DNA of 64,000 nucleotides, taken from Deltaproteobacteria bacterium GWC2_55_46 (GTDB taxonomy: Bacteria > Desulfobacterota > GWC2-55-46). Under the pieces are notes generated by a model. It was not told where the DNA came from, made no database searches, and worked only from the letters and a program-made list of their open reading frames with translations. This document shows, one piece after another, positions 1-64,000 of this stretch. Position numbers and translations under genes: made by a program. Each line of letters opens with the position of its first letter. Position 1 is the stretch's first letter. The stretch covers positions 1,145,501 to 1,209,500 of the forward strand of contig LVEI03000001.1 in NCBI GenBank assembly GCA_001595385.3, in the 5' to 3' direction.

Positions 1-1
1 G

Positions 2-232
2 ATAGACTCAAGCCCTCTAAAGGGGCTCGACTCCCTCCTTTCTACCGTGCAGATGCCCGGGGGCGTGCCGGTAGCCTCTATGGCTATAGGCAAGGCAGGC
101 GCGAAAAACGCGGGCATCTTCGCCGCCCAGATACTCGCCACAGGTGTCGCCTCGCTTCGGGGCGCGCTTAAAAAGCAGAGGAAGGATATGGCGAAAGAGG
201 TCGAGGAGAAGGCGAAGAGACTGAAGGCCTGA
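2..232 (+). CDS. purE: PurE, N5-carboxyaminoimidazole ribonucleotide mutase (3' part)
   Basis: Only the C-terminal ~76 residues are in the window; the frame is open from base 2. PurE interconverts N5-CAIR and CAIR in de novo purine synthesis in the cytosol. The visible part carries the diagnostic family segment: [12 protein letters not shown] followed by [16 protein letters not shown] and then [13 protein letters not shown], which form the active-site floor and the C-terminal helix. The lysine-rich tail is ordinary for the family. The stop lies 3 nt before the TTG start of the next gene, so the two are probably cotranscribed. The 5' part is outside the window. Confidence 0.93.
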
Positions 233-235
233 CGA

Positions 236-859
236 TTGGATAGCGAGAAACCCAGGATACTTTCCGCTTACGATGATTACTCCGCGGCCGCAAGCCCTCT
301 GTTCCGGGCCGGAGCTGTTATCGCCTACCCCACCGAGACCTTTTACGGCCTCTGCGTCGACCCCTTCAATACAAAAGCGATAGAGGCCCTCTATGAGTTA
401 AAGGGCAGGCCAGCCTTGAGCCCCATCCCTCTTATAATAGGGGATGCCGGGATGCTCGACCGCATTGTCACGGATATTCCCCTTACGGCCCGTAAATTAA
501 TCGAAAGATTCTGGCCAGGCCCGCTTACGTTAGTCTTCAAGGCAAGCCCGGCCCTTCCACCCATGCTCACATCCGCCACAGGGACGATAGGCGTGAGGCT
601 CTCCGGCAGCCCCTACGCGCGGAGGCTCTCTTGTGCGCTCTCTTCGCCCATCACATCGACAAGCGCGAACCCGACCGGGATGCCGCCGGCGAAAAGCCCG
701 AAAGAGGTACTTGGGTACTTTGACGGCAGGATCGGCCTCCTTATAGACGGAGGCCGGCTAACCGCCCTAAAAGGCTCGACAATCATAGACGTAACCAGAG
801 ACAGCCTTGAGATTATAAGAGAGGGCGAGATACCATCCTCGGAAATCTTGTCATTATGA
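236..859 (+). CDS. tsaC: Threonylcarbamoyl-AMP synthase (Sua5/YciO/YrdC family)
   Basis: 207 residues, TTG start 3 nt after purE. The family makes threonylcarbamoyl-AMP from threonine, bicarbonate and ATP for the t6A37 modification of ANN-decoding tRNAs. Visible hallmarks are GAVIAYPTETFYGL near residue 27, ELKGRP near 54, and the STSANPTGMPPAKSP segment near residue 140. Length fits the short TsaC/YrdC form without the Sua5 C-terminal domain. A closer ATG start is not available without losing conserved sequence. The subgroup (TsaC versus YciO-like) is not certain from sequence alone; the conserved KGR/TETFYGL residues favour a true t6A enzyme. Confidence 0.88.
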   Translation: MDSEKPRILSAYDDYSAAASPLFRAGAVIAYPTETFYGLCVDPFNTKAIEALYELKGRPALSPIPLIIGDAGMLDRIVTDIPLTARKLIERFWPGPLTLVFKASPALPPMLTSATGTIGVRLSGSPYARRLSCALSSPITSTSANPTGMPPAKSPKEVLGYFDGRIGLLIDGGRLTALKGSTIIDVTRDSLEIIREGEIPSSEILSL

Positions 860-916
860 TAAAAAAAAGCTAAAGCCTTAAGCCGCCCCTGCCGATAGGT
901 ATAACAGGAGGTCTTT

Positions 917-1258
917 ATGCTCCGTCCTGTCGCCATCGCCTCAACAGGCATCTACGCTTCCTTAAAGCTACTCGACACTACCGCCCATAATGTAGCGAAC
1001 GCCAATACAGACGGCTTCAAGAGCCGGAAGGTCTCCTTCAACGAGGCCGGAGAAGGCGGGGTCTTTACTACCACCTCAAAAGACCTTGAGCCTGGAAGCC
1101 GCTACTACCTTGACGGCATGGCCTACGAGGCCTCGAACGTGGATATCGCCTCTGAGACCATCTCCCTTATGACCGCCAGGCATGTGCTCTCGCTAAACGC
1201 GGCTGTCCTTAAGACCTCAGTTGAGATGGAAGAATCCCTTCTCGATACTTTCGCTTAG
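917..1258 (+). CDS. Flagellar basal-body rod-like protein (FlgB/FlgC/FlgG superfamily)
   Basis: 113 residues, ATG preceded by AGGAGG at good spacing. The N-terminus has the rod/hook signature (ASTGIYASLKLLDTTAHNVANANTDGFKS), and the C-terminus resembles the paired rod coiled-coil region (VDIASETISLMTARHVLSLNAAVLKTSVEMEES). Such proteins are exported by the flagellar type III apparatus and stack into the axial rod. At 113 residues it is shorter than a usual FlgC (about 135-150) and has almost no central domain. It is not in a flagellar operon here; neighbours are tsaC and rsmB. It could be an accessory or orphan rod-like protein rather than FlgB/FlgC itself. Confidence 0.75.
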   Translation: MLRPVAIASTGIYASLKLLDTTAHNVANANTDGFKSRKVSFNEAGEGGVFTTTSKDLEPGSRYYLDGMAYEASNVDIASETISLMTARHVLSLNAAVLKTSVEMEESLLDTFA

Positions 1259-1283
1259 CAGAAGGCTTGAAAACTCCAATTTT

Positions 1284-1414
1284 ATTCAGGCTGATCAAAA
1301 AGTTGCATATGCGAGGACGTCGAGGAGCGAGGAATGAGGCGTACTTGGAGTGTACGCCGCAGTGACGAGCTTCTGAAGCCAACGACGCAGATGGACTTTT
1401 TCAGCAGCCTGCTA
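1284..1414 (-). repeat. Dispersed intergenic repeat, copy 1
   Basis: About 130 bp, related over its whole length to 19785..19910. Read on the minus strand it begins TAGCAGGCTGCTGAAAAAG, passes through CATCTGCG and GTACGCCTCATTCCTC, and ends CAGCCTGAAT. The ends are imperfect inverted repeats (CAGGCTG at 1287 and its complement at 1405), so it is MITE-like. The core GAGGCGTAC/GTACGCC makes a short internal palindrome. The first three bases of the conserved end (TAG) are the stop codon of rsmB. No protein is encoded; short open frames through it are artefacts. Confidence 0.7.
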
Positions 1415-2743
1415 ACCCTTCCTCATGCGGGCAGCGAAAAATCCGTCCATCCCGTGTCTGTGCGGGAACGTCCTCAGAAACCCGTCCTTGTCAACGAGCT
1501 CGCTGCAGCTTTGAGGCAGGTATTTTGAGACATCCTCAAGAGAAAAGTCGGGATGCTTTTTCAGGAACCTTGAAACTACACCTTCTGTCTCTTCAGGCTC
1601 AAATGTGCAGGTCGAGTATACAAGCCTCCCGCCTTTTTTGAGATACCCGGCCAGATTATCGAGTATCCTGGACTGGATAGCCTGTAGCCCCGCTATATCT
1701 TCTTCCTTGCGCCTGTACCTGGCGTCAGGCGCCCTCCTCAATACCCCAAGCCCTGAGCAGGGCGCGTCGCAGAGTATCGCGTCGAGCGATCCTTTTTCAA
1801 GAAAATCGAGGCTGCCCGCGGCGTCAAAAGTAAAGGTCTTTATTATCCCGGCTCCAAGCCTTGCCGCCGTCTCGGCAACCGTCCTTACCCTCGCCTCGTG
1901 CTTATCGAGGGCATATATGGCGCCCCTGTTGCCCATGAGCTGGGCCAGGTGCGTTGTCTTCCCCCCTGGAGCGCTGCAGGCATCCAGAAGAGACTCTCCA
2001 GGCATGGGGGACAGAAGAAGCGAGACGAGCTGAGAGGCCTCGTCCTGTATATAGTACCTCGGGTCCTTTGCCGCAAGCGCCCCCCCTCCCCTCACCTCTA
2101 TCCCGTCCGGGGAGTAGCGAGTCTCCTCGACATCGTAGCCGCTCTCCTTGAGCTCTTCGATGAGCCTCTGTCTTGAGGTGGACAGAGTATTTACCCTTAC
2201 GGTCCTCGGAGGCACCTCCTGGCCGGCCCTGCATAGCTCGATCGTCTCTGCCGTGCCGTACCTCGCGGCCCACCTCCGGACTATCCACTCCGGATGGGAG
2301 CACGCTATCGTTATATGCCGGATGATATCCTTATCCGGGTCAGGCAGGGCTATCCTTTCCTTCTCGGAAGCGATCTTTCGGAGGACCGCGTTCACAAAGC
2401 CCGCCTTCCTCTTATCAGGCTTCACCAGCTCGACCGACTCGTTTATCGCCGCTCGTGACGGGACCCTGGTAAGGAAGAGGAGCTGGTAGGCGCCGATCCT
2501 CAATGCGTTCAGCACCCTGTGCTCGATCTTTTTAGACCTTATGGCGGAAAAGAGGTCTATCGTGTAGTCGAGCCTTATCTTCCACCGTAAGACCCCGTAG
2601 ACGAGCTCGGTTGTAAGCCCGGTATCTGGCCCGCTGAGCCCTTCAAGCCCTGCGTCGAGCGCTATGTCAGCGTAAGCGTCCCCGCCCTCGACCCGGTTCA
2701 AGACCTTTAAGGCCGCTGCCCTCGCGCCTGTTTGACTGCCCAC
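1412..2743 (-). CDS. rsmB: 16S rRNA m5C967 methyltransferase RsmB (NusB-RsmB-NOP2/Sun)
   Basis: About 443 residues from the GTG at 2743, which has GGAGGGG just upstream; another GTG at 2782 adds 13 non-conserved residues. It methylates C967 of 16S rRNA using SAM. The N-terminal NusB-like helical domain (ARAAALKVLNRVEGG onward) is followed by a Rossmann methyltransferase: YIQDEASQLV, the SAM-binding DACSAPGGKTTHLAQ, catalytic DAPCSGLG, and the second catalytic Cys in VYSTCTFEPEE. It ends FFAARMRKG. The TAG stop is part of the dispersed repeat at 1284..1414. Transcribed divergently from the chemoreceptor. Confidence 0.93.
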   Translation of the reverse strand: MGSQTGARAAALKVLNRVEGGDAYADIALDAGLEGLSGPDTGLTTELVYGVLRWKIRLDYTIDLFSAIRSKKIEHRVLNALRIGAYQLLFLTRVPSRAAINESVELVKPDKRKAGFVNAVLRKIASEKERIALPDPDKDIIRHITIACSHPEWIVRRWAARYGTAETIELCRAGQEVPPRTVRVNTLSTSRQRLIEELKESGYDVEETRYSPDGIEVRGGGALAAKDPRYYIQDEASQLVSLLLSPMPGESLLDACSAPGGKTTHLAQLMGNRGAIYALDKHEARVRTVAETAARLGAGIIKTFTFDAAGSLDFLEKGSLDAILCDAPCSGLGVLRRAPDARYRRKEEDIAGLQAIQSRILDNLAGYLKKGGRLVYSTCTFEPEETEGVVSRFLKKHPDFSLEDVSKYLPQSCSELVDKDGFLRTFPHRHGMDGFFAARMRKG

Positions 2744-2848
2744 ATCCCCTCCGATAGTTTCGAAGCAGTTTACCACGCACACGGGTGATTTAAAACGGGT
2801 TTCAGAGAGGTTTACGGACCCGCGCGCGCAATATCAGGCAAAAAATAT

Positions 2849-2876
2849 TAAAGTCCAGCCAAATTGGGGCCGATAT
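2849..2876 (+). promoter_or_regulatory. Putative sigma-28 (FliA) promoter of the chemoreceptor
   Basis: TAAA at 2849-2852, 16 nt spacer, GCCGATAT at 2869-2876, close to the TAAA-N15-GCCGATAA class. Its position about 55 nt upstream of a chemoreceptor start fits flagellar-regulon control. The spacer is one base longer than the E. coli optimum. Confidence 0.55.
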
Positions 2877-2930
2877 GCCAGTTAACTCATATAACCCTGC
2901 TATTGCGTGTAAGCGAGGAGGCTTTTTCAG

Positions 2931-5036
2931 ATGAAATCGTTTTTAAAACGCGTAAGCATCGCACACTTCATGATAGCCTCGATCGGCACGCTTGTGCTCA
3001 TCCTCACGGTATTTTCCATTGCGCACACCTTCAACGCATACAAATATTACAAGGAAATGAGCCGGACGGAGATGGCCAACGAGTTCTCCGACTACCTGCT
3101 GGCAGCGGCCGGGCTGCTGGCAAAGGAGCGCGGGATGACCTCGATGGCCCTGTCCTCAGACAAGCCGGCAGACGCCTCGCTCGTCTCTGATATAGAGGGC
3201 GTTCGGGATATGGTGGAGCAGGTACTTGGCGAGTCCCTTGGCATGCCCAGGCTTCTTATATCAACCGACCCTGAAAACCCCGCTTTCACCTCCTCTGTCC
3301 AGGAACTTGAAAGGCTTCACTCCGAGCTAAACTCCATGAGGGGTACGGTCGATGCCGAACTGGGCAAGGGTGAAAAGGGCATAACCCCTGCCGAGTGGTT
3401 CAAGGCAGCTTCCTCTGTCATCGAGGCCGCCTCAGAGGCGCGCCTTGCCGCGTTCGACCCAGGGTCAAGCAAGGGGACAAGCCAGGAGGCGCTGAGGATG
3501 AATGTGGAGCTAAAGCAGGCGCTCTGGCTTATGGGCGAATACGCTGGAAGGGAGCGCGCGATACTGGCGATGGCCATCGCTTCCGGAAAGCCCGTCGACC
3601 AGGAGAACATGGAAAAACTCAATACGTACAGGGCCGTAATCGACATCAACGCGAAGGCGCTTCGCAGGATCAAGACCTCGCAAGCCCTTGACGAGCAAGT
3701 GCTGAATGCCTTATCCCGCGTGGAAGAGAGCTTCTTTGGCGCCTTCGAAGGGGTGCGCACGGGCGTCCTGGCTGAAAGGTCAACCGGCAACTACACTCTT
3801 TCAGGCAAGGAGTGGATAAAGAAGAGCTCAGAGGCCATAGACACCATACTCGAACTCTCCGCGGCGGTCGGGGTGCTTGTGGACGAAAGGACAAAGGCTG
3901 AACTCTCGTCCTCGAAAAGGACCATGGCCGTGTCAGCCGCCGTCCTCGTGCTGGTCATACTCCTCGGATGGGGGTCCCTCATCGTGATACGCGGCAAGAT
4001 AGTGAAGCCAATGCTCTACCTGAGCAAGACCATGGCCGAGGTGGAGAGGACAAACGACCTTACGCTCAGGATAGATGTCAGCTCAGAGGACGAGAGCGGA
4101 CGGATGGCGGCGGCCTTCAACAGCATGCTCGACAGGTTCAACGCTATAATAACCGGGCTTCAGGCATCCACTGAGAACCTCGCGTCAGCTTCAGAGGAGC
4201 TTTCCGCCACAGCGGTCCAGATAGCGGACGGGTCGCAGTCGCAGAGCCTCAGGGCGACCCAGGTCTCGACAGCGGCCCAGGAGATGAACGCCACCCTGAT
4301 AGAGGTCGCCAGGAACGTCTCCGGCGCGGCAGACGCCGCAAAAGAGGCGAGCAAGGTGGCATTAAAGGGCGGGAAGGTCGTCTCGGAGACGATAGATTCC
4401 ATGAACGGGATTGCCCGGACGGCGCGGGAGTCGAGCCAGATAATAGCCAAGCTTGGCAACCGCTCCGAGGATATAGGCAACATAATAAGCGTAATAAACG
4501 ACATCGCGGACCAGACCAACCTGCTGGCCCTTAACGCCGCGATAGAGGCCGCCAGGGCCGGTGAGCAGGGGCGCGGCTTTGCCGTGGTAGCTGACGAGGT
4601 TAGAAAGCTCGCCGAGAAGACCATGAAGGCCACCAAGGAGATAGGCGGCATGATAACCGCCATGCAGGAGGAGACAGGCAAGGCCATCTCATCGATGGAG
4701 CACGAGGCCGTGGCGGTGGAGCAAGGAGTTCATCTGGCCAAGGTGGCCGGAGAGTCCCTGCATGAGATCGTCGGGAAGGTGGACGCTGTCACAAACATGA
4801 TGCACCAGGTGACAGTTGCCGCCCAGCAGCAGTCCTCGGCAACGGACCAGATAAGCGGGGACGTATCCGAGATGGCCGAGGTCATAACCGAGACATCTGC
4901 CAGCGCCCAGCAGATAGCCAGTGCCAGCGAGGAGATAGCGGAGCTCGCCACGAACCTGAAATCCACAGTCGACACCTTCATCATCACCTCAGGAGGTCCC
5001 CAGAATAGCTCGACCAGATCCAGGGCTGCCGCTTAA
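2931..5036 (+). CDS. Methyl-accepting chemotaxis protein
   Basis: 701-residue transmembrane chemoreceptor that would control CheA in the inner membrane. Residues ~12-33 form TM1, followed by a long helical periplasmic sensor that contains [13 protein letters not shown] and a [11 protein letters not shown] segment. These ERG-containing helices resemble NIT-type nitrate/nitrite sensor bundles, but ligand assignment is inference. TM2 lies at ~331-353, then a HAMP domain, then a coiled-coil signalling domain with the conserved hairpin tip ([21 protein letters not shown] near residue 522 onward, then [17 protein letters not shown]). Gln/Glu pairs suitable for methylation flank the tip. No C-terminal CheR-tethering pentapeptide is visible. 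AGGAGG lies 11 nt upstream of the ATG. Confidence 0.93.
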
Positions 5037-5050
5037 AAAAAGCCTTCAGC

Positions 5051-5085
5051 GGCCCTGCCCCGAAAGGGGCAGGGCCTTTTCTTTT
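5051..5085 (+). terminator. Rho-independent terminator after the chemoreceptor
   Basis: Perfect 11-bp GC stem (GGCCCTGCCCC / GGGGCAGGGCC) with a GAAA loop, then TTTTCTTTT. It begins 15 nt after the stop codon. Confidence 0.9.
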
Positions 5086-5094
5086 CCTGGTTCC

Positions 5095-5123
5095 TTGAAA
5101 AACCGCCCTTTATTTGTTACGAT
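5095..5123 (+). promoter_or_regulatory. Putative sigma-70 promoter of rseC-smpB
   Basis: TTGAAA at 5095-5100, 17 nt, TACGAT at 5118-5123. The predicted transcript would start within a few bases of the ATG at 5132, so the mRNA may be nearly leaderless; no Shine-Dalgarno is visible before that ATG. Confidence 0.4.
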
Positions 5124-5131
5124 TAAATTGT

Positions 5132-5563
5132 ATGGAAGAGCATGGGACTGTCATAGAAACGAAAGGGCAATTGGTAGTCATCAAGGCGCAGAGGACAAGC
5201 GCCTGCGACAGCTGCTCCTCAAAGAAGTCCTGCGGGAGCGGCGGGTCAGATGAGGAGATGCTTATCGAAGCGGACAACTCCATAGGGGCCATGGTGGGCG
5301 ACAAGGTCATATTTTCCGTGAGCGCCAGGTCTGTCCTCAAGGCCGGTATGCTGCTTTACCTCTTCCCCATCTTGAGCTTCATTGCCGGGGTCGCGCTGGG
5401 ACAGTCCGTCTTTTCAGGGATCTTCCCCATGTACAACGCTGACCTCGTCTCAGGTCTTACCGGCGCGGCATTCCTTGCCGTCGCCTTCGGTGTCCTCAAG
5501 GCCTTAAGCAAACTTTCGGAGCGGGGCGGGTCCTTGAGGCCGCGGGTACTGAAGATTGAGTGA
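5132..5563 (+). CDS. rseC: RseC/MucC-family inner-membrane protein
   Basis: 143 residues from the ATG at 5132; a TTG at 5114 would add six residues that do not look conserved. The family has a small cytosolic beta-barrel-like start (EEHGTVIETKGQLVVIKAQRTSACDSCSS), a Cys cluster (CDSC...KKSCG, Cys-X2-Cys-X5-Cys) that may bind an Fe-S cluster, and two TM helices (about residues 79-100 and 110-130). RseC members act in SoxR reduction, sigma-E control or Rnf-type electron transport. No rnf, rse or sox gene adjoins here, so the job is open. It overlaps smpB by 8 nt. Confidence 0.8.
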   Translation: MEEHGTVIETKGQLVVIKAQRTSACDSCSSKKSCGSGGSDEEMLIEADNSIGAMVGDKVIFSVSARSVLKAGMLLYLFPILSFIAGVALGQSVFSGIFPMYNADLVSGLTGAAFLAVAFGVLKALSKLSERGGSLRPRVLKIE

Positions 5564-6026
5564 GGCGGCCATCGACATAGTCACCCAGAACAGGAAGGCC
5601 TTCCACGACTACTTCATAGAAGAGACCATCGAAGCCGGGATAATGCTCACCGGCACGGAGGTAAAATCGCTTCGCGCCGGGAAGGCCAACCTAAAAGACA
5701 GCTACGCGAGGATAAAGGGCGAGGAGATATTCCTCGTGAACACGCACATAAGCCCCTATTCCCAGGCCGACGGCTTCAAGCAGCATGAGCCCGAAAGGAC
5801 AAGAAAGCTCCTTCTCCATAAAAAAGAGATCATAAGGCTTATGGGCAAGACCCGCGAGAAGGGGTATACCCTTATACCCACCAAGATATATTTCAAGGCG
5901 GGTAAGGCAAAGGTGGAGCTGGGGCTTGCGAAGGGCAAGACCTTCTATGACAAGCGGGAAAGCATAAAAAAGCGCGACGTCCAGAGGGAGATGGCAAAGG
6001 CCTTAAGCAGGCGTAGAAAAGAATAG
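5556..6026 (+). CDS. smpB: SsrA-binding protein SmpB
   Basis: 156 residues, TTG start overlapping the end of rseC. SmpB binds the tRNA-like domain of tmRNA and places it in the ribosomal A site during trans-translation. Family marks are QNRKAFHDYFIEETIEAG, TGTEVKSLRAGKANLKDSYA, the His-rich SPYSQADGFKQHEPERTRKLLLHK, and the C-terminal basic tail starting at KGKTFYDKRESIKKRD, which is essential for decoding-centre function. Its partner RNA ssrA lies 57 nt downstream, a common arrangement. Confidence 0.96.
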   Translation: MSEAAIDIVTQNRKAFHDYFIEETIEAGIMLTGTEVKSLRAGKANLKDSYARIKGEEIFLVNTHISPYSQADGFKQHEPERTRKLLLHKKEIIRLMGKTREKGYTLIPTKIYFKAGKAKVELGLAKGKTFYDKRESIKKRDVQREMAKALSRRRKE

Positions 6027-6046
6027 ATTCGGTTTTAATCACTTTG

Positions 6047-6055
6047 TGTTATAAT
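6047..6055 (+). promoter_or_regulatory. Extended -10 promoter of ssrA
   Basis: TGT followed by a perfect TATAAT (6050-6055). The transcript would start near 6062, about 20 nt ahead of the mature tmRNA 5' end, leaving a short leader for RNase P. No strong -35 is needed with this extended motif. Confidence 0.7.
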
Positions 6056-6082
6056 ATTTATAGGATGTGGTTCTTTGACAAT

Positions 6083-6434
6083 GGGGGCGACTGGCTTCGA
6101 CGGGACGGTCTGATTCCGGGAGAAGCATGCCGAGGCCTACTCCTCGTAAAAAAGGTAGACAAACACAGTCGGCAACGACTACAATTACGCCCTGGCCGCT
6201 TAAGCCGGCCAGCGTCTTTTTTGCCCACTCCTGCGGGGCCTAAGAGACGACAATTAGCAGGATGGCCTCTGGGGCTCGGTCCGAAGGACCTGGAGGCGAG
6301 ATCTAAACGGGCTGGCTTTCCGGATGTAAGCCTGCAGGGTGCCGGAAAGCGAGACCTTAACCCTACAGGATAAGCATGTAGAAGAACCGGGTAAGCGTTG
6401 CCGGACGCGGGTTCGATTCCCGCCGCCTCCACCA
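6083..6434 (+). ncRNA. ssrA: tmRNA (SsrA)
   Basis: About 352 nt. The 5' end GGGGGCGACTGGCTTCGACG pairs with the 3' acceptor CGCCTCC before A-CCA, giving a 7-bp tRNA-like stem with one G-U. The T arm GCGGGTTCGATTCCCGC is perfect. The tag frame reads ...NDYNYALAA followed by TAA at 6201-6203; upstream in the same frame are TAG ACA AAC ACA GTC GGC. TAGAC at 6156-6160 corresponds to the conserved resume-signal region. By the usual spacing (two bases after TAG), the resume codon would be AAA at 6161, which is out of frame with the ALAA tag, so the exact resume codon is unclear. Confidence 0.95.
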
Positions 6435-6444
6435 GATTAAGCAA

Positions 6445-6477
6445 AAGGGGCTTACCTATTACAGGTAGCCCCTTTTT
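6445..6477 (+). terminator. Rho-independent terminator of ssrA
   Basis: GGGGCTTACCT ... AGGTAGCCCC stem with one bulged T, followed by TTTTTT. It begins about 12 nt after the CCA end of tmRNA. Confidence 0.9.
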
Positions 6478-6501
6478 TATAGATTCATAATGTAGCCAGA
6501 T

Positions 6502-6912
6502 CTACTTGACGGTCTTCTCCTCACTCGCTGAATGTGCCACCCTCGCCGCCGCAGGGCGCGCATAATATGTCCTCGCTTTCCTTTCCTCCATTACCGCCTT
6601 GACCTCTCCGGACGGCATTATCGCCTTTGAGGTTATCGTGCTATGGACTATATTTACTGTCCCATAGTCCTGCATGATACTGGTATCCTGGACAGCCTTA
6701 CATCCCTCTGTCCACACAATAGCACGAGACGTAAAACCGGATAAGACCCCTTTAAAAGCCTGAGTATCGAGGACCGCGCGCGGGATAAAGGTCGAATGAA
6801 CAAACCGAGGAATGCCTGTAAAAATATTGAAGAGGGCCTCTGAAGGTTCCCACCCCCAGAATTTTATCGCAAGGGGGCTTGTGGACCACCCCCATAACGC
6901 AGGTTGCGTCAT
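6502..6912 (-). CDS. Unknown protein at the end of the phage tail operon
   Basis: 136 residues; the ATG directly follows the stop codon of the upstream tail gene (TAAATG), so it is translationally coupled to it. No family recognised. The sequence starts with aromatic-rich WGWSTSPLAIKFWGWEP, then contains two similar hydrophobic-polar stretches (FVHSTFIPRAVLDTQAFKG and IVHSTITSKAIMPSGEVKA), suggesting an internal repeat of a beta-strand unit. It ends in a charged tail. No signal peptide or clear TM helix. Being last in a tail operon, a tail-tip or fibre-associated role is possible, but this is inference only. Confidence 0.6.
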   Translation of the reverse strand: MTQPALWGWSTSPLAIKFWGWEPSEALFNIFTGIPRFVHSTFIPRAVLDTQAFKGVLSGFTSRAIVWTEGCKAVQDTSIMQDYGTVNIVHSTITSKAIMPSGEVKAVMEERKARTYYARPAAARVAHSASEEKTVK

Positions 6913-7467
6913 TTAGCTTGCCTTATTTCTGGTCACTGCCACGGTATCATGCGTCCACGTCAGCAACGGTGTCACGTTGTCATCGTCATAGAGCACCCAG
7001 GTCTCAACCGTTCCGTTTACTGCCGTCCTCGCCAGCTTGTTGTTCTTCCACTTGGACATCGCTACAGAATAGGTCAAGAGAGTTGCTATCCCCGCGTTGT
7101 CCGGCGCCGTGTATCCCGAAGTCGCCAGCCGGGTGGACGGGTTCACATCCAACACCACCTCCGCATCATCCTTTATGACCATCTCCCCTGAGCCTATTAT
7201 CGTATCGCTCGCAGGGGATGGGCTTCCGCCGGACTGTTTGTAGACGGCTACGGTGTACCTGCCATCCATCCACGCCTGCCGCGATTCCGACATCTCGTAT
7301 CTCCCCTTGACCGTGGCGTGCTCAGAGAGGAAGAGGTAGGGGACCGCTGGTGTGGCGGCAAAGGAACCGTCGCTACCATCCAAAATATAGCCGTCCACCT
7401 CTCGGATTACAATGACATATGCCGTCCAGCCTGTAATGCCGGTATGGATTATTGATTTAATTGCCAT
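6913..7467 (-). CDS. Phage tail-associated protein (unknown)
   Basis: 184 residues. The start (AIKSIIHTGITGWTAYVIVIREVDGYILDG) and the mixed beta composition resemble small phage baseplate/fibre-linker proteins whose first half is an immunoglobulin-like or BppU-like fold; this comparison is by pattern only. A middle part (RQAWMDGRYTVAVYKQSGGSPSP) fits a beta-sandwich edge, and the last third is polar helical. No enzyme motif is visible. The stop abuts the next gene. The coding sequence is divergent from the acyltransferase at 7507, with only 39 nt between them, so a shared promoter region is likely. Confidence 0.6.
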   Translation of the reverse strand: MAIKSIIHTGITGWTAYVIVIREVDGYILDGSDGSFAATPAVPYLFLSEHATVKGRYEMSESRQAWMDGRYTVAVYKQSGGSPSPASDTIIGSGEMVIKDDAEVVLDVNPSTRLATSGYTAPDNAGIATLLTYSVAMSKWKNNKLARTAVNGTVETWVLYDDDNVTPLLTWTHDTVAVTRNKAS

Positions 7468-7506
7468 TTACAAACCTCAATATATGTTGTATAAAATACA
7501 CAAATC

Positions 7507-8526
7507 ATGTTCGGCTATTACCGGATATTCCTCTCACTGTGTGTTGTATTTCAGCACCTGTGTCAGATGCCTGGCAATAACTTTTCAGGCTGGTATGCCG
7601 TCTTCTCCTTTTATATACTGAGCGGCTACCTTATGACTTTCGTCCTGAATGAGAATTATGGTTTCCATTGGGACGGCCTGCGTCGGTACTTCACGAACAG
7701 GACCTTGAGGATTTATCCCACTTTATGGGCTGTGATACTTTTCTCCTTGCCTTTTGTAGCGTACCTTCCGATCTCTGATTTTCATAGAAACATCTATCTC
7801 CCAACGTCAGCCTACGATTGGCTCAGGAATCTCACCCTCATAGATTTAAGAATACCCAACCCGCGGCTGATCCCTCCGACATGGTCTTTATTCGTGGAGG
7901 TCGTTTTCTATATTGCCATCGGCCTTATCTTCGCCCGTAAAAAATGGATAACCTTCCTCTGGTTCTTCGCGAGCGTCGCATTTACCGCTTACCTCGTATA
8001 TTCAGGCGCGGACAAAGAGTATCGGTACTTCTCAATACCGGCCTCATCCGTGGCTTTCAGTTCTGGCGCCATCTTGTATTATTTACGCAAAATACAGATC
8101 CCCGGCTGGTTCACCCCTGCTATCATTGCAGCCCATGCTTTAAATCTCCTGTACTGGCACCTTGTACCGGAAGGCAGATTTCTCGAAGGTTTTTATCTTA
8201 ACGTCGTTTTGAGCGCTGCCCTCATCTTCTCACTGAGCAAGTTAAGGCCGACCGCCATCGATAAAGTCGCAGGTGATCTAGCCTACCCGGTTTTTCTGTG
8301 CCACTGGATAATAGCGGCTCTAATAAATTACTACTTCGAGATCAACAAAGGAGCCACGCTGTTCATCATCTCGATCCCCCCGGTCCTGCTCTTCTCGTTT
8401 ATTCTGCATGCCCAGGTTGAAAAAAAGACAAACGCTATCCGGGACAGAGTGAAGAACCAGACATTTCAGCCTGCTCAATCCCAATCGTCTTCATACCCCA
8501 ATCGCCTCCCTGACCTTCCCGCCTAG
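7507..8526 (+). CDS. Membrane acyltransferase, acyltransferase-3 (OafA/Oac-like) family
   Basis: 339 residues with about ten hydrophobic segments. Acyltransferase-3 proteins move acetyl or other acyl groups onto O-antigen or other cell-surface sugars in the inner membrane. Visible family features: N-terminal YRIFLSLCVVFQH (usually R..A...V...H), FFxxSGY-like FSFYILSGYLMT, a basic YFTNRTLRIYP segment (R-x10-R type) and TWSLFVEVVFY with the family SxExxFY core. It is more AT-rich than neighbouring genes and runs against the tail operon, typical of a phage moron gene. A TATAAA at 7490 could be its -10; there is no obvious Shine-Dalgarno. Its TAG stop overlaps the opposite gene's stop within CTAG. 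Confidence 0.85.
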   Translation: MFGYYRIFLSLCVVFQHLCQMPGNNFSGWYAVFSFYILSGYLMTFVLNENYGFHWDGLRRYFTNRTLRIYPTLWAVILFSLPFVAYLPISDFHRNIYLPTSAYDWLRNLTLIDLRIPNPRLIPPTWSLFVEVVFYIAIGLIFARKKWITFLWFFASVAFTAYLVYSGADKEYRYFSIPASSVAFSSGAILYYLRKIQIPGWFTPAIIAAHALNLLYWHLVPEGRFLEGFYLNVVLSAALIFSLSKLRPTAIDKVAGDLAYPVFLCHWIIAALINYYFEINKGATLFIISIPPVLLFSFILHAQVEKKTNAIRDRVKNQTFQPAQSQSSSYPNRLPDLPA

Positions 8527-10628
8527 CTCGCTCCCGCCGCCAGCGCAGTTGTAGGTGTATAAGTCCCTGCGCCGTTGCCTGTGTACGAGCCTATGGAAGC
8601 AGCAGAGAGCCATGCGCCTGCCTCGCCATAAGCCCCCCAGCTTCCATTATTATCCATGACCCCGTTACATTGAGCAATGCTCAAACCAAGTGCGTGTATC
8701 CCGTGCCCAGCACTATTGCGGAAAATTCCTGGCCTCATGGATACTCCGCCATCTGAAGGTGTCAAGGAAGCTCCGTGTAAAGAATTATTTTGGGAGAGAA
8801 GCCCCTTTACTGTAGCCCCAACGCTCAAGACGCCATACGTCTCCAAGTTAGATACGGTCTGTACCTGGAACCCAACATTAGGCGTGTCGGCGTAGCACCT
8901 GCGGAAAACCGCCTGTGAACCAAATCTACAGGCGAAACTGACCCTGCCAGTCCCGGGGTCATAGACCCACACCTTATCAACGGTTATAGCTGTAGAGCCG
9001 GAACGGGCCAGTATCGCTACCCCTCCGCTGGCGGTTGAAATAAGCTTCAATTCTTTTACCAGAATATAGCTTTGCTTTATCAACTCGATGCAATTTGACT
9101 GCGTACCTCCGCCGCTGATTATTGTCTTCTGCTCATAGATGGCGTACCCAGAACCGTTTGTGGGCGCTGGCGTTACCCAGTCTCCGTTGCAGGTAAGTAC
9201 GGTTGCGGTATTAGTATCTATGAGCCTTGCATTGTTCTCGCCGCTGCCTGTTCCAGACGTTATCTTTAATATCTTCCCTGTGTAGGCATTGACCGTCCAC
9301 GCCTTGCCTGTGTCGGTCAAGGTCGGTCTCCATGTATCTGTTGCGGCAGACGTAGCCGTACCTGATGATAGAGACGCGCCTAACGTGCCCCCGAAGGTAA
9401 TGGTGAAGCTCCCTGTTACGGCCTTGCCCTGGACGATGACCTTTTCCGTGAAAGTCCCGTCCGATATTTTAATATCGGTATTGCAGTTGACCGTACCGGG
9501 GATGGCGTTCACGCCGCCCTGTACGGTTGAGAAGGCGTTTGCTGCAACGTAAGCCTCCCCGCTTGCCATGATGTCCGCTGAGAGGCTCAACTGCGTTGCC
9601 GAATCCCTCGCCGTAACCTTCGCCCATGTGTCATCGGTCGAATTGTAGACGGTCTTGTTGACTACATCCGTCCCGAAGTTGGCCGCGGAATCCACCAGCT
9701 TGTTCGCTGTGGTCGAGGTTGCCGTACCGGAGTACATCGAGAGGCCGTCGGCGATTGAATCATCCCCGCCGAGGGCTGTCGTAGCGACATACATCGTGTA
9801 GCCCTTTGTGATGGTCGAGCTTATCGAGATATAGTTGCCGGGGTCGTTTCCGAAAGTAAGGGTGGTGCTCTCAAAGTAGTTGGTCGCCCCGGTGTACATA
9901 TAGAGCCTGGAGATGCCGCTGGTTACGCAGGTATACCAGCTCAGGTCGGCCCCGAAGTAAGAGTTGAGCTTGTTCGTGAAGGTGAGGTTCCGTAGCGTTA
10001 GCCGTTGCCTGAAGATGCACTTGCCGCTTATCGTGGTGGTACTGGTGGTAGAGCCCTTCACCGTGAGGGTCTTGTTGTCCCCGGCGGTCTTTCCTATGAA
10101 GGTAGTATCATCGGCAAACGTGCCGGGACTCATCCTTATTGTTATATTCGCCCTGAATCCGCTGTCAGCGGTTGAGAACGCTTCCGGCAGGTTGTCTATG
10201 GCAGAGGCTATCTCATAGGCTTCGCCGGAAGTGAATCTGTCTGCCGAGAGGGAAAGCTGAGTGGATGAATCAACGGCTGTCACTTTAGCCCATGTGTCAT
10301 CCGTAGCGTTGTAGACAGCCTTATCGACCAGGGCTGACGTGAAGGAGGCTCCTGAATCTATGAGCTTGCTTCCATCTGCGCCCGTGGTCGTGCCGCTTGT
10401 GAGCTGTAGACCCGTAGCCCCCTGAGTCGCCTGTGACTTGCCGCCGAAGGTGGACGTAGCGGCGTATACGGTATAATCTACCGTTCCAGCCGCCAGCTGA
10501 AACTCAAGGTTACCGTCTGCGTGGCCCAGGTACGCTTTCTTGGTATCAAGCGAAAGTCCCGGCTCCCCTGCTGAAAGAGAAGGAAGGTCAGAGAAATTAC
10601 CCCTGCGGAAACGGATTTTGTCTGCCAT
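8523..10628 (-). CDS. Phage tail fibre protein with Mtd-like N-terminus and beta-helix
   Basis: 701 residues. The N-terminus (KIRFRRGNFSDLPSLSAGEPGLSLDTKKAYLGH) is the widespread tail-fibre start also seen in major-tropism-determinant-type proteins. Two copies of a ~90-residue module follow, at about residues 52-142 and 277-364, each with YT.Y.AT..GG, then KL(I/V)DS, then DDTWAKVTA.DS.TQLSLSAD and SGEAY. Around residues 430-500 a weaker third copy has LIDTNTATVLTCNGDW. The remainder is low-complexity beta-rich sequence consistent with a right-handed parallel beta-helix. Likely the receptor-binding fibre. Its ATG overlaps the previous stop (TAATG). No C-type lectin fold or diversity-generating retroelement was seen. 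Confidence 0.75.
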   Translation of the reverse strand: MADKIRFRRGNFSDLPSLSAGEPGLSLDTKKAYLGHADGNLEFQLAAGTVDYTVYAATSTFGGKSQATQGATGLQLTSGTTTGADGSKLIDSGASFTSALVDKAVYNATDDTWAKVTAVDSSTQLSLSADRFTSGEAYEIASAIDNLPEAFSTADSGFRANITIRMSPGTFADDTTFIGKTAGDNKTLTVKGSTTSTTTISGKCIFRQRLTLRNLTFTNKLNSYFGADLSWYTCVTSGISRLYMYTGATNYFESTTLTFGNDPGNYISISSTITKGYTMYVATTALGGDDSIADGLSMYSGTATSTTANKLVDSAANFGTDVVNKTVYNSTDDTWAKVTARDSATQLSLSADIMASGEAYVAANAFSTVQGGVNAIPGTVNCNTDIKISDGTFTEKVIVQGKAVTGSFTITFGGTLGASLSSGTATSAATDTWRPTLTDTGKAWTVNAYTGKILKITSGTGSGENNARLIDTNTATVLTCNGDWVTPAPTNGSGYAIYEQKTIISGGGTQSNCIELIKQSYILVKELKLISTASGGVAILARSGSTAITVDKVWVYDPGTGRVSFACRFGSQAVFRRCYADTPNVGFQVQTVSNLETYGVLSVGATVKGLLSQNNSLHGASLTPSDGGVSMRPGIFRNSAGHGIHALGLSIAQCNGVMDNNGSWGAYGEAGAWLSAASIGSYTGNGAGTYTPTTALAAGAS

Positions 10629-11752
10629 TATATGAACGTCCCCCCGTCTATGTCCCTGTCGAAGTCTGAGAGGCTATCGAGAAATGACGCCCCGTCTATC
10701 ACGTAATCACTCACCGCCTCAACCCCGTCCTCAGTGGTCTTTACCCTTAGATGCCTGCCGCCAAGCCCGGTGTAATCGGAAAAGGCATCGGTCAGGTCGG
10801 TAAAGGCGGCTGCACCACCACCACTGGGATTCTCGGTTACGAACCAGTATGACGCATTCGGCGGAGCGGCATTGAGACTGGCTATTCGCGCCATGTAATA
10901 CGTTCCGGCATAAAGCACAATGTCGTCAATATGATAAGTTATCGTTGAGTCCCATTCTCCTTTATATCCACCTATGAACAGCTCAATGTATTGCGGAAGC
11001 GGCGGGGTAACGGCCTTCCAGTTATAGCCGTCCCACCTTTTTGTTGTGTTGGCGACAATATCGTTAATGAGGGTGTACAAGGAATGATACATCAGCCCGT
11101 ATCCGTACCTGCTTAAATGCACGCCATCCTTTTGTGCTACATGGACTTTCTTCCAGTCTCCAGAACCAGACAGCCCCCAAAGGATGTTATATGTATCGAC
11201 ATAGGGGATGTGCAGCTCTGCGGCCAGGTCACGCACCTTCTGCACATAGGGCTGGACCTGCGTGTTGGTATACGCATCAGGGATTAAGTTTTCAGCCGTG
11301 TCATCTACAGGCGGCGGGGTGAGCAATATTATATCCGCACCTGCTGGCTGGATAGCGCTGATAATCGTCCTTAAATTCGCCTCATAATCTACGATGTCAA
11401 CATGACGGTCAACAAGCTGACAGCTATCGTTTGTCCCAAGCATTATGGTAACAATAGTCGGGTTGTGGTCTGTGATTTTAGAGGCTATCCACGCTACCCA
11501 GTCATCAGTTGATGTCCCGCCTACGGCTTCATTCCAGATACTCCAGCCCTGCGTTGGATAGTCGAGAGGCAGATTCCTTTTAAGAATCTCAGCATAACTG
11601 CTTCTGTCAACAGCAGTTATGCTGTCCCCCACAAATACGACACGGTTTGCCCGGCTTGTATTGGTATCAAGCCAAAGGTCGTCTACCACCGGGGATGAAG
11701 GCGCGGTAGAGCTTATTATGGGGGTTGTCTTGTTGACGGCTCTGGCTAACAT
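10628..11752 (-). CDS. Phage tail protein with SGNH/GDSL hydrolase domain
   Basis: 374 residues, ATG with GGAGAG upstream. After a short phage-type linker (SSPVVDDLWLDTNTS) comes a complete SGNH hydrolase: block I VFVGDSIT (Ser44), block II NEAVGGTS (Gly79), block III MLGTNDS (Asn108) and block V KDGVHLS (Asp209, His212). The C-terminal part (EWDSTITYHIDDIVLYAGTYYMA ... YWFV) has the aromatic spacing of a small carbohydrate-binding module (ChtBD3-like). The expected activity is hydrolysis of an ester such as O-acetyl on a surface polysaccharide during adsorption. It belongs to the tail operon, just upstream of the main fibre gene. Confidence 0.82.
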   Translation of the reverse strand: MLARAVNKTTPIISSTAPSSPVVDDLWLDTNTSRANRVVFVGDSITAVDRSSYAEILKRNLPLDYPTQGWSIWNEAVGGTSTDDWVAWIASKITDHNPTIVTIMLGTNDSCQLVDRHVDIVDYEANLRTIISAIQPAGADIILLTPPPVDDTAENLIPDAYTNTQVQPYVQKVRDLAAELHIPYVDTYNILWGLSGSGDWKKVHVAQKDGVHLSRYGYGLMYHSLYTLINDIVANTTKRWDGYNWKAVTPPLPQYIELFIGGYKGEWDSTITYHIDDIVLYAGTYYMARIASLNAAPPNASYWFVTENPSGGGAAAFTDLTDAFSDYTGLGGRHLRVKTTEDGVEAVSDYVIDGASFLDSLSDFDRDIDGGTFI

Positions 11753-11763
11753 CTCTCTCCTCT

Positions 11764-13329
11764 TTATATGTTCGCAAACGGCAGCAATCTCGCCACAAAC
11801 TTAGCCGTACCCGCGCCTGTCTTGCTTCCGGCGCACCTGAACGTAAGCTTCCTGTTTCTCGCTATATACGCAGAGGCAAGCGTCGGAGTTACCACCGTGT
11901 AATTGGACTGGCTCACGTCCGAAGTATGGCTTACGTACCTTGTCAGGCTGTCCGAGTCCCCGAACTGCAATGCCACACCGGCGTCCCCGGAAGTCCCCTC
12001 AACGTAAAGGATACTCACATCCCTTATCCAGTAGTCACGGAGAGCCACGAACTTTACCTCTGTCTCCACGGAGGCGGAAAGGTCGAACTCCTTCGACTCA
12101 AGGATGGTCTCCCCCTCGAAGCTCGTCGTCCCCGCCGTGCTGTTGTCTACTACCCTGCCAGTGGAGTTGGAGAAGGTGTTCTTGCCGATGATCGAGTAGG
12201 TCGCGTCCGTATCAACGACGATCTGCTTGCTGTTAGCAAGTCCCTGGAAGTGGTTACGGGCTATGTAATTGTCGTCTCCGTTATTTAATATGCCCCAGCC
12301 TGTGCCCGTGCCAGCAAACTCATTACCAATGATATTCGCTTTGTCACCCTGGCAATTCATCATGTAAACTGTGCCTGTGTTGTTAAAGTGACACCCGTCA
12401 ACTATCGGCCCCTGAGTCACATCAGAATGTACATAGAGGTCGTTTGTCGTGTTGGCCTCGAAGTGGCAGCCCCTGAAGTTGACCCTGTGCATATTCGCGC
12501 CCTCGATATAGGCCCCGTATGCGTTGGTCTTGAAGTGGCAGGCGAGGAAGACCATCTGCGCCAGCACGTTCACGTTTGTCTTGATGTGTATGCCCTTGCC
12601 CGTGCCGTTCCAGAAGTCGCACTTCTCAAATAGCATCTGCCCTGAGAACACGTCATTGGGGGAGTCCTTTATCGAGAAGTAGAGCGCGTTGTCCGGCCCG
12701 TCTATCTTGACCCTCGATGCTAATCCGTTGTAGGAATTGAGGGCGTATATTCCATAGGTAGACGACCCCCTTACGTTTAAATCCGTCAGCCTGAACTGTG
12801 TGAGAAAATCCGCGTTGAGAAAGGAATTTGCCCCCGTGAGCTTCACCCCGAAACCCTCAAGGCAGATATTGCGCCTTGCATTAAAGCCAGACCACTCGCC
12901 GTCAACCTTTAAGCAATCGCCCGTGCCATCATAAATGAGCCAGGTACCTCCTGCCATGTCGCCATTAACATATTCAGGCCGTCCCTGCCCTCTTACCGTA
13001 ATACCTTCCGGCAGGGTAAGGCCGGCGGCCCCTTCTCCGAGGTGCCAGTATCCAAGCGGCAACTGAAGCACCCCGCCCGTGCCTGACGCAAGGCTTTCTA
13101 TATAGTCGACCGCCTCTTGTATCTGGCTGGAGTAATCGGCCGTGCCGTCAGTCACGAAGCCTTCAGGGAGCCACTCGCGAAGGTCGAAATCAAGAGTGTC
13201 GTTTCTCAGGTACTTGTGCGTCCCGTCGGCGTTGTGCTCGACGAGGGCCAGCCTGTTCAGCGTATCCGACTTCGTCGGGTGCCCGGAACCTACCATTTCT
13301 TCGGTATAAGCTATTCTCAGATCAGCCAT
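11764..13329 (-). CDS. Phage tail spike, pectate-lyase-like beta-helix
   Basis: 521 residues from the ATG that overlaps the holin stop (TGATG); an ATG seven codons upstream is possible. The start (TEEMVGSGHPTKSDTLNRLALVEHNADGTHK) is a common phage fibre leader. The phrase WLPEGFVTDGTADYSSQIQEAVDYIES is the entry to a pectate-lyase-3-type fold, followed by about ten right-handed beta-helix turns (residues ~90-400, with repeated N-rich turns such as CHFKTNAYGAYIEGANMHRVNF and CHFEANTTNDLYV). A jelly-roll-like C-terminal domain follows. Likely a polysaccharide-binding or -cleaving spike. No catalytic residues can be assigned by eye. Confidence 0.78.
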   Translation of the reverse strand: MADLRIAYTEEMVGSGHPTKSDTLNRLALVEHNADGTHKYLRNDTLDFDLREWLPEGFVTDGTADYSSQIQEAVDYIESLASGTGGVLQLPLGYWHLGEGAAGLTLPEGITVRGQGRPEYVNGDMAGGTWLIYDGTGDCLKVDGEWSGFNARRNICLEGFGVKLTGANSFLNADFLTQFRLTDLNVRGSSTYGIYALNSYNGLASRVKIDGPDNALYFSIKDSPNDVFSGQMLFEKCDFWNGTGKGIHIKTNVNVLAQMVFLACHFKTNAYGAYIEGANMHRVNFRGCHFEANTTNDLYVHSDVTQGPIVDGCHFNNTGTVYMMNCQGDKANIIGNEFAGTGTGWGILNNGDDNYIARNHFQGLANSKQIVVDTDATYSIIGKNTFSNSTGRVVDNSTAGTTSFEGETILESKEFDLSASVETEVKFVALRDYWIRDVSILYVEGTSGDAGVALQFGDSDSLTRYVSHTSDVSQSNYTVVTPTLASAYIARNRKLTFRCAGSKTGAGTAKFVARLLPFANI

Positions 13330-13748
13330 CAGTTCTTCTCCCTCTGCCATTTTTCAAGACCTCTTGTGCCAGCCGCTACGCCAAGGACGATGAGCATGGC
13401 CTCCCATATGCCTGCCGGGATATCTATCGGCATGAGGCCAACGCCCTTAAAGTAGGGCAAGAGAATATAATTGTTAACAATAACGGCGGCAAAGGTGAAG
13501 CCAAGCGTCGGCCGCCATGAATATTGCATCCAATGCTCGCTCCTGGCCTCTTCCCTCATGGTGGCGTTCACGGATTCCATGACTTTTGCCTCCGCCCCTA
13601 TCTCCTTCAACACAAGCTCCTGAGCCCTGAGCTTGAACTCCTCTTTCTCCTTTTCACTCACCGAGGCAGGCAGGTACCTTTCGACAAGTTTTTCTACCAC
13701 CCTGCCTACAGTGCTCCGTATAAGCTCATTGAATGGGTTCCAGGGCAT
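13329..13748 (-). CDS. Phage holin, three-TM (GTA-type) family
   Basis: 139 residues. A charged N-terminal helix (NPFNELIRSTVGRVVEKLVERYLP... EKEKEEFKLRAQELV) precedes WMQYSWRPTLGFTFAAVIVNNYIL, the RP-containing first membrane segment typical of 3TM holins, then IWEAMLIVLGVAAGTRGLEKW near the C-terminus. Holins open the inner membrane for phage lysis. No endolysin gene is adjacent. It is the first gene of the minus-strand tail operon; the spike start overlaps its stop. Assignment rests on the family pattern and the phage context. Confidence 0.72.
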   Translation of the reverse strand: MPWNPFNELIRSTVGRVVEKLVERYLPASVSEKEKEEFKLRAQELVLKEIGAEAKVMESVNATMREEARSEHWMQYSWRPTLGFTFAAVIVNNYILLPYFKGVGLMPIDIPAGIWEAMLIVLGVAAGTRGLEKWQREKN

Positions 13749-13927
13749 GGCTTCTCCGATTTATTCTTTGAGGCGGCTTACGGCAGAAAGTGGTGTTTTT
13801 TTTACAGCCCTTCAAACTTAAGCCAAGGTAACCGCTCAGGTTTTTATGTTTTTTTATTATGGCCCTTGAACCCCTGACACAACTCCCGCGCGCAAACCGT
13901 GACAGAGCATCCTTCCGGCGCGCTCGC

Positions 13928-13955
13928 TTCACACCCGTTTTTTTTCGACTATAAT
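13928..13955 (+). promoter_or_regulatory. Sigma-70 promoter of the PagL-like gene
   Basis: TTCACA at 13928-13933, 16 nt, perfect TATAAT at 13950-13955, giving a start near 13962 and a leader of about 50 nt. The rest of 13749-13927 holds no recognisable gene, only AT-rich tracts between the phage remnant and this promoter. Confidence 0.6.
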
Positions 13956-14011
13956 TTCTTGCATGGCTTTGGGAAAGGAAGGCAAGCCTAATTCACCTGG
14001 CGGGATAATGG

Positions 14012-14458
14012 ATGAAATGGGCCCGGAAAACTGAAAAGATCTGCTTCGCCGTTACACTCGTCCTCTCGCTCGCTATCCCGGCTATTGCGCACGCCGAGTT
14101 CTCGGTCGGATACGCTAGAGATTTTGTGCACGCGCCTGGGACAGATGCTGTAGTGCTGAGGTATGACCACAGGAGAACAAGGCTGGGCCTTCAGGCCATG
14201 TACTGGGACGGCCCGGACGATTCGAACGCCTCAATTGGGATCGATTATGACCTGCTGGCAAGCGAGACCTGGGACCTTAACCTCGGTGGGGTCTTCATAG
14301 ACAGGGTAAACGGTGTAAACGGCACGCACTTCAATTTTTCGGCTGGGTTGGGGATAAACATAGGAAAGCGCTTCCGGATACAATACACCCATATGTCCAA
14401 CGCGCAGAGTGACAACAACAACGGCTGGAACTTCGCGGGCTTCCTCCTGAGGTTCTAA
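14012..14458 (+). CDS. PagL-like lipid A 3-O-deacylase family protein
   Basis: 148 residues with a clear signal peptide (cleavage after AHA, residue ~28) and about eight amphipathic beta strands, ending in the outer-membrane-type terminal Phe (FLLRF). The motif QYTHMSNAQSDNNNG matches the PagL H-x-S-N catalytic strand: His and Ser are present. In PagL a Glu follows roughly 11 residues after the Ser; here the aligned position looks like Asn. PagL removes the 3-O acyl chain from lipid A in the outer membrane. The fold assignment is good; full deacylase activity is less sure. Stand-alone gene with its own promoter. Confidence 0.7.
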   Translation: MKWARKTEKICFAVTLVLSLAIPAIAHAEFSVGYARDFVHAPGTDAVVLRYDHRRTRLGLQAMYWDGPDDSNASIGIDYDLLASETWDLNLGGVFIDRVNGVNGTHFNFSAGLGINIGKRFRIQYTHMSNAQSDNNNGWNFAGFLLRF

Positions 14459-14485
14459 GTTACCCGATTTAAAGACAGCCCGGAA

Positions 14486-14722
14486 TCAGCGCGACCTGCC
14501 CCTATCGTACCGTTTTCTGAGCGCCTTTTTAATGTGCAGAAACTTTTTACCGATCCTTCTCGGCCCCATCGGCCCTGAGCCGTGCTCTATCTCCATGGCC
14601 GAGGAAGGGGCCGGTACTTTTTCCTCAAGGACGCCGGAGAACTGTCCCGGAGACTCCACCTTTGCCTGCGTCGCCGTCCCGTCAAATCCACCCTCTATCC
14701 GGTTCTTTCTAAGCCTCGACAT
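14486..14722 (-). CDS. Small basic hypothetical protein
   Basis: 78 residues, strongly basic at both ends (MSRLRKNRIEGG... and RRIGKKFLHIKKALRKRYDRGRSR), with a Pro/Ser/Glu-rich middle. ATG preceded closely by GGGGGAG. No family recognised and no signal peptide or TM helix. An overlapping open frame on the other strand exists, so the coding strand is not proven; the Shine-Dalgarno and lysine/arginine-rich composition favour this one. It follows the ComEA-like gene on the same strand. Confidence 0.4.
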   Translation of the reverse strand: MSRLRKNRIEGGFDGTATQAKVESPGQFSGVLEEKVPAPSSAMEIEHGSGPMGPRRIGKKFLHIKKALRKRYDRGRSR

Positions 14723-14767
14723 ATCTCCCCCGAAAATTTAAGGAGGGCCACGTTATGGATCTGCCGT

Positions 14768-14995
14768 CTAACGGCCAGCGTCGTTTTGAACGCCTCCATT
14801 GAAGGTAGCCCCTCCTTTCTTCAATTGTTCTATCAAATACTGAGAAAAGCCGGGCACGCATCTCACGTCATCCCATGACCTGAACCGCCCGTGCTCCTCT
14901 CTGTAATCGAGCAGCACCTGCGCCCTTTCCTTGCTGATGCCGTTTATGCCGGCGATCTCCTCGAAACTTGCCGTATTAAGGTCGAGACCCGCCAT
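14768..14995 (-). CDS. ComEA-like helix-hairpin-helix protein
   Basis: 75 residues consisting of a single (HhH)2 unit: LDLNTASFEEIAGINGISKERAQVLLDYREEHGRFRSWDDVRCVPGFSQYLIEQLKK. This is the DNA-binding domain of ComEA/TIGR00426-type proteins, which bind double-stranded DNA nonspecifically. There is no signal peptide or membrane anchor, so it is probably cytosolic and not itself the competence receptor. Upstream is the divergent YkuK-type gene. A DNA-binding role is likely; the process is unknown. Confidence 0.78.
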   Translation of the reverse strand: MAGLDLNTASFEEIAGINGISKERAQVLLDYREEHGRFRSWDDVRCVPGFSQYLIEQLKKGGATFNGGVQNDAGR

Positions 14996-15155
14996 AGGTC
15001 CAATCCTTTTGATGCGAAGGATTTACGGTTTTTTTCCCTTTAATATAACTATAGGCTTGGCTCCGAGCGTGTCAAGAAGGATGAAGGTCCACAGCTCGCC
15101 CGACGCCCATCCCTCCTAAAAAACCCTTGTTTTTAAAGGAGTTCGGTAGTATCAT

Positions 15156-15659
15156 TTGTCGATGGACCCTGCAAGTCCCCAAAGATCCATGGATTTCACA
15201 AGCCCCACATTCGGACGCTTGAGCATAGACGAGATGTTCGGCAGGATAGTCGAATACGTCAATGAAGATCCGGACCAGACCTACAACATCATAATCGGCA
15301 CGGATTCATTCCTGAACAGCGAAACACTATTCGTAAGCGCGGTCATCGTCCACCGGATCGGCCACGGCGGCAGGTATTTTTACAAGAAGGCTCCCCGGCG
15401 GAAGATGGACAGCTTGAGGCAACGGATCTTCTACGAGGCCACCATGAGCATCGAGCTGGCCTCTGAGATGCGAAGACGGCTCAACGAGAACGGCCTTAAA
15501 AAACTGCCTGTAGAGATCCACCTCGACGTCGGAGAGAAAGGCGAAACCCGTGAAATAATCAAGGAACTGGTCGGGATGGTAACAGGCTCCGGTTACGCCG
15601 CGAAGACAAAACCCGACTCTTTTGGCGCAAGCAAAGTTGCTGACCGCCATTCAAAATAG
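15156..15659 (+). CDS. YkuK-family RNase H-like protein (DUF458)
   Basis: 167 residues. The family has an RNase H-like fold of unknown biological role. Visible features: MDFTSPTFGRLSIDEMFGRIVEYV, the acidic strand YNIIIGTDSFL (Asp is the usual metal ligand), the FVSAVIVHRIGHGGRYFYKK hairpin, RIFYEATMSIELASEM, a second acidic strand VEIHLDVGEKGETR, and the end GYAAKTKPDSFGASKVADRHSK. Start is either TTG 15156 or ATG 15162; AAAGGAG lies at 15135-15141, closer to the TTG. No operon partner. Confidence 0.8.
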   Translation: MSMDPASPQRSMDFTSPTFGRLSIDEMFGRIVEYVNEDPDQTYNIIIGTDSFLNSETLFVSAVIVHRIGHGGRYFYKKAPRRKMDSLRQRIFYEATMSIELASEMRRRLNENGLKKLPVEIHLDVGEKGETREIIKELVGMVTGSGYAAKTKPDSFGASKVADRHSK

Positions 15660-15734
15660 CCCCTAATCCCCCTTCTTGATACTCTCATAATTTTCAGTAT
15701 ACTTTTGTTACAGCGAATCCCGGAACGGAAACCA

Positions 15735-15833
15735 ATGCGCTTAAGGGCTCCTCTGATTCCTCTCTTTATTCTCTTCTCCGCCTTGCTTGCCCTTATACAA
15801 AAAGCAGGGCTGTCGCCAATTATGTCGAAATAG
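15735..15833 (+). CDS. Possible 32-residue hydrophobic peptide
   Basis: A short open frame (MRLRAPLIPLFILFSALLALIQKAG...) with a signal-peptide-like or single-TM profile sits in the otherwise empty 187-nt stretch between the YkuK-type gene and the flavin reductase. There is a weak GGAA upstream. It may equally be a decayed start of a secreted protein or no gene at all. Confidence 0.2.
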   Translation: MRLRAPLIPLFILFSALLALIQKAGLSPIMSK

Positions 15834-15864
15834 TCCTTAAAAGGCTTTGAAGGCAGGAACCGTT

Positions 15865-16344
15865 ATGTCGAGTGTAAAAGAAGAGATATCAAAGGCTCAG
15901 AGGTACATAGTCCACGGGGTCTATGTCATCAGCACCATCCACAACGGCCGTACCAACGCCCTCACCGCCGCATGGGTGGCCAGGGCCTCGTTCGTGCCGC
16001 CCCTTGTGACGATCGCCGTAGGCAAGGCCCGGTTCTCACATGACATGATAAGAGACTCCGGCGTCTTCGCGGTGCACATACTCGGCCCCGAAGATATAGA
16101 GACCGGCAAGCGCTTCGGCCTTAAGACCGGGAGAAAAACAGACAAGTTCGAGGGCCTTGACTATGAGACAAAGGTGACCGGCGCACCGGTGTTGAAAGAA
16201 TGTCTGGCCTGGCTCGACTGCAGGGTAGTCTCATACCACGACGCCGGCGACCACACCTTGTTCATCGGCGAGGTCCTGGACGCAGGCGTAAGAAGAGAAG
16301 GTGACAAACCGCTTCTTTACGAAAGGGGCAGCTTCTTCAAATAA
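15865..16344 (+). CDS. Flavin reductase-like FMN-binding protein
   Basis: 159 residues from the ATG at 15865, which has AGGA upstream; an in-frame TTG at 15847 adds six residues. It belongs to the flavin-reductase/FMN-binding split-barrel family: HGVYVISTIHNGRTNALTAAWVARASFVPPLVTIAVGK is the conserved FMN-binding face, followed by SGVFAVHILG and the GDHTLFIGEVLDAG strand. Members reduce free flavins with NAD(P)H or serve as FMN-containing electron carriers. Substrate and partner are not evident from the context; single-gene unit. Confidence 0.85.
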   Translation: MSSVKEEISKAQRYIVHGVYVISTIHNGRTNALTAAWVARASFVPPLVTIAVGKARFSHDMIRDSGVFAVHILGPEDIETGKRFGLKTGRKTDKFEGLDYETKVTGAPVLKECLAWLDCRVVSYHDAGDHTLFIGEVLDAGVRREGDKPLLYERGSFFK

Positions 16345-16412
16345 CTTCCAAAAGACGCCTGCCCATTCAAGGACTCATCCCTTTCCTCCGATCCTGCATA
16401 CCTCAAAATCTT

Positions 16413-16421
16413 TGCTACAAT
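16413..16421 (+). promoter_or_regulatory. Extended -10 element upstream of the exported protein gene
   Basis: TGC followed by TACAAT (16416-16421), about 29 nt ahead of the ATG at 16450; no clear -35. Confidence 0.35.
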
Positions 16422-16449
16422 TATATTAGTAAACACAGGAGGTCTACCA

Positions 16450-16902
16450 ATGAGCACGTTAAAGCGTATGCTTTTGCTATTGTTTTTCATGATGCTGCCC
16501 GCAGGCGCTAACGCCTATTATTTCGGCGGGCTCGACGACTACGCAGCGGGAGTGCCATCGCAGGAGCAGAAGCCCTCTTTCCTCGAGCAGTACGGGGGAC
16601 AGGTCTTCTACGAGACCCTCTACAGCGGCAGGTTCGGCACGCTGGACGTTGAAAACCATACCCTGATACTCGACTCCGAGGTGCCTGGCTTCCTGGGGCC
16701 TGAAGGTGTCTCAGTGCCGCTGGCCGTTAGCGATGAGGCTGCGGTCAACCTGTGCGAAAGCGGCGGGGAGTGCAGGAGCATCGGGACCGAAGGCTGGGAG
16801 AGCCTGGCATCGATACCTCAGGAGGAGCTTGCCGGAGCGAGAGTGGTCGTAATGGGCGATCCGGAGGACCCCGCAAGGATAATCTCGATTATAAAAAAGT
16901 GA
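16450..16902 (+). CDS. Hypothetical exported protein
   Basis: 150 residues, ATG preceded by AGGAGG. A signal peptide (KRMLLLLFFMMLPAGANA, cleavage near residue 22) directs it to the periplasm. The mature part begins YYFGGLDDYAAGVPSQEQ and contains two short beta-type halves with a Cys pair in NLCESGGECRS (Cys-X5-Cys, likely a disulfide). It ends VVVMGDPEDPARIISIIKK, which resembles a small OB- or SH3-like strand pair. No family recognised. The dispersed repeat element at 16931 follows it. Confidence 0.65.
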   Translation: MSTLKRMLLLLFFMMLPAGANAYYFGGLDDYAAGVPSQEQKPSFLEQYGGQVFYETLYSGRFGTLDVENHTLILDSEVPGFLGPEGVSVPLAVSDEAAVNLCESGGECRSIGTEGWESLASIPQEELAGARVVVMGDPEDPARIISIIKK

Positions 16903-16930
16903 CACCCGGCAGGGCTGAATTAGAAGGGTG

Positions 16931-17074
16931 TTGAAAAACAGCCTGCTAAGCAATCCAAGGACGGATTGCCAGATTGCGAGACTTGAAAAGTCGAGCAATT
17001 TGTAAGATTTGGACTGATTCACTCAGGCCAAATCATAGTTGAAAAAGTCCTGGACGGACTTTTTCAACATCCTG
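16931..17074. repeat. Composite repeat element with hairpin end
   Basis: Left end TTGAAAAACAGCCTGCTAAG and right end ...GGACTTTTTCAACATCCTG carry the same GAAAAAG / CAGCCTG words as the other dispersed copies. At 17038-17068 there is a perfect 13-bp stem (GTTGAAAAAGTCC / GGACTTTTTCAAC) with a 5-nt loop. Near-identical 10-11 bp direct repeats TTAGAAGG(G)TG flank the element at 16920 and 17075, compatible with a target-site duplication. The interior has a short imperfect palindrome around CAATCCAAGGACGGATTG. No protein encoded. Confidence 0.6.
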
Positions 17075-17105
17075 TTAGAAGGTGAACACATGGAAGGAGG
17101 TCTGT

Positions 17106-17645
17106 ATGGCCACTGAAAGAAAGCCGAAAGGCAAGATGGATACAGAGGCTGTAATGGAGGTCTACAAAAAGCTGGCAACTCCAGGCGCTCCGCACAAGCT
17201 GTTGGCGAGCATGTCTGGAAGCTGGACCACCAGGACCAGGGCATGGATGGAGCTCGGCAAGCCACCCGATGAATCGGCTGGCGTATGCGAGCAGAAGATG
17301 ATCCTCGGCGGACGCTTCCTGCTCCAGGAGTGCACCGGCGAGATGATGGGTGGCAAGTTCAACGGCATAGGCTACACCGGGTACGATAACCATACCAGGA
17401 AGTTTGTCTCTACCTGGATGGATTCCATGGGCACAGCCATCTATTTTTTCGAAGGGCCGGCGAGCGCCGACGGCAGGGGTTTTACGCAGAGGTGCCGTTA
17501 TGACGACCCCGTTAAAGGCCCGATGGAATGGCGTTCAGCATGCACTCTCGTAGATGAGACTACCATAGTCTTTGAGATGTACGGCACTGTCCTAGGCGGT
17601 ACAGAAGAGAAGATGATGGAGATGACATACACGCGGAAGGTATGA
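17106..17645 (+). CDS. DUF1579 family protein
   Basis: 179 residues from the ATG at 17106, preceded by GGAAGGAGG; a GTG at 17082 would place the Shine-Dalgarno inside the gene. The sequence has the DUF1579 pattern: HKLLASMSGSWTTRTRAWME, then GGRFLLQECTGEMMGGKFNGIGYTGYDNHTRKFVSTWMDSMGTAIY, then MEWRSACTLVDETTIVFEMYG and the end MMEMTYTRKV. It is a lipocalin-like beta-barrel of unknown function. No signal peptide. It lies right after the repeat element, and its promoter must be within or near it. Confidence 0.82.
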   Translation: MATERKPKGKMDTEAVMEVYKKLATPGAPHKLLASMSGSWTTRTRAWMELGKPPDESAGVCEQKMILGGRFLLQECTGEMMGGKFNGIGYTGYDNHTRKFVSTWMDSMGTAIYFFEGPASADGRGFTQRCRYDDPVKGPMEWRSACTLVDETTIVFEMYGTVLGGTEEKMMEMTYTRKV

Positions 17646-17705
17646 CGGAGGGCTGTCGAGGCCGCCATATCTGGAGATGTTTGCAAAGGTGGCGGGCAGA
17701 GGCAG

Positions 17706-17732
17706 GCTGTCCAGTGCTTTTTCAGTAGCCTG

Positions 17733-17735
<3 letters not shown>
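17706..17735 (-). repeat. Remnant of the dispersed repeat end at the ligA stop
   Basis: On the minus strand the ligA stop TAG is followed by CAGGCTACTGAAAAAGC, the conserved end of the repeat, and then by a short partner (ACAGCCT), allowing a small AGGCT/AGCCT hairpin. Only the end of the element seems to remain. Confidence 0.5.
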
Positions 17736-19937
<2,202 letters not shown>

Positions 19938-20023
19938 TTATGCTTTCGGGTTGCTTTTCGCGCCCCCGGGGTGTTATAGTTCCTTTATCCTCAGGCTATC
20001 TCCCCCCCCTGAAAATTTATTCC

Positions 20024-20052
20024 TTGACAAATAAGGCGAAATACTTTAAATT
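20024..20052 (+). promoter_or_regulatory. Sigma-70 promoter of rplM-rpsI
   Basis: Consensus TTGACA at 20024-20029, 17 nt, TAAATT at 20047-20052, in an AT-rich patch 32 nt before the rplM start. Confidence 0.65.
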
Positions 20053-20083
20053 TTAAAATTCAAAATAATGTCGGGGTTTACAG

Positions 20084-20515
20084 ATGAAGACTTTTATTCC
20101 CAAAGTAGACGCTAATGCGAAGAAGTGGTATCTTGTTGACGCGAAGGGGCAGACCCTCGGAAGGCTTGCCGCCAGCATTGCCACCGTATTGAGGGGCAAG
20201 CACAAGCCCACTTTCACTCCTCATATCGACACCGGTGACTTCGTCGTTGTCATCAACGCCGAGAAGGTCGGCGTGACCGGCCAGAAGATGACCGACAAGA
20301 TATATTATCACCACAGCATGTATCCGGGCGGGCTCAAGTCGGTGCCCTTAAGCAAGATCATGTCCGAAAAGCCGGAGGAGGCCATTAAAAAGGCCGTATG
20401 GGGCATGCTTCCGAAAGGCCCACTCGGCAGGGACATGCTGAAGAAGCTCAAGGTATATGCCGGGGAGAACCACCCCCACCAGGCCCAGGGGCCCGCTGCC
20501 CTGGCCTTTAAATAA
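20084..20515 (+). CDS. rplM: 50S ribosomal protein L13
   Basis: 143 residues, the normal size. L13 binds 23S rRNA early in 50S assembly. Features: [41 protein letters not shown], then [32 protein letters not shown], then [32 protein letters not shown]. It is followed after 26 nt by rpsI, the universal rplM-rpsI pair, behind a consensus promoter. Confidence 0.98.
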
Positions 20516-20541
20516 CAGTTTTTATTCTTGGGAGAAGGTAA

Positions 20542-20931
20542 ATGGCAGACATATTCAGCGCTGTAGGAAGACGCAAGACCTCTGTAGCGAGGGTCCGGCT
20601 CCTTACCGGGGCAGGCGATATAACCGTAAACAGGAAGGCCGTGGCCGAGTTCTTCAGCCGTGACACGCTGAGGAGCATCGTAAAGCAGCCCCTTGAGCTT
20701 ACCAGCACCTCCGGCAAATTCAGCGTCATCGCCAATGTCGCTGGCGGCGGCGAGAGCGGCCAGGCCGGCGCCGTAAGGCACGGCATCGCCAGGGCGCTTT
20801 GCCTCGCGGACAGCTCCTTCAGGGGCGTACTCAAGAAGGCGGGGCTCATCACCAGGGACCCGAGGATGAAGGAAAGAAAGAAGTACGGACAGAAGGGCGC
20901 CAGGAAGAGGTTCCAGTTCTCCAAGAGGTAA
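20542..20931 (+). CDS. rpsI: 30S ribosomal protein S9
   Basis: 129 residues. S9 sits in the 30S head, and its C-terminal KR tail reaches the P-site tRNA. The ends are diagnostic: [26 protein letters not shown] at the start and [21 protein letters not shown] at the end. The middle carries [28 protein letters not shown] Shine-Dalgarno precedes the ATG. Cotranscribed with rplM; a strong terminator follows. Confidence 0.98.
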
Positions 20932-20950
20932 TCTCTGGGATCGTTTTCTC

Positions 20951-20981
20951 AAGGGGAAGGCCGCTGGCCTTCCCCTTTTTT
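20951..20981 (+). terminator. Rho-independent terminator of rplM-rpsI
   Basis: Perfect 12-bp stem AAGGGGAAGGCC / GGCCTTCCCCTT with a 3-nt loop and a T-run, 20 nt after the rpsI stop. Confidence 0.92.
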
Positions 20982-21019
20982 ATTATCAGCTCAAATTCCG
21001 TTTTTTAAGGATGACGTAA

Positions 21020-22045
21020 ATGAAAGTCGCGATCTTTGGGGCAAGCGGTTATACCGGGCTCGAGCTTTTAAGGATCCTCGCTACACATAAGGACGCTCGG
21101 GTCATCGAGGCCACCTCCAGGCAGTACAAGGGTAAGCCGATCCCGGAGGTCTTCCCGGCGCTCCGTGGCTTCTACGACCACCTCGCCTTCAGCGACCCTG
21201 AGGACGTAAGGACGGTAGAGGCCGATATCGCCTTCAGCGCCCTGCCCCACGGGGCATCCCAGGAGATAGTGCCTGAGCTCCTTAAGCGATGCCGGGTCAT
21301 CGACCTGAGCGCGGACTTTCGCCTGCGCGACCCAAAGGTCTACTCAGCCTGGTATGGCGAGCACCTCTCGGCTGGGCTTCTTTCGACTGCCGTCTACGGC
21401 CTCCCCGAGCTCTACAGGGAGAAGATAAAGGGCGCGCAACTTGTAGCCAACCCCGGCTGCTATCCCACGAGCGCGATACTCGCGCTCGCGCCTCTGGCCA
21501 GGAAGGGGCTTATCGTCGAAGGGTCGGTCATAATCGATTCAAAGAGCGGGGTGTCGGGCGCTGGCAGGGGCGCGAATACAGATACCTCTTACGTTGAAGT
21601 CGCGGGCGCCTTCAAGGCTTACAAGGTGGGCTGCCACAGGCATACCCCGGAGATAGAACAGGAGCTTTCGGCCGCAGCCGGCATGAGTCTTGGCGTGCGT
21701 TTCACCCCGCATCTCCTGCCAGTGTCTCGCGGCATACTCACGACGGCTTATGCCGATATTAAAGAGGCGCTCCCGTCAAGCGGCCTTCATGCCCTCTACA
21801 GTGATTTCTACTCTGGCGAGAGGTTTGTAAGGCTGCTGCCCGATGGCAAGTTCCCGGACATAAGCCATGTGCGCGGGTCGAACTTCTGCGACCTGGGCCT
21901 TTTTGTGGAGGGTAAACGGGTGATAGCCGTCTCGGCCATAGATAACCTCGTGAAGGGCGCTTCAGGCCAGGCCGTACAGAACATGAACATCATGCTCGGC
22001 CTGCAAGAAGATACCGCTCTCCTCACCCCGCCCCTTTCGGTCTGA
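21020..22045 (+). CDS. argC: N-acetyl-gamma-glutamyl-phosphate reductase
   Basis: 341 residues. ArgC reduces N-acetylglutamyl phosphate with NADPH in arginine synthesis. The N-terminal nucleotide-binding loop is [19 protein letters not shown]; the catalytic Cys lies in [15 protein letters not shown] (near residue 147), and the second catalytic His is in [14 protein letters not shown]-terminal family sequence [40 protein letters not shown] is complete. The start ATG is close behind the rpsI terminator; the linkage rplM-rpsI-argC is common in Deltaproteobacteria-type genomes. No other arg gene adjoins. Confidence 0.96.
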
Positions 22046-22056
22046 GAGGCCAGGAA

Positions 22057-22092
22057 ATAAAAAAGGCCCTGCATGAATATGCAGGGCCTTGA
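22057..22092. terminator. Terminator between convergent argC and the 22107 gene
   Basis: Perfect 12-bp stem AAGGCCCTGCAT / ATGCAGGGCCTT with a GAAT loop. The A-run to its left gives a good T-tract for the minus-strand gene; on the plus strand the T-tract is poor but the hairpin may serve both. Confidence 0.8.
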
Positions 22093-22106
22093 CTGTTGGA
22101 TTATTT

Positions 22107-22490
22107 TTAGAACCTGAGCCTTACCAGTTCTATCTTTTCTATTTCCTCTACCTCGTTTAACTTCTCATCGTATATCTTCTCGGTTGAGATAGTAGGCAGC
22201 CCGAAACTGACACCATCCTTATCCACCTCGGCAGCAGCCGTCACCATCGTGCTCATGGTCATCCCATAGGCCGCTCCCGCGAGTATACCGACAGCCGCGC
22301 CGGTAGGGATATATTCTATGTGGTCATCCGGATTGTCTGTAAGAAAAAGGACCGCCGTGCCAAGAAGGGCTCCGATAAGGCCGCCGTACAGAGAGTCCCT
22401 GAGCGTCCTTTGCATCATATCCTCTGCCATCGCAGAGGTCGCTGAGGCGAAGAAGGCGGTTAGCAGGATTATACAGGTTATCTTCTTCAT
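22107..22490 (-). CDS. Hypothetical exported glycine-rich membrane protein
   Basis: 127 residues. A signal peptide (KKITCIILLTAFFASATSAMA, cleavage near residue 22) is followed by two hydrophobic glycine-rich segments (LYGGLIGALLGTAVLFL and AAVGILAGAAYGMTMSTMV) of glycine-zipper character, separated by TDNPDDHIEYIPTG. The C-terminus is acidic and ends VRLRF. The pattern suggests a small envelope protein that inserts in a membrane. No named family recognised. Convergent with argC. Confidence 0.65.
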   Translation of the reverse strand: MKKITCIILLTAFFASATSAMAEDMMQRTLRDSLYGGLIGALLGTAVLFLTDNPDDHIEYIPTGAAVGILAGAAYGMTMSTMVTAAAEVDKDGVSFGLPTISTEKIYDEKLNEVEEIEKIELVRLRF

Positions 22491-22722
22491 TTTCCGCAGA
22501 GCCCTTTCATATGAACTCTCAGCAGCAGAAAAACTATCAAAAATGTTACTCCATAATACAGTATTCAGCCGATTTTTGTCAAGGGACTTAAGTCACAACT
22601 CGCGCCGTATCTGGTGTATAATATGCGCTCAACCGATGGTTACGCTGCCGGCCTTCGACAGGCAGTCTTAAAAAAGCTAATAATTACAAGATGTTACACT
22701 GCCAGGGACAAGCGCCGCAAAC

Positions 22723-22750
22723 TTGACAGAAGTTCATTAGAAGATATACT
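22723..22750 (+). promoter_or_regulatory. Sigma-70 promoter of the DUF948-YtxH pair
   Basis: TTGACA at 22723-22728, 16 nt, TATACT at 22745-22750, followed by a strong AGGGAGGGGAG Shine-Dalgarno next to the ATG at 22768. The remaining part of 22491-22722 has no gene that I can support. Confidence 0.65.
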
Positions 22751-22767
22751 GAAAACAGGGAGGGGAG

Positions 22768-23157
22768 ATGACGATTACGGCTGATATTTACGATCTGGCG
22801 ATTTTTCTGATAGGTTTAGGAGTTTTTATTTTCGCAGTAGCCTTCATCCCCGCATTGTTACAGCTTAAAAAGACCTTCAAGGCCGTTGAGGAGCTCTCGG
22901 TCGAAACCCGAAAGACCGTCGAGATAATAAACTTTATCGGGAAGAAGGCTCAGGAGGAGACCGCCAATATCGAAGAGCTTTTGGCCCGGGTAAGGGAATT
23001 GGGCTTTAAGGTCACCGACATGGGCAACCTCGTGGTCGACAACATACGCGCTCCAATAATCGGCATATTGAGCCTGCTTTTCGGAGCAGAAGAGGGATTC
23101 AAAAGGTTCTTCCACCGGAAAGACAAAAAAGGAGGTGGCACAGATGAACAGCTCTAA
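22768..23157 (+). CDS. DUF948 domain membrane protein
   Basis: 129 residues: one N-terminal TM helix (LAIFLIGLGVFIFAVAFIPALLQL, about residues 11-34), then a long coiled-coil (LKKTFKAVEELSVETRKTVEIINFIGKKAQEETANIEELLARVRELG), then a short C-terminal segment. This is the DUF948 plan, usually paired with a YtxH gene as here. Such pairs are linked to envelope or general stress in Gram-positives; the role in this organism is unknown. The reading frame overlaps the start of the YtxH gene. Confidence 0.82.
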   Translation: MTITADIYDLAIFLIGLGVFIFAVAFIPALLQLKKTFKAVEELSVETRKTVEIINFIGKKAQEETANIEELLARVRELGFKVTDMGNLVVDNIRAPIIGILSLLFGAEEGFKRFFHRKDKKGGGTDEQL

Positions 23158-23437
23158 AAACGTTGCCATTGCTTTCCTTATAGGCGGTGCGATAGGCGCT
23201 GGGGTCGCCCTTCTTTTCGCCCCGGCTTCAGGGATCGAGACCAGGAAAAGGATAAAGGACGGCTTCGATGACGCAGGCGATTGGGCCAGGGACAGGTACC
23301 AGGACACAAGATATAAAGTGAATGATTCGACCGACAGGGTAAAACAGTTCGTGGGCGACAAGAAAGACGACCTGCAAGCGGCTTTCGAGGCCGGCAGGGA
23401 GGCCTTTCTTAAAGGTAAAGAAAGGCTCGCGAGGTAA
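23144..23437 (+). CDS. YtxH domain protein
   Basis: 97 residues from the ATG at 23144, with GGAGG at 23131-23135. The N-terminal TM helix with glycine-rich AIAFLIGGAIGAGVALLFAPASGIETRKRIKDG is the YtxH signature; the rest is a charged amphipathic helix (DRVKQFVGDKKDDLQAAFEAGREAFLKGKERLA). It overlaps the DUF948 gene by 14 nt and is presumably translated from the same mRNA. Membrane-anchored helix protein of unknown function. Confidence 0.85.
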   Translation: MNSSKNVAIAFLIGGAIGAGVALLFAPASGIETRKRIKDGFDDAGDWARDRYQDTRYKVNDSTDRVKQFVGDKKDDLQAAFEAGREAFLKGKERLAR

Positions 23438-23452
23438 AATATCTTAAAGACC

Positions 23453-23501
23453 GGCCTGTGCCGTCTGTGAGGGCCAAGTGGCTACACAGACCGCACCGGC
23501 C
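23453..23501 (+). terminator. Long three-part hairpin after ytxH (terminator or structured RNA)
   Basis: Nested stems: GGCCTGTGC / GCACCGGCC (one mismatch), then GTCTGTG / CACAGAC, then GCCA / TGGC around a tiny loop. About 49 nt in total. No T-run follows directly, so a rho-independent terminator is not certain. Confidence 0.45.
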
Positions 23502-23601
23502 TGAATCTTATAATATCAATTATTCGCGTAACCCCGCCTCCGGTATGATACCCCGCCTGCCTTGACTTTTTCTCTTATACCTTTTTGAGGAGTTATGTTG
23601 A

Positions 23602-24702
23602 ATGGCCGATGAGAAAGTAACATTGAGTGTTTTTACCGCCGACGTGGGCGGCTTTGTCGGCCATGTCAGCAGCCATCCGGAAGTGCTTGATACCGCTAAA
23701 GAAAGGCTGTACACGGCCGGCACCAAAGGAAAGATATCCGATTTCCATATCTTAAGATGCGGCGACGACATAAACCTTGTCATCACTCATTTAAGAGGGA
23801 CCGACGACAGGGAGATACATGCCCTTGCCTGGGATACGTTCCTTGCCTGCAGGGAGACTGCGGAAGAGCTCAAGCTCTATGGCGCGAAAAGGGGGATGCT
23901 CGAGGACTTTACCGGGAACATAAAGTGCATGGGCCCTGGCGCGGCAGAGATCGAGTTCGCCGAACGCACAAGCGAGCCCGTACTCGTCTTTCTCTCCAAC
24001 AAGACCTCTGTCGGCTCATGGAACCTCGCCCTCTACAAGATCTTCGCAGACCCGTTCAACACATCAGGGCTTGTCTCCGACGCGGCCATGCTCAATGGGT
24101 TCACCTTCAGGTTGCTCGATATCAGGGAAGAGCGGACGGTTGAGATCTCAACACCCGAAGAGCTGCACATACTCCTTGCGCTCGCCGGCTCCACGTCGAG
24201 GTACATTATCACCTCGGTCTCGAGGCGCTCGGACGGGGAGATAGCAGCCGCCATCTCATCCGAAAAATACGACGTCTTGGCCGGCAAGATAGGCGCCAGA
24301 TGCGAACCGGCCATGCTGGTGCGCTGCCAGAGCGGGTTCCCGGCTGTGGGAGAGGTCATGGAGGCGTTCACGCTGCCTTACCTTGTATCCGGCTGGATGA
24401 GGTACTCCCATATCGGCCCCTTGATGCCGGTCCCTTTTTACGAGGCGAACCCGACGAGGTTCGACGGCCCTCCCAGGGTCATATCAGCCGGGTTTCAGAT
24501 ATCGGGCTCCAGGCTCATAGGCCCGCACGACATGTTCGACGACCCGAGCTTTGACGAGGCCAGAAGGCTTGCCAACAAGTCTACAGAGTACCTGCGCAGG
24601 CATGGCCCTTTCCAGCCTCACAGGCTCCCGGAGGGGGAAGCGGAGTACTCCTTGCTGCCGATAATCCTCGATAAGATAAAAGACAGGTTCAGGAAGGTCT
24701 AA
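23602..24702 (+). CDS. Fructose-1,6-bisphosphate aldolase/phosphatase family protein, catalytic residues substituted
   Basis: 366 residues, colinear with the archaeal/thermophile FBP aldolase/phosphatase (class V FBPase), which makes fructose-6-P from triose phosphates in gluconeogenesis. Conserved: ADVGGFVGH (Asp14, His21), CGDDINL (Asp55, Asp56), FADPFNT, RCQSGFPAVGE, GWMRYSHIGPLMPV, TRFDGPPR, and the C-terminal RRHGPFQPHRLPEGEAEYS. In typical members the aldolase Tyr and Schiff-base Lys lie in an AGKYVGKDDP-type motif; here the aligned residues 228-236 read AGKIGARCEP, so Tyr is Ile230, Lys is Arg233 and the next two Asp are Cys/Glu. The ADKTEPG and AGQD metal-site motifs read SNKTSVG and AKRG. 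The ATG has GAGGAG upstream. Confidence 0.85.
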   Translation: MADEKVTLSVFTADVGGFVGHVSSHPEVLDTAKERLYTAGTKGKISDFHILRCGDDINLVITHLRGTDDREIHALAWDTFLACRETAEELKLYGAKRGMLEDFTGNIKCMGPGAAEIEFAERTSEPVLVFLSNKTSVGSWNLALYKIFADPFNTSGLVSDAAMLNGFTFRLLDIREERTVEISTPEELHILLALAGSTSRYIITSVSRRSDGEIAAAISSEKYDVLAGKIGARCEPAMLVRCQSGFPAVGEVMEAFTLPYLVSGWMRYSHIGPLMPVPFYEANPTRFDGPPRVISAGFQISGSRLIGPHDMFDDPSFDEARRLANKSTEYLRRHGPFQPHRLPEGEAEYSLLPIILDKIKDRFRKV

Positions 24703-24824
24703 GCGGTCCTTTTCAGACCCGCGCCCCTCTATCCCTTCGCATCTTTCGCCTTCATCACGATTTTAAAAGAGACGGACAGGCAAAATAATTGATATAATAA
24801 AAATATGAAGGGAGGCGCTTTCCT

Positions 24825-25361
24825 ATGCCAAAAAAAACAGGCAAAGCGACGTTGCAGAAGGGCGCCCACATATTTAAAAGAAAGGCTCTCGACCCTGGCG
24901 GGGACCCGTACCTTAACAAGGAGGCCCCCGAAGATATGGCGCTCTGCGGAAGATGCGGTGCCGTATACCATGGAAAAAGATGGTATCAGAGGCATGAGCT
25001 TCCCCCGACGCTTGTCGAGAGGCCCAATACAGAGACCGTCTTCTGCCCCGGCTGCCAGAAGACGAGGGATAAATACCCTGAGGGCTATCTCACGATAGAG
25101 GGGAAGTTCGTAGAGGCGCACGCAGATGAGATAGTCGGCCTCATAAACAGCAAGGAAGAGAGGCAGTCCTCGATCAACCCGCTTGAGCAGGTAATGGAAA
25201 TAAAACGCTTTGACGGACGGATCGAGGTAAAGACGACCACTGGAAAACTCGCCCAGCGCATAGGCCGGATACTCCAGAAGACCTATGACGGCGAGATAAC
25301 TTATAAATGGAGCGTGGATACAAAGCTCGCCAGGGTAGTCTGGAAGAGAGACGAGCTTTAA
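24825..25361 (+). CDS. BCAM0308/NMD3-like zinc-ribbon protein
   Basis: 178 residues. A lysine-rich start (PKKTGKATLQKGAHIFKRKALDPGGDPY) precedes a C4 zinc ribbon: CGRCGAVYHGKRW and, 40 residues on, CPGCQKTRDKYPEGYL. The C-terminal half (FDGRIEVKTTTGKLAQRIGRILQKTYDGEITYKWS) has an alpha/beta pattern shared with NMD3-like proteins. This matches the BCAM0308 family by pattern; its role is unknown, with RNA or ribosome binding suggested by the NMD3 relation. A TATAAT at 24793 lies upstream. Next gene is amrS. Confidence 0.7.
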   Translation: MPKKTGKATLQKGAHIFKRKALDPGGDPYLNKEAPEDMALCGRCGAVYHGKRWYQRHELPPTLVERPNTETVFCPGCQKTRDKYPEGYLTIEGKFVEAHADEIVGLINSKEERQSSINPLEQVMEIKRFDGRIEVKTTTGKLAQRIGRILQKTYDGEITYKWSVDTKLARVVWKRDEL

Positions 25362-25400
25362 GACGCGAAGCCCCAGGAAAGGTATTCAGCCGTAAAAAAG

Positions 25401-26411
25401 ATGAGGGAAGCAAGACTTTATTCAAAAGCCGAAGGAGAGATAGTAAACTGCGTTCTGTGCGCCTTCCGCTGCCGCATAAAGGACGGCCATCGAGGCGTAT
25501 GCGGCGTGCGTGAGAACATCGGCGGAGTGCTTTACACGCACACCTGGGGGTGCCTTGTCGCGGAGCAGATAGACCCGATCGAAAAGAAACCACTTTACCA
25601 CTTCCAGCCCTCCTCGCGTTCATTTTCCATAGCGACCGCGGGATGCAACTTCAGGTGCCTCCATTGCCAGAACTCAGAGATATCCCAGATGCCGAGGGAC
25701 GAAAAACAGATCCTCGGCGAGGAAACCACACCTGAAGAGATCGTTGCCGAGGCGTACGAGACAGGCTGCTCGAGCATCTCTTATACTTACACCGAACCGA
25801 CCATCTTCTTCGAGTTCGCACAGGATATCTGCGTACTCGCCAGTGGAAAGGGGCTGAAGAACGTCTTTGTCACAAACGGCTACATGACAAAGGAATGCCT
25901 GGATGAGATGAACGGCATACTCGACGCTGCCAACGTCGACGTGAAATCCTTCAGCGACTCGTTCTATAAAAAGGTCTGCGGCGCCAGGCTCGCGCCTGTG
26001 CTCGAATCGATCGAGCGCATGAGGAAGATCGGGGTCTGGGTGGAGATAACCACCCTTCTCATCCCGGGGATGAACGACAGCGACGAAGAGCTTAAAGAGA
26101 TAGCCAGATGGATATTCAAGACCGACAAGAGCATGCCCTGGCACATAAGCGCCTTCCATCCAGCGTATAAGATGACGGACATCCCGCCTACCCCCTTATC
26201 TACCCTTGAGAGGGCCCGCGCCATAGGGCTCGACGAAGGCCTCAGGTATGTCTACACCGGCAATATCCCGAACCACAAGGGAGAGTCGACCTGGTGCTAC
26301 AGATGCGGAGCCCTCCTTATTGAACGCCGCGGGTTCGTTGTCAGTAAAAACGATATCGCTGACTCGAAATGCCCAAAGTGCGGCTCCATAATAGATGGGG
26401 TCGATCTTTAA
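25401..26411 (+). CDS. amrS: AmmeMemoRadiSam-system radical SAM enzyme AmrS
   Basis: 336 residues. The N-terminal region carries a Cys-rich motif CVLCAFRCRIKDGHRGVCGVREN and the text TWGCLVAEQIDPIEKKPLYHFQP. The radical SAM 4Fe-4S motif CNFRCLHC (Cys82, Cys86, Cys89) follows, then YTEPTIFFEFA, NGYMTKE, a PWHISAFHPAYKMTDIPPTP segment, and a C-terminal zinc-ribbon-like pair CYRCGALL ... CPKCGSII. This layout is that of AmrS, linked elsewhere with AmrA and the Memo protein AmrB in an unsolved modification pathway. Neither AmrA nor AmrB is adjacent here. Its start is 39 nt after the zinc-ribbon gene, probably one operon. Confidence 0.9.
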   Translation: MREARLYSKAEGEIVNCVLCAFRCRIKDGHRGVCGVRENIGGVLYTHTWGCLVAEQIDPIEKKPLYHFQPSSRSFSIATAGCNFRCLHCQNSEISQMPRDEKQILGEETTPEEIVAEAYETGCSSISYTYTEPTIFFEFAQDICVLASGKGLKNVFVTNGYMTKECLDEMNGILDAANVDVKSFSDSFYKKVCGARLAPVLESIERMRKIGVWVEITTLLIPGMNDSDEELKEIARWIFKTDKSMPWHISAFHPAYKMTDIPPTPLSTLERARAIGLDEGLRYVYTGNIPNHKGESTWCYRCGALLIERRGFVVSKNDIADSKCPKCGSIIDGVDL

Positions 26412-26463
26412 ATCCCCCTGACCCTCCTTTATCGATCCATCCTGTGTTGGTTCCCCCGCAATC

Positions 26464-26472
26464 TGCTATAAT
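26464..26472 (+). promoter_or_regulatory. Extended -10 promoter of the MTH1187-rtcA pair
   Basis: TGC then perfect TATAAT (26467-26472). The leader of about 60 nt includes a CCCCC-TCAA-GGGGG hairpin just before the Shine-Dalgarno of the next gene. No TPP-riboswitch motifs are present. Confidence 0.5.
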
Positions 26473-26539
26473 TTTTATATGCGTCATTCTTTTATCCGGC
26501 AACAGCCCTACCCCCCTCAAGGGGGAAAAGGAGGATAAA

Positions 26540-26848
26540 ATGCTTGCTGAGTTCAGCATAGTGCCTGTAGGCTCAGGAGAGAGCATGGGAGACGCCATAG
26601 CGAGCGTCCTCAAGATAGTCGACCAGAGCGGCCTTCCTTACAAGGCCTCGGCGATGGGCACCATCGTAGAGGGCGGCTGGGACGAGATAGTCTCGCTCGT
26701 TAAAAAGTGCCATGAGGAAGTGCTCAAGAAGGCCCCCAGGGTCACAAGCACGATCCAGTTCGACATCAGGCCCGGGAAGCCTCAGGACCGCCTGACCGAG
26801 AAGCTCAAAAGTGTCGAGAAGCGCCTCGGCAAGGAGGTCAAAAAATAA
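26540..26848 (+). CDS. MTH1187-family thiamine-binding-type protein
   Basis: 102 residues from the ATG at 26540, placed 5 nt after AAAGGAGG; longer in-frame starts are not conserved. The whole chain is the MTH1187/YqgV fold: EFSIVPVGSGESMGDAIASVLKIVDQSGLPYKASAMGTIVEGGWDEIVSLVKKCHEEVLKKAPRVTSTIQFDIRPGK. Members bind thiamine or related hydroxymethylpyrimidine compounds, so a role in vitamin handling is plausible. Its stop overlaps the proposed AUA start of rtcA in ATAA. Confidence 0.9.
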   Translation: MLAEFSIVPVGSGESMGDAIASVLKIVDQSGLPYKASAMGTIVEGGWDEIVSLVKKCHEEVLKKAPRVTSTIQFDIRPGKPQDRLTEKLKSVEKRLGKEVKK

Positions 26849-27885
26849 TAGAGATCGACGGCAGCTACGGGGAGGGCGGGGGCCAGATGCTCCGGACCGC
26901 CTTGAGCCTGGCCTCCGTAACAGGTCTGTCTATGCGCCTTTTTAACATCAGGGCTGGCAGGGCTCACCCCGGGCTACAACCCCAGCACATACAGAGCGCC
27001 AGGGCGGCCGCATACATAACAGGCGGTGAATTAAAGGGCGACCTTCCCGGCTCGATGTCCATAACATACATCCCAGGCAGGCCCAGGGCCGGGAGATATT
27101 TTTTTGACGTAGGGACAGCTGGCTCCGCCGGACTGGTATTCCAGACCGTCGCGCCTGCGCTCTTCTTCGCGCCCGCCCCATCAGGCGTCACCATAAAAGG
27201 CGGCACCCATGTCCCATGGAGCCCGCCGACAGACTACCTTGAAGAGGTCTTCCTTCCGGCGATATCGCCGATGGGCCTGCATGCGCGCCTCAATACCGCG
27301 GCACGCGGCTATTATCCAGCCGGCGGCGGCTCGATAACGGCTTCGATAAGCCCTGCCAAAGCCCCGGCCTCACTCTTACAGATAATAGAGCGCGGCAGGC
27401 TTGAAAAAATCAAGATAATATCCGCTGTCTCAAACCTTCCGATCTCGATCGCCGAGCGCCAGATAAAAGGCGCCATCTCAAGGCTCCTTGAGTTTTCATC
27501 GCTGATAGAGGCTGCCTCTATCGAGGCGCCTTCACCGGGAAGGGGCACCTCGGTATTCATACTCGCCTGCTACGAAAACCTGAGGGCCGGGTTCACCGCC
27601 CTCGGCGCCAGGGGCAAAAGGGCCGAGACGGTAGGGGCTGAGGCTGCTGAAGATTTTATCTCCTACGCCACAGGACTGGGCGCCCTCGACAACCACCTCT
27701 CTGACCAGGTCCTCATTTACATGGCCCTTGCAGGCGGACGCTCCTTTTATAGCGCGTCTCAAATAACCGGCCACCTGCTTACCAATATCCACGTTATCGA
27801 AAAATTCCTGCCCGTTAAGTTCCATGTGGAAGGCAATGCAGGGCAAGTGGGGCTTGTGCGCGTAGATGGCGCGGGATTTTCCTGA
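26845..27885 (+). CDS. rtcA: RNA 3'-terminal phosphate cyclase RtcA (proposed AUA start)
   Basis: 346 residues if it begins at ATA 26845. RtcA converts RNA 3'-phosphate to a 2',3'-cyclic phosphate using ATP. The conserved N-terminus IEIDGSYGEGGGQMLRTAL starts right after this ATA codon; the first ordinary start, ATG 26887, would delete the ATP-handling IEIDGSYGEGGGQ. AAGGAGGT lies exactly 7 nt before the ATA. Other marks: GLQPQH, GTAGSAGLVFQTV, GTHVPWSPPTDYLEEVFLP, GYYPAGGG and DQVLIYMALAGG. The adenylylated His is in GHLLTNIHVIEKFLP (about residue 310, against His309 in E. coli). The gene overlaps the previous stop by 4 nt. No rtcB or RtcR is adjacent. Confidence 0.93.
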   Translation: MIEIDGSYGEGGGQMLRTALSLASVTGLSMRLFNIRAGRAHPGLQPQHIQSARAAAYITGGELKGDLPGSMSITYIPGRPRAGRYFFDVGTAGSAGLVFQTVAPALFFAPAPSGVTIKGGTHVPWSPPTDYLEEVFLPAISPMGLHARLNTAARGYYPAGGGSITASISPAKAPASLLQIIERGRLEKIKIISAVSNLPISIAERQIKGAISRLLEFSSLIEAASIEAPSPGRGTSVFILACYENLRAGFTALGARGKRAETVGAEAAEDFISYATGLGALDNHLSDQVLIYMALAGGRSFYSASQITGHLLTNIHVIEKFLPVKFHVEGNAGQVGLVRVDGAGFS

Positions 27886-27930
27886 TTTTCCTGAAAACAC
27901 AGAAGAAATCTGCTATGCTTTAGCATTCCA

Positions 27931-28530
27931 ATGAACTTTCCATCGGGATTCATAGAAAGCTTTTCTCTCGCCCTGATACCGCTCTTCGTAGCCATGGAGC
28001 CGATCGGCCTCATACCCATCTACCTTTCCATCACCAGGGAGATGGACGCCAGGCAGAAAAAGAGCGTCCTTTTCTATTCACTCGTGACCGCCGCCGCCAT
28101 CACGATAGCCTTCCTCTTCGTGGGCAGGGCCGTCTTTCTATCGCTCGGCATCACTATTCCCGATTTCCAGATAGCCGGAGGCCTGATCCTCCTTTCAATT
28201 GCCATCGTCGATATAATCCATACAGCCAGGGGGACCCCCGGCATAGCGCCCACGCCGGGGTTCGGGGTCGTGCCCATCGGCACGCCGCTGATCGCCGGGC
28301 CCGCCGCCCTTACAACACTTCTCATACTGAGCGACCTTTACGGCTTTACCGTGACCCTCTCGGCGCTCCTGGTAAACCTCCTTATTATCTGGATCGTCTT
28401 TCTTTTCTCCGAGAGGATAGTCGGCTATATCGGCGAAAACGGGGCGCTGGGCATATCGAAGGTCATCTCACTCCTCCTTGCCGCCATAGCGGTGATGATG
28501 ATAAGAAGGGGGCTGGAAGCCCTTCTATAG
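27931..28530 (+). CDS. MarC-family inner-membrane protein
   Basis: 199 residues with six TM helices, the size and topology of the MarC/NAAT family. Recognisable are SLALIPLFVAMEPIGLIPIYLSITREM, the internal GRAVFLSLGITIPDFQIAGGLILLSIAI and GVVPIGTPLIAGPAALTTLLIL, which carries the conserved Pro/Gly-rich loop. Physiological substrate is unknown; early links with multiple antibiotic resistance are not supported, and some relatives move amino acids. A TGCTATGCT element lies just upstream of its ATG. Single-gene unit. Confidence 0.85.
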   Translation: MNFPSGFIESFSLALIPLFVAMEPIGLIPIYLSITREMDARQKKSVLFYSLVTAAAITIAFLFVGRAVFLSLGITIPDFQIAGGLILLSIAIVDIIHTARGTPGIAPTPGFGVVPIGTPLIAGPAALTTLLILSDLYGFTVTLSALLVNLLIIWIVFLFSERIVGYIGENGALGISKVISLLLAAIAVMMIRRGLEALL

Positions 28531-28568
28531 CGACCGCCTTCCATTGATTTCGGTCATGGAAAGGGGCA

Positions 28569-28604
28569 TGAAAATAAGTTATATTGTACGCGAACTTATT
28601 TTCA
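28569..28604. promoter_or_regulatory. Perfect 12-bp inverted repeat upstream of the CopD-like gene
   Basis: TGAAAATAAGTT and AACTTATTTTCA, separated by 12 nt (ATATTGTACGCG), about 20 nt before the ATG at 28625. It could be an operator that overlaps a promoter (TATATT in the centre) or an mRNA hairpin; there is no T-run to make it a clear terminator of marC. Confidence 0.5.
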
Positions 28605-28624
28605 CTCAGGAGGTTCCGTTTTAG

Positions 28625-29098
28625 ATGATCCTTAAAATCTCGCTTCTGCTGCATATACTTTCCGCCATATTCTGGATAGGGGGCATGCTCTTTCTCGTCC
28701 TCGTCGTCGCCCCATATTTGAAGAGCGTGCCAGACCCCAAGGCCAAATCCCAGATATACCAGGTCGTGGGCAAGCAATACAGGTTCTGGGGATGGGTCTC
28801 CATAGTGACCCTGCTTGTGACCGGGCCCATTATCCTTAACGACCTCTACGGCCTTCCGTTTACAGCCCTTTTTGACCCCTCCCTGCACTCTACAGGCTTT
28901 GGACAGGCGATAGTAGCGAAGCTCTCCCTTGTCGCGATAATCGTCATCTCCAGCCTTGTGCACGACTTCTGGATAGGGCCAAAGGCGAGGACATCGCCAA
29001 GGCATTCGAACATAGCCCGGTTTTTCGGCAGGATAAACCTCCTTATAGCCCTGCTCATAGTCCTTTTCGCGGTATTCATAAGGACAGGGGGGATCTGA
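28625..29098 (+). CDS. CopD/DUF4149-like membrane protein
   Basis: 157 residues with four TM helices. The first, ISLLLHILSAIFWIGGMLFLVLVVAPYL, has the H-x-x-x-A-x-x-W-x-G pattern of the CopD/DUF4149 superfamily; the conserved His could bind metal or heme. The segments QYRFWGWVSIVTLLVTGPIIL and VAKLSLVAIIVISSLVHDFWIGPKAR, with a second His, fit helices 2-3. The role is unknown. A strong AGGAGG precedes it, and the next gene begins directly at its stop (TGAATG), so the two are coupled. Confidence 0.7.
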   Translation: MILKISLLLHILSAIFWIGGMLFLVLVVAPYLKSVPDPKAKSQIYQVVGKQYRFWGWVSIVTLLVTGPIILNDLYGLPFTALFDPSLHSTGFGQAIVAKLSLVAIIVISSLVHDFWIGPKARTSPRHSNIARFFGRINLLIALLIVLFAVFIRTGGI

Positions 29099-29668
29099 AT
29101 GCACAAGTTCAACCCTGAGCACCTGGAGCGGCTTCTAAGCGATGAGAGATATCGCGAGATAGACCCGGAGCGCGTACTCCGCGAGGCGGGGCTTAAGCCA
29201 GGGGACATATTCGCCGACATCGGCTCGGGCCCGGGCTTTTTCACCATACCTGCCGCCAGGATAATCGGCCCGTCCGCCATGGCCTTCGCCATAGACACCC
29301 AGGCCGAGATGCTCATCGACTTGAGAGACAGGAGAAACCCTCCCGATAACGTGGTGCTCATGAAATCCGAGGAGTACGAGCTCCCGCTCGCAGACTCGGA
29401 GGCCGACTTCGCGCTCATGGCATATGTCCTCCATGAAACAGGGGACAAAACGAGGCTTCTCCTGGAGATAAAGAGGGTCATGAAGCCCGGCGGGAGGCTC
29501 CTTGTGATAGACTGGGAGAAGAAATCCGAGGAGAAGGGCCCCCCTGTCGAGGAACGCATTACAGGGCGCGAGGCACGCTCTTTTATGGAAGAGGCCGGCT
29601 TTGATGTGATACAGATGGGGCCCATGAACCCCTCGCATTACAAGCTCCTGGCCAGACGCCCCGCCTGA
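29099..29668 (+). CDS. Class I SAM-dependent methyltransferase
   Basis: 189 residues, Rossmann-type. Motif I is FADIGSGPGFFTIPAARIIG, followed by the acidic AIDTQAEML (binding the SAM ribose), then ADFALMAYVLHETGD and the post-motif KPGGRLLVIDWEKK. The substrate is not evident; such small UbiE/COQ5-like enzymes methylate metabolites or arsenite. No Cys cluster for ArsM is visible. Start ATG abuts the preceding stop. Confidence 0.85.
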   Translation: MHKFNPEHLERLLSDERYREIDPERVLREAGLKPGDIFADIGSGPGFFTIPAARIIGPSAMAFAIDTQAEMLIDLRDRRNPPDNVVLMKSEEYELPLADSEADFALMAYVLHETGDKTRLLLEIKRVMKPGGRLLVIDWEKKSEEKGPPVEERITGREARSFMEEAGFDVIQMGPMNPSHYKLLARRPA

Positions 29669-29716
29669 CAAAGCGCCCCGCTTTTGTCATAATCGCCATA
29701 AACCCGGGAGGCTGGA

Positions 29717-30247
29717 ATGGAAGCGAAGATAGACGGCAGGATCTCCCTTGTAAAAGGCGACATAACCCTTGAAGAGACGGACGTCATCGTAAATGCCGCC
29801 AACAGCAGGCTTGCGGGCGGCGGCGGGGTAGACGGCGCTATACACAGGGCCGGCGGCCCCAGGATAATGGACGAGTGCAGAAAGATCGGCAGTTGTCCTA
29901 CCGGGAGCGCTGTCATCACAAGCGGCGGAGAGCTCAAGGCCAGATACGTCATCCATACCGTCGGGCCCATCTACAAGGACGGAGCGCATAACGAGCCCAT
30001 GCTCCTTGAGAGCGCGTACCGCACAAGCTTAAAGCTCGCCCTCGACAAGGGGCTTCAATCCGTCTCCTTCCCCTCCATAAGCACAGGGGCCTATGGCTTC
30101 CCGATAGAAGAGGCATCCCGCATAGCGCTCTCCACTGTGATCGACTTCCTTAAAAAGAACGGCAATCCTTCCCTCGTGCGTTTTATCCTCTTCTCTGACA
30201 AGGATTACGCGGTCTACAGCCGCACACTCTCAAGCCTGCTGCCTTAG
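29717..30247 (+). CDS. Macro-domain ADP-ribose hydrolase (YmdB-like)
   Basis: 176 residues consisting of one macro domain. It binds and usually hydrolyses O-acetyl-ADP-ribose or ADP-ribosyl esters. Family signature: DVIVNAANSRLAGGGGVDGAIHRAGG near residue 23, PTGSAVITSGGELKARYVIHTVGP and VSFPSISTGAYGFPIEEA. Asn and Asp residues in VNAAN and GGVDGA form the ADP-ribose site. It ends CT-type helix YSRTLSSLLP. Stand-alone gene; no ADP-ribosyltransferase is adjacent. Confidence 0.93.
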   Translation: MEAKIDGRISLVKGDITLEETDVIVNAANSRLAGGGGVDGAIHRAGGPRIMDECRKIGSCPTGSAVITSGGELKARYVIHTVGPIYKDGAHNEPMLLESAYRTSLKLALDKGLQSVSFPSISTGAYGFPIEEASRIALSTVIDFLKKNGNPSLVRFILFSDKDYAVYSRTLSSLLP

Positions 30248-30262
30248 ACAACCCAGCCTTCC

Positions 30263-30291
30263 TTGACACAACCTTGACCGCAGACCATAAT
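30263..30291 (+). promoter_or_regulatory. Sigma-70 promoter of the rhodanese pair
   Basis: Perfect TTGACA at 30263-30268, 17 nt, CATAAT at 30286-30291; start near 30298, ATG at 30338 behind AAAGGAG. Confidence 0.6.
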
Positions 30292-30337
30292 CTTAGTGTA
30301 TGGATTTTTTCTCCATTTTCATGCAAAGGAGTACTCA

Positions 30338-30754
30338 ATGGACGAATTTGCGGGCGAAGTCCCTGTTTCCAGCGAAGACTTTAACAGGGAAAACGATATA
30401 GCCATATTCATGGGGCCTGTTATGAGCATGTACCCGGAGATAAGCGCTAAAGAGATCAACTCCCTCGTCGAGAAAGGCACGGCGTTTACGCTTATCGACG
30501 CAAGGGGGCCTCAAGAGTTCGCCTCAGGGCATATCTCAGGGGCGATAAACATCCCGGCAGCCTCGATAGAGCGTGAGTGCGCCGGGCTCGACAGGAACGG
30601 GCTCATAATAGTCTACGGCTCTGACGGCTGGAGGACGGAGAGCGCGGTGGCCGCTGACAAGCTACATACCCTGTATTTCAAGAATGTGCTCCGCCTGTCC
30701 GGCGGTCTGGCATCATGGAGGAGCAGCGGATGTTCAGAGACACAGGCGGCATAG
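30338..30754 (+). CDS. Rhodanese-like domain protein, active-site Cys missing
   Basis: 138 residues from the ATG at 30338, which has AAAGGAG at 30325. One rhodanese domain: YPEISAKEINSLVEKGTAFTLIDARGPQEFASGHISGAINIPAASIE, then the site loop IIVYGSDGWRTES, then LRLSGGLASWRSSG. In active sulfurtransferases the loop is (V/I)YC-x-x-G-x-R-S; here the Cys is Gly94, so persulfide chemistry is not expected. The gene is followed 20 nt later by a second rhodanese with the Cys intact. It may have a structural or sensing role. Confidence 0.8.
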   Translation: MDEFAGEVPVSSEDFNRENDIAIFMGPVMSMYPEISAKEINSLVEKGTAFTLIDARGPQEFASGHISGAINIPAASIERECAGLDRNGLIIVYGSDGWRTESAVAADKLHTLYFKNVLRLSGGLASWRSSGCSETQAA

Positions 30755-30774
30755 CATAAAGGAGGTGCGGGACC

Positions 30775-31122
30775 ATGGTAAGGGAGATAGAGACAGACGA
30801 ACTTAAGGAAATGATGGACAGCGGCGAGAGCTTTGTCCTCGTAAACGTCCTCGATGCGGAAGATTTCGAGGATGAGCACATATGCGGTTCCATCAACATA
30901 CCGGCTTCACTGATAGCAAAGGAAGCCCTTGACATGCTCAACAAGGACGACACGATCGTACTCCACTGCTCCGGGCCGGCATGTTCCGCAAGCGCGGTGG
31001 CGGCGGAGAAGCTCGACGCCCTCGGCTTCAGCGACATCTGGCGGTACAAGGGCGGGATAGAAAAATGGAAACAGGCCGGATTTTGCATGGAAGGGCTTGC
31101 CTACAAGGGGAAGGTGGCCTGA
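30775..31122 (+). CDS. Rhodanese-like sulfurtransferase
   Basis: 115 residues, one rhodanese domain with the active Cys65 in VLHCSGPACSASAVAAEKL. It accepts and passes on sulfane sulfur as a Cys persulfide. The rest of the fold is complete (ETDELKEMMDSGESFVLVNVLDAEDFEDEHICGSINIP; WRYKGGIEKWKQAGF). Paired with the Cys-less rhodanese directly upstream, probably in one transcript. The stop codon TGA is part of the first unit of the octamer tandem repeat at 31116. Confidence 0.9.
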   Translation: MVREIETDELKEMMDSGESFVLVNVLDAEDFEDEHICGSINIPASLIAKEALDMLNKDDTIVLHCSGPACSASAVAAEKLDALGFSDIWRYKGGIEKWKQAGFCMEGLAYKGKVA

Positions 31123-31179
31123 GGGCCTGAGGGCCTGAGGGCCTGAGGGCCTGAGGGCCTGAGGGCCTGAGGGCCTGAG
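31116..31179. repeat. Eight perfect tandem copies of GGCCTGAG
   Basis: Eight uninterrupted octamer units, 64 bp, beginning over the last codons of the rhodanese gene and lying between it and the convergent ABC permease. Each unit contains GGCC and the array can fold on itself in many registers. Copy number is likely variable by slippage. On the minus strand the array is free of stops, which gives a meaningless LRPSGPQA-type frame. Confidence 0.95.
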
Positions 31180-31225
31180 GGATTGAAAAAGCCTCCTTAC
31201 CGGCAAGGGGAAAAGAGATTCCTAT

Positions 31226-32023
31226 TCACTCCCCGACCTTCGCAAGAAGGCCCTTCCTTTTGGCCACCCTGAAGTTCCAGTAGAAGAAAGCTACCGACAG
31301 GATCACATAGACCGCGTTGAGCCCGGCGGCCCAGATAAGCTCCCTTGCCGGGAATATGCCTGTACTTAAGACCATCCTCATGCCTTCGAAAACGTGGGCC
31401 GCCGGGGTAAGGTTCGCGGCCACCCTGAGGAACCATGGCAGCACCGCCACAGGGTAGAAGACCGCCGAAATCGGCTGAAAGAGGAGCGCTACGCCCCACG
31501 CGAGCACTTCCGCCTCCTGCCCGAACCTCAATATCAGCGCGGTCGTCACTATGCCCACGGCCCAGCCCATCACTATGAGGTTTAATACCAGCGGCACGAA
31601 CGAAAAGCCCAGGACGAAGATGTTGAAGCTGTAAAGGAGCCAGGCGAGAGAGACCATCACCGTAGAGGTGAGGATGAGCTTTATCACGCTCAGGAACAAA
31701 AGAGACAATATGTACTCGGTAGCGCTCAGGGGGCTTACGAAGATATTCAGGAGGTTCCTCGACCATACGTCCTCGAGGAAAGAAACCGATATCCCCTGCT
31801 GGCTCCTGAAGAGCATGTCCCACAGGATGAGGGCCCCTATGAAAAACGTCACGAAGCCGGGGAGAGCGCCCTCCTGCCTTGAAAGATAGACTGTAACGAA
31901 GCCCCAGACAAGCAGGTCCAGCACCGGCCAATAGAAGATCTCCATGAGCCTCGGCAAGCTCCTTTTATAGAGATACAGGTGGCGCATGGTGTAGCCCATT
32001 ATCCTCTGGGTCCTGGGGCTCAC
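31226..32023 (-). CDS. ABC-2 type transporter permease
   Basis: 265 residues from the GTG at 32023 that overlaps the ATPase stop (GTGA); an ATG at 31999 is an alternative. Six TM helices of the ABC-2 fold, with the conserved amphipathic start LYLYKRSLPRLMEIFYWPVLDLLVWGFVTVYL, then FITFFIGALILWDMLFRSQQGISVSFLEDVWSRNLLNIFVSPLS and the C-terminal helices. With the ATPase at 32020 it makes a two-gene exporter, resembling drug, Nod-factor or polysaccharide exporters. Substrate unknown. Confidence 0.88.
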   Translation of the reverse strand: MSPRTQRIMGYTMRHLYLYKRSLPRLMEIFYWPVLDLLVWGFVTVYLSRQEGALPGFVTFFIGALILWDMLFRSQQGISVSFLEDVWSRNLLNIFVSPLSATEYILSLLFLSVIKLILTSTVMVSLAWLLYSFNIFVLGFSFVPLVLNLIVMGWAVGIVTTALILRFGQEAEVLAWGVALLFQPISAVFYPVAVLPWFLRVAANLTPAAHVFEGMRMVLSTGIFPARELIWAAGLNAVYVILSVAFFYWNFRVAKRKGLLAKVGE

Positions 32024-32763
32024 TGTCCGGGCCTCGCTATCTTGATGAAGACCTCCTCGAGGCTTCTCCCTCCGAACCTTTTGATGATGCTCTCGGGCCG
32101 GCCAGCGGCTATTATCCTCCCCTTGTCCATGAATATGACCCTGTCGCACATCTCTTCCATCTCTTTCATGTTATGCGAGGTGTACAGGATGGAAAGCCCA
32201 TGCTCCACTTTTATTTTTTTAAGGAGCGTCCTGGTCTTGTCGGCTATGTCAGGGTCCAGGCTGGCGGTAGGCTCGTCCAGGAAGAGTATACGGGGGTTAT
32301 TAAGAAGGGCCTTGCACAGGCATACCCTCGTTATCTGCCCTGATGAGAGCCTTCGTGTAGGGGTATCCTTGATCTCCAGTATCTCGAAGGTGGAAAGAAG
32401 CTCCCTTATCCGGGCCTTGCGGCCTGAGATGCCGTAGAGCCTTGAGAAGACCGTCAGGTTCTCCTCTACGGTAAGCGCGTAAGGCAGCGATATATACGAT
32501 GAAGAGAAGTTGACCTGCCCCAGTATCTTCTCCCTCTCGGTCCTTATGTCCAGCCCGAATATCCTGATATCGCCTCCGGTCGGTGTCGTAAGCCCGAGGA
32601 GCATCTGAAGGGTCGTGGTCTTGCCGGCTCCGTTGGGCCCTATGAGGCCGAGTATCTCGCCCTCATACATCTCAAAGGAGATGTCGTCAACGGCCTTTTT
32701 GTAGCCGTTAAAGACCTTCGTAAGCCCCTTCACCTCTACTATCGTGCCCATCGAAGCACCCAT
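32020..32763 (-). CDS. ABC transporter ATP-binding protein
   Basis: About 247 residues from ATG 32763, behind GGGAGGGG; ATG 32751 is equally possible. Walker A GPNGAGKTTT, Q-loop in LGQVNFSSSY, signature LSSGQ in RRLSSGQITRVCLCKALL, Walker B ILFLDEP, D-loop SLD and H-loop YTSHNMKEM are all present. The pattern is that of ABC-2 drug/NatA-type ATPases. The permease start overlaps its stop codon, so they are coupled. The signature is LSSGQ instead of the common LSGGQ, a mild variation. Acts at the inner membrane. Confidence 0.92.
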   Translation of the reverse strand: MGASMGTIVEVKGLTKVFNGYKKAVDDISFEMYEGEILGLIGPNGAGKTTTLQMLLGLTTPTGGDIRIFGLDIRTEREKILGQVNFSSSYISLPYALTVEENLTVFSRLYGISGRKARIRELLSTFEILEIKDTPTRRLSSGQITRVCLCKALLNNPRILFLDEPTASLDPDIADKTRTLLKKIKVEHGLSILYTSHNMKEMEEMCDRVIFMDKGRIIAAGRPESIIKRFGGRSLEEVFIKIARPGQ

Positions 32764-32856
32764 GCCCCTCCCCTCCCCATCCCACTCCCACTCCATGATA
32801 TCCCGCAAATTTTCATTCTATCCTCTATTCACGCCCAAGACAAGTGATGGGGCAAG

Positions 32857-32885
32857 TTGATGCAAGCCCATCGTTCTGATAGACT
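32857..32885 (+). promoter_or_regulatory. Putative sigma-70 promoter of the site-2 protease gene
   Basis: TTGATG at 32857-32862, 17 nt, TAGACT at 32880-32885; moderate match. Confidence 0.35.
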
Positions 32886-32922
32886 ATAGGTAGATAGCTT
32901 TGACAGAAGCCCAGGAGGGCAG

Positions 32923-34047
32923 ATGGCTAACAGAGGCATTAAGCTTGTAAAGGTGCTCGGCATCCAGATATCCCTCGACTACACGTGGTTCATAGTATTC
33001 GTTCTCTTCGCGTGGTCGCTCTCCTACGGGTACTTCCCTTTCAGGGAACCCGGGCTAAGCAGGGGCACCTACCTCTTCATGGGGATCCTGTCCTCCGTCC
33101 TGCTCTTTGTCTGCGTGCTCATCCATGAGCTATCCCATTCCTACACCGCGAACCGCCTTGGGATGGACATAAAAGAAATAACCCTTTTCATCTTCGGCGG
33201 TGTAGCCCAGCTCACAAAAGAACCAGAGGACGCGAAGACCGAGCTTAAGATAGCGATAGCGGGACCGTTCGCGAGCCTCGTCCTCGCGGTCCTCTTCTGG
33301 GTAGGCGCAAGGCTGGTCGACGGGGACAGGTTCCCCGTGCTTGATTCCATACTCGGCTACCTCGCGCTCATAAATATCGTGCTCCTGGCCTTCAACATGA
33401 TACCCGGCTTCCCGCTCGACGGCGGGCGGGTCTTCAGGGCCTTCTGGTGGCTCAAAACAGGGGACCTTGGAAAGTCCACAAGGGTAGCCAGCAACATCGG
33501 CAAGGGCTTTGCCGTATTCCTCATAGTGATGGGCTTCATCAACATATTCACGGGCAACTTCATAGGCGGGCTATGGTTCGTGCTCATCGGGATATTCGTC
33601 AAGCAGGCTGCCGAAGGCGGCTACCAGCAGGTCGTCATAAAAAGGGCGCTTGAGGGGCTTAAGGTAAAAGACATCATGTCAAAGCCGGTAATAACCGTAA
33701 AGGAAGCGGTTACGGTTTCAGAGGCGGTAGAGAATTATTTCTTCAAGTTCCATCACGCGAGCTACCCCGTAACATCAAACGGCCATATCGCCGGCCTTCT
33801 CACTCTGAATAACGTCAGGTCGATCGAAAAGGAGAGATGGGAAAATACCAGGGTAGGGGATGTGATGCAGCGCCTCAGCCCAGGTGATTTCCTGAACCCC
33901 GAAGAGAGCGCCATGCAGGCCCTCTCAAAGATGATAGGCGACGATATAGGCAGGTTCCCGGTCTTGAAGGACGGGGAGCTTGTGGGCATAATATCGAGAC
34001 GGGACATAATGAAGGTGCTGGAGTTCAAGGCAGGGCTACAGAGATGA
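32923..34047 (+). CDS. Site-2 protease (M50) with C-terminal CBS pair
   Basis: 374 residues, ATG behind AGGAGG. Membrane-embedded zinc metalloprotease: zinc motif HELSH (His68, Glu69, His72) in TM2-3 and the third ligand Asp166 in NMIPGFPLDGGR, with about six TM helices in residues 1-225. Two CBS domains fill residues ~245-372 (VKDIMSKPVITVKEAVTVSEAVENYF and VGDVMQRLSPGDFLNPEESAMQALSKM), giving the M50B/Rip3-like layout in which adenine nucleotides may control proteolysis. The substrate is unknown. Confidence 0.93.
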   Translation: MANRGIKLVKVLGIQISLDYTWFIVFVLFAWSLSYGYFPFREPGLSRGTYLFMGILSSVLLFVCVLIHELSHSYTANRLGMDIKEITLFIFGGVAQLTKEPEDAKTELKIAIAGPFASLVLAVLFWVGARLVDGDRFPVLDSILGYLALINIVLLAFNMIPGFPLDGGRVFRAFWWLKTGDLGKSTRVASNIGKGFAVFLIVMGFINIFTGNFIGGLWFVLIGIFVKQAAEGGYQQVVIKRALEGLKVKDIMSKPVITVKEAVTVSEAVENYFFKFHHASYPVTSNGHIAGLLTLNNVRSIEKERWENTRVGDVMQRLSPGDFLNPEESAMQALSKMIGDDIGRFPVLKDGELVGIISRRDIMKVLEFKAGLQR

Positions 34048-34470
34048 CTATTTAAGTAGCGCCACCCCGCCTACCACAAGGGCTATGCCAGCGAGCTTCT
34101 GTATTGTGAAGGCCTCGCCAAGGAAGACTACCGATATGAGGAGCGCGACAAGGGGGTAGGTCGCCGCCACAGGCACCACCACAGAGGCGTCTCCGGCCTT
34201 CAAGGCCGAATAGAAGGCGAGCTGTCCCAGAAGCCCGGCCAGCAAGCCCCCGGCCGCTACGAAGAGCGCGCTCTTTACGTCGACCGTGGCGACATCCCCC
34301 AGCCTGCCCATGAAGAAGACCCCAAGAAGGGCGATCACCATTATAGGCACCGTCCGTATGAGGACACCGAGAACGGGGTCTATCGGCCCCTTGAGCCCTA
34401 TCTTCTCAAAGGCAGGGGCTATGCCCCATATGACAGCCGTGAGTATCGCGAACGCGAACGATTTATCCAT
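34048..34470 (-). CDS. EamA-type half transporter
   Basis: 140 residues with five TM helices, a single EamA/DMT domain: FAFAILTAVIWGIAPAFEKIGLKG, a loop, then GGLLAGLLGQLAFYSALKAGDASVVVPVAATYPLVALLISVVFLGE. Full EamA exporters have two such repeats, so this should work as a dimer like SMR-type proteins. The substrate is unknown. The stop codon lies directly next to that of the convergent protease gene. Confidence 0.82.
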   Translation of the reverse strand: MDKSFAFAILTAVIWGIAPAFEKIGLKGPIDPVLGVLIRTVPIMVIALLGVFFMGRLGDVATVDVKSALFVAAGGLLAGLLGQLAFYSALKAGDASVVVPVAATYPLVALLISVVFLGEAFTIQKLAGIALVVGGVALLK

Positions 34471-34569
34471 CTGCCTTCCTCCCTTACTCTTTTCAAACCA
34501 CGCCGGATAATAACAATCTATTATCGGAAAGTTTAAGTTTAACCTTTACACGGCTCGAGATGCGACAAC

Positions 34570-34600
34570 AAAAAAACCCCCGCCGCGCAAGCGGCAGGGG
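34570..34600 (-). terminator. Rho-independent terminator of the carbonic anhydrase gene
   Basis: Stem CCCC-GCCGC / GCGGC-GGGG with a small mismatch, GCAA loop, and seven A on the plus strand (a T-run on the minus strand). It lies 16 nt past the stop of the carbonic anhydrase. Confidence 0.85.
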
Positions 34601-34616
34601 CTCATCCCAAACGATT

Positions 34617-35381
34617 TCAATCGTCGACCTTGAGGGTCCTCGCGTTCTTGGGCTGTACCGGCCTGTTATTCTTGTGCATTATCTTCTGTATATCGGCTAT
34701 CTGCTTCTCGGACATCTGTATGGGAGCGTTAAGCACTATCCATTTCACGCTCTCCGAGCAAGGAGGCGTTGTAAGCGAGCCGGAGTAGGTAAAATAGCCC
34801 TTCTCCTTCGGCAGGAGGTCGGCTGCGTTTATGCTGACGTCAACGGACTTCTTCTCATTGGCCTTCGCCGGCAGGTTTGACCATATGGCCTTATAGGCCC
34901 CATGCTCCTTGCCTGTCTCTACCAGCACACCAACTACCGCGAGCTGCCCCAAGGCGTTCTTGTGCACCAGGTGCATCTCGTTGCCGAACGACTTGCCGTC
35001 TACCGTATGTTCGCTTGGGGTGTGGAAATGGAACTGTACGAGGTTATACTCGGAGCCGTCTACAACGATAGAGCTGCCCTCCTCATAGTTTACCTGCACG
35101 GTGTGGCCGTTATTCACGGTATTGAGCCTGGATGCCTTATAGTTGAACTTGATATCCGAAAGCTCAGCAGGTGTGGCGTTTGCGAGGTCGATGGGCGACT
35201 GGGTCTTTCCCTCGGAGCAGGCCTTGAAATCCCCTGACATGTGCCCCCAGTGCTCAGGGCCGTGTTCCCCCTCATAGCCCCAGTGAGGGGCGTGCTTCTC
35301 AGCGGCCTGTACGCCGAAGGCGGCAAAGCTCAGGCCAAACGCCACCGCTGCCGAGGCTAAAATCCTCTTACCTTGTCTCAT
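34617..35381 (-). CDS. Alpha-type carbonic anhydrase, periplasmic
   Basis: 254 residues from the ATG at 35381, which has AAGGAG at suitable spacing; the ATG three codons upstream is too close to it. Signal peptide cleaves after GVQA. It interconverts CO2 and bicarbonate. The alpha-CA fold shows HWGYEGEHGPEHWGHM, KTQSPIDL, the zinc ligands in VQFHFHTPSEHTVDG (HFH) and EMHLVHKN (third His), then YSGSLTTPPCSESVKWIVL. All catalytic residues are present. Single gene with its own terminator; probably supplies bicarbonate at the cell surface. Confidence 0.95.
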   Translation of the reverse strand: MRQGKRILASAAVAFGLSFAAFGVQAAEKHAPHWGYEGEHGPEHWGHMSGDFKACSEGKTQSPIDLANATPAELSDIKFNYKASRLNTVNNGHTVQVNYEEGSSIVVDGSEYNLVQFHFHTPSEHTVDGKSFGNEMHLVHKNALGQLAVVGVLVETGKEHGAYKAIWSNLPAKANEKKSVDVSINAADLLPKEKGYFTYSGSLTTPPCSESVKWIVLNAPIQMSEKQIADIQKIMHKNNRPVQPKNARTLKVDD

Positions 35382-35426
35382 AGCGTTCATACTCCTTTTT
35401 CGTTTTTTCTGGATGTGTAAACGCAA

Positions 35427-35786
35427 CTATTTGGAGAAGAGCATCCTTAGCGACACGATGAGCAGCACCGCCCCGAATACCTTCTCCAGCGCAAACGATG
35501 GCAAAGAGGCCGCGAACTTACCGCCGAAGTACCCGCCCAGGAAAAACCCGGCGCAAAGAAGGGCAGCGGCCTTGATATCTACGTACCCCTGGCTCCAGTA
35601 CGCCCATGCCGCGAGTATCCCGATGGGGGGTACCATCATGGCAAGGGTAGTGCCCTGTGCCTGGTGCTGTGAGAAGCCGAAAAAAAAGACAAGTGCCGGT
35701 ATAACGAGTATCCCGCCGCCTATGCCTACAAGGCCGCTTAAGACCCCGGCGGCCCCTCCGAGGGCTATGAAAAGGAGCTGCTCCAT
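35427..35786 (-). CDS. TauE/SafE family half-size membrane protein
   Basis: 119 residues with four TM helices. It is one repeat of the TauE/SafE (DUF81) fold: GGAAGVLSGLVGIGGGILVIPALVFFFGFSQHQAQGTTLAMMVPPIG is the conserved glycine-rich motif. Full members have ~250 residues; this form should dimerise. They export sulfite, organosulfonates or other small anions. It lies between the zinc-ribbon protein and carbonic anhydrase, all on the same strand. Confidence 0.85.
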   Translation of the reverse strand: MEQLLFIALGGAAGVLSGLVGIGGGILVIPALVFFFGFSQHQAQGTTLAMMVPPIGILAAWAYWSQGYVDIKAAALLCAGFFLGGYFGGKFAASLPSFALEKVFGAVLLIVSLRMLFSK

Positions 35787-35813
35787 TTAAGAAAAGCTTA
35801 TACCACAGAACAC

Positions 35814-36404
35814 TCAGATTTTAAAGGCGAGCCTGAGAAGCGTTTGAAGCGCGAGAAAGCCCAGGTCCTTGGCGACCTCTTTTGTGTTTACAGGCAGCTC
35901 GGAATCCAGCCTGGAGGCAAGCTCAAGGGTCGTTGGAAGAGCCACAGAGCCGAGCTTCAGCTCTTTTTGAAGGTGCTTGAGCGTTTCTACTTCCGCGCCT
36001 TTTGTCCCAATACGCCTTGCCTTGAACGACTCCCTGTGGCTCGAGTACTTTCCAAGCTCGCCCCTGTTGAGCCAGAGCCCCCCGCACCCGGGGCACCTCT
36101 CTATGAGGGCGTCCTTCGGGAGGTTCATATCGGTGAATAGAACAAGCCCCTTGGCGCATCTGGGGCAAAGTCCTCCCCCTTTATTCCGGGGGGTCTCTGA
36201 AAGAAGGTTTTCAAGGTCGACCCCTTCGAGCTTCCTTATCGCCTCGTCGGTTACTAACAGGAGCTCCCACCTGTCGAACCAGACCCCGCCGCAGCCGTTG
36301 CACTGGTCAAGGAGAAGCACCCTGCCGTAATTGGCCTCGGCGTATACCTCGTGGAGCTTGCCGCCGCACTCGGGGCATATAAGCCTTGCTTCTTCGTCTG
36401 CCAT
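35814..36404 (-). CDS. Double zinc-ribbon (zf-TFIIB) protein
   Basis: 196 residues. Two zf-TFIIB-type ribbons: CPECGGKLHEVYAEANYGRVLLLDQCNGCGGVWFDRWEL near the start and CPRCAKGLVLFTDMNLPKDALIERCPGCGGLWLNRGEL at about residue 80. The second half is helical with a hydrophobic end (LGFLALQTLLRLAFKI) that could touch the membrane. Function unknown. Its start abuts the stop of the M48 protease gene (36404/36405), suggesting joint transcription. Confidence 0.78.
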   Translation of the reverse strand: MADEEARLICPECGGKLHEVYAEANYGRVLLLDQCNGCGGVWFDRWELLLVTDEAIRKLEGVDLENLLSETPRNKGGGLCPRCAKGLVLFTDMNLPKDALIERCPGCGGLWLNRGELGKYSSHRESFKARRIGTKGAEVETLKHLQKELKLGSVALPTTLELASRLDSELPVNTKEVAKDLGFLALQTLLRLAFKI

Positions 36405-37376
36405 CTACTGACCCAACGCTCCGTTGTTCAGATACCCCATCGCCTCAAGCCTTCTTATCCTCTCCTCGATTGGCGGATGGGTAGAGAAGACATCTGCCAC
36501 GAACCCCTCCTTATCATCAAGCCTCCTTCTCAGGGGGTCTGATATGAAAAGATGGGCCGTTGCCCTCCGTGCCTTCTTCAACGGCGACGTATGGGCAGCT
36601 ATCTTTTTGAGGGCGCTGGCGAGCGCAAGGGGGTTTCTGGTAAATTCCGCTGCGCTCGCGTCGGCCTGGTACTCGCGGTTCCTTGAAACCGACATGGCGA
36701 TTATCCTTGAGAAGAGCGGCGAGAGGAGGACAAAAAAACCTATCAGGAAGAGTATGAGCGGATGTATGCCGCCCCTGTCCTTCATGCTCCTTCTGGGGCG
36801 TATGCCGCCGTACCTCCAGGTCCTCACAGCCCAGTCCGAGAGTATCGACACGGTCCCGACGAGCACCGTAACGACAGTCATGGTGAGTATGTCGAAGGAC
36901 TTTATATGGCCCATCTCATGGGCTACGACCGCCTGAAGCTCCTCCCTGTTCATAGCCTCAAGAAGGCCCTGGGTAGCCACCACCGCAGAGCTCTCCGGGT
37001 TCCTGCCTGTGGCGAAGGCGTTAGGGGCCGGGTCGTCGAGCACATATACCTTTGGCATGGGAAGGCCCGAGGCAAGGGCCATCTCCGTTACGACGTTACG
37101 GAATCTCTTGTGATTCGGGTCTTCGAACTTAAGCGACTCAGCCCCAAGAGAGCGGAGCACCATGGAGCTGCCGTAGAAGTATGCGGCGAAGCCGTTAAAT
37201 GAAGCAAACGCGGCTGCGATGATGGTGGCTACCGGGAGCCTCCCGGTAAAGTCAAGGGAGCCGTAGGTGTACACGTCAACGGAGAGTCCTACGCCGATGA
37301 CGAGAATAAAAAAACCCAGCATGAGGGAGATGGTTATTCTCCTGTTCCTCTTCTGCTGGGAGTATATGTCTGTCAT
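36405..37376 (-). CDS. M48-family membrane metalloprotease (HtpX-like)
   Basis: 323 residues. Two N-terminal TM helices, then DPNHKRFRNVVTEMALASGLPMPKVYVLDDPAPNAFATGRNPESSAVVATQGLLEAMNREELQAV and the zinc motif HEMGH (His153, Glu154, His157). A TM pair follows, then the third ligand in SRNREYQADASAAEFT. It degrades or processes membrane proteins at the cytoplasmic face. Directly downstream of a lemA gene, a frequent pair (LemA-M48). Cotranscribed with the zinc-ribbon gene. Confidence 0.93.
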   Translation of the reverse strand: MTDIYSQQKRNRRITISLMLGFFILVIGVGLSVDVYTYGSLDFTGRLPVATIIAAAFASFNGFAAYFYGSSMVLRSLGAESLKFEDPNHKRFRNVVTEMALASGLPMPKVYVLDDPAPNAFATGRNPESSAVVATQGLLEAMNREELQAVVAHEMGHIKSFDILTMTVVTVLVGTVSILSDWAVRTWRYGGIRPRRSMKDRGGIHPLILFLIGFFVLLSPLFSRIIAMSVSRNREYQADASAAEFTRNPLALASALKKIAAHTSPLKKARRATAHLFISDPLRRRLDDKEGFVADVFSTHPPIEERIRRLEAMGYLNNGALGQ

Positions 37377-37389
37377 CGGATTTAAGGAC

Positions 37390-37947
37390 TTATTTCATGC
37401 CCAGGTCGACCTTTGGCGGTGTCGCCGCGGCCTCCTCGGCCTGGAAATATTCGGCCTTCTTGAAGCCGAAAAGGGAAGCGATAATAAGGGTCGGGAAGAC
37501 CGACTGCCTTGTGTTGAAGGCCGCGACTATATCGTTATAGAACTGGCGGGCGAAGCTTATGCGGTTCTCGGTCGAGGCGAGCTCTTCCTGAAGCTCAAGG
37601 ACGTTCTTGCTGCTCTTAAGGTCCGGGTAGTTCTCGAATACCGCGAGGAGCCCTCCAAGGGCCCTTGTAAGGGAGCTTTCGGCGGCGGACTTATCATGCA
37701 CCGTCTGAGCGCCCATCGCCTTTGCCCTGGCCTCCATGACGCGCGTCAATGTATCGCGCTCGAACTCCATCGCACCCTTTACCGCGTTCACCAGGTTCGG
37801 GATGAGGTCGTATCTCCTCTTGAGCTGAACGTCTATCTGCCTCCAGGAGTTCTCGGCCTGGTTCTTGAGCGTTACAAGGCCGTTATAGGCGAGTATCGCC
37901 CATATCACGACAAGGCCGATTATAACGAGAGCTATTATCCCTGCCAA
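37390..37947 (-). CDS. lemA: LemA family protein
   Basis: 185 residues. One N-terminal TM helix (IIALVIIGLVVIWAILAYNGLVTL), then an amphipathic helical bundle with NSWRQIDVQLKRRYDLIPNLVNAVKGAMEFERDTLTRVMEARAKA, the LemA signature, followed by LLAVFENYPDLKSSKNVLELQEELASTENRISFARQFYNDIVAAFNTR. It ends VDLGMK. LemA proteins are membrane-linked helical bundles of unclear role; the linked M48 protease gene lies 13 nt downstream. Confidence 0.95.
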   Translation of the reverse strand: MAGIIALVIIGLVVIWAILAYNGLVTLKNQAENSWRQIDVQLKRRYDLIPNLVNAVKGAMEFERDTLTRVMEARAKAMGAQTVHDKSAAESSLTRALGGLLAVFENYPDLKSSKNVLELQEELASTENRISFARQFYNDIVAAFNTRQSVFPTLIIASLFGFKKAEYFQAEEAAATPPKVDLGMK

Positions 37948-37958
37948 ATGAAGCCTCC

Positions 37959-38450
37959 TTACCTGTCTGACTTACGGAAAAAGAGGTCGTGGAGCGTATA
38001 TAGCTCTCTTACCTCGTACTCTTTTCTCGCGGCCGGGAGGTTCACCACCACCTCATCCCCGACGGCCTTATTTAGAAGCGCCTTGCCTATGGGCGAGCTC
38101 ACGGATATCTTCCCGTTCCTCGCGTCGACCTCTTCAGGGGTCACCAGCTCAAATATTACCTCTTCGCCGGTCGACTGGTCCTCAAGGTGGATCCTCGAGC
38201 CGAAACCGACAGCGCCCTTGGGTATATCATCGAGCTTAAGCGAGGTCAGGGTGTTAATCCTGGAGGTCAGGTGCGCGGCCCTCGCCTGCAGGAAAGACTG
38301 CCTGTGCTTGGCGGCCTCATATTCGGCGTTCTCGCGCAGGTCCCCGTGAGCCGCCGCCTTCTGCAGCTCCTTTGGGACGTCGACCCTGAGTTCCTTTTCG
38401 ACCTTCTGAAGCTCTTCCCTGAGCTGTTTTACAATGGGAAGCTCGTGCAT
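37959..38450 (-). CDS. greA: Transcription elongation factor GreA
   Basis: 163 residues. Residues 1-76 form the antiparallel coiled-coil with the acidic tip HGDLRENAEYEAAKHRQ (Asp and Glu that enter the RNA polymerase channel to trigger cleavage of backtracked RNA). The C-terminal FKBP-like domain carries VGFGSRIHLEDQSTGEEVIFELVTPEE and ISVSSPIGKALLNKAVGDEVVVNLPA. Slightly longer than the usual 158 because of the C-terminal LHDLFFRKSDR. The gene precedes lemA. Confidence 0.95.
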   Translation of the reverse strand: MHELPIVKQLREELQKVEKELRVDVPKELQKAAAHGDLRENAEYEAAKHRQSFLQARAAHLTSRINTLTSLKLDDIPKGAVGFGSRIHLEDQSTGEEVIFELVTPEEVDARNGKISVSSPIGKALLNKAVGDEVVVNLPAARKEYEVRELYTLHDLFFRKSDR

Positions 38451-38487
38451 TACCCTTCTCCGCTACGGCAGATTATTTAAGGCTACC

Positions 38488-39771
38488 TTAAGCCAATTCC
38501 AAGCCTATTACGCTCTCTATATGATATGTCTGGGGGAACATGTCGATAAGGACTGCCCTTGAGACCCTGTACCCGCATCCGGCAAGCGCGGATATATCCC
38601 TTGCGAGGGTGGGCGGGCTGCATGATATATAGAGGATCTTCGCTGGCCTCGCCCCTGAAAGGGACTTGGCGATTTGAGGCTCTCCGCCCCTCGGCGGGTC
38701 TAATACTAACACACTTTCCATTTCTTTTTCAAGGCTCTTAAGGTTCTGTTTAAGCCAGCTCGCGGAATCAGACGCGTGAAAATAGACGTTCTTTATGGAA
38801 TTTTTGGCGGCGTTTTCCCTCGCCTGCCTGACCGCCACATGGCTCTGCTCTATGCCCGCGACCTCCCTCGACCTCCTGGCAAATGGCAGGGTGAGGTTCC
38901 CCACCCCAGAGAAGAGGTCGACCACCAGCTCCGCCCCTGTCGGGGCTGCAAACTCGATGGCCTTTCCGACCATATTCCTGTTCTGAAGCCTGTTGACCTG
39001 TGAAAATACGCTCGCGCGGGCCCTTATCTCTATCCCTTCGATCGAATAGCTTATACCGGTATCCCCGGCGGATGACACGAACCTTCCGTGACGCCCCTTC
39101 TCCGGGGAGGCCCATACCTCTATGCCCTTAAGGTGCCTCACCCCTTCCAGCAGCCCCGCCCAGTTGAAATGATCGTCTCCGTCAACATGGAATACCGCCA
39201 CGGTCTTCATATCCCCTTCGCTCAAGCCCACCTCGAAGGAGCCGACCCGCGGCCTCTTCGGCCCTTTAAGGAATTTCCTTATATCCGAGAAGGTCTCGTT
39301 CACAATGGGGTCAAGAAGAGGGCAACCCTCCATGTCAACTACACTGTGCGACCTTGCCCCGAAAAAGCCGGCCCTGCCCCCCTCTGCCTGGAAGCGGGCC
39401 CTTGCCCTGTAATTAAACTCCATAGGGGACGCTATAGGCTCTTCGAAGATTATCCCCTCTGCCTTTCCTATCCTTCTTATCGTCTCCTCGAGTATCCTCT
39501 GCTTCCAATGGAGCTGGTCTTTATAGCCCATGTGCTGGAGGTTACACCCCCCGCACTCTCCATATAGCGGGCATAAAGGCTCAACGCGCGCCGTGGAAGG
39601 CACCTCGATACGTTCGATGACGCCTTCAGAGTACCCCTTTTTCTGAGAGACGACCTCTACCTGGGCCACGTCCCCTGGCGCGGAGTAGGGCACAAATACG
39701 ACCTTGCCGCCTATCCGGCCAACGCCCTTGCCGCCAAAGGCAAGGGATGTTATTTCCACTCTTTCGCTCAT
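38488..39771 (-). CDS. rlmD: 23S rRNA (uracil-5) methyltransferase RlmD/TrmA family
   Basis: 427 residues from the ATG at 39771. N-terminal TRAM domain (ERVEITSLAFGGKGVGRIGGKVVFVP), then 4Fe-4S cysteines CPLYGECGGCNLQH with a further Cys at EGCPLL, then the SAM domain with VVDLFSGVGNLTLPFARR, SVLVLDPPRGG and the catalytic Cys in LYISCSPPTLARD. The end VLIDMFPQTYHIESVIGLE is family-typical. It methylates U747/U1939-type sites in 23S rRNA. The T-tract of the metH terminator runs up to the ATG with no visible Shine-Dalgarno. Confidence 0.93.
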   Translation of the reverse strand: MSERVEITSLAFGGKGVGRIGGKVVFVPYSAPGDVAQVEVVSQKKGYSEGVIERIEVPSTARVEPLCPLYGECGGCNLQHMGYKDQLHWKQRILEETIRRIGKAEGIIFEEPIASPMEFNYRARARFQAEGGRAGFFGARSHSVVDMEGCPLLDPIVNETFSDIRKFLKGPKRPRVGSFEVGLSEGDMKTVAVFHVDGDDHFNWAGLLEGVRHLKGIEVWASPEKGRHGRFVSSAGDTGISYSIEGIEIRARASVFSQVNRLQNRNMVGKAIEFAAPTGAELVVDLFSGVGNLTLPFARRSREVAGIEQSHVAVRQARENAAKNSIKNVYFHASDSASWLKQNLKSLEKEMESVLVLDPPRGGEPQIAKSLSGARPAKILYISCSPPTLARDISALAGCGYRVSRAVLIDMFPQTYHIESVIGLELA

Positions 39772-39810
39772 AAAAAATATATAAGGGTCCGGCAAAGCGG
39801 ACCCTTATAT
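39771..39810 (-). terminator. Rho-independent terminator between metH and rlmD
   Basis: Perfect 13-bp stem ATATAAGGGTCCG / CGGACCCTTATAT with a 6-nt loop, then a T-run (six A on the plus strand) that ends at the rlmD ATG. It should end metH transcripts and could gate read-through into rlmD. Confidence 0.88.
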
Positions 39811-39823
39811 TCAACAACCTTTT

Positions 39824-42241
39824 TCAGGCGTGCTGCCCGACCATCCTCTTGATCTTGTCTATCGCTCCAAGGGCGTCCCCGCCGTACTGGTCAGCCCCGA
39901 TCTTATCAGAGAACTCCTGCGTAACGACGGCGCCGCCGACTATGGTAAGGGCCTTTATGCCCTTCTCCTTGAGCCTCTTGATGACGATATCCATCTCAAG
40001 GACGGTTGTGGTCATGAGCGCGGATAGGCCGACTATGTCGACCTTGTTCTTCTCTGCCTCTTCCACTATCCTGTCGGAAGGCACGTTCTTCCCGAGGTCT
40101 ATGACTTCAAACCCATGGTTTTCAAGGAGAGTCGCCACGATGTTCTTGCCTATGTCGTGGATATCCCCTTCCACCGTCGCGAGCAGCACCCGGCCAAGCG
40201 ATGCCCCCTTCTTCCCGTGTATTTCCTTCTTGAGCCTCGCGAAGGCCTTCTTCATCGTATCGGCAGAGAGCATGACCTGCGGCAGATAGTACCTGTTGGA
40301 GGCGAAAAGCCTGCCGACCTCCTCAAGGCCGGGCACAAGGGCCTCATTGCTTATCTTCATAGGCTCCCAGCCCTCTTTCAACGCCTCTTCCACAAGACCG
40401 ACTATGTTCTCCTCGTCGCCGTGTACTACCGCCTTCTTGAGCCTCTCCACCAGCCCTGCCGGGGCAGGCGTCGAAGGAGCCGCTGCCGCCTCCTTGGGAA
40501 CGGCGGCCTCGGTAAGGGCCTGATGCCTCTTTATATACCTCTCGGCCCTCAGGTCCTTGTTGAGGAGCACCAATGAGGCATGGAAAGCGTCCATCATCGC
40601 CTTGTTGTTGGGGTTTATGATAGCCGCGTCAAGCCCGGCCTCGATGGCCATGGTAAGGAAGCTGGCGTTTATTACCTCCCTCGCCGGAAGGCCGAAAGAG
40701 ATGTTGCTGACGCCCAGGACCGTAGTGAGACCGAGGCGCTCCTTCACCAGCCTTATCGCCTTTAGCGTCTCCTTGGCGCTTTCAGGGGCCGCGCTCACGG
40801 TCATCGCGAGGCAGTCGACTATGAGGTCCTCTTTACGCAAGCCCGCCTTCAACGCCCTCTCGAGCATCTTCTCGGCGACCTTGAGCCTGCCCTCCGCGGT
40901 CTCGGGTATGCCGTCGTCATCGAGGGTGAGGCCAAGGACGGCCGCGCCATACTCGGCGGCAAGCGGCAGGATGGACGTGAGCTTTTTCTCCTCTCCGCTG
41001 ATCGAGTTTATAAGCGGCTTGCCGTCAACCGCCTTGAGCCCCGCGAGCACCGCCTCGGGGCTCGACGAATCTATCACTATTGGGAGGCTCGAGTTCCCGT
41101 TCACCGCGAATACCGCCGAGCCCATCGCAAAGACCTCGTCTATGCCCGGCACGCCGACGTTGACATCAAGGGCGTTCGCGCCGGCGGTCTCCTGCTGCCT
41201 TGCCTCGTTCCTTATCCCGGCGGTCTTGCCCTCTTTTATCTCCTGCGCGAGGACCTTCCTGCCGGTTGGATTTATCCTCTCCCCTATTATTATGGGAGAG
41301 AGGCCCGCGCCGAACAACGTAACCGAGCTTCTGGAAGAAAGCGCGGTAAACCCGGCCTTCCTCCCTGCAGCCGGCGTGATACCCCTGAACGCCTCTCCCA
41401 TCATCTTTATATGCTCGGGGGTCGTGCCGCAGCAGCCGCCGAGTATCCTTACCCCGGCCTCGACGAGCCTGGGGACATAAGCCGCCATCTCCTCAGGAGA
41501 GGCCGGGAATACCGTCTCGGTGCCCTTCAAAACCGGGATACCGGCGTTTGGCTGCGCGATAAGGGGCAGAGAGCATACCTTCGAGATAGCGGCAACGGCC
41601 TTGCATATCCCCTCTATGCCCAAAGAGCAGTTTGCGCCTATGACATCTGCGCCTAAAGACTCGGCCATTACGGCAAATGCCTCCGGGGAGGTGCCGAGCA
41701 CCGTCCTCATCGTCTCATCGAACGTCATGGTGGCCACAACCGGCAGCCCTGTCGACTTCGCGCCCATTATAGCGGCCTTCATCTCCCTTATGTCCATCAT
41801 CGTCTCGATGATGACAAGGTCGGCGCCACCCTCTTTAAGCGCCTGGGCCTGCTCCTTGAATACGGAAAAGGCCTCGTCGAAAGGCATCTCGCCCACAGGC
41901 TCGACGAACCGGCCCGTTGGCCCAAGGCCGCCGGCCACGAACCTGCTGCTACCCGCCTCGTCCCTCGCGCACCTCGCCGCGGCGATGTTTATCTCGGCGA
42001 GCCTTCCCTCGAGGCCGTACTCCATAAGCTTCGGCCTGTTGCCCCCGAAGGTATTCGTGGTGACGATATCAGAGCCCGCCCCTATGTAAGCGGAGTGCAC
42101 CTTCCTTACAAGGGCCGGGTCCTTGAGGCATAGCTCGTCAGGGCATCCGCCGGGCTTTAGCCCCAGCCTCTGGAGCATGGTCCCTGTGGCGCCGTCAAAG
42201 ACGAGCTGCTTTGAAGCAAGGGCTTTCCGAAAATCGCGCAT
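39824..42241 (-). CDS. metH: Cobalamin-dependent methionine synthase, short form
   Basis: 805 residues from the ATG at 42241, preceded by GGGAGAAG; an ATG eight codons upstream is less likely. Domains in order: homocysteine-binding (residues 1-~290, zinc Cys in GANCSLGIEG and GGCCGTTPEH), methyltetrahydrofolate-binding (INPTGRK ... DVNVGVPGIDE ... SNISFGLP), four-helix cap (~600-680) and B12 domain with GDIHDIGKN (the Asp-x-His-x-x-Gly ligand) and VVGGAVVTQEF. The C-terminal SAM-dependent reactivation domain of the ~1200-residue E. coli enzyme is absent, so reactivation must come from another protein. A terminator follows. Confidence 0.95.
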   Translation of the reverse strand: MRDFRKALASKQLVFDGATGTMLQRLGLKPGGCPDELCLKDPALVRKVHSAYIGAGSDIVTTNTFGGNRPKLMEYGLEGRLAEINIAAARCARDEAGSSRFVAGGLGPTGRFVEPVGEMPFDEAFSVFKEQAQALKEGGADLVIIETMMDIREMKAAIMGAKSTGLPVVATMTFDETMRTVLGTSPEAFAVMAESLGADVIGANCSLGIEGICKAVAAISKVCSLPLIAQPNAGIPVLKGTETVFPASPEEMAAYVPRLVEAGVRILGGCCGTTPEHIKMMGEAFRGITPAAGRKAGFTALSSRSSVTLFGAGLSPIIIGERINPTGRKVLAQEIKEGKTAGIRNEARQQETAGANALDVNVGVPGIDEVFAMGSAVFAVNGNSSLPIVIDSSSPEAVLAGLKAVDGKPLINSISGEEKKLTSILPLAAEYGAAVLGLTLDDDGIPETAEGRLKVAEKMLERALKAGLRKEDLIVDCLAMTVSAAPESAKETLKAIRLVKERLGLTTVLGVSNISFGLPAREVINASFLTMAIEAGLDAAIINPNNKAMMDAFHASLVLLNKDLRAERYIKRHQALTEAAVPKEAAAAPSTPAPAGLVERLKKAVVHGDEENIVGLVEEALKEGWEPMKISNEALVPGLEEVGRLFASNRYYLPQVMLSADTMKKAFARLKKEIHGKKGASLGRVLLATVEGDIHDIGKNIVATLLENHGFEVIDLGKNVPSDRIVEEAEKNKVDIVGLSALMTTTVLEMDIVIKRLKEKGIKALTIVGGAVVTQEFSDKIGADQYGGDALGAIDKIKRMVGQHA

Positions 42242-42350
42242 TCTCTTCTCCCGAATGAAAATCAATAAATAATTGTAACCGTTTATCCCGCTGCCCGCAA
42301 GTAAGTTTATGGCTTTCTTGCGGTTTTGGAAAAGCAGAGTATGATTGAAA

Positions 42351-42710
42351 ATGCTCCATCCGGCGAAGAAAATACTGCTGCTCGCCGCGCTCGCCTTTCT
42401 TTTCGCCTCTTGCGCCAGGGAGCGCTTCCTTGAGGCCCCAGAGGAGGATAAAAAAGAAGAGCGCCCGCTCTGGTGGGTGCTCCAGCATAAGGAGACGGCG
42501 TCAAAGGAGCTTAGCTACGAGGACAGGTGGTACAGGTACGAGGCTGAATTCGACTACATACAGCCCGGCATGGACATATACATGAACCCGCTTATGAGCC
42601 TGTGCCCGATCGAGAAGGCCACATACAAGGTAACGGACAAGGAGACCGGAGAGGTCGTCAGGGCCCAGACTTTATTCCAGATACCCTGCGATACCTGCCA
42701 CAAAAGATAA
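42351..42710 (+). CDS. Hypothetical lipoprotein with C-terminal CxxCH
   Basis: 119 residues from the ATG at 42351 (TTG 42345 is possible). A lipobox (LAFLFASC) marks it as a lipoprotein processed by signal peptidase II. Aromatic-rich middle: RPLWWVLQHKETASKELSYEDRWYRYEAEFDYIQPG. Then NPLMSLCPIEKATYKVTDKETGEVV, and the very end reads CDTCHKR. This CxxCH is a heme c or disulfide motif; the chain has few other residues, so a single heme at the C-terminus would be odd. Function unknown. Divergent from metH. Confidence 0.65.
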   Translation: MLHPAKKILLLAALAFLFASCARERFLEAPEEDKKEERPLWWVLQHKETASKELSYEDRWYRYEAEFDYIQPGMDIYMNPLMSLCPIEKATYKVTDKETGEVVRAQTLFQIPCDTCHKR

Positions 42711-42712
42711 TA

Positions 42713-42741
42713 TTGTTGACAGGCAGCGGAAATGGTACAAT
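42713..42741 (+). promoter_or_regulatory. Extended -10 promoter upstream of the small ORF
   Basis: TTGTTG at 42713-42718, 17 nt, TACAAT at 42736-42741 with TGG before it (extended -10). About 230 nt separate the predicted start from the small gene at 42975; that leader has no recognised riboswitch or RNA family. Confidence 0.5.
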
Positions 42742-42974
42742 CCTTTCCAGAGCACATGGACGGGGCGGAAGACCTAACCCCCTGCCGCGGAAAGGAAAAA
42801 CTTAATATTCAAAGCAAGGACAGCAAGGAAAAAAGTCATCCGGCTCCTGATCTTGTTCCGAAGAAATACTCTCAGCTCATCCATCGAAAAAACCGCATCC
42901 CCCACCTCATAAAGCCTAAAGCCGTCCAAACAGTTGCTAAAAAACTCAATTTCAAAAATATTAATTGCAGGAAA

Positions 42975-43157
42975 ATGGATCAAAGGCGGGTGGACCGTAT
43001 GCGCATCCTTCAGCATTATTTCAACAGCCTGCACCTGTTCTGCAGGCTCCGCTCCCTGGGCCTGAGCAAGTCCCGGGCCCTGCGCCTTTGCCGCGTATGG
43101 GAGAAGGTAATACACCCCTATATCTACCGCAGGGCTATCCGCAGAAGGGCCTTCTGA
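42975..43157 (+). CDS. Small basic hypothetical protein
   Basis: 60 residues from the ATG at 42975 (ATG 42999 is an alternative). The sequence is Arg-rich with a helical, hydrophobic-basic pattern: MRILQHYFNSLHLFCRLRSLGLSKSRALRLCRVWEKVIHPYIYRR. I recall similar short orphan proteins (HLYCRL..LGL....AL.LCR.WE) in Deltaproteobacteria, but cannot name the family. The reading frame extends upstream to 42732, yet that part overlaps the likely promoter and looks non-coding. It is convergent with uvrB, 3 nt apart. Confidence 0.45.
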   Translation: MDQRRVDRMRILQHYFNSLHLFCRLRSLGLSKSRALRLCRVWEKVIHPYIYRRAIRRRAF

Positions 43158-43160
43158 GCC

Positions 43161-45167
43161 TTACCCTATCCTTATCTCCCTGGCCTCCAGCTCGTTTATC
43201 CTGTCCCTCAGCTCCGCCGCCTTCTCAAAGTCCATCTTCCTGGCCGCCCTCTCCATCTCTTTTCTCAATGACCTTATAAGCTCCGGTATCTCGTGCGGCG
43301 GCACGTACTCTTTTGCCTTCTCAGCGGCCACAGGCACCGTGTAATAGTCGCCCTCGTAGATGGAGCCCAAGACGTCCTTTATCCTGCTCTTTATCGTCTC
43401 AGGGGTTATGTTGTTGGCCCTGTTGTACTCGGCCTGTATCGTCCTCCTTCTCGCGGTCTCATCGATGGCCGCCTTCATGGAACGGGTAACGGCGTCACCG
43501 TAAAGGATGACCCTCCCGTTGACGTTCCGCGCGGCCCTGCCGCATGTCTGTATGAGAGAGCGCTCCGAGCGGAGAAAGCCCTCCTTGTCCGCGTCCAGGA
43601 TGGCCACGAGCGATACCTCCGGTATGTCGAGCCCCTCCCTCAGGAGGTTTATGCCGATGAGCACGTCGAACTTGCCCATCCTCAGGTCCCTGATAATCTC
43701 CACCCTCTCCAGCGTCTCTATGTCCGAGTGCAGGTACTTGACCTTGAGCCCCAGCTCGGCGTAGTACTGCGCCAGGTCCTCGGCCATCCTCTTCGTAAGC
43801 GTCGTCACAAGCACCCGCTCGCCCTGTTTGACCCTCTTCCTTATTTCTCCGAGGAGGTCGTCTACCTGGCTCGCCGCAGGCCTGACATCTATTTCAGGGT
43901 CCATGAGCCCGGTCGGCCTTATTACCTGCTCCACCACGTTGCCCAGGGCCATCCGGTGCTCGTACTCGCCGGGAGTAGCCGATACGTAGACGGCCTGTTT
44001 TATCCTCCTGGAGAACTCATCGAACTTTAGCGGCCTGTTGTCCAGAGCCGACGGCAATCTGAAGCCGTACTCGACGAGCGTCTTTTTCCTGGAGAAGTCC
44101 CCGTGGTACATGCCGTTGAGCTGTGGGACCGTGATATGGCTTTCGTCCACGAAGAGGAGATAGTCCTCCGGGAAGTAGTCTATCAGCGTATATGGCGGCT
44201 CGCCCGGGAGCCTGCCGGAGATGTGCCTTGAGTAGTTCTCTATCCCCGAGCAGTAGCCCATCTCCTGGAGCATCTCGATATCGAAAAGCGTCCTCTGTTC
44301 GAGCCTCTGCGCCTCAAGGAGCTTTCTCTGCGCGTTAAGCTCCCCGAGCCTTTCCCTCAGCTCGTCCCTTATAGACTCTATGGCCCGGCTGAGGTTCTCC
44401 CTTGTGGTGACGTAATGGCTCGCCGGGTGGATGAGCGCCTTTTCCACCTTCCTCAAGGGCTTGCCCCGCAACGGGTCTATCTCGGAGATGTTCTCGATGG
44501 TATCGCCGAAGAACTCGAACCTCAACGCGGTCTCAGCCTCGTAGACAGGGAAGACATCGACGACGTCGCCGCGGACCCTGAAGGCCCCCCTGTGGAAGTC
44601 CACGTCGTTTCTGTCGTACTGCATCTCCACCAGCTTTTTGATGAGCACCGCCCTGTCCGTCTCCATGCCCCTTTCAGCGTATACGTGCATAGACCCGTAA
44701 TCGTCCGGCGAGCCTATGCCGTAGATGCAGGAGACAGAGGCCACTATGATGACGTCTTTTCTCGTAAGGAGGGAGTGTGTAGTCGAGTGCCTGAGCTTGT
44801 CTATCTCGTCGTTTATCGACGCGTCCTTCTCGATGAAGGTATCTGTCGTCGGGACGTAGGCCTCCGGCTGGTAATAGTCGTAATATGATACGAAGTACTC
44901 GACGGCGTTTTCCGGGAAGAGGTCCCTGAACTCCGCGAAGAGCTGGGCCGCCAGGGTCTTATTGGGCGCGATGACGAGGGCCGGCCTGCCAAGCTCCTCG
45001 ATGACCTTTGCCGCCGTAAAGGTCTTGCCGGACCCTGTCACCCCCAGAAGTATCTGGTGCTTTTCTCCCCCCTCGGTTCCTTTGACAAGGGCCTCTATGG
45101 CCCGGGGCTGGTCCCCCTTTGGCGTGTAATCCGTCCTCATCCGGAAAGGCGTATCCTTCTTTCTCAT
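43161..45167 (-). CDS. uvrB: Excinuclease ABC subunit B
   Basis: 668 residues, typical. UvrB is the damage-verifying helicase-like core of nucleotide excision repair. Walker [11 protein letters not shown], the beta-hairpin region [38 protein letters not shown], Walker B-type DESHITV, and helicase motifs [20 protein letters not shown] and [30 protein letters not shown] are all complete. The C-terminal UVR motif [27 protein letters not shown] binds UvrC. No uvrA or uvrC adjoins. Confidence 0.98.
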
Positions 45168-45363
45168 TCAAGTCCCTGTTATTGCTTCGGTTTTAGAGTA
45201 GAGTTTTACTGTTAAAGATACCATGAAAAGGGGGTAGTGTAAACAGACCGGAACGTCCGGCGCGAGATCGCTTGCCCAAAAAATATTTTAAATTCCGGCC
45301 ACCTTGTGCTATTTTTATTGTTTCGGTCGAAAAACGCGAACCGGAACAAGGAGCCATATTTAA

Positions 45364-48174
45364 ATGGACTACAAAGAGACCCTCAACCTTCCGAAGACAG
45401 ACTTCCAGATGCGGGCCGAGCTCCCCAGAAAGGAGCCCGAGACGCTAAAGGCATGGGAGGAGACCGGCCTCTACGGGAAAATAATGGAGGCTGGCAAGGG
45501 CAGGCCCAAATACACCCTTCACGACGGGCCGCCATACGCCAACGGCAACATCCACATCGGCCACGCCCTCAACAAGATACTCAAGGACATCGTGGTAAAA
45601 AGCCGTTTCATGAACGGCTTCTCTACCGACTATGTGCCGGGCTGGGACTGCCACGGCCTCCCTATAGAGCTGCAGGTGGAAAAGGAGCTCGGCAAGGAGA
45701 AGTCCCAGCTCTCGAAGGTTGAGATAAGAAAGCGGTGCAGGGCCTATGCCGCGAAGTTCGTCGATATTCAGCGCGAGGACTTCAAGCGCCTCGGCGTATT
45801 CGGAGAGTGGGGCAACCCGTACCTTACGATGGACTTCGCCTACCAGGCCTCGATACTCCGCGAGCTCGGCAGGTTCGTCTCAGAGGGGCTCGTCTACAAG
45901 GGCAAAAAACCCGTCCACTGGTGCTCGTCCTGCAGGACCGCGCTGGCAGAGGCAGAGGTAGAGTACTACGACAAGACCTCCCCTTCGATATACGTAAGGT
46001 TCTCACTCGACAAGGGGGAGCTTGAAAAGAGGCTCGGCCTCTCGATCCCGGACGAGAAGGCATATATCGTCATCTGGACCACCACCCCATGGACCCTGCC
46101 GGCGAACCTGGCGGTAGCGCTCCACCCTGAGCTCGATTACTCGCTCGTATCAGCCAGCGGGGCGGCATATATAGTCGCGAAGGGGCTCCTTGAGGAGGTA
46201 TCAAAAAAACTCGGATGGGAGGCCCCGAAAGAACTGAAGGAATTCCGCGAGGAGGCCTTGAAGGGGCTCAAGGCCCGCCATCCCTTTATCGACAGGGACT
46301 CGCCCCTGCTGCCCGGCGAGCACGTAACCCTTGACGCGGGCACCGGGGTAGTACACATCGCGCCAGGCCACGGCCAAGAAGACTACGAGCTGGGGCTAAA
46401 GTTCGGCCTCGAGATATATAACCCGGTAGATAACGCCGGCAAGTTCATGCAGGTAGTGCCGGAGTTCGCAGGCCAGCAGGTCTTCAAGGCCAACGACGCC
46501 ATAGTAGAGCTCCTCAGGCAAAACGGCTCGCTGCTTCTGAAAGAAGATATAAAACATTCATACCCCCACTGCTGGCGCTGTAAATCACCTATCATCTTCA
46601 GGGCCACAGAGCAGTGGTTCGCCTCGATGGAGGCCGGGGGCTTGAGGGCCAAGGCGCTCGACGCCATCTCGAACAAGGTGCGCTGGATCCCCTCCTGGGG
46701 CAGGGACCGCATCTATAACATGGTCTTGAACAGGCCGGACTGGTGCCTCTCCAGGCAGAGGGCATGGGGCGTGCCGATACCCGCGCTAAAATGCAAGGGA
46801 TGCGGAGAATCGCTCCTGGATGCCGGCCTTATAGAGTGGCTCGCCAGGGAGGTCGAGAAAAAGGGCGCTGACGTCTGGTTTGAAAAGGACGCAACAGAGC
46901 TTGCGTTGGCAGGCACCGCCTGCCCGAAGTGCGGGTCAAAGGAGTTCGAGAAGGAAGAAGACATCCTCGACGTCTGGTTCGACTCCGGCGTAAGCTTCTC
47001 GGCGGTGCTCGAATCGCGCGGCAACCTTAAATTCCCGGCTGACCTATATCTCGAAGGCAGTGACCAGCACAGGGGCTGGTTCCACTCGTCGCTCCTCGCC
47101 TCAGAGGGCACACGCTCCACCCCGCCATACAACGCCGTCCTCACACACGGGTTCGTGGTCGACGGCTCAGGCAGGAAAATGAGCAAGTCCATCGGCAACG
47201 TCGTCGCCCCGCAGGAGGTCATCGGCAGGTACGGAGCCGAGGTCTTGAGGCTCTGGGTGGCTGGCGAGGACTATAGAGAAGACATACGCATTTCCGAAGA
47301 GATCTTGAAGAGGCTCTCCGAGGCTTACAGGAGGATAAGGAACACCTTCCGCTTCATACTCGGCAACCTCTACGACTTCGACCCGGCCAGAGACGGGGTA
47401 AGATACGAAGAGCTGGAAGAGCTCGACAGGCTTACCCTCCATAAGCTCGCGAAGCTTACCGCGCGCTTAAGAGAGGCTTACGAGGAATTCGAGTTCCACG
47501 CCGTCTATCACTCGGTCCACAACTTCTGCACGGTCGACCTCTCGGCCTTCTACCTCGACGTAGTAAAGGACAGGCTCTATACCTACAGGGCCGACTCAAG
47601 GGGGCGCCGCGCGGCCCAGACCACCATCTGGCTTGTGCTCGACCACCTTCTGCGCCTCACCGCCCCGGTGCTCGTCTTCACGACCGACGAGGCATGGGGG
47701 TTCATGCCTGGGGAAAAAGCGGAGAGCGTGCACCTCTCATCAATGCCTGAACCGGAAAAGGAATGGCTCGACCCGGCGCTCGAAGAGAAATGGGAAAGAT
47801 TGATGGCGTACAAGGGCGAGATAGCGAAGGCCATCGAAGGTGCGAGGCAGGGCAAGATCGTCGGCCACCCCCTTGACGCTCAGGTAGTGCTCTATCCGCC
47901 CGCCAAGGACCTTGAGCTTATGATGAGCGAGGAGAAGGCCCTCGAGGAGGTGCTTATCATCTCAAGGCTCATCGTATCCCAGGAGCCGTTGGTCGAAACC
48001 TCTGCGGGAGAGGCTTCGTTCAATTTCAAGTCCCAGGAAATACCGGGCCTTGACATCGTCGTCGGCAAGGCCGAGGGCGGCAAATGCGAGAGGTGCTGGC
48101 ACTACAGCACCTACGTCGGGAAGGACCATGAACACCCGGCTATCTGCGACAGATGCGTGGAGGCACTGGCATAA
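45364..48174 (+). CDS. ileS: Isoleucyl-tRNA synthetase
   Basis: 936 residues, bacterial type. HIGH motif in [16 protein letters not shown], editing CP1 domain with [17 protein letters not shown] and the acidic [16 protein letters not shown], catalytic KMSKS in [12 protein letters not shown], the [15 protein letters not shown] segment and a C-terminal zinc finger (CERCWHYS ... CDRCVEAL) typical of bacterial IleRS. It starts at ATG behind a weak Shine-Dalgarno (CAAGGAGCC). Its TAA stop is overlapped by the lspA start region. ileS-lspA is a common operon. Confidence 0.98.
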
Positions 48175-48659
48175 GCGTCCATTGGAAGATATTCGCGGCT
48201 ACCGTCCTGACGGTAGCCGCCCTCGACCAGGCTACGAAGCTCATCATAACGCAGAGCCTCCCGGTCTACAGCGGCGTAGAGGTCGTCCCGGGCTTCTTCA
48301 GCATCGTCCATTACCTTAACAAGGGGGCCGCCTTCGGGATACTTAACGACGGCGGGGCCGCCAAAAAGCTCTTCCTCATAGGCGTCTCGCTCGTCTCGCT
48401 CGCCATTGTTACGTTCCTCATAAGGCAGTCCACTAGCAGGCTTCACTCCTTCGCCTTCTCGCTTATAGCCGGTGGCGCTGTCGGGAACCTCATCGACAGG
48501 GTCCGCTTCGGCTCTGTCGTGGACTTCCTCGACTTCTACCTCTACACGCGCCACTGGCCCGCATTCAATGTCGCGGACTCGGCCATAACCGCCGGGGTCG
48601 CCATCGCGCTCTTCTCTTATCTTTTCGGTAACGAAAAATCCGGGGAAGAAAACATTTAA
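48153..48659 (+). CDS. lspA: Lipoprotein signal peptidase LspA
   Basis: 168 residues from the ATG at 48153. Signal peptidase II, an inner-membrane aspartic protease that cleaves prolipoproteins before the lipobox Cys; it would serve the lipoproteins in this window. Four TM helices; [49 protein letters not shown] and [12 protein letters not shown] carry the catalytic Asp pair (in NLIDR and NVADS). The ATG lies inside ileS without a Shine-Dalgarno. An ATA at 48171, 7 nt after GGAGG and overlapping the ileS stop, would give a more normal N-terminus ([13 protein letters not shown]). Confidence 0.95.
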
Positions 48660-48747
48660 AGGCAGAATACGGTTGGCACGCGAACGCATCGCGCTTCTGT
48701 GGCGGGGTAAAGGTTGTTCGCCGCAGATCCGGCCTTATTTCGAGCTG

Positions 48748-49494
48748 CTAAATCTTATCGAGGCCCAACCTCCTTGCCTCTGCCTCCACAAAGCCCTTTA
48801 CCGCGGCGGTGTCTTCATCGGAGAGCGACATGAACATCAGCCCGTAGCCGCCAAATAACGTCTTGTTGGCAACCTCGGTGGTAGACCACTTAACCGTTGC
48901 CTTTGCCTCCAGCACCCGCGCCGTACCCGGCAAAGAGAACCTGAGCCTTACTACCGCCCCCGTCAGAAGCTCCGATTTTGTGTTGAGGAATGCCCCTGTA
49001 TCGCTCAGGTTCAGCAGAAACCCGGTCCTGGTGATATCTCCGAGGATGAAGTCCGCCGCGATAGATACAGGCACCCTTATCCTGGGCTGCCCCTGGGCGA
49101 CCTTCTCCGGGAAGAGGAGCCTGTTGACCCTGAAGACTATCTGCTCTGGCGTAAGCCCTTTTGTCATGAGGCCGCTCGCCCCCAGCGCCTTGAGCTTATC
49201 CATGACCTCACCCGGCTCATAGACGCCGGTGATGATGAGAACCGGGAACCTGCCCTGGAGACCGTTCTCGGATATCCAGTTGAGGACCCCGAAACCGTCG
49301 ATATCGGGCATCTGGAGGTCGAGCATCAGGAGGTCTATGCCGCCGGAGTCTATCGATATCTCCCTTATAAGCTCCCTTCCGTCCTTCGCGAACTTGACCT
49401 TGTGCCCTGCCTCCACAAGGATGTCGCTCAGCTTGGTCCTGAAAAAAATGGAATCGTCCGCGACAAGGATGCGCTTGGAGTCCTTTGTTATCAT
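48748..49494 (-). CDS. Response regulator with PilZ output domain
   Basis: 248 residues. Residues ~7-125 are a receiver domain with acidic pair Asp13/Asp14, phospho-acceptor Asp59 (LMLDLQMPD), Thr89 and Lys112, all intact. A PilZ domain follows from about residue 135 (RIRVPVSIAADFILGD ... LLNLSDTGAFLNT ... KWSTTEVANKTLFGGYGLMFMSL). The NxSxxG-type NLSDTG motif is present, while the RxxxR c-di-GMP contact is degenerate (PRIRVPV), so nucleotide binding is uncertain. No histidine kinase is nearby. Output may be protein-protein control of motility. Confidence 0.85.
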   Translation of the reverse strand: MITKDSKRILVADDSIFFRTKLSDILVEAGHKVKFAKDGRELIREISIDSGGIDLLMLDLQMPDIDGFGVLNWISENGLQGRFPVLIITGVYEPGEVMDKLKALGASGLMTKGLTPEQIVFRVNRLLFPEKVAQGQPRIRVPVSIAADFILGDITRTGFLLNLSDTGAFLNTKSELLTGAVVRLRFSLPGTARVLEAKATVKWSTTEVANKTLFGGYGLMFMSLSDEDTAAVKGFVEAEARRLGLDKI

Positions 49495-49671
49495 TCCCTG
49501 CTTCCTTTCTTATTTGAACGCGTGGAAAGATTCGCCGGGGACGGTTTTTTTGAAGCTTAGACGGTCAGGAGAAACGAGGCTGGTGAACGGGTCGTATTGG
49601 TTCGCGATTTCCCCGGGCATGCCGGGCAGCAGCCCGGACACTTGGATTATACAGGAAACGGGCTGCCGCGG

Positions 49672-51810
49672 TCAATCGCCTTCGGCCTTGGGCATCTCCC
49701 ATGTAGCGTAAGTGCATGAGGGGTATTTGGAACAGCTGAAAAAGGTCCTGCCCCTCTTTGTCCTTCTCTCGACGATCATGCCACCGTCCTGGTTCGGGCA
49801 TGGGATGCCCGTGGAAAGCGGCTTCGTGGTCTTGCAGTTGGGGTAGTCCGGACAGGCGAGGAACCTGCCGAAACGGCCGCTCTTGACTATCATGTTCTTG
49901 CCGCAGGTCGGGCACGGGGTGTCGGTCGTCTCTGTGGTCCTCTCAAGCGGCACCACCTTGCCGTCCTCGCCTGTCGTGAAGTCCTTGGTGTTCTTGCAGC
50001 CCGGATAGGCGGAACAGGCAAGGAACTTGCCCTTTCTGCCCCATTTTATGACCATGGCGCTCCCGCACTTCTCGCAGGTGATGTCTGTGGGCACCTCTTC
50101 GGCCTTGACGTTCTTCATCTCCTTTTTCGCCTTCTCAAGGCTCTCCTTGAAGGGGCCGTAGAACTCCTTCATCGCCTCGCGCCACTCCATCTGCCCGTCC
50201 TCTATCATGTCGAGCTCCTCTTCCATGTGGGCGGTGAACTCTACGTCGAGTATGCCGGGGAAGCTCTGGACAAGGAGGTCCGTGACCATGAAGCCCAGCT
50301 CCGTGGGCTTCAATTGCTTGTTCTCCTTCACGACGTACTCCCTGTCCTGTATGGTCGAGAGTATGGCCGCGTAGGTCGAGGGGCGGCCTATGCCCTTCTC
50401 CTCCAGCTCCTTTACGAGCGAAGCCTCGGTATACCTGGGCGGGGGCTGGGTGAAGTGCTGAGCCGGGTCGAGGCCCAGGAGCTTCAACGCCTCCCCTGCC
50501 TTGAAGGCCGGAAGCCTCTCCTCCTTTTCCTCCTCAACGTCCTGCCCTTCGATGTATACCGCCATGAAACCCTGGAACTTGACGGTAGAGCCTGAGGCCG
50601 AGAAGGTATAGTCCTTCGCCTCTATAAGGGCCCTCGTCTGGTCCATGATGGCAGGCGTCATCTGGCAGGCTATGAACCTGTTCCAGATGAGCTGATAGAG
50701 CCTGAACTGGTCCCGGGAAAGGTCTTTTTTCACCGCCTCCGGCGGGTACTGGAAGTAGGTCGGCCTTATGGCCTCGTGCGCGTCCTGGGTCTTTTTCTTG
50801 GTCTTATAGATATTGGGACCCTTGGGCAGGTAGTCCGCCCCGAACTTCTGCTCGATATGGACCCTTGCCGCCGCTATGGCCTCGTTGGATATCCTTGTGG
50901 AATCGGTCCTCATGTAGGAGATGAGGCCTACAGGGCCTTCGTTCCCTATCTCGACCCCTTCGTAAAGCTGCTGCGCGAGCATCATCGTCTTCTTGGCTGT
51001 GTATCCGAGTTTCCGCGCCGCCTCCTGCTGGAGCTTACTTGTGGTGAACGGGGCTGCCGGGTTCCTCTTCGTCTCCTTTGATTCGACCTCGGCCAGCTTG
51101 AAGGGCGCTCCTTCAAGCCCCGAGAGAACGGTCCTGGAATCGAGTTCGTTATTGAGATCGATCTTCTTCCCGCCCTTTTTGGCAAGCTTCGCCGTGAAGG
51201 CGTCGCCTGCGAGCGTTTCAAGCCTCGCGGTTATCGACCAGTACTCCCTCGGGACAAAGGCCTGTATCTCCCTCTCCCTTTCGCAGATGATGCGGACCGC
51301 GACAGACTGCACCCTGCCGGCTGAAAGCCCCCTTCTCACCTTGTCCCAGAGTATGGGGCTCACCTGGTATCCGACGAGCCTGTCGAGGACGCGCCTTGCC
51401 TGCTGGGCCTCGTACTTGTGCTGGTCCAGGGTGGTAGGGCTTGAGATGGCCTCCTTGACGGCCTTTTCGGTTATCTCGTTAAAGAGGACGCGGAACGTCT
51501 TCTCCTTCTTCTTGTCTATCTCCTCGGCTATATGCCATGCGATAGCCTCGCCCTCCCTGTCAGGGTCGGGCGCCAGAAAGATCTTTTCAGCGATCTTGCC
51601 CGCCTTCTTCAGCTCGCGTATCGTATTGGCCTTGCCTTTTATAAGCTCGTAATGGGGCTCAAAGCCGCTGTCTATCTCTATCCCGAGCTTGCTCTTGGGA
51701 AGGTCCTTTATATGCCCTACCGAGGCAAGCACCATGAAGTCCTTGCCGAGGAACTTGTTTATTGTCTTTGCCTTCGCGGGTGACTCGACTATTACAAGCG
51801 ATTTTGCCAT
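49672..51810 (-). CDS. topA: DNA topoisomerase I
   Basis: 712 residues. Type IA topoisomerase that relaxes negative supercoils. TOPRIM start SLVIVESPAKAKTINKFLG and APDPDREGEAIAWHI; catalytic Tyr in GLISYMRTDSTRI. The C-terminus has three zinc-ribbon units: CEKCG ... CSAYPGC, CPTCGK ... CPDYPNC, and a third degenerate one (CPNQDGG ... CSKYPSC) lacking one of the four Cys. topA downstream of dprA is a well-known order in bacteria. Confidence 0.97.
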   Translation of the reverse strand: MAKSLVIVESPAKAKTINKFLGKDFMVLASVGHIKDLPKSKLGIEIDSGFEPHYELIKGKANTIRELKKAGKIAEKIFLAPDPDREGEAIAWHIAEEIDKKKEKTFRVLFNEITEKAVKEAISSPTTLDQHKYEAQQARRVLDRLVGYQVSPILWDKVRRGLSAGRVQSVAVRIICEREREIQAFVPREYWSITARLETLAGDAFTAKLAKKGGKKIDLNNELDSRTVLSGLEGAPFKLAEVESKETKRNPAAPFTTSKLQQEAARKLGYTAKKTMMLAQQLYEGVEIGNEGPVGLISYMRTDSTRISNEAIAAARVHIEQKFGADYLPKGPNIYKTKKKTQDAHEAIRPTYFQYPPEAVKKDLSRDQFRLYQLIWNRFIACQMTPAIMDQTRALIEAKDYTFSASGSTVKFQGFMAVYIEGQDVEEEKEERLPAFKAGEALKLLGLDPAQHFTQPPPRYTEASLVKELEEKGIGRPSTYAAILSTIQDREYVVKENKQLKPTELGFMVTDLLVQSFPGILDVEFTAHMEEELDMIEDGQMEWREAMKEFYGPFKESLEKAKKEMKNVKAEEVPTDITCEKCGSAMVIKWGRKGKFLACSAYPGCKNTKDFTTGEDGKVVPLERTTETTDTPCPTCGKNMIVKSGRFGRFLACPDYPNCKTTKPLSTGIPCPNQDGGMIVERRTKRGRTFFSCSKYPSCTYATWEMPKAEGD

Positions 51811-52021
51811 CTTACCCTGTGTATATGCGGTTTTTTATTTTTGAACCACCGGACAATCGAAACTATTCCCCGGAGTTCGGCCCTTGTCAAGCAAGCGTGC
51901 TGTAATTGGATTTGCAGTGCCGGACATCATGACGGCATCGGGACGATAAGCGCCTGTAAAACGCCAGCAATTATAACATAATCCGCTCCCGATGGCCGTC
52001 TAAAATCGAAAGCTGGTTTTT

Positions 52022-52042
52022 TAACAGGTTGCTGAAAAACTC
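52022..52042 (+). repeat. Remnant of the dispersed repeat end downstream of dprA
   Basis: TAACAGGTTGCTGAAAAAC, a diverged copy of the conserved repeat end, 17 nt past the dprA stop (opposite strand). The rest of the 248-nt gap 51811-52058 has only the topA upstream region and no gene I can see. Confidence 0.45.
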
Positions 52043-52058
52043 AAAACACTTCCAGCCG

Positions 52059-53138
52059 TTAGACCCGTCGCATGAAGCATTTCCCCGGCTTCTGCTCTAC
52101 AAAGCCCTTCAGCTCCATTTCAAGGAGAAGGGTCGAGGTCCTCGCTACAGTAAGGCCTGTCCTGTCGATGAGGCTGTCTATCTGAGCCGGCCCTTCTTCG
52201 AGGGCATCGAGTATCATCATCTCCTCGGCTCCGGCCTTAAGCTCTGAGGCTTGCCTGCCCTGCGTAAGCGGGCTTATTGAAAGGGCCGCAGCCACGTCGG
52301 ATGCGCTCTCGACCAGCATCGCCCCATCCTTGATGAGCTTGTTCGTGCCGGTGCTCCTGTATGAGGTCACCTGCCCAGGCACGGCGAAGACCTCCCTGCC
52401 CTGTTCGAGGGCGAGCCTCGCGGTCATGAGAGAGCCGCTCCTTAAAGGCGCCTCCACCACCACGACCCCCATGGAGAGCCCGCTTATTATCCTGTTCCTC
52501 CTCGGGAAGTTATGCGGAAGCGGCGGAGTCGACATGAGGTACTCGGTTATGAGCAACCCCTTTTCCGCTATCTCATCGTAAAGCTTTCTGGACTCTCCGG
52601 GGTATACGATGTCAACTCCGGTGCCAAGGACCGCGACGGTAGCGCCGCCGGCTGAGAGCGCCCCTTTGTGGGCCGCGGTATCGCATCCCCGGGCCATGCC
52701 GCTTACAACTGTAGCGCCCATATAGCCGAGCTCAGTCCCGAGGGTCTCGGCCATCTTAAGGCCATAATGGGTCGGATGTCTCGTCCCCACCACACCAACC
52801 GCCGGGAAGCCGTCCCTGTACTGCGCGCCCTTCATGTACAGCAAACATGGCGGGTCGTAGATCCTTTTAAGGGCCGATGGGTACTCCGAGTCTTCAAAGG
52901 TCACTATCCTCGCGCCGTCCTTGTGCGCGAGCTCACGCTCCTTTTCGACCCTGTCCCATGCATCGAACGCCCTTACAGACCTGGCAAAAGGGACGGAGAA
53001 GCCTTCAAGGGCTTTTTCGTCGGATGAGAATATCTCCTCCGGGCCATTGAACCTCTCAAGCAGGGTAACGACGCTTAAGCGTTCCATGCCCCTCAGCATG
53101 CTGAGGGCAAGCCAGTATTCAAGCCTATCCTTACCCAA
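52059..53138 (-). CDS. dprA: DNA-processing protein DprA
   Basis: 359 residues from TTG 53138, which has GAGGGGAG 4 nt upstream; an ATG at 53216 would translate the hairpin at 53190-53219 and is not credible. DprA binds incoming single-stranded DNA and loads RecA during natural transformation. Family marks: LEYWLALSMLRG, AVGVVGTRHPTHYGLKMAETLG, VVSGMARGCDTAAHKGAL, AVLGTGVDIVYPGESRKLYDEIAEKGLLITEYLMSTPPLPHNFPRRNRIISGLSMGVVVVEAPLRSGSLMTARLALEQGREVFAVPG. A C-terminal winged-helix-like domain follows. The other competence-like gene here is the HhH protein at 14768. Confidence 0.95.
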   Translation of the reverse strand: MGKDRLEYWLALSMLRGMERLSVVTLLERFNGPEEIFSSDEKALEGFSVPFARSVRAFDAWDRVEKERELAHKDGARIVTFEDSEYPSALKRIYDPPCLLYMKGAQYRDGFPAVGVVGTRHPTHYGLKMAETLGTELGYMGATVVSGMARGCDTAAHKGALSAGGATVAVLGTGVDIVYPGESRKLYDEIAEKGLLITEYLMSTPPLPHNFPRRNRIISGLSMGVVVVEAPLRSGSLMTARLALEQGREVFAVPGQVTSYRSTGTNKLIKDGAMLVESASDVAAALSISPLTQGRQASELKAGAEEMMILDALEEGPAQIDSLIDRTGLTVARTSTLLLEMELKGFVEQKPGKCFMRRV

Positions 53139-53189
53139 CGATCTCCCCTCAGGCGTTTTTTCTGCTCGGCTTGTTTTCGGGATGCTTGC

Positions 53190-53219
53190 CAGTTGGGCGG
53201 CTTTCAAGCCGCCCAACTG
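53190..53219 (-). terminator. Strong hairpin after the LysM gene
   Basis: 14-bp perfect inverted repeat with a very short loop (CAGTTGGGCGGCTT / AAGCCGCCCAACTG), 9 nt past the LysM gene stop and about 50 nt before the dprA start. Without a T-run, it may slow polymerase, protect mRNA ends or act with Rho. Confidence 0.6.
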
Positions 53220-53227
53220 TTGTGAGC

Positions 53228-54322
53228 CTACTCGGTACGGAGCGTCGATACGCCGTCGCCCCAGACTATCGCTCTGGTGCTCTTGACCAGGACCGCGGTA
53301 GACGCGCCATCAGATGTCTCTATTACGACGAGAGAGCCCAGCTCAAGGGGCGGCAACTGGATCTCTTTGCCGTTCATCGGGTCCGGCACTTTAGGGACGG
53401 CCCTGTAGACGCGCATCATATTGCCGGGCTTGAGCCCGTCCCTGGAGCCTTTGTCGATATAGACTACGTCGCCGGACGACAGGTTCTCCTTGCCCTCAAG
53501 GGCAGTGACGATCACGCCGGCGACATCGGTATCCGCTTCGGTTATGGCGACTTCAAGGACAGGCGCGCTGTAAGGCCTGAGCTTCGCGCCGACCGGGACC
53601 TCATGATAGACTCTGTCGACCGTGCCCTCGACCACATCTGCGACCTTTGTGACAATAACGCTGCCGAGTACATCTATCTCGTAGCCAAGGCCCTTTCCGG
53701 TCTCCGGGTGCTTGATCCGCCTGCCGGCGGCGAATATGGTATAGCGGTCCCCGGCATTGACGGAAGCCTTATCCTTAAACGTCAGGAAGACATCCTCGCC
53801 ATCGCCGAAGTAGTTGTTTTTCTCTTTGGTGGCGGCTATGGCGCCGCTGCCCTTCAGGTCTTCAACCGAGATAAAGCCGCTCCTCGCGATCGCATGGTCT
53901 TTAAGCTTCGGCCCCGCCGGGGCTTCCGGCGCTTTCACCTCTTCAGCTTCTGGTTCGAGGAGCTCGACCTTCTCGGGGGGCTCCTCGAGGGTTACCTTAT
54001 CAAGGCCTTCCGCTTTCGCGTCAGCCGGCTCCATTACCTCTATCCCGTCTGGCGTGATCCTTACGATATTGCCGGGGTAGATAAGGTGCGGGTTCTTGAT
54101 GTAAGGGTTGTTCTTCCAGACCCCTGGCCACTTAAACGGGTCTTTAAGATACTTTTCAGAGATATCCCAAAGGGTATCCCTTGGGACTATCTTGTGGTAG
54201 ACCGGCTCTCCCTCAATGGCTGCCTCAGGTGTGGCTGCCTCAGGCGCCTCACCCGCGGTCGCGTGCGCGGCCATGAAGACCGACGCTAAAAGAGCGGCTA
54301 TAAATAACCTTTTCGTGGCCAT
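53228..54322 (-). CDS. LysM peptidoglycan-binding protein
   Basis: 364 residues. Signal peptide (RLFIAALLASVFMAAHATA), an Ala/Pro/Glu linker, then one LysM domain YHKIVPRDTLWDISEKYLKDPFKWPGVWKNNPYIKNPHLIYPGNIVRI at about residues 42-90, which binds peptidoglycan. After an acidic linker come beta-rich repeats (FISVEDLKGSGAI; SVIVTKVADVVEGTVD; GSLVVIETSDGASTAVL) of unclear fold. Follows ybgF in the same direction by 8 nt. Periplasmic or envelope-associated. Confidence 0.88.
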   Translation of the reverse strand: MATKRLFIAALLASVFMAAHATAGEAPEAATPEAAIEGEPVYHKIVPRDTLWDISEKYLKDPFKWPGVWKNNPYIKNPHLIYPGNIVRITPDGIEVMEPADAKAEGLDKVTLEEPPEKVELLEPEAEEVKAPEAPAGPKLKDHAIARSGFISVEDLKGSGAIAATKEKNNYFGDGEDVFLTFKDKASVNAGDRYTIFAAGRRIKHPETGKGLGYEIDVLGSVIVTKVADVVEGTVDRVYHEVPVGAKLRPYSAPVLEVAITEADTDVAGVIVTALEGKENLSSGDVVYIDKGSRDGLKPGNMMRVYRAVPKVPDPMNGKEIQLPPLELGSLVVIETSDGASTAVLVKSTRAIVWGDGVSTLRTE

Positions 54323-54330
54323 CTTTGCAC

Positions 54331-55044
54331 CTACCTTTCGCCTTTCAGGGCCTTTCTGGCCATTGCGGCGGCGTTCGAGGAAGGGTACTTCGAAAGGAGC
54401 CTTTCGAAGTACGCATTAGCCTGCTCTGACCTACCCATCTCCTTTAGCGACAATCCCGCCTTCAGAAGCGCGTCAGGGGTCTTGTTCTCCTCGGGGTACT
54501 TATCGGAGACTTCAGCGAACTTCTCAAGGGCTTTTTCAAAATCCTTCTCGGTGTAGTACGCCTCCCCTATCCAGTAAAGGGCGTTGTCGGAGAGGCTGTG
54601 CCTCGGGTATGCCTTTATAAACGAGGTAAAGACCTGCCGTGCCTCTTCATACCTGCCCGCCATGAAAAGGTCCTGCCCCCTGTTGTACATCGGCTCGGCA
54701 TCCTTCATGGACTCTCTCGTGGTATGGCCTTTCTGGTCCGGGCCCGGGTTATACCTTAAAGGCTCCTCGGCGAGAGGCACGACCTTGAGCCCCTCTGGCG
54801 GCGCCGCGGGCACCGAGGCGGCGCTCAATTTTTCGATCTCGGCCCTGGAGGCGTCAACCTTCTCCTGGAGGAGGGTCAATCTGTTGCCAAGGTCGTCTAT
54901 CCTGCCGTTGGAGGCGTCGACGGACGCCTTAAGCTCATTGACCTTGATGGAGAGCTGATCGATGGCCAACTGCTGCTCCTTAAGCCCGGCGCAGCCGGAT
55001 AGGGCCAGCGCCGTGAGGACGAAAAGTACCGGTTTTAGCTTCAT
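54331..55044 (-). CDS. CpoB/YbgF-like tetratricopeptide lipoprotein
   Basis: 237 residues. Lipobox LALSGC at residue ~18, then a coiled-coil (KEQQLAIDQLSIKVNELKASVDASNGRIDDLGNRLTLLQEKVDASRAEIEKL), then three TPR-like repeats with AEPMYNRGQDLFMAGRYEEARQVFTSFIKAYPRHSLSDNALYWIGEAYYTEKDFEKALEKFAEVSDKYPEENKTPDALLKAGLSLKEMG. This is the Tol-Pal-linked YbgF/CpoB plan, although tolQRAB and pal are not present. Coordinates outer-membrane constriction in E. coli; here function is inferred. Confidence 0.85.
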   Translation of the reverse strand: MKLKPVLFVLTALALSGCAGLKEQQLAIDQLSIKVNELKASVDASNGRIDDLGNRLTLLQEKVDASRAEIEKLSAASVPAAPPEGLKVVPLAEEPLRYNPGPDQKGHTTRESMKDAEPMYNRGQDLFMAGRYEEARQVFTSFIKAYPRHSLSDNALYWIGEAYYTEKDFEKALEKFAEVSDKYPEENKTPDALLKAGLSLKEMGRSEQANAYFERLLSKYPSSNAAAMARKALKGER

Positions 55045-55151
55045 TTTGGGAAACTTAATCTCCTTCTCCTCGATTTGTCAAGCAAAATTAAAGAAACCGG
55101 CCCGGGGCTTTTCGCCTTCATAGACGAATTTACCCCCTGGATAAAGGCGCG

Positions 55152-55754
55152 TCAGTGACCCGAATCACGCTCCCCGGTATCGAGCATCTCCTGGATCTTC
55201 CTCCCGAGAGCGGCCTTCCCCTCGCCGGTAGTCGCAGAAAAGAGGACGGGGCTGCCGAGGTCGACCGTCTTTTTTATCCCGGACAGCCTCGATGAGAGCT
55301 GGTTTCTGGATAGCTTGTCGACCTTGGTGAATACCACGGTGCAAGGGATGCCGTGCCCATTAAGCCACTCAAGGACGTTACCCTCCTCTTCCCCCACATC
55401 CCTCCTCGGGTCGAGGATAAAGAGCGCGCCCTTTATGCTGCCGCGCTTCCTGAAGTACTCCTCGGTCATCCGCTTCCAGGACTTTCTTTCCTCCAGCGAG
55501 ACCTTGGCGTAGCCGAATCCCGGCAGATCTACCAGGAAAAAATCCCCGTTTACGCGGTAGAAGTTTATGGTCCGCGTCTTTCCGGGCTGAGAACTGGTCT
55601 TGGCAAGCCCTTTCCTGTTAACGAAGGAATTGATGAGGGAGGATTTCCCGACGTTGCTCCTGCCAATGAGCACAACCTCTGGCGCCCCGGCGGCAGGGCA
55701 CTGCTCAAGCTTCACCGCGCTTGCTATGTACTCAGCTTTTGCCACCCTTATCAT
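55152..55754 (-). CDS. engB: Ribosome biogenesis GTPase EngB/YsxC
   Basis: 200 residues. Assists late assembly of the 50S subunit. G1 GRSNVGKSSLIN, G2-region T in SSQPGKTRTINFY, G3 DLPGFGY, G4 TKVD and G5 SATTGEGK are all present. The stop of the upstream GspE-like gene overlaps its ATG (ATGA). ATG start with Val-Ala-Lys following (MIRVAKAEYIASAVKLEQCP). Confidence 0.97.
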   Translation of the reverse strand: MIRVAKAEYIASAVKLEQCPAAGAPEVVLIGRSNVGKSSLINSFVNRKGLAKTSSQPGKTRTINFYRVNGDFFLVDLPGFGYAKVSLEERKSWKRMTEEYFRKRGSIKGALFILDPRRDVGEEEGNVLEWLNGHGIPCTVVFTKVDKLSRNQLSSRLSGIKKTVDLGSPVLFSATTGEGKAALGRKIQEMLDTGERDSGH

Positions 55755-57538
55755 GTTACCGTAATTATCTCCTCGTAGGTAGTAACGCCCTGGAGCATCT
55801 TCCTTATGGCCGATTCCCTCAGGGTCGACATCCCGTCTTCCCTCGCGGCCTTGAGGATTGCCGAGGTATCGACCGTCTTTGAGAGGACGGCCTTTACCTT
55901 TTCAGTAAAGTCCATTATCTCGAATATCCCGTTCCGCCCCCTGTAGCCGGTGCCCCTGCATTCAGCGCAGCCCTCGCCGTAGAAGACCTTGTACTCGCGT
56001 TCCTTTAGCCTCAGGTTCTGCATCTCCTCGACAGAAAGCGTCCGTTCCTTCCGGCAGTGAACGCAGATCTTTCTTACGAGCCTCTGCGCCAGTATCCCGG
56101 CGACAGTCGAATTTATAAGGAAGGGCGGCACGCCGAGGTCAGTAAGCCTTGTAACTGTCGATGGGGCGTCGTTGGTATGCAGGGTCGAAAATACAAGGTG
56201 GCCGGTAAGGGCGGCCTGCACGGCGTTATCGGCCGTCTCCCTGTCCCTTATCTCGCCGACCATTATTATATCCGGGTCCTGTCTCAATATGGTCCGGAGG
56301 CTCCCGGCGAAGTCGACCCCTATCGAGGGCTGGACCCCGACCTGGTTGAACTCCTCTACTATCATCTCTATCGGGTCCTCGATGGTGACTATGTTCACCT
56401 CAGGCGAGGAGAGCGACTTGAGGGCAGAATAAAGGGTAGTGGTCTTCCCGCTCCCGGTGGGGCCCGTGACGAGCACTATGCCACTCGTCCTCTTGAGGAA
56501 TGAACTGAAGGTCTCAAGCTCCCTCGGGGTAAATCCGAGGGCCGCTATATCCTGGAAAAGCAGCTCCGGGTCGAATATCCTTATGACTATCTTTTCTCCG
56601 AAGGCCGTGGGCAGGGTCGAGACCCTGAGCTCTATCTCCCTGTCCCTGAAGGCGGTCTTTATCCTGCCGTCCTGCGGCTTTCTCTTCTCGGCGATGTCCA
56701 TCCTGGAGAGCATCTTTATCCTGGAGACTATCGACGGGTGCACTGCCTTGGGTATGGTGTGTATGTAGTGGAGCACCCCGTCTATGCGGAGCCTCACCAA
56801 AGACCTGTCCCTCTTGGGCTCTATGTGTATGTCGCTCGCCCGCTGGTCGTAGGCGTAGTGGAGGAGGTACTCGACCGCGTTCACTATGTGCTGGTCGGTT
56901 GCCTCGAGCTCTACCGCGCCCTTGAGCCTTACGTACTGCTCGAGGTTCCCCAGGTCTCCAACGCCGGAAGATTCCTTTTCCGCGGCCCCGACCGAGTACC
57001 TGAAGCCGTAGAACTCCCTCACGATCTTAAGGATGTCGGTCTTCGAGCTCAAGACAAGCTCAAGCCTCATCTTAAGCGTCGACTTGAGGTTCTCTACGGC
57101 CTCGAGGTTAAAGGGGTCGGCCACGGCGAGCGTTACCACGCCGCCCTTCTCCTCTATAGGCACCACGAGATAGCGCTGGGCGAACGGCCTGGGTATATGG
57201 GACGTTACGATATCGAGGTTGAGCTTTAGAGGGTCTATCTTCCTGTAAGGGAGGCCGACCTCGGAGGCGATGGCCTCTGTTATGGCGTCCTCGGTAAGGT
57301 ACTTCTCGGAGCCGGGTATATGGAACTCTAAAGAGGCTATGACCTCTGCCTGGGATACAGGCTCATTGATGGTCTGAAGGCGCCTGGAAGAGTAGAACGA
57401 GTCCTGCGTCTTGCGTAGCCGCGCCCTCTGGGCCTCGCCCCTGATGGCGATCTCCTTCTCATCGGCTTCGCTCAGGAGCTTCTTCTTCCTGAGGACCCCG
57501 GCCACGAACTCAAGCGTAAGTGTCTTTTTCTCTGTCAT
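55751..57538 (-). CDS. GspE/PulE/PilB-type secretion or pilus ATPase
   Basis: 595 residues. N-terminal GspE-type domain (LTEDAITEAIASEVGLPYRKIDPLKLNLDIV ... IPRPFAQRYLVVPIEEKG), then Walker A VTGPTGSGKTTTLYSALKSL, Asp box, Walker B IIMVGEIRDRETADNAVQAALTGHLVFSTLHTNDAPST and the Zn motif CVHCRKERTLS ... CAECRGTGYRGR. It drives assembly of a type II secretion or type IV pilus fibre. The N-terminus has an extra charged segment (LRKKKLLSEADEKEIAIRGEAQRARLRK). No pilin or pilQ gene is nearby, so the partner system is unknown. Confidence 0.92.
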   Translation of the reverse strand: MTEKKTLTLEFVAGVLRKKKLLSEADEKEIAIRGEAQRARLRKTQDSFYSSRRLQTINEPVSQAEVIASLEFHIPGSEKYLTEDAITEAIASEVGLPYRKIDPLKLNLDIVTSHIPRPFAQRYLVVPIEEKGGVVTLAVADPFNLEAVENLKSTLKMRLELVLSSKTDILKIVREFYGFRYSVGAAEKESSGVGDLGNLEQYVRLKGAVELEATDQHIVNAVEYLLHYAYDQRASDIHIEPKRDRSLVRLRIDGVLHYIHTIPKAVHPSIVSRIKMLSRMDIAEKRKPQDGRIKTAFRDREIELRVSTLPTAFGEKIVIRIFDPELLFQDIAALGFTPRELETFSSFLKRTSGIVLVTGPTGSGKTTTLYSALKSLSSPEVNIVTIEDPIEMIVEEFNQVGVQPSIGVDFAGSLRTILRQDPDIIMVGEIRDRETADNAVQAALTGHLVFSTLHTNDAPSTVTRLTDLGVPPFLINSTVAGILAQRLVRKICVHCRKERTLSVEEMQNLRLKEREYKVFYGEGCAECRGTGYRGRNGIFEIMDFTEKVKAVLSKTVDTSAILKAAREDGMSTLRESAIRKMLQGVTTYEEIITVT

Positions 57539-57804
57539 TCCCGGGCCTTTGTCACTCCTGGCTCTTCTTCATCCTTTTCGGCAGGAGGGCGGCTTTCTTT
57601 ACCCCTGCCTGCCTCGATGAACTCTGCCAGGAGCCTGTTCGTCCTCTCCTGCTCTTCTACGATCTTCCGCAGGAGCCCCTTTACCCCGAATACCGAGAAG
57701 GGCATTGCTACCCAGAGCACAAGTATCGCGCCGAGCGAAAAAAGTATGAAGATGACAAAGGCTATGATAACAGATAGGGCTGAGTCGGCAATTGGAATGT
57801 ACAT
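57535..57804 (-). CDS. Small membrane protein with coiled-coil tail
   Basis: 89 residues: two hydrophobic stretches (SALSVIIAFVIFILFSLGAILVLWVAMPFSVFGV), then an amphipathic helix (LLRKIVEEQERTNRLLAEFIEAGRGK) and an acidic tail. It overlaps the GspE-type gene start by 4 nt (ATGA), so they are coupled. Resembles short DUF-type proteins with a two-TM start; no function recognised. Confidence 0.65.
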   Translation of the reverse strand: MYIPIADSALSVIIAFVIFILFSLGAILVLWVAMPFSVFGVKGLLRKIVEEQERTNRLLAEFIEAGRGKESRPPAEKDEEEPGVTKARE

Positions 57805-57813
57805 GTCCCCTCT

Positions 57814-59058
57814 TTATTTCTGCGCGGAGATGATCTCAAGGGCCCTGTCCCAGGCGACCGTTGCCTGCTCGGCCTTCTTCATGTCCTTTACGCTTATGAC
57901 CCCTGAGGCCAGTTCGTTTTCTCCGAGTATGACGACGTAGTCGGCCCCGAGCCTGTCGGCCCTCTTCATCCTCCCCTTCAGCCCCCCGGCGGAGAACTCC
58001 TCTATGACCCTTATCCCGGCCCTTCTCCACGCAGCCACAAGCTCTACGCCCTTTCGCTCGGCCTCATCGCCCATCGCTATAAAGACGGTGACCGGCTCTT
58101 TCGGCGCTCTTCCCTGCATTATGAGGGCGAGCCGTTCGATGCCGAGCGCGAAGCCGAAGCAGGGTGTTGCCGGCCCGCCAAGCTCTGATACGAGGTTATC
58201 GTACCTTCCGCCCGCGGCAACCGTGTTCTGCGAGCCGAGACCGGTGTCGGCGGTTACCTCGAAGGTGGTCCTTGTATAATAATCGAGACCGCGGACCATC
58301 CTCGGGTTCACAACGGGGGTTATGCCTGTTAGCCCAAGGAAGTATTCTACCCTGTCAAAATGCTCTTTGCACGGGGCGCAAAGCGATTCGACTATGGACG
58401 GGGCGTCCTTTGTTGCCTCTATGCAGCCAGGGACCTTGCAGTCAAGCGCGCGGAGCGGGTTTGTGTCTATCCTCCGGAGGCAATTCTCGCAGAGGCTCCC
58501 CGCCTTCCCCTTTAGATAATTATATAGCTTTTCCTTATATGCGGGCCTGCACTCGGCGCAACCGAGGGAGTTTATCTGGAGGGTGGCGCCCATAACGCCA
58601 AGCCGCTCGAAAAGCTTCATGAGCATGACAAGGGATTCGGCGTCCGCCCTCGGGCTCGCCTCGCCGAAGACCTCGGCCCCGATCTGATAGAACTGGCGGT
58701 AGCGCCCCTTCTGCGGACGCTCGTAACGGAACATGGGACCGGTATAGTACAGCCTTGTCACGGCCGATGTATAGAGCTTGTGCTCGATGTAGGCGCGCAC
58801 CGCCGGGGCCGTGCCCTCGGGCCTCAGGGTAATAGAGTCCCCGTGCCTGTCCGCGAATGTATACATCTCCTTCTCGACGATATCGGTCGTCTCTCCTATG
58901 GAACGGAGGAATAGCTCGGTCTTTTCGACTATCGGAAGCCTTATCTCCGAGAAGCCGTAGGCGCGGAAGAGATAATAGGCCGTCTCCTCTATATGCCTCC
59001 AGAGCTCGGTATCGCCGGGGAGTATGTCGTTAAAGCCCTTTACGGCCGTTATGCTCAT
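57814..59058 (-). CDS. hisS: Histidyl-tRNA synthetase
   Basis: 414 residues, class II. Start AVKGFNDILPGDTELWRHIEETAYYLFRAYGFSEIRLPIVEKTELFLRSIGETTDIVEKEMYTF, motif 2 TGPMFRYERPQKGRYRQFYQIG, GLDYYTRTTFEV, motif 3 GGRYDNL ... CFGFALGIERLAL, and the C-terminal anticodon-binding domain. All motif residues are present. The small gene at 57535 follows by 10 nt; the small gene at 59071 is just upstream on the same strand. Confidence 0.97.
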   Translation of the reverse strand: MSITAVKGFNDILPGDTELWRHIEETAYYLFRAYGFSEIRLPIVEKTELFLRSIGETTDIVEKEMYTFADRHGDSITLRPEGTAPAVRAYIEHKLYTSAVTRLYYTGPMFRYERPQKGRYRQFYQIGAEVFGEASPRADAESLVMLMKLFERLGVMGATLQINSLGCAECRPAYKEKLYNYLKGKAGSLCENCLRRIDTNPLRALDCKVPGCIEATKDAPSIVESLCAPCKEHFDRVEYFLGLTGITPVVNPRMVRGLDYYTRTTFEVTADTGLGSQNTVAAGGRYDNLVSELGGPATPCFGFALGIERLALIMQGRAPKEPVTVFIAMGDEAERKGVELVAAWRRAGIRVIEEFSAGGLKGRMKRADRLGADYVVILGENELASGVISVKDMKKAEQATVAWDRALEIISAQK

Positions 59059-59070
59059 CTTACCGCCCTT

Positions 59071-59328
59071 TTAATCCTGTTTATGGAAGGCCCCGGCCTT
59101 GAGGTCGGCGATGAGGGAAGCGTGCTGCTCCCTCATTATCTCCCTCACCGCCTGGTCCATCTTGTCTGACCTTAATATATCGGCGTAGCTCGTCTTCCTT
59201 GAGGCGAGTATTACACCGCCCTTGAAAAGGAGCGTCGTGATGACAGGGTTATTCCTCCCCCCGTCCTCGGTCTGGACGTGGTAGGCTTCACCCCTGTAAT
59301 TGATATTCTGGTTAAAACCGGTATTCAT
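59071..59328 (-). CDS. Conserved hypothetical small protein
   Basis: 85 residues: NINYRGEAYHVQTEDGGRNNPVITTLLFKGGVILASRKTSYADILRSDKMDQAVREIMREQHASLIADLKAGAFHKQD. Beta-hairpin-rich first half and helical second half. This pattern (NYRG.YHVQTEDGG..NP.I.T.LF.GG.I.A.K) recurs in Deltaproteobacteria-type genomes as an uncharacterised family, from memory. No motif for an enzyme. It is located 12 nt upstream of hisS. Confidence 0.65.
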   Translation of the reverse strand: MNTGFNQNINYRGEAYHVQTEDGGRNNPVITTLLFKGGVILASRKTSYADILRSDKMDQAVREIMREQHASLIADLKAGAFHKQD

Positions 59329-59403
59329 CCGCCGTTATCTGAGCCTGTCAAAAATTTTTAACATATCCTCTTTATTTATGCAAGGTTATGAAACCGCCCC
59401 CAC

Positions 59404-59432
59404 TTGACACCCCGCCCTTGTTAAGTTATCTT
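59404..59432 (+). promoter_or_regulatory. Sigma-70 promoter of acs
   Basis: Perfect TTGACA at 59404-59409, 17 nt, TATCTT at 59427-59432, 46 nt before the acs ATG. Confidence 0.55.
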
Positions 59433-59478
59433 CTTTAAAGGCCCGCCCCTGGGTCTAACACCTCCCGGAGGATCGAGG

Positions 59479-61461
59479 ATGCAGAAAGAAAAGACAAGGG
59501 AGTCGATAGATGTCCTTTTGCATGAGAGAAGGCTTTTCCCACCTCCACCTGACATCATGCAACGGGCGCATATCAAGGGGGCCGAGGAGTACGAAAGGCT
59601 CTACAAGGAGTCTATAGAAGACCCGGACGGCTTCTGGGACCGCATGGGTGGTATTCTCGACTGGACGAAGAAGTGGGAGAAGGTCTCCGTTTGGGACTTC
59701 AGAAAGCCTTCCATAAAATGGTACCTTGACGGCAAGCTCAACGCCTCTTATAACTGCATAGACCGCCACCTGGGCACATGGAGGAGGAACAAGGCCGCGA
59801 TCATCTGGGAGGGCGACGACGGCTCCTATCGGACGTTCACCTACCAGCAGCTCTCCTTTGAAGTCAACCGCTTCGCCAACGTCCTCAATGCAAAGGGCGT
59901 TGTAAAGGGCGACAGGGTCACCATCTACCTTCCCATGATACCGGAGCTCGCGATATCGGTCCTCGCCTGCGCGCGGATCGGCGCCATCCACAGCGTCGTA
60001 TTCGGCGGCTTCAGCCCGTCTTCACTGAGGGACAGGATACAGGACTCATCTTCAAAGCTCGTCATCACCTCCGACCAGGGCTTAAGGGGAGGCAAACCCG
60101 TCCCGATGAAAGAGAACGCGGACGCGGCGGCAGCCGAGTGCCCTGCTGTCGAGAAGGTCATAGTGGTAAAAAGGACAGGCGGCCCGGTATCGATGAAAGA
60201 GGGCAGGGACAGCTGGTGGCATGACGAGATGAAGGCGCCCGGGATAACCGGTTTCTGCGAGCCTCAGGAGATGGACTCAGAGGACCCTCTCTTTATCCTC
60301 TACACGAGCGGCTCTACAGGAAAGCCAAAGGGCGTCCTTCATACAACTGGCGGGTATCTCGTCTACTCCGCCCTTACCTTCAAATGGATATTCGATTACA
60401 GGGAAGAGGATATCCACTTCTGCACCGCTGACATAGGCTGGGTCACCGGCCATAGCTACATACTCTACGGCCCGCTCGCCTGCGGGGCGACCACCCTCAT
60501 GTTCGAGGGCATCCCGACATATCCCGACCCGGGCAGGTTCTGGCAGATAGTCGAGAAGCACCGGGTCAATATATTCTATACCGCGCCTACGGCGATAAGG
60601 GCCCTTATGAGGAGCGGCCCCGAGTGGGCCGAAAGGTACGACCTTACGAGCCTCCGCGTACTGGGCTCTGTCGGCGAGCCGATAAACCCTGAGGCCTGGA
60701 TCTGGTACCATACCCACATAGGCAAGGGGTGCCTCCCCATAGTCGACACATGGTGGCAGACCGAGACCGGGGGCATACTCATCTCGCCTCTTCCCGGGGC
60801 GACCACTTTAAAGCCGGGCTCGGCGACAAGGCCGTTCTTCGGGATAGCGCCAAAGATATTGAAAGACGACGGCAGCCCTGCCCAGGTGAACGAAGGCGGC
60901 TATCTCGTCATCGAGAAGCCCTGGCCCGGCATGCTGCGGGGCACCTACGGCGACCCTGAGAACAGGCGGATAAAAGAGGTCTACTTCAGCCGTTTCCCCG
61001 GATATTACATGACCGGCGACGGCGCGAGGATGGACGAGGACGGGGACTACTGGCTCATGGGGAGGATCGACGACGTCCTGAACGTCTCCGGCCACAGGCT
61101 CGGCACGGCCGAGATAGAGAGCGCCCTCGTATCGAACGACTCGGTCGCCGAAGCGGCCGTGGTTGGCTTTCCCCATGACGTAAAGGGCGAAGGAATATAC
61201 GCCTTCGTGGTATTGAAGGAAGGGGTAGAGGTATCTTCAGAGCTTACGAGGCAGATGGAAGAGCACGTAAAGACCGAGATAAGCCCGATAGCCAAGCCTG
61301 ACAAGATACACTTCGCCGCGGGACTGCCGAAGACGAGGAGCGGCAAGATAATGAGGAGGATACTCCGCAAGATCGCCCAGGGCGCCACAGAGGACCTGGG
61401 GGACACATCGACCCTTGCCGACCCATCGATAGTCGACACCCTCGTCAAAGACAAGCTCTGA
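59479..61461 (+). CDS. acs: Acetyl-CoA synthetase
   Basis: 660 residues. Activates acetate with ATP and CoA to acetyl-CoA. N-terminal ACAS_N part ([32 protein letters not shown]) and AMP-forming motifs: [65 protein letters not shown], and the C-terminal catalytic Lys in [17 protein letters not shown], the lysine regulated by acetylation in other bacteria. It begins with ATG behind a GGAGGATCG-type site. Divergent from hisS. Confidence 0.96.
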
Positions 61462-61502
61462 AACAAGAACGGGGCCAAGCCCCCGTCAAAGGCGGAAAAG
61501 CA

Positions 61503-64000
61503 GTGTACGTACGCAAGAGTTTACCGGTCCGGCAGAGAAACACCTGCCTCAAATTGATATCCCTTCTCTTTCTGGCCTTTCTAACAAGCCCTGCCAACGC
61601 AGAAGACCTCTATGACAAAGCCCTGACCGAATACAGGTCGGGAAGGTTTGATAGAGCTATAGAGGCGCTTGAGTCAAATAAGCAGAAAAGATCCGGCGAC
61701 TTTAACCTCCTGGGCTGGGCCTACCTGAGGTCCGGGCGCCCTGACGAGGCTGTAAAGAGCTTCATGGGCTCTCTTGAAAAGGACCCCGGCGCGCTCAATT
61801 CATACTGCGGGCTCGGCTACTCCTATTTCCGGAAGGGCCTCTTGCCTCAGGCGCTTGAGAACTTCAACAGGTCAAAGCCGGAGGCGAGCAGGGACGCGGA
61901 TTGCCTCCTCGGCAAGGGGCTCGTCCTTGAAGGCATGGGAGAGGCCCAAAAAGCGCGCGAGGCCTTTGCCGCGGTCCTCTCGATAGATAAGGAGAACCCG
62001 AGGGCCAGGCAAAGGCTTGAGGCGGCTGGAGAGGTCGTCGCGGAAGAAGGGGCGAGAGAACGGATCGAGTTCTTCGCGAGGGGGAATTATTTCTGGATCG
62101 GTAAACAGGGCGAGACACCAAGCCCCGTCTACCTTAAAGGCGTCAACCTCGGCTTCGGCACCCCAGGCAAGTTCCCGACTGAGTTCCCTGAAGAAGAGAG
62201 GTTCTATCTCGAATGGTTCGACTCTATCGGCAGGATGAATGCCAATGTGATAAGGGTCTATACCCTCCTCCCCCCTCAGTTCTACTCGGCCCTGAAAAAA
62301 TTCAATAAGGGAAGGCCCTTTGACCAAAAACTTTTTCTCATACAGGGCATCTGGGCTGAATTGCCTCCTGACCACGACTTCCGCGCGGCACACTATCTTG
62401 AAGAGGTAAAAAAAGAGATAGAGAACGCCGTCGGCATAATCCACGGCAGGGCAAAGATAGAGAAGAGATTTGGCCACGCGCACGGCATATACAGGAACGA
62501 CGTATCGGATTACGTCATGGGCTTCATATTCGGGCGCGAATGGGAGCCGCCAGACGTGGTCGCCTACAACAGGATCGGTAAGGATACGGCCTTTACCGGC
62601 AAGCGCCTCGCAATCGAGAACGCTACCCCCATGGAGGCCTGGCTTACATGGATGCTCGACCACCTTGTGGGCTATGAACTTGAAGAGTTCAAGGTGTCGC
62701 GCCCTGTGGCCTTCATGAACTGGCCGCCGCTCGACCCGCTCTACCACCCATCCGAAGCTACACTTGAAGAAGAGGTGGCGCTCAGGAGAAAGGCCGGAGA
62801 GTACCTGCCTGACCGGGACTTTAGCAAGGCCTTTGACGAGGACGCCGCGAGCCTTGACGAGACGAAGATACAGGTTCTGGATAAGGCGTTCAGGGGCGGC
62901 ATTTTCTCATCCTACCATGTCTACCCTTATTATCCGGACTTCCTGCGAAACGATAAAAAGTACTCGGAGGCCTCTCCAGCCGGGGTCTCGCCCTATTATT
63001 TCAATTACCTCAAAGAGCTGAAATCGAGATACAGGAATATGCCGCTCCTCATATCAGAATATGGCGTGCCGACAAGCAGGGGGGTAGCACGCTTCCATCC
63101 CGCCGGGTTAGACCACGGTGGCCATAACGAGGAAGAGCAGGCGAGGATACTAAAAGAGCTGACGCTCAGCATAAAAGAGGCCGGCTCTGCCGGAGGGATA
63201 GTCTTCTCCTGGATTGACGAATGGTTCAAATCAAACTGGATGACCCGGGCATCGGAAGAAAACGACCAGCTCTGGTACAACGCCCAGGACCCGGAGGAGG
63301 CATACGGGGTCGTGGCCGCCGCCCCAACACATGGCGGCAAGCTCCAGGGCGAAGCCGGTTCCTGGAAAGGCTCTGCACTTGTCTATTCAAAAGACTCGAG
63401 TCCCCTTACGCCGATGAATGACGGGGCAAACCCCGGCAGGACGATAAAACGGCTCTTTGCCGACTCCGATGCCGGCTATCTGTATCTCAGGATGGACGTG
63501 GGCGGGGAGATAGACTGGTCAAGGGCAGCGTACATCATAGCGATCGACCTTTACAGCGACGATGAAGGCGACCACCTGCTGCCGTTTTCCACCGGCTACA
63601 GAAGCCCAGTCGGGTTTGAGTACGCGATACTCCTCCATGGGGACAGGAGCAGGGTCGTTGTAGACGATAAACTGGCAAGAATAGTATTCGACGCCTCGCT
63701 CAAAAAACTGCCAGGCCTCACAGGCTACAAAGAGAACCCCGTGTTCGGGAGCGTCTACAATGAAAACGGCCTCTTTTCAGATATCATCGTCACGCACAGG
63801 AGGAGGTTCGGAAGGGACGGCGAGATATACCCCGAGACCTTCTATAACGCGAGCGCCCTAAGGCAGGGCAGCATCAAGGAAGACAGCCTCGCCGACTTCT
63901 ACTACAGCAAGGAACACGGCACGATCGAGATCAGGCTGCCGTGGGGGCTGCTGGGAGTAGCCGACCCATCGGCCCTGAGATTCATATACTCCTCTGACAG
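61503..64000 (+). CDS. TPR protein with glycoside-hydrolase-like catalytic domain (3' end beyond window)
   Basis: The frame is open from GTG 61503 to the window end (832 codons visible). A signal peptide (LISLLFLAFLTSPANA) is followed by TPR-like repeats (YDKALTEYRSGRFDRAIEALES; DFNLLGWAYLRSGRPDEAVKSF; SYCGLGYSYFRKGLLPQALENF). From about residue 200 a glycoside-hydrolase-like barrel starts with YLKGVNLGFGTPGKFP and NANVIRVYTLLPP. Likely catalytic Glu residues are in GFIFGREWEPP and PLLISEYGVPTSRG, as in GH2/GH5/GH72-type clan A barrels. A C-terminal beta-domain (SDAGYLYLRMDVGG) resembles a CBM9/DOMON-type module. Probably an envelope enzyme that remodels a glucan or other polysaccharide; substrate unknown. 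Confidence 0.75.
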   Translation, partial: MYVRKSLPVRQRNTCLKLISLLFLAFLTSPANAEDLYDKALTEYRSGRFDRAIEALESNKQKRSGDFNLLGWAYLRSGRPDEAVKSFMGSLEKDPGALNSYCGLGYSYFRKGLLPQALENFNRSKPEASRDADCLLGKGLVLEGMGEAQKAREAFAAVLSIDKENPRARQRLEAAGEVVAEEGARERIEFFARGNYFWIGKQGETPSPVYLKGVNLGFGTPGKFPTEFPEEERFYLEWFDSIGRMNANVIRVYTLLPPQFYSALKKFNKGRPFDQKLFLIQGIWAELPPDHDFRAAHYLEEVKKEIENAVGIIHGRAKIEKRFGHAHGIYRNDVSDYVMGFIFGREWEPPDVVAYNRIGKDTAFTGKRLAIENATPMEAWLTWMLDHLVGYELEEFKVSRPVAFMNWPPLDPLYHPSEATLEEEVALRRKAGEYLPDRDFSKAFDEDAASLDETKIQVLDKAFRGGIFSSYHVYPYYPDFLRNDKKYSEASPAGVSPYYFNYLKELKSRYRNMPLLISEYGVPTSRGVARFHPAGLDHGGHNEEEQARILKELTLSIKEAGSAGGIVFSWIDEWFKSNWMTRASEENDQLWYNAQDPEEAYGVVAAAPTHGGKLQGEAGSWKGSALVYSKDSSPLTPMNDGANPGRTIKRLFADSDAGYLYLRMDVGGEIDWSRAAYIIAIDLYSDDEGDHLLPFSTGYRSPVGFEYAILLHGDRSRVVVDDKLARIVFDASLKKLPGLTGYKENPVFGSVYNENGLFSDIIVTHRRRFGRDGEIYPETFYNASALRQGSIKEDSLADFYYSKEHGTIEIRLPWGLLGVADPSALRFIYSSD

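Follow-up and report, generated by a model that had tools for sequence, protein, structure and literature searches.

Results

The junction between the thiamine-binding protein gene and rtcA

The window, by which we mean the whole 64,000-nucleotide stretch of DNA that was analysed, carries a gene for a thiamine-binding protein followed on the same strand by rtcA, the gene for RNA 3'-terminal phosphate cyclase. The features at this junction are listed below.

26540..26848, + strand: gene for an MTH1187-family thiamine-binding protein, 102 aa (PF01910, E 2.9e-27; TIGR00106, E 4.5e-22)
26831..26838, + strand: Shine-Dalgarno (SD) sequence AAGGAGGT, inside the 3' end of the upstream gene (8-base complementarity to the consensus anti-SD)
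26845..26847, + strand: proposed AUA initiation codon of rtcA, in an ATAA overlap with the upstream stop (from the sequence and the relatives)
26846-26848, + strand: stop codon TAA of the thiamine-binding protein gene (from the ORF coordinates)
26848..26850, + strand: second tandem ATA, the less probable start (relatives do not preserve a near-cognate start codon here)
26845..27885, + strand: rtcA, RNA 3'-terminal phosphate cyclase, 346 aa counted from the AUA (PF01137, PF05189, TIGR03399; PDB 4o89, 1qmh)
26887..26889, + strand: first ordinary in-frame start of rtcA, ATG, codon 15 (not conserved as ATG; a start there loses IIEIDGSYGEGGGQ)

The two genes share ATAA 26845-26848, an overlap of 4 nt and thus of the -4 type. 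From the overlap onwards the rtcA frame reads ATA ATA GAG ATC GAC GGC AGC TAC GGG GAG GGC GGG GGC CAG and then reaches ATG 26887; the presence of two ATA codons in tandem, at 26845 and 26848, adds to what had been observed earlier for this DNA. Upstream of ATA 26845, the rtcA frame stays open for about 44 codons before it meets a stop, and this stretch is devoid of ATG, GTG, TTG and CTG. The spacer between AAGGAGGT and ATA 26845 is CAAAAA, and 7 nt separate the end of AGGAGG from this ATA. We calculated an SD duplex of -11.6 kcal/mol for the window rtcA using the consensus anti-SD, which may differ from the genome's own, the consensus 16S 3' end not being found in assembly G000. The predicted mRNA structure at the rtcA junction showed nothing unusual (z 0.07).

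Two other genes of the window deserve mention. Positions 23602-24699 encode a fructose-1,6-bisphosphatase that matches FBPase_3 with 470.9 bits, a mainly archaeal type. The ORF at 24825-25358 matches NMD3 weakly, its 23.9 bits falling slightly short of the cut-off of 24.9; NMD3 is an archaeal/eukaryotic ribosome export family, and a match in a bacterium is unusual.

The N-terminus of RtcA

The rtcA product scored well above the family cut-offs of PF01137 (253.5 bits, cut-off 27; E 1.7e-75) and TIGR03399 (364.8 bits, cut-off 250.05), and PF05189 matched it as well in the profile search. Both the profiles and the solved structures align to RtcA from query residue 2. Residue 2 of 4o89, which we take to be an archaeal RtcA, is paired with query residue 2, which places residue 1 of 4o89 opposite the ATA 26845 codon. 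The N-terminal IDGSxGEGGGQ motif is present, here as IDGSYGEGGGQ (alignment to 4o89 and 1qmh). Query E10 stands opposite Glu14 of 1qmh, and query H310 opposite chain residue 309 of 1qmh, presumably the catalytic histidine (His309 of E. coli RtcA). The protein therefore resembles the RtcA of known structure in its full-length homology, in its N-terminal motif and in the histidine aligned to 1qmh residue 309, while it differs in its context: here rtcA is linked to a gene for a thiamine-binding protein, and the sole RtcB match lies elsewhere in the genome.

If translation began at ATG 26887, all of IDGSYGEGGGQ would be lost, and with it the Glu aligned to Glu14 of 1qmh. Judged from the alignments and the reading frame, the N-terminus of RtcA begins at the ATA 26845 codon, for which no ordinary start is available; initiation there would yield a protein beginning with fMet-IEIDGSYGEGGGQ.

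The start codon of rtcA in related genomes

Within the class, 63 genomes were searched, rtcA was found in 29 and every locus was inspected. Across the phylum, 132 of 395 genomes had a match, and loci were taken from the best 30 matches, 24 of which lie outside the class. Ten loci repeating an already counted genome were omitted from the locus table, and one locus was kept per broken copy.

The 4-nt overlap between the thiamine-binding protein gene and rtcA recurs in 17 of the 29 class loci. An ATA sits exactly on the stop in 16 of these 17 (ATAA in 14, ATAG in 2), the remaining one, L015, having GTAG. One more locus, L020, has ATA ATA at the homologous codon together with AAAGGAGGT; its contig starts 112 bases upstream, and no thiamine-binding protein gene was recognised there. 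The 11 non-overlapped class loci begin with TTG (7), GTG (2) or ATG (2). The two ATG loci are L021, from another family, and L028, from the same family, a fragment at a contig end with its ATG in the same register. The nine others (L008, L011, L012, L016, L019, L023, L026, L055 and L056) start with TTG or GTG in an open frame lacking ATG.

Overall, ATG is absent from the open frame in 24 of 29 class rtcA loci and present in 23 of the 24 loci outside the class, which are the best-ranked of 132 genomes. An initiator ATG stands at the homologous codon in 15 of those 24 best-ranked matches.

The sequence-only reading had proposed that rtcA starts at an AUA within an ATAA stop/start overlap. This proposal is supported by ATA at the same position in many relatives: other species of the genus, family and order have ATA there, not ATG. 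Its accompanying claims, namely that ATG, GTG and TTG are missing in frame upstream, that ATG 26887 would remove the conserved N-terminus and that an SD precedes the ATA, agree with our frame inspection, with the structure alignment and with the position of AGGAGG 7 nt before ATA 26845. A sequencing error at 26845 can be discarded, ATA being common to many genomes.

Fifteen loci, the window included, can be aligned in one register. Codon 1 is ATA in 14 of these and GTA in the fifteenth; codon 2 varies between ATA, ATC, ATT, GTA and GTC, and nearly all later codons vary at their third positions. Since the first codon is kept and the second is variable, ATA 26845 is favoured over ATA 26848. The RtcA N-terminus is extended by 3-8 codons in L014, L018 and L030, yet the ATA remains on the stop, which indicates that it tracks the stop rather than the protein. 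AAG or GTC comes after the overlap ATA in L014 and L018, and an in-frame ATC closer to the motif is an additional near-cognate candidate in L014 and L030.

These ATA codons are found in RtcA lineages 45-68% identical to the window's RtcA, mostly in intact frames under purifying selection. In a quick tree of 35 rows, from which L028, L029 and L030 were omitted, the 15 ATA rows fall into a 20-row group (SH-aLRT 80) together with three TTG, one GTG and one GTA rows and no ATG row; the ATA may have a single origin in this tree. The overlap loci are related and their counts are not independent: when near relatives are collapsed, about ten lineages are left, according to our own grouping from the tree.

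That the ATA is a lost ATG in a decaying gene without a real start is extremely improbable in our view. Broken copies in G001, G002 and G003 and the restriction of rtcA to 29 of 63 class genomes would fit such decay. However, the ATA is common to divergent, mostly intact rtcA genes, the 20-row group that holds the 15 ATA rows has no ATG, and a lost ATG would not be replaced by the same codon each time and then retained. The broken copies, which affect half of the six genomes of the genus, keep the ATA junction (L005 in G002, with TAG at codon 320; L034 in G003, with a frameshift; L042 in G001, with several lesions), and expression of rtcA may therefore matter little in this genus.

Codon evolution across the overlap

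Compared with the congener G002, the 14 codons from ATA to CAG show 0, 0 and 4 differences at codon positions 1, 2 and 3, whereas the 36 codons before the ATA show 15, 5 and 8, which is the pattern of the upstream gene's frame. Likewise, in the stretch upstream of the overlap, L015 and L017 show 20, 13 and 5 differences at codon positions 1, 2 and 3 of the rtcA frame.

These patterns bear on the reading that rtcA has another start: the second ATA (26848), ATG 26887, or a distant ATG or GTG inside the thiamine-binding protein gene. ATA 26848 adjoins the proposed start, and three loci (L015, L017 and L024) do carry an ATG or GTG 46-56 codons upstream of the overlap, within the thiamine-binding protein gene. 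Against this reading, relatives do not preserve codon 2 as a near-cognate start, and the upstream extension of the rtcA frame evolves only as the thiamine frame requires and is interrupted by stops in L002, L003, L005 and L025. The codon at the position of ATG 26887 is ATA, ATC or GTC in several relatives, and a start there would lose the GEGGGQ motif. Taken together, we regard a start at any of these sites as very improbable. More specifically, an upstream start is rejected, as 15 of the 18 ATA/GTA loci have no ATG, GTG or TTG at all in the open frame, stops intervene and the extension evolves in the other frame. ATG 26887, unconserved and removing the motif, is rejected as well and appears very unlikely as the start on these comparisons.

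A single transition would turn ATAA into ATGA with the stop retained. Sampled ORFs end most often in TGA (40 of 93 in this genome, 46 of 93 in G002), yet none of the 17 overlaps has this stop. In 16 of the 17 the stop is preceded by A, even though AAA, ACA and GGA are minority codons (395/1599, 252/1311 and 229/2188, respectively). By these comparisons, the ATA is conserved against both base composition and stop-codon preference.

The same conservation speaks to a different reading, a -1 slip at the end of the thiamine-binding protein gene that would produce a thiamine-protein/RtcA fusion and leave the start codon unused. The rtcA gene is indeed in the -1 frame, a 389-codon open frame spans the junction, AAA AAA precedes the TAA in the window, and L015 has GTA instead of ATA. 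Yet of the 17 overlap loci just two, L002 and L010, have AAA AAA before the stop; the others have AAG AAA, AGG AAA, AAG ACA, AAG GGA or GAG AAG, where re-pairing of the P-site tRNA in the -1 frame would be poor. Moreover, GTA, CTA and TTA would serve a fusion equally well, yet the A is kept in 16 of 17. Programmed -1 frameshifting is thus rejected for want of a conserved slippery sequence before the stop, and we give this reading hardly any credence.

As a control, 200 kb of this genome was compared with 200 kb of G002, yielding 93 reciprocal ORF pairs, among them a few wrong-frame shadow ORFs. In 13 of the 93 pairs, both members showed similarity reaching 5 or more residues upstream of their first ordinary start. 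Among these 13, only rtcA had changed like coding sequence over the last 14 codons before that start; in the other pairs the similarity ran only a short way into the leader or came from an overlap with a different frame. Twelve further pairs were flagged on one side only, and none of them resembled a gene without a start. The 93 pairs of this 200-kb sample contained no other AUA-start gene, and ordinary starts in the sampled genes were ATG in 63, GTG in 11 and TTG in 6 of 80.

infC and the tRNA set of the lineage

The frame of infC, which encodes IF3 and is the classical example of a gene with a non-AUG start, begins at ATA in 24 of 26 loci of the order, the other two being without a recognisable motif. 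A strong SD, with duplex energies from -7.3 to -12.7 kcal/mol, precedes the ATA in these 24 loci; none of them has an ATG, and 21 lack any ordinary start. The locus of assembly G000 (L125, G000:C2:59718-60215) and 23 further infC loci among L111-L136 have the ATA behind an SD of the GGGGG/GGAGG type. Given this conservation through the order, AUA initiation with a strong SD appears, from comparative evidence, to belong to the normal repertoire of the lineage.

E. coli infC starts with AUU. The rtcA junction resembles infC, of this lineage and of E. coli, in its near-cognate AUN start, its extended SD (in the window and five further loci), its conservation across species and probably its sensitivity to IF3. 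Unlike infC, rtcA does not encode a factor that checks start codons, so autoregulation is not the reason for its AUA.

In the sampled ORFs isoleucine is encoded most often by ATA (1000 of 1721). Of the 43 tRNA matches, three have a CAU anticodon and look on inspection like an initiator, an elongator Met tRNA and a tRNA-Ile2 type; none has UAU, and no special AUA-reading initiator is present among the 43. With ATA as the commonest Ile codon and an ordinary set of CAU tRNAs, an unusual genetic code or a special tRNA was rejected. The initiator-like CAU tRNA (L101, G000:C3:28401-28474, - strand) has the GGG/CCC anticodon stem and apparently U1 and U72; the acceptor end of the E. coli initiator has a C1-A72 mismatch. 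The 43 matches also lack tRNA-Ile(GAU) and tRNA-Ala(UGC); with the consensus 16S 3' end not found either, the rRNA operon is perhaps missing from, or masked in, the G000 assembly.

Discussion

Our comparisons indicate that AUA 26845 is very probably used as the start codon of rtcA. We also consider it likely that this is a coupled start, fed by the ribosome that ends the upstream gene and keeping RtcA low. A ribosome finishing the thiamine-binding protein gene would halt at UAA 26846-26848, where stop and start codon overlap. The SD (AAGGAGGU here) would retain the ribosome or its 30S subunit at the junction, and a small fraction of ribosomes would re-initiate one base back, at the AUA. The ordinary initiator tRNA would read AUA 26845 via a third-position mismatch, so that synthesis would be expected to begin with fMet. 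The AUA being a poor start, RtcA output would amount to a small, fixed fraction of the upstream protein, and selection would hold the codon weak and bar its change to AUG. The weak AUA probably serves to keep the RtcA dosage low, and the repeated use of TTG and GTG in non-overlapped relatives fits selection for a weak start.

If the AUA is used, there is a good chance that its initiation is coupled to termination of the thiamine-binding protein gene, as suggested by the commonest coupling geometry, by the ATA following the stop and by the many loci that keep ATA without a strong SD. Alternatively, AUA 26845 could be a start used independently of the upstream gene, with a free 30S subunit binding the strong SD and the stop overlap reflecting compact packing. 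The window SD is complementary to the consensus anti-SD at 8 of 8 positions, infC has its ATA behind an SD of similar strength, and L020 retains ATA ATA and AAAGGAGGT without a recognised thiamine-binding protein gene. On the other hand, SD strength among the 18 ATA/GTA loci is strong (-11 kcal/mol or better) in 6 including the window, intermediate in 6 and weak (-3.5 to -5.5) in 6; the 12 loci without a strong SD still hold ATA (or GTA) on the stop, and the ATA tracks the stop where the N-terminus lengthens (L014, L018 and L030). We therefore find independent initiation unlikely. The coupled AUA start has its own difficulties, namely these same 12 loci, the GTA of L015 and the unrecognised upstream gene of L020. 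Further points against it are the broken rtcA copies of the genus, the ATG of L028 from the same family, a tRNA set without a special AUA-reading initiator, and the E. coli result described below.

The sequence-only reading had likened the junction to ATGA couplings. The geometry is indeed identical to that of ATGA termination-reinitiation overlaps, where the start shares bases with the preceding stop and which form, at -4 nt, the commonest coupling overlap (PMC10666635). Coupling itself is putative, and here ATA replaces ATG: in the E. coli experiments cited from PMC9955659, an SD-less aUAA that replaced AUGA gave no coupled initiation while RRF was active, and with RRF inactivated all frames were read at a related UAAua junction. 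A near-perfect SD, absent from that aUAA construct (PMC9955659), is present in the window and in five other loci. According to PMC2268962, the presence of an SD relieves IF3 inhibition of re-initiation.

The Hecht 2017 study of initiation reportedly covered all 64 codons. For natural AUA starts, the closest cases are infC and ccpN of Staphylococcus aureus (ccpN also of Bacillus subtilis; PMC13009471), which share with rtcA a conserved AUA, the lack of an ordinary start, an expected low output and, for the window and five further loci, a strong SD. The S. aureus AUA starts with extended SDs were reported to reach about 10% of AUG, ccpN attaining as much as 30% when the medium was rich (PMC13009471). 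Similarly, changing the rpoS ATG to ATA is described as lowering RpoS up to 5-fold (PMC12864459). The infC and ccpN starts of S. aureus were mapped by ribosome profiling, as stated in PMC13009471, whereas the rtcA AUA is known from comparison only; the rtcA AUA also differs in overlapping the stop of the preceding gene and in belonging to an unrelated enzyme gene.

AUA starts (infC, ccpN; PMC13009471) and -4 overlaps are thus both known from the sources cited here, and the placing of an AUA inside a conserved overlap is what appears to be new. An order-wide AUA start inside a stop/start overlap was not found in the literature searched, with subscription papers mostly outside its scope, which is weak evidence of novelty.

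We also entertain, as a speculative and rather doubtful combination, that rtcA and infC share the AUA, so that RNA repair would track IF3-dependent start checking, with more of both proteins when IF3 is scarce relative to ribosomes, and that ribosomes re-initiate at the AUA of the AUAA junction, unlike those of E. coli in the SD-less experiment of PMC9955659.

Natural bacterial AUA starts are known from few genes. The rtcA case is deeply conserved, avoids in many lineages a one-step change to ATG and sets a weak codon in the commonest coupling geometry. Pipelines that accept only ATG, GTG or TTG must truncate such genes, and an ATG call here loses the N-terminal motif. At the rtcA junction one could test directly how ribosomes pick a start codon after termination, and whether weak starts are a means by which cells hold RNA-repair enzymes low.
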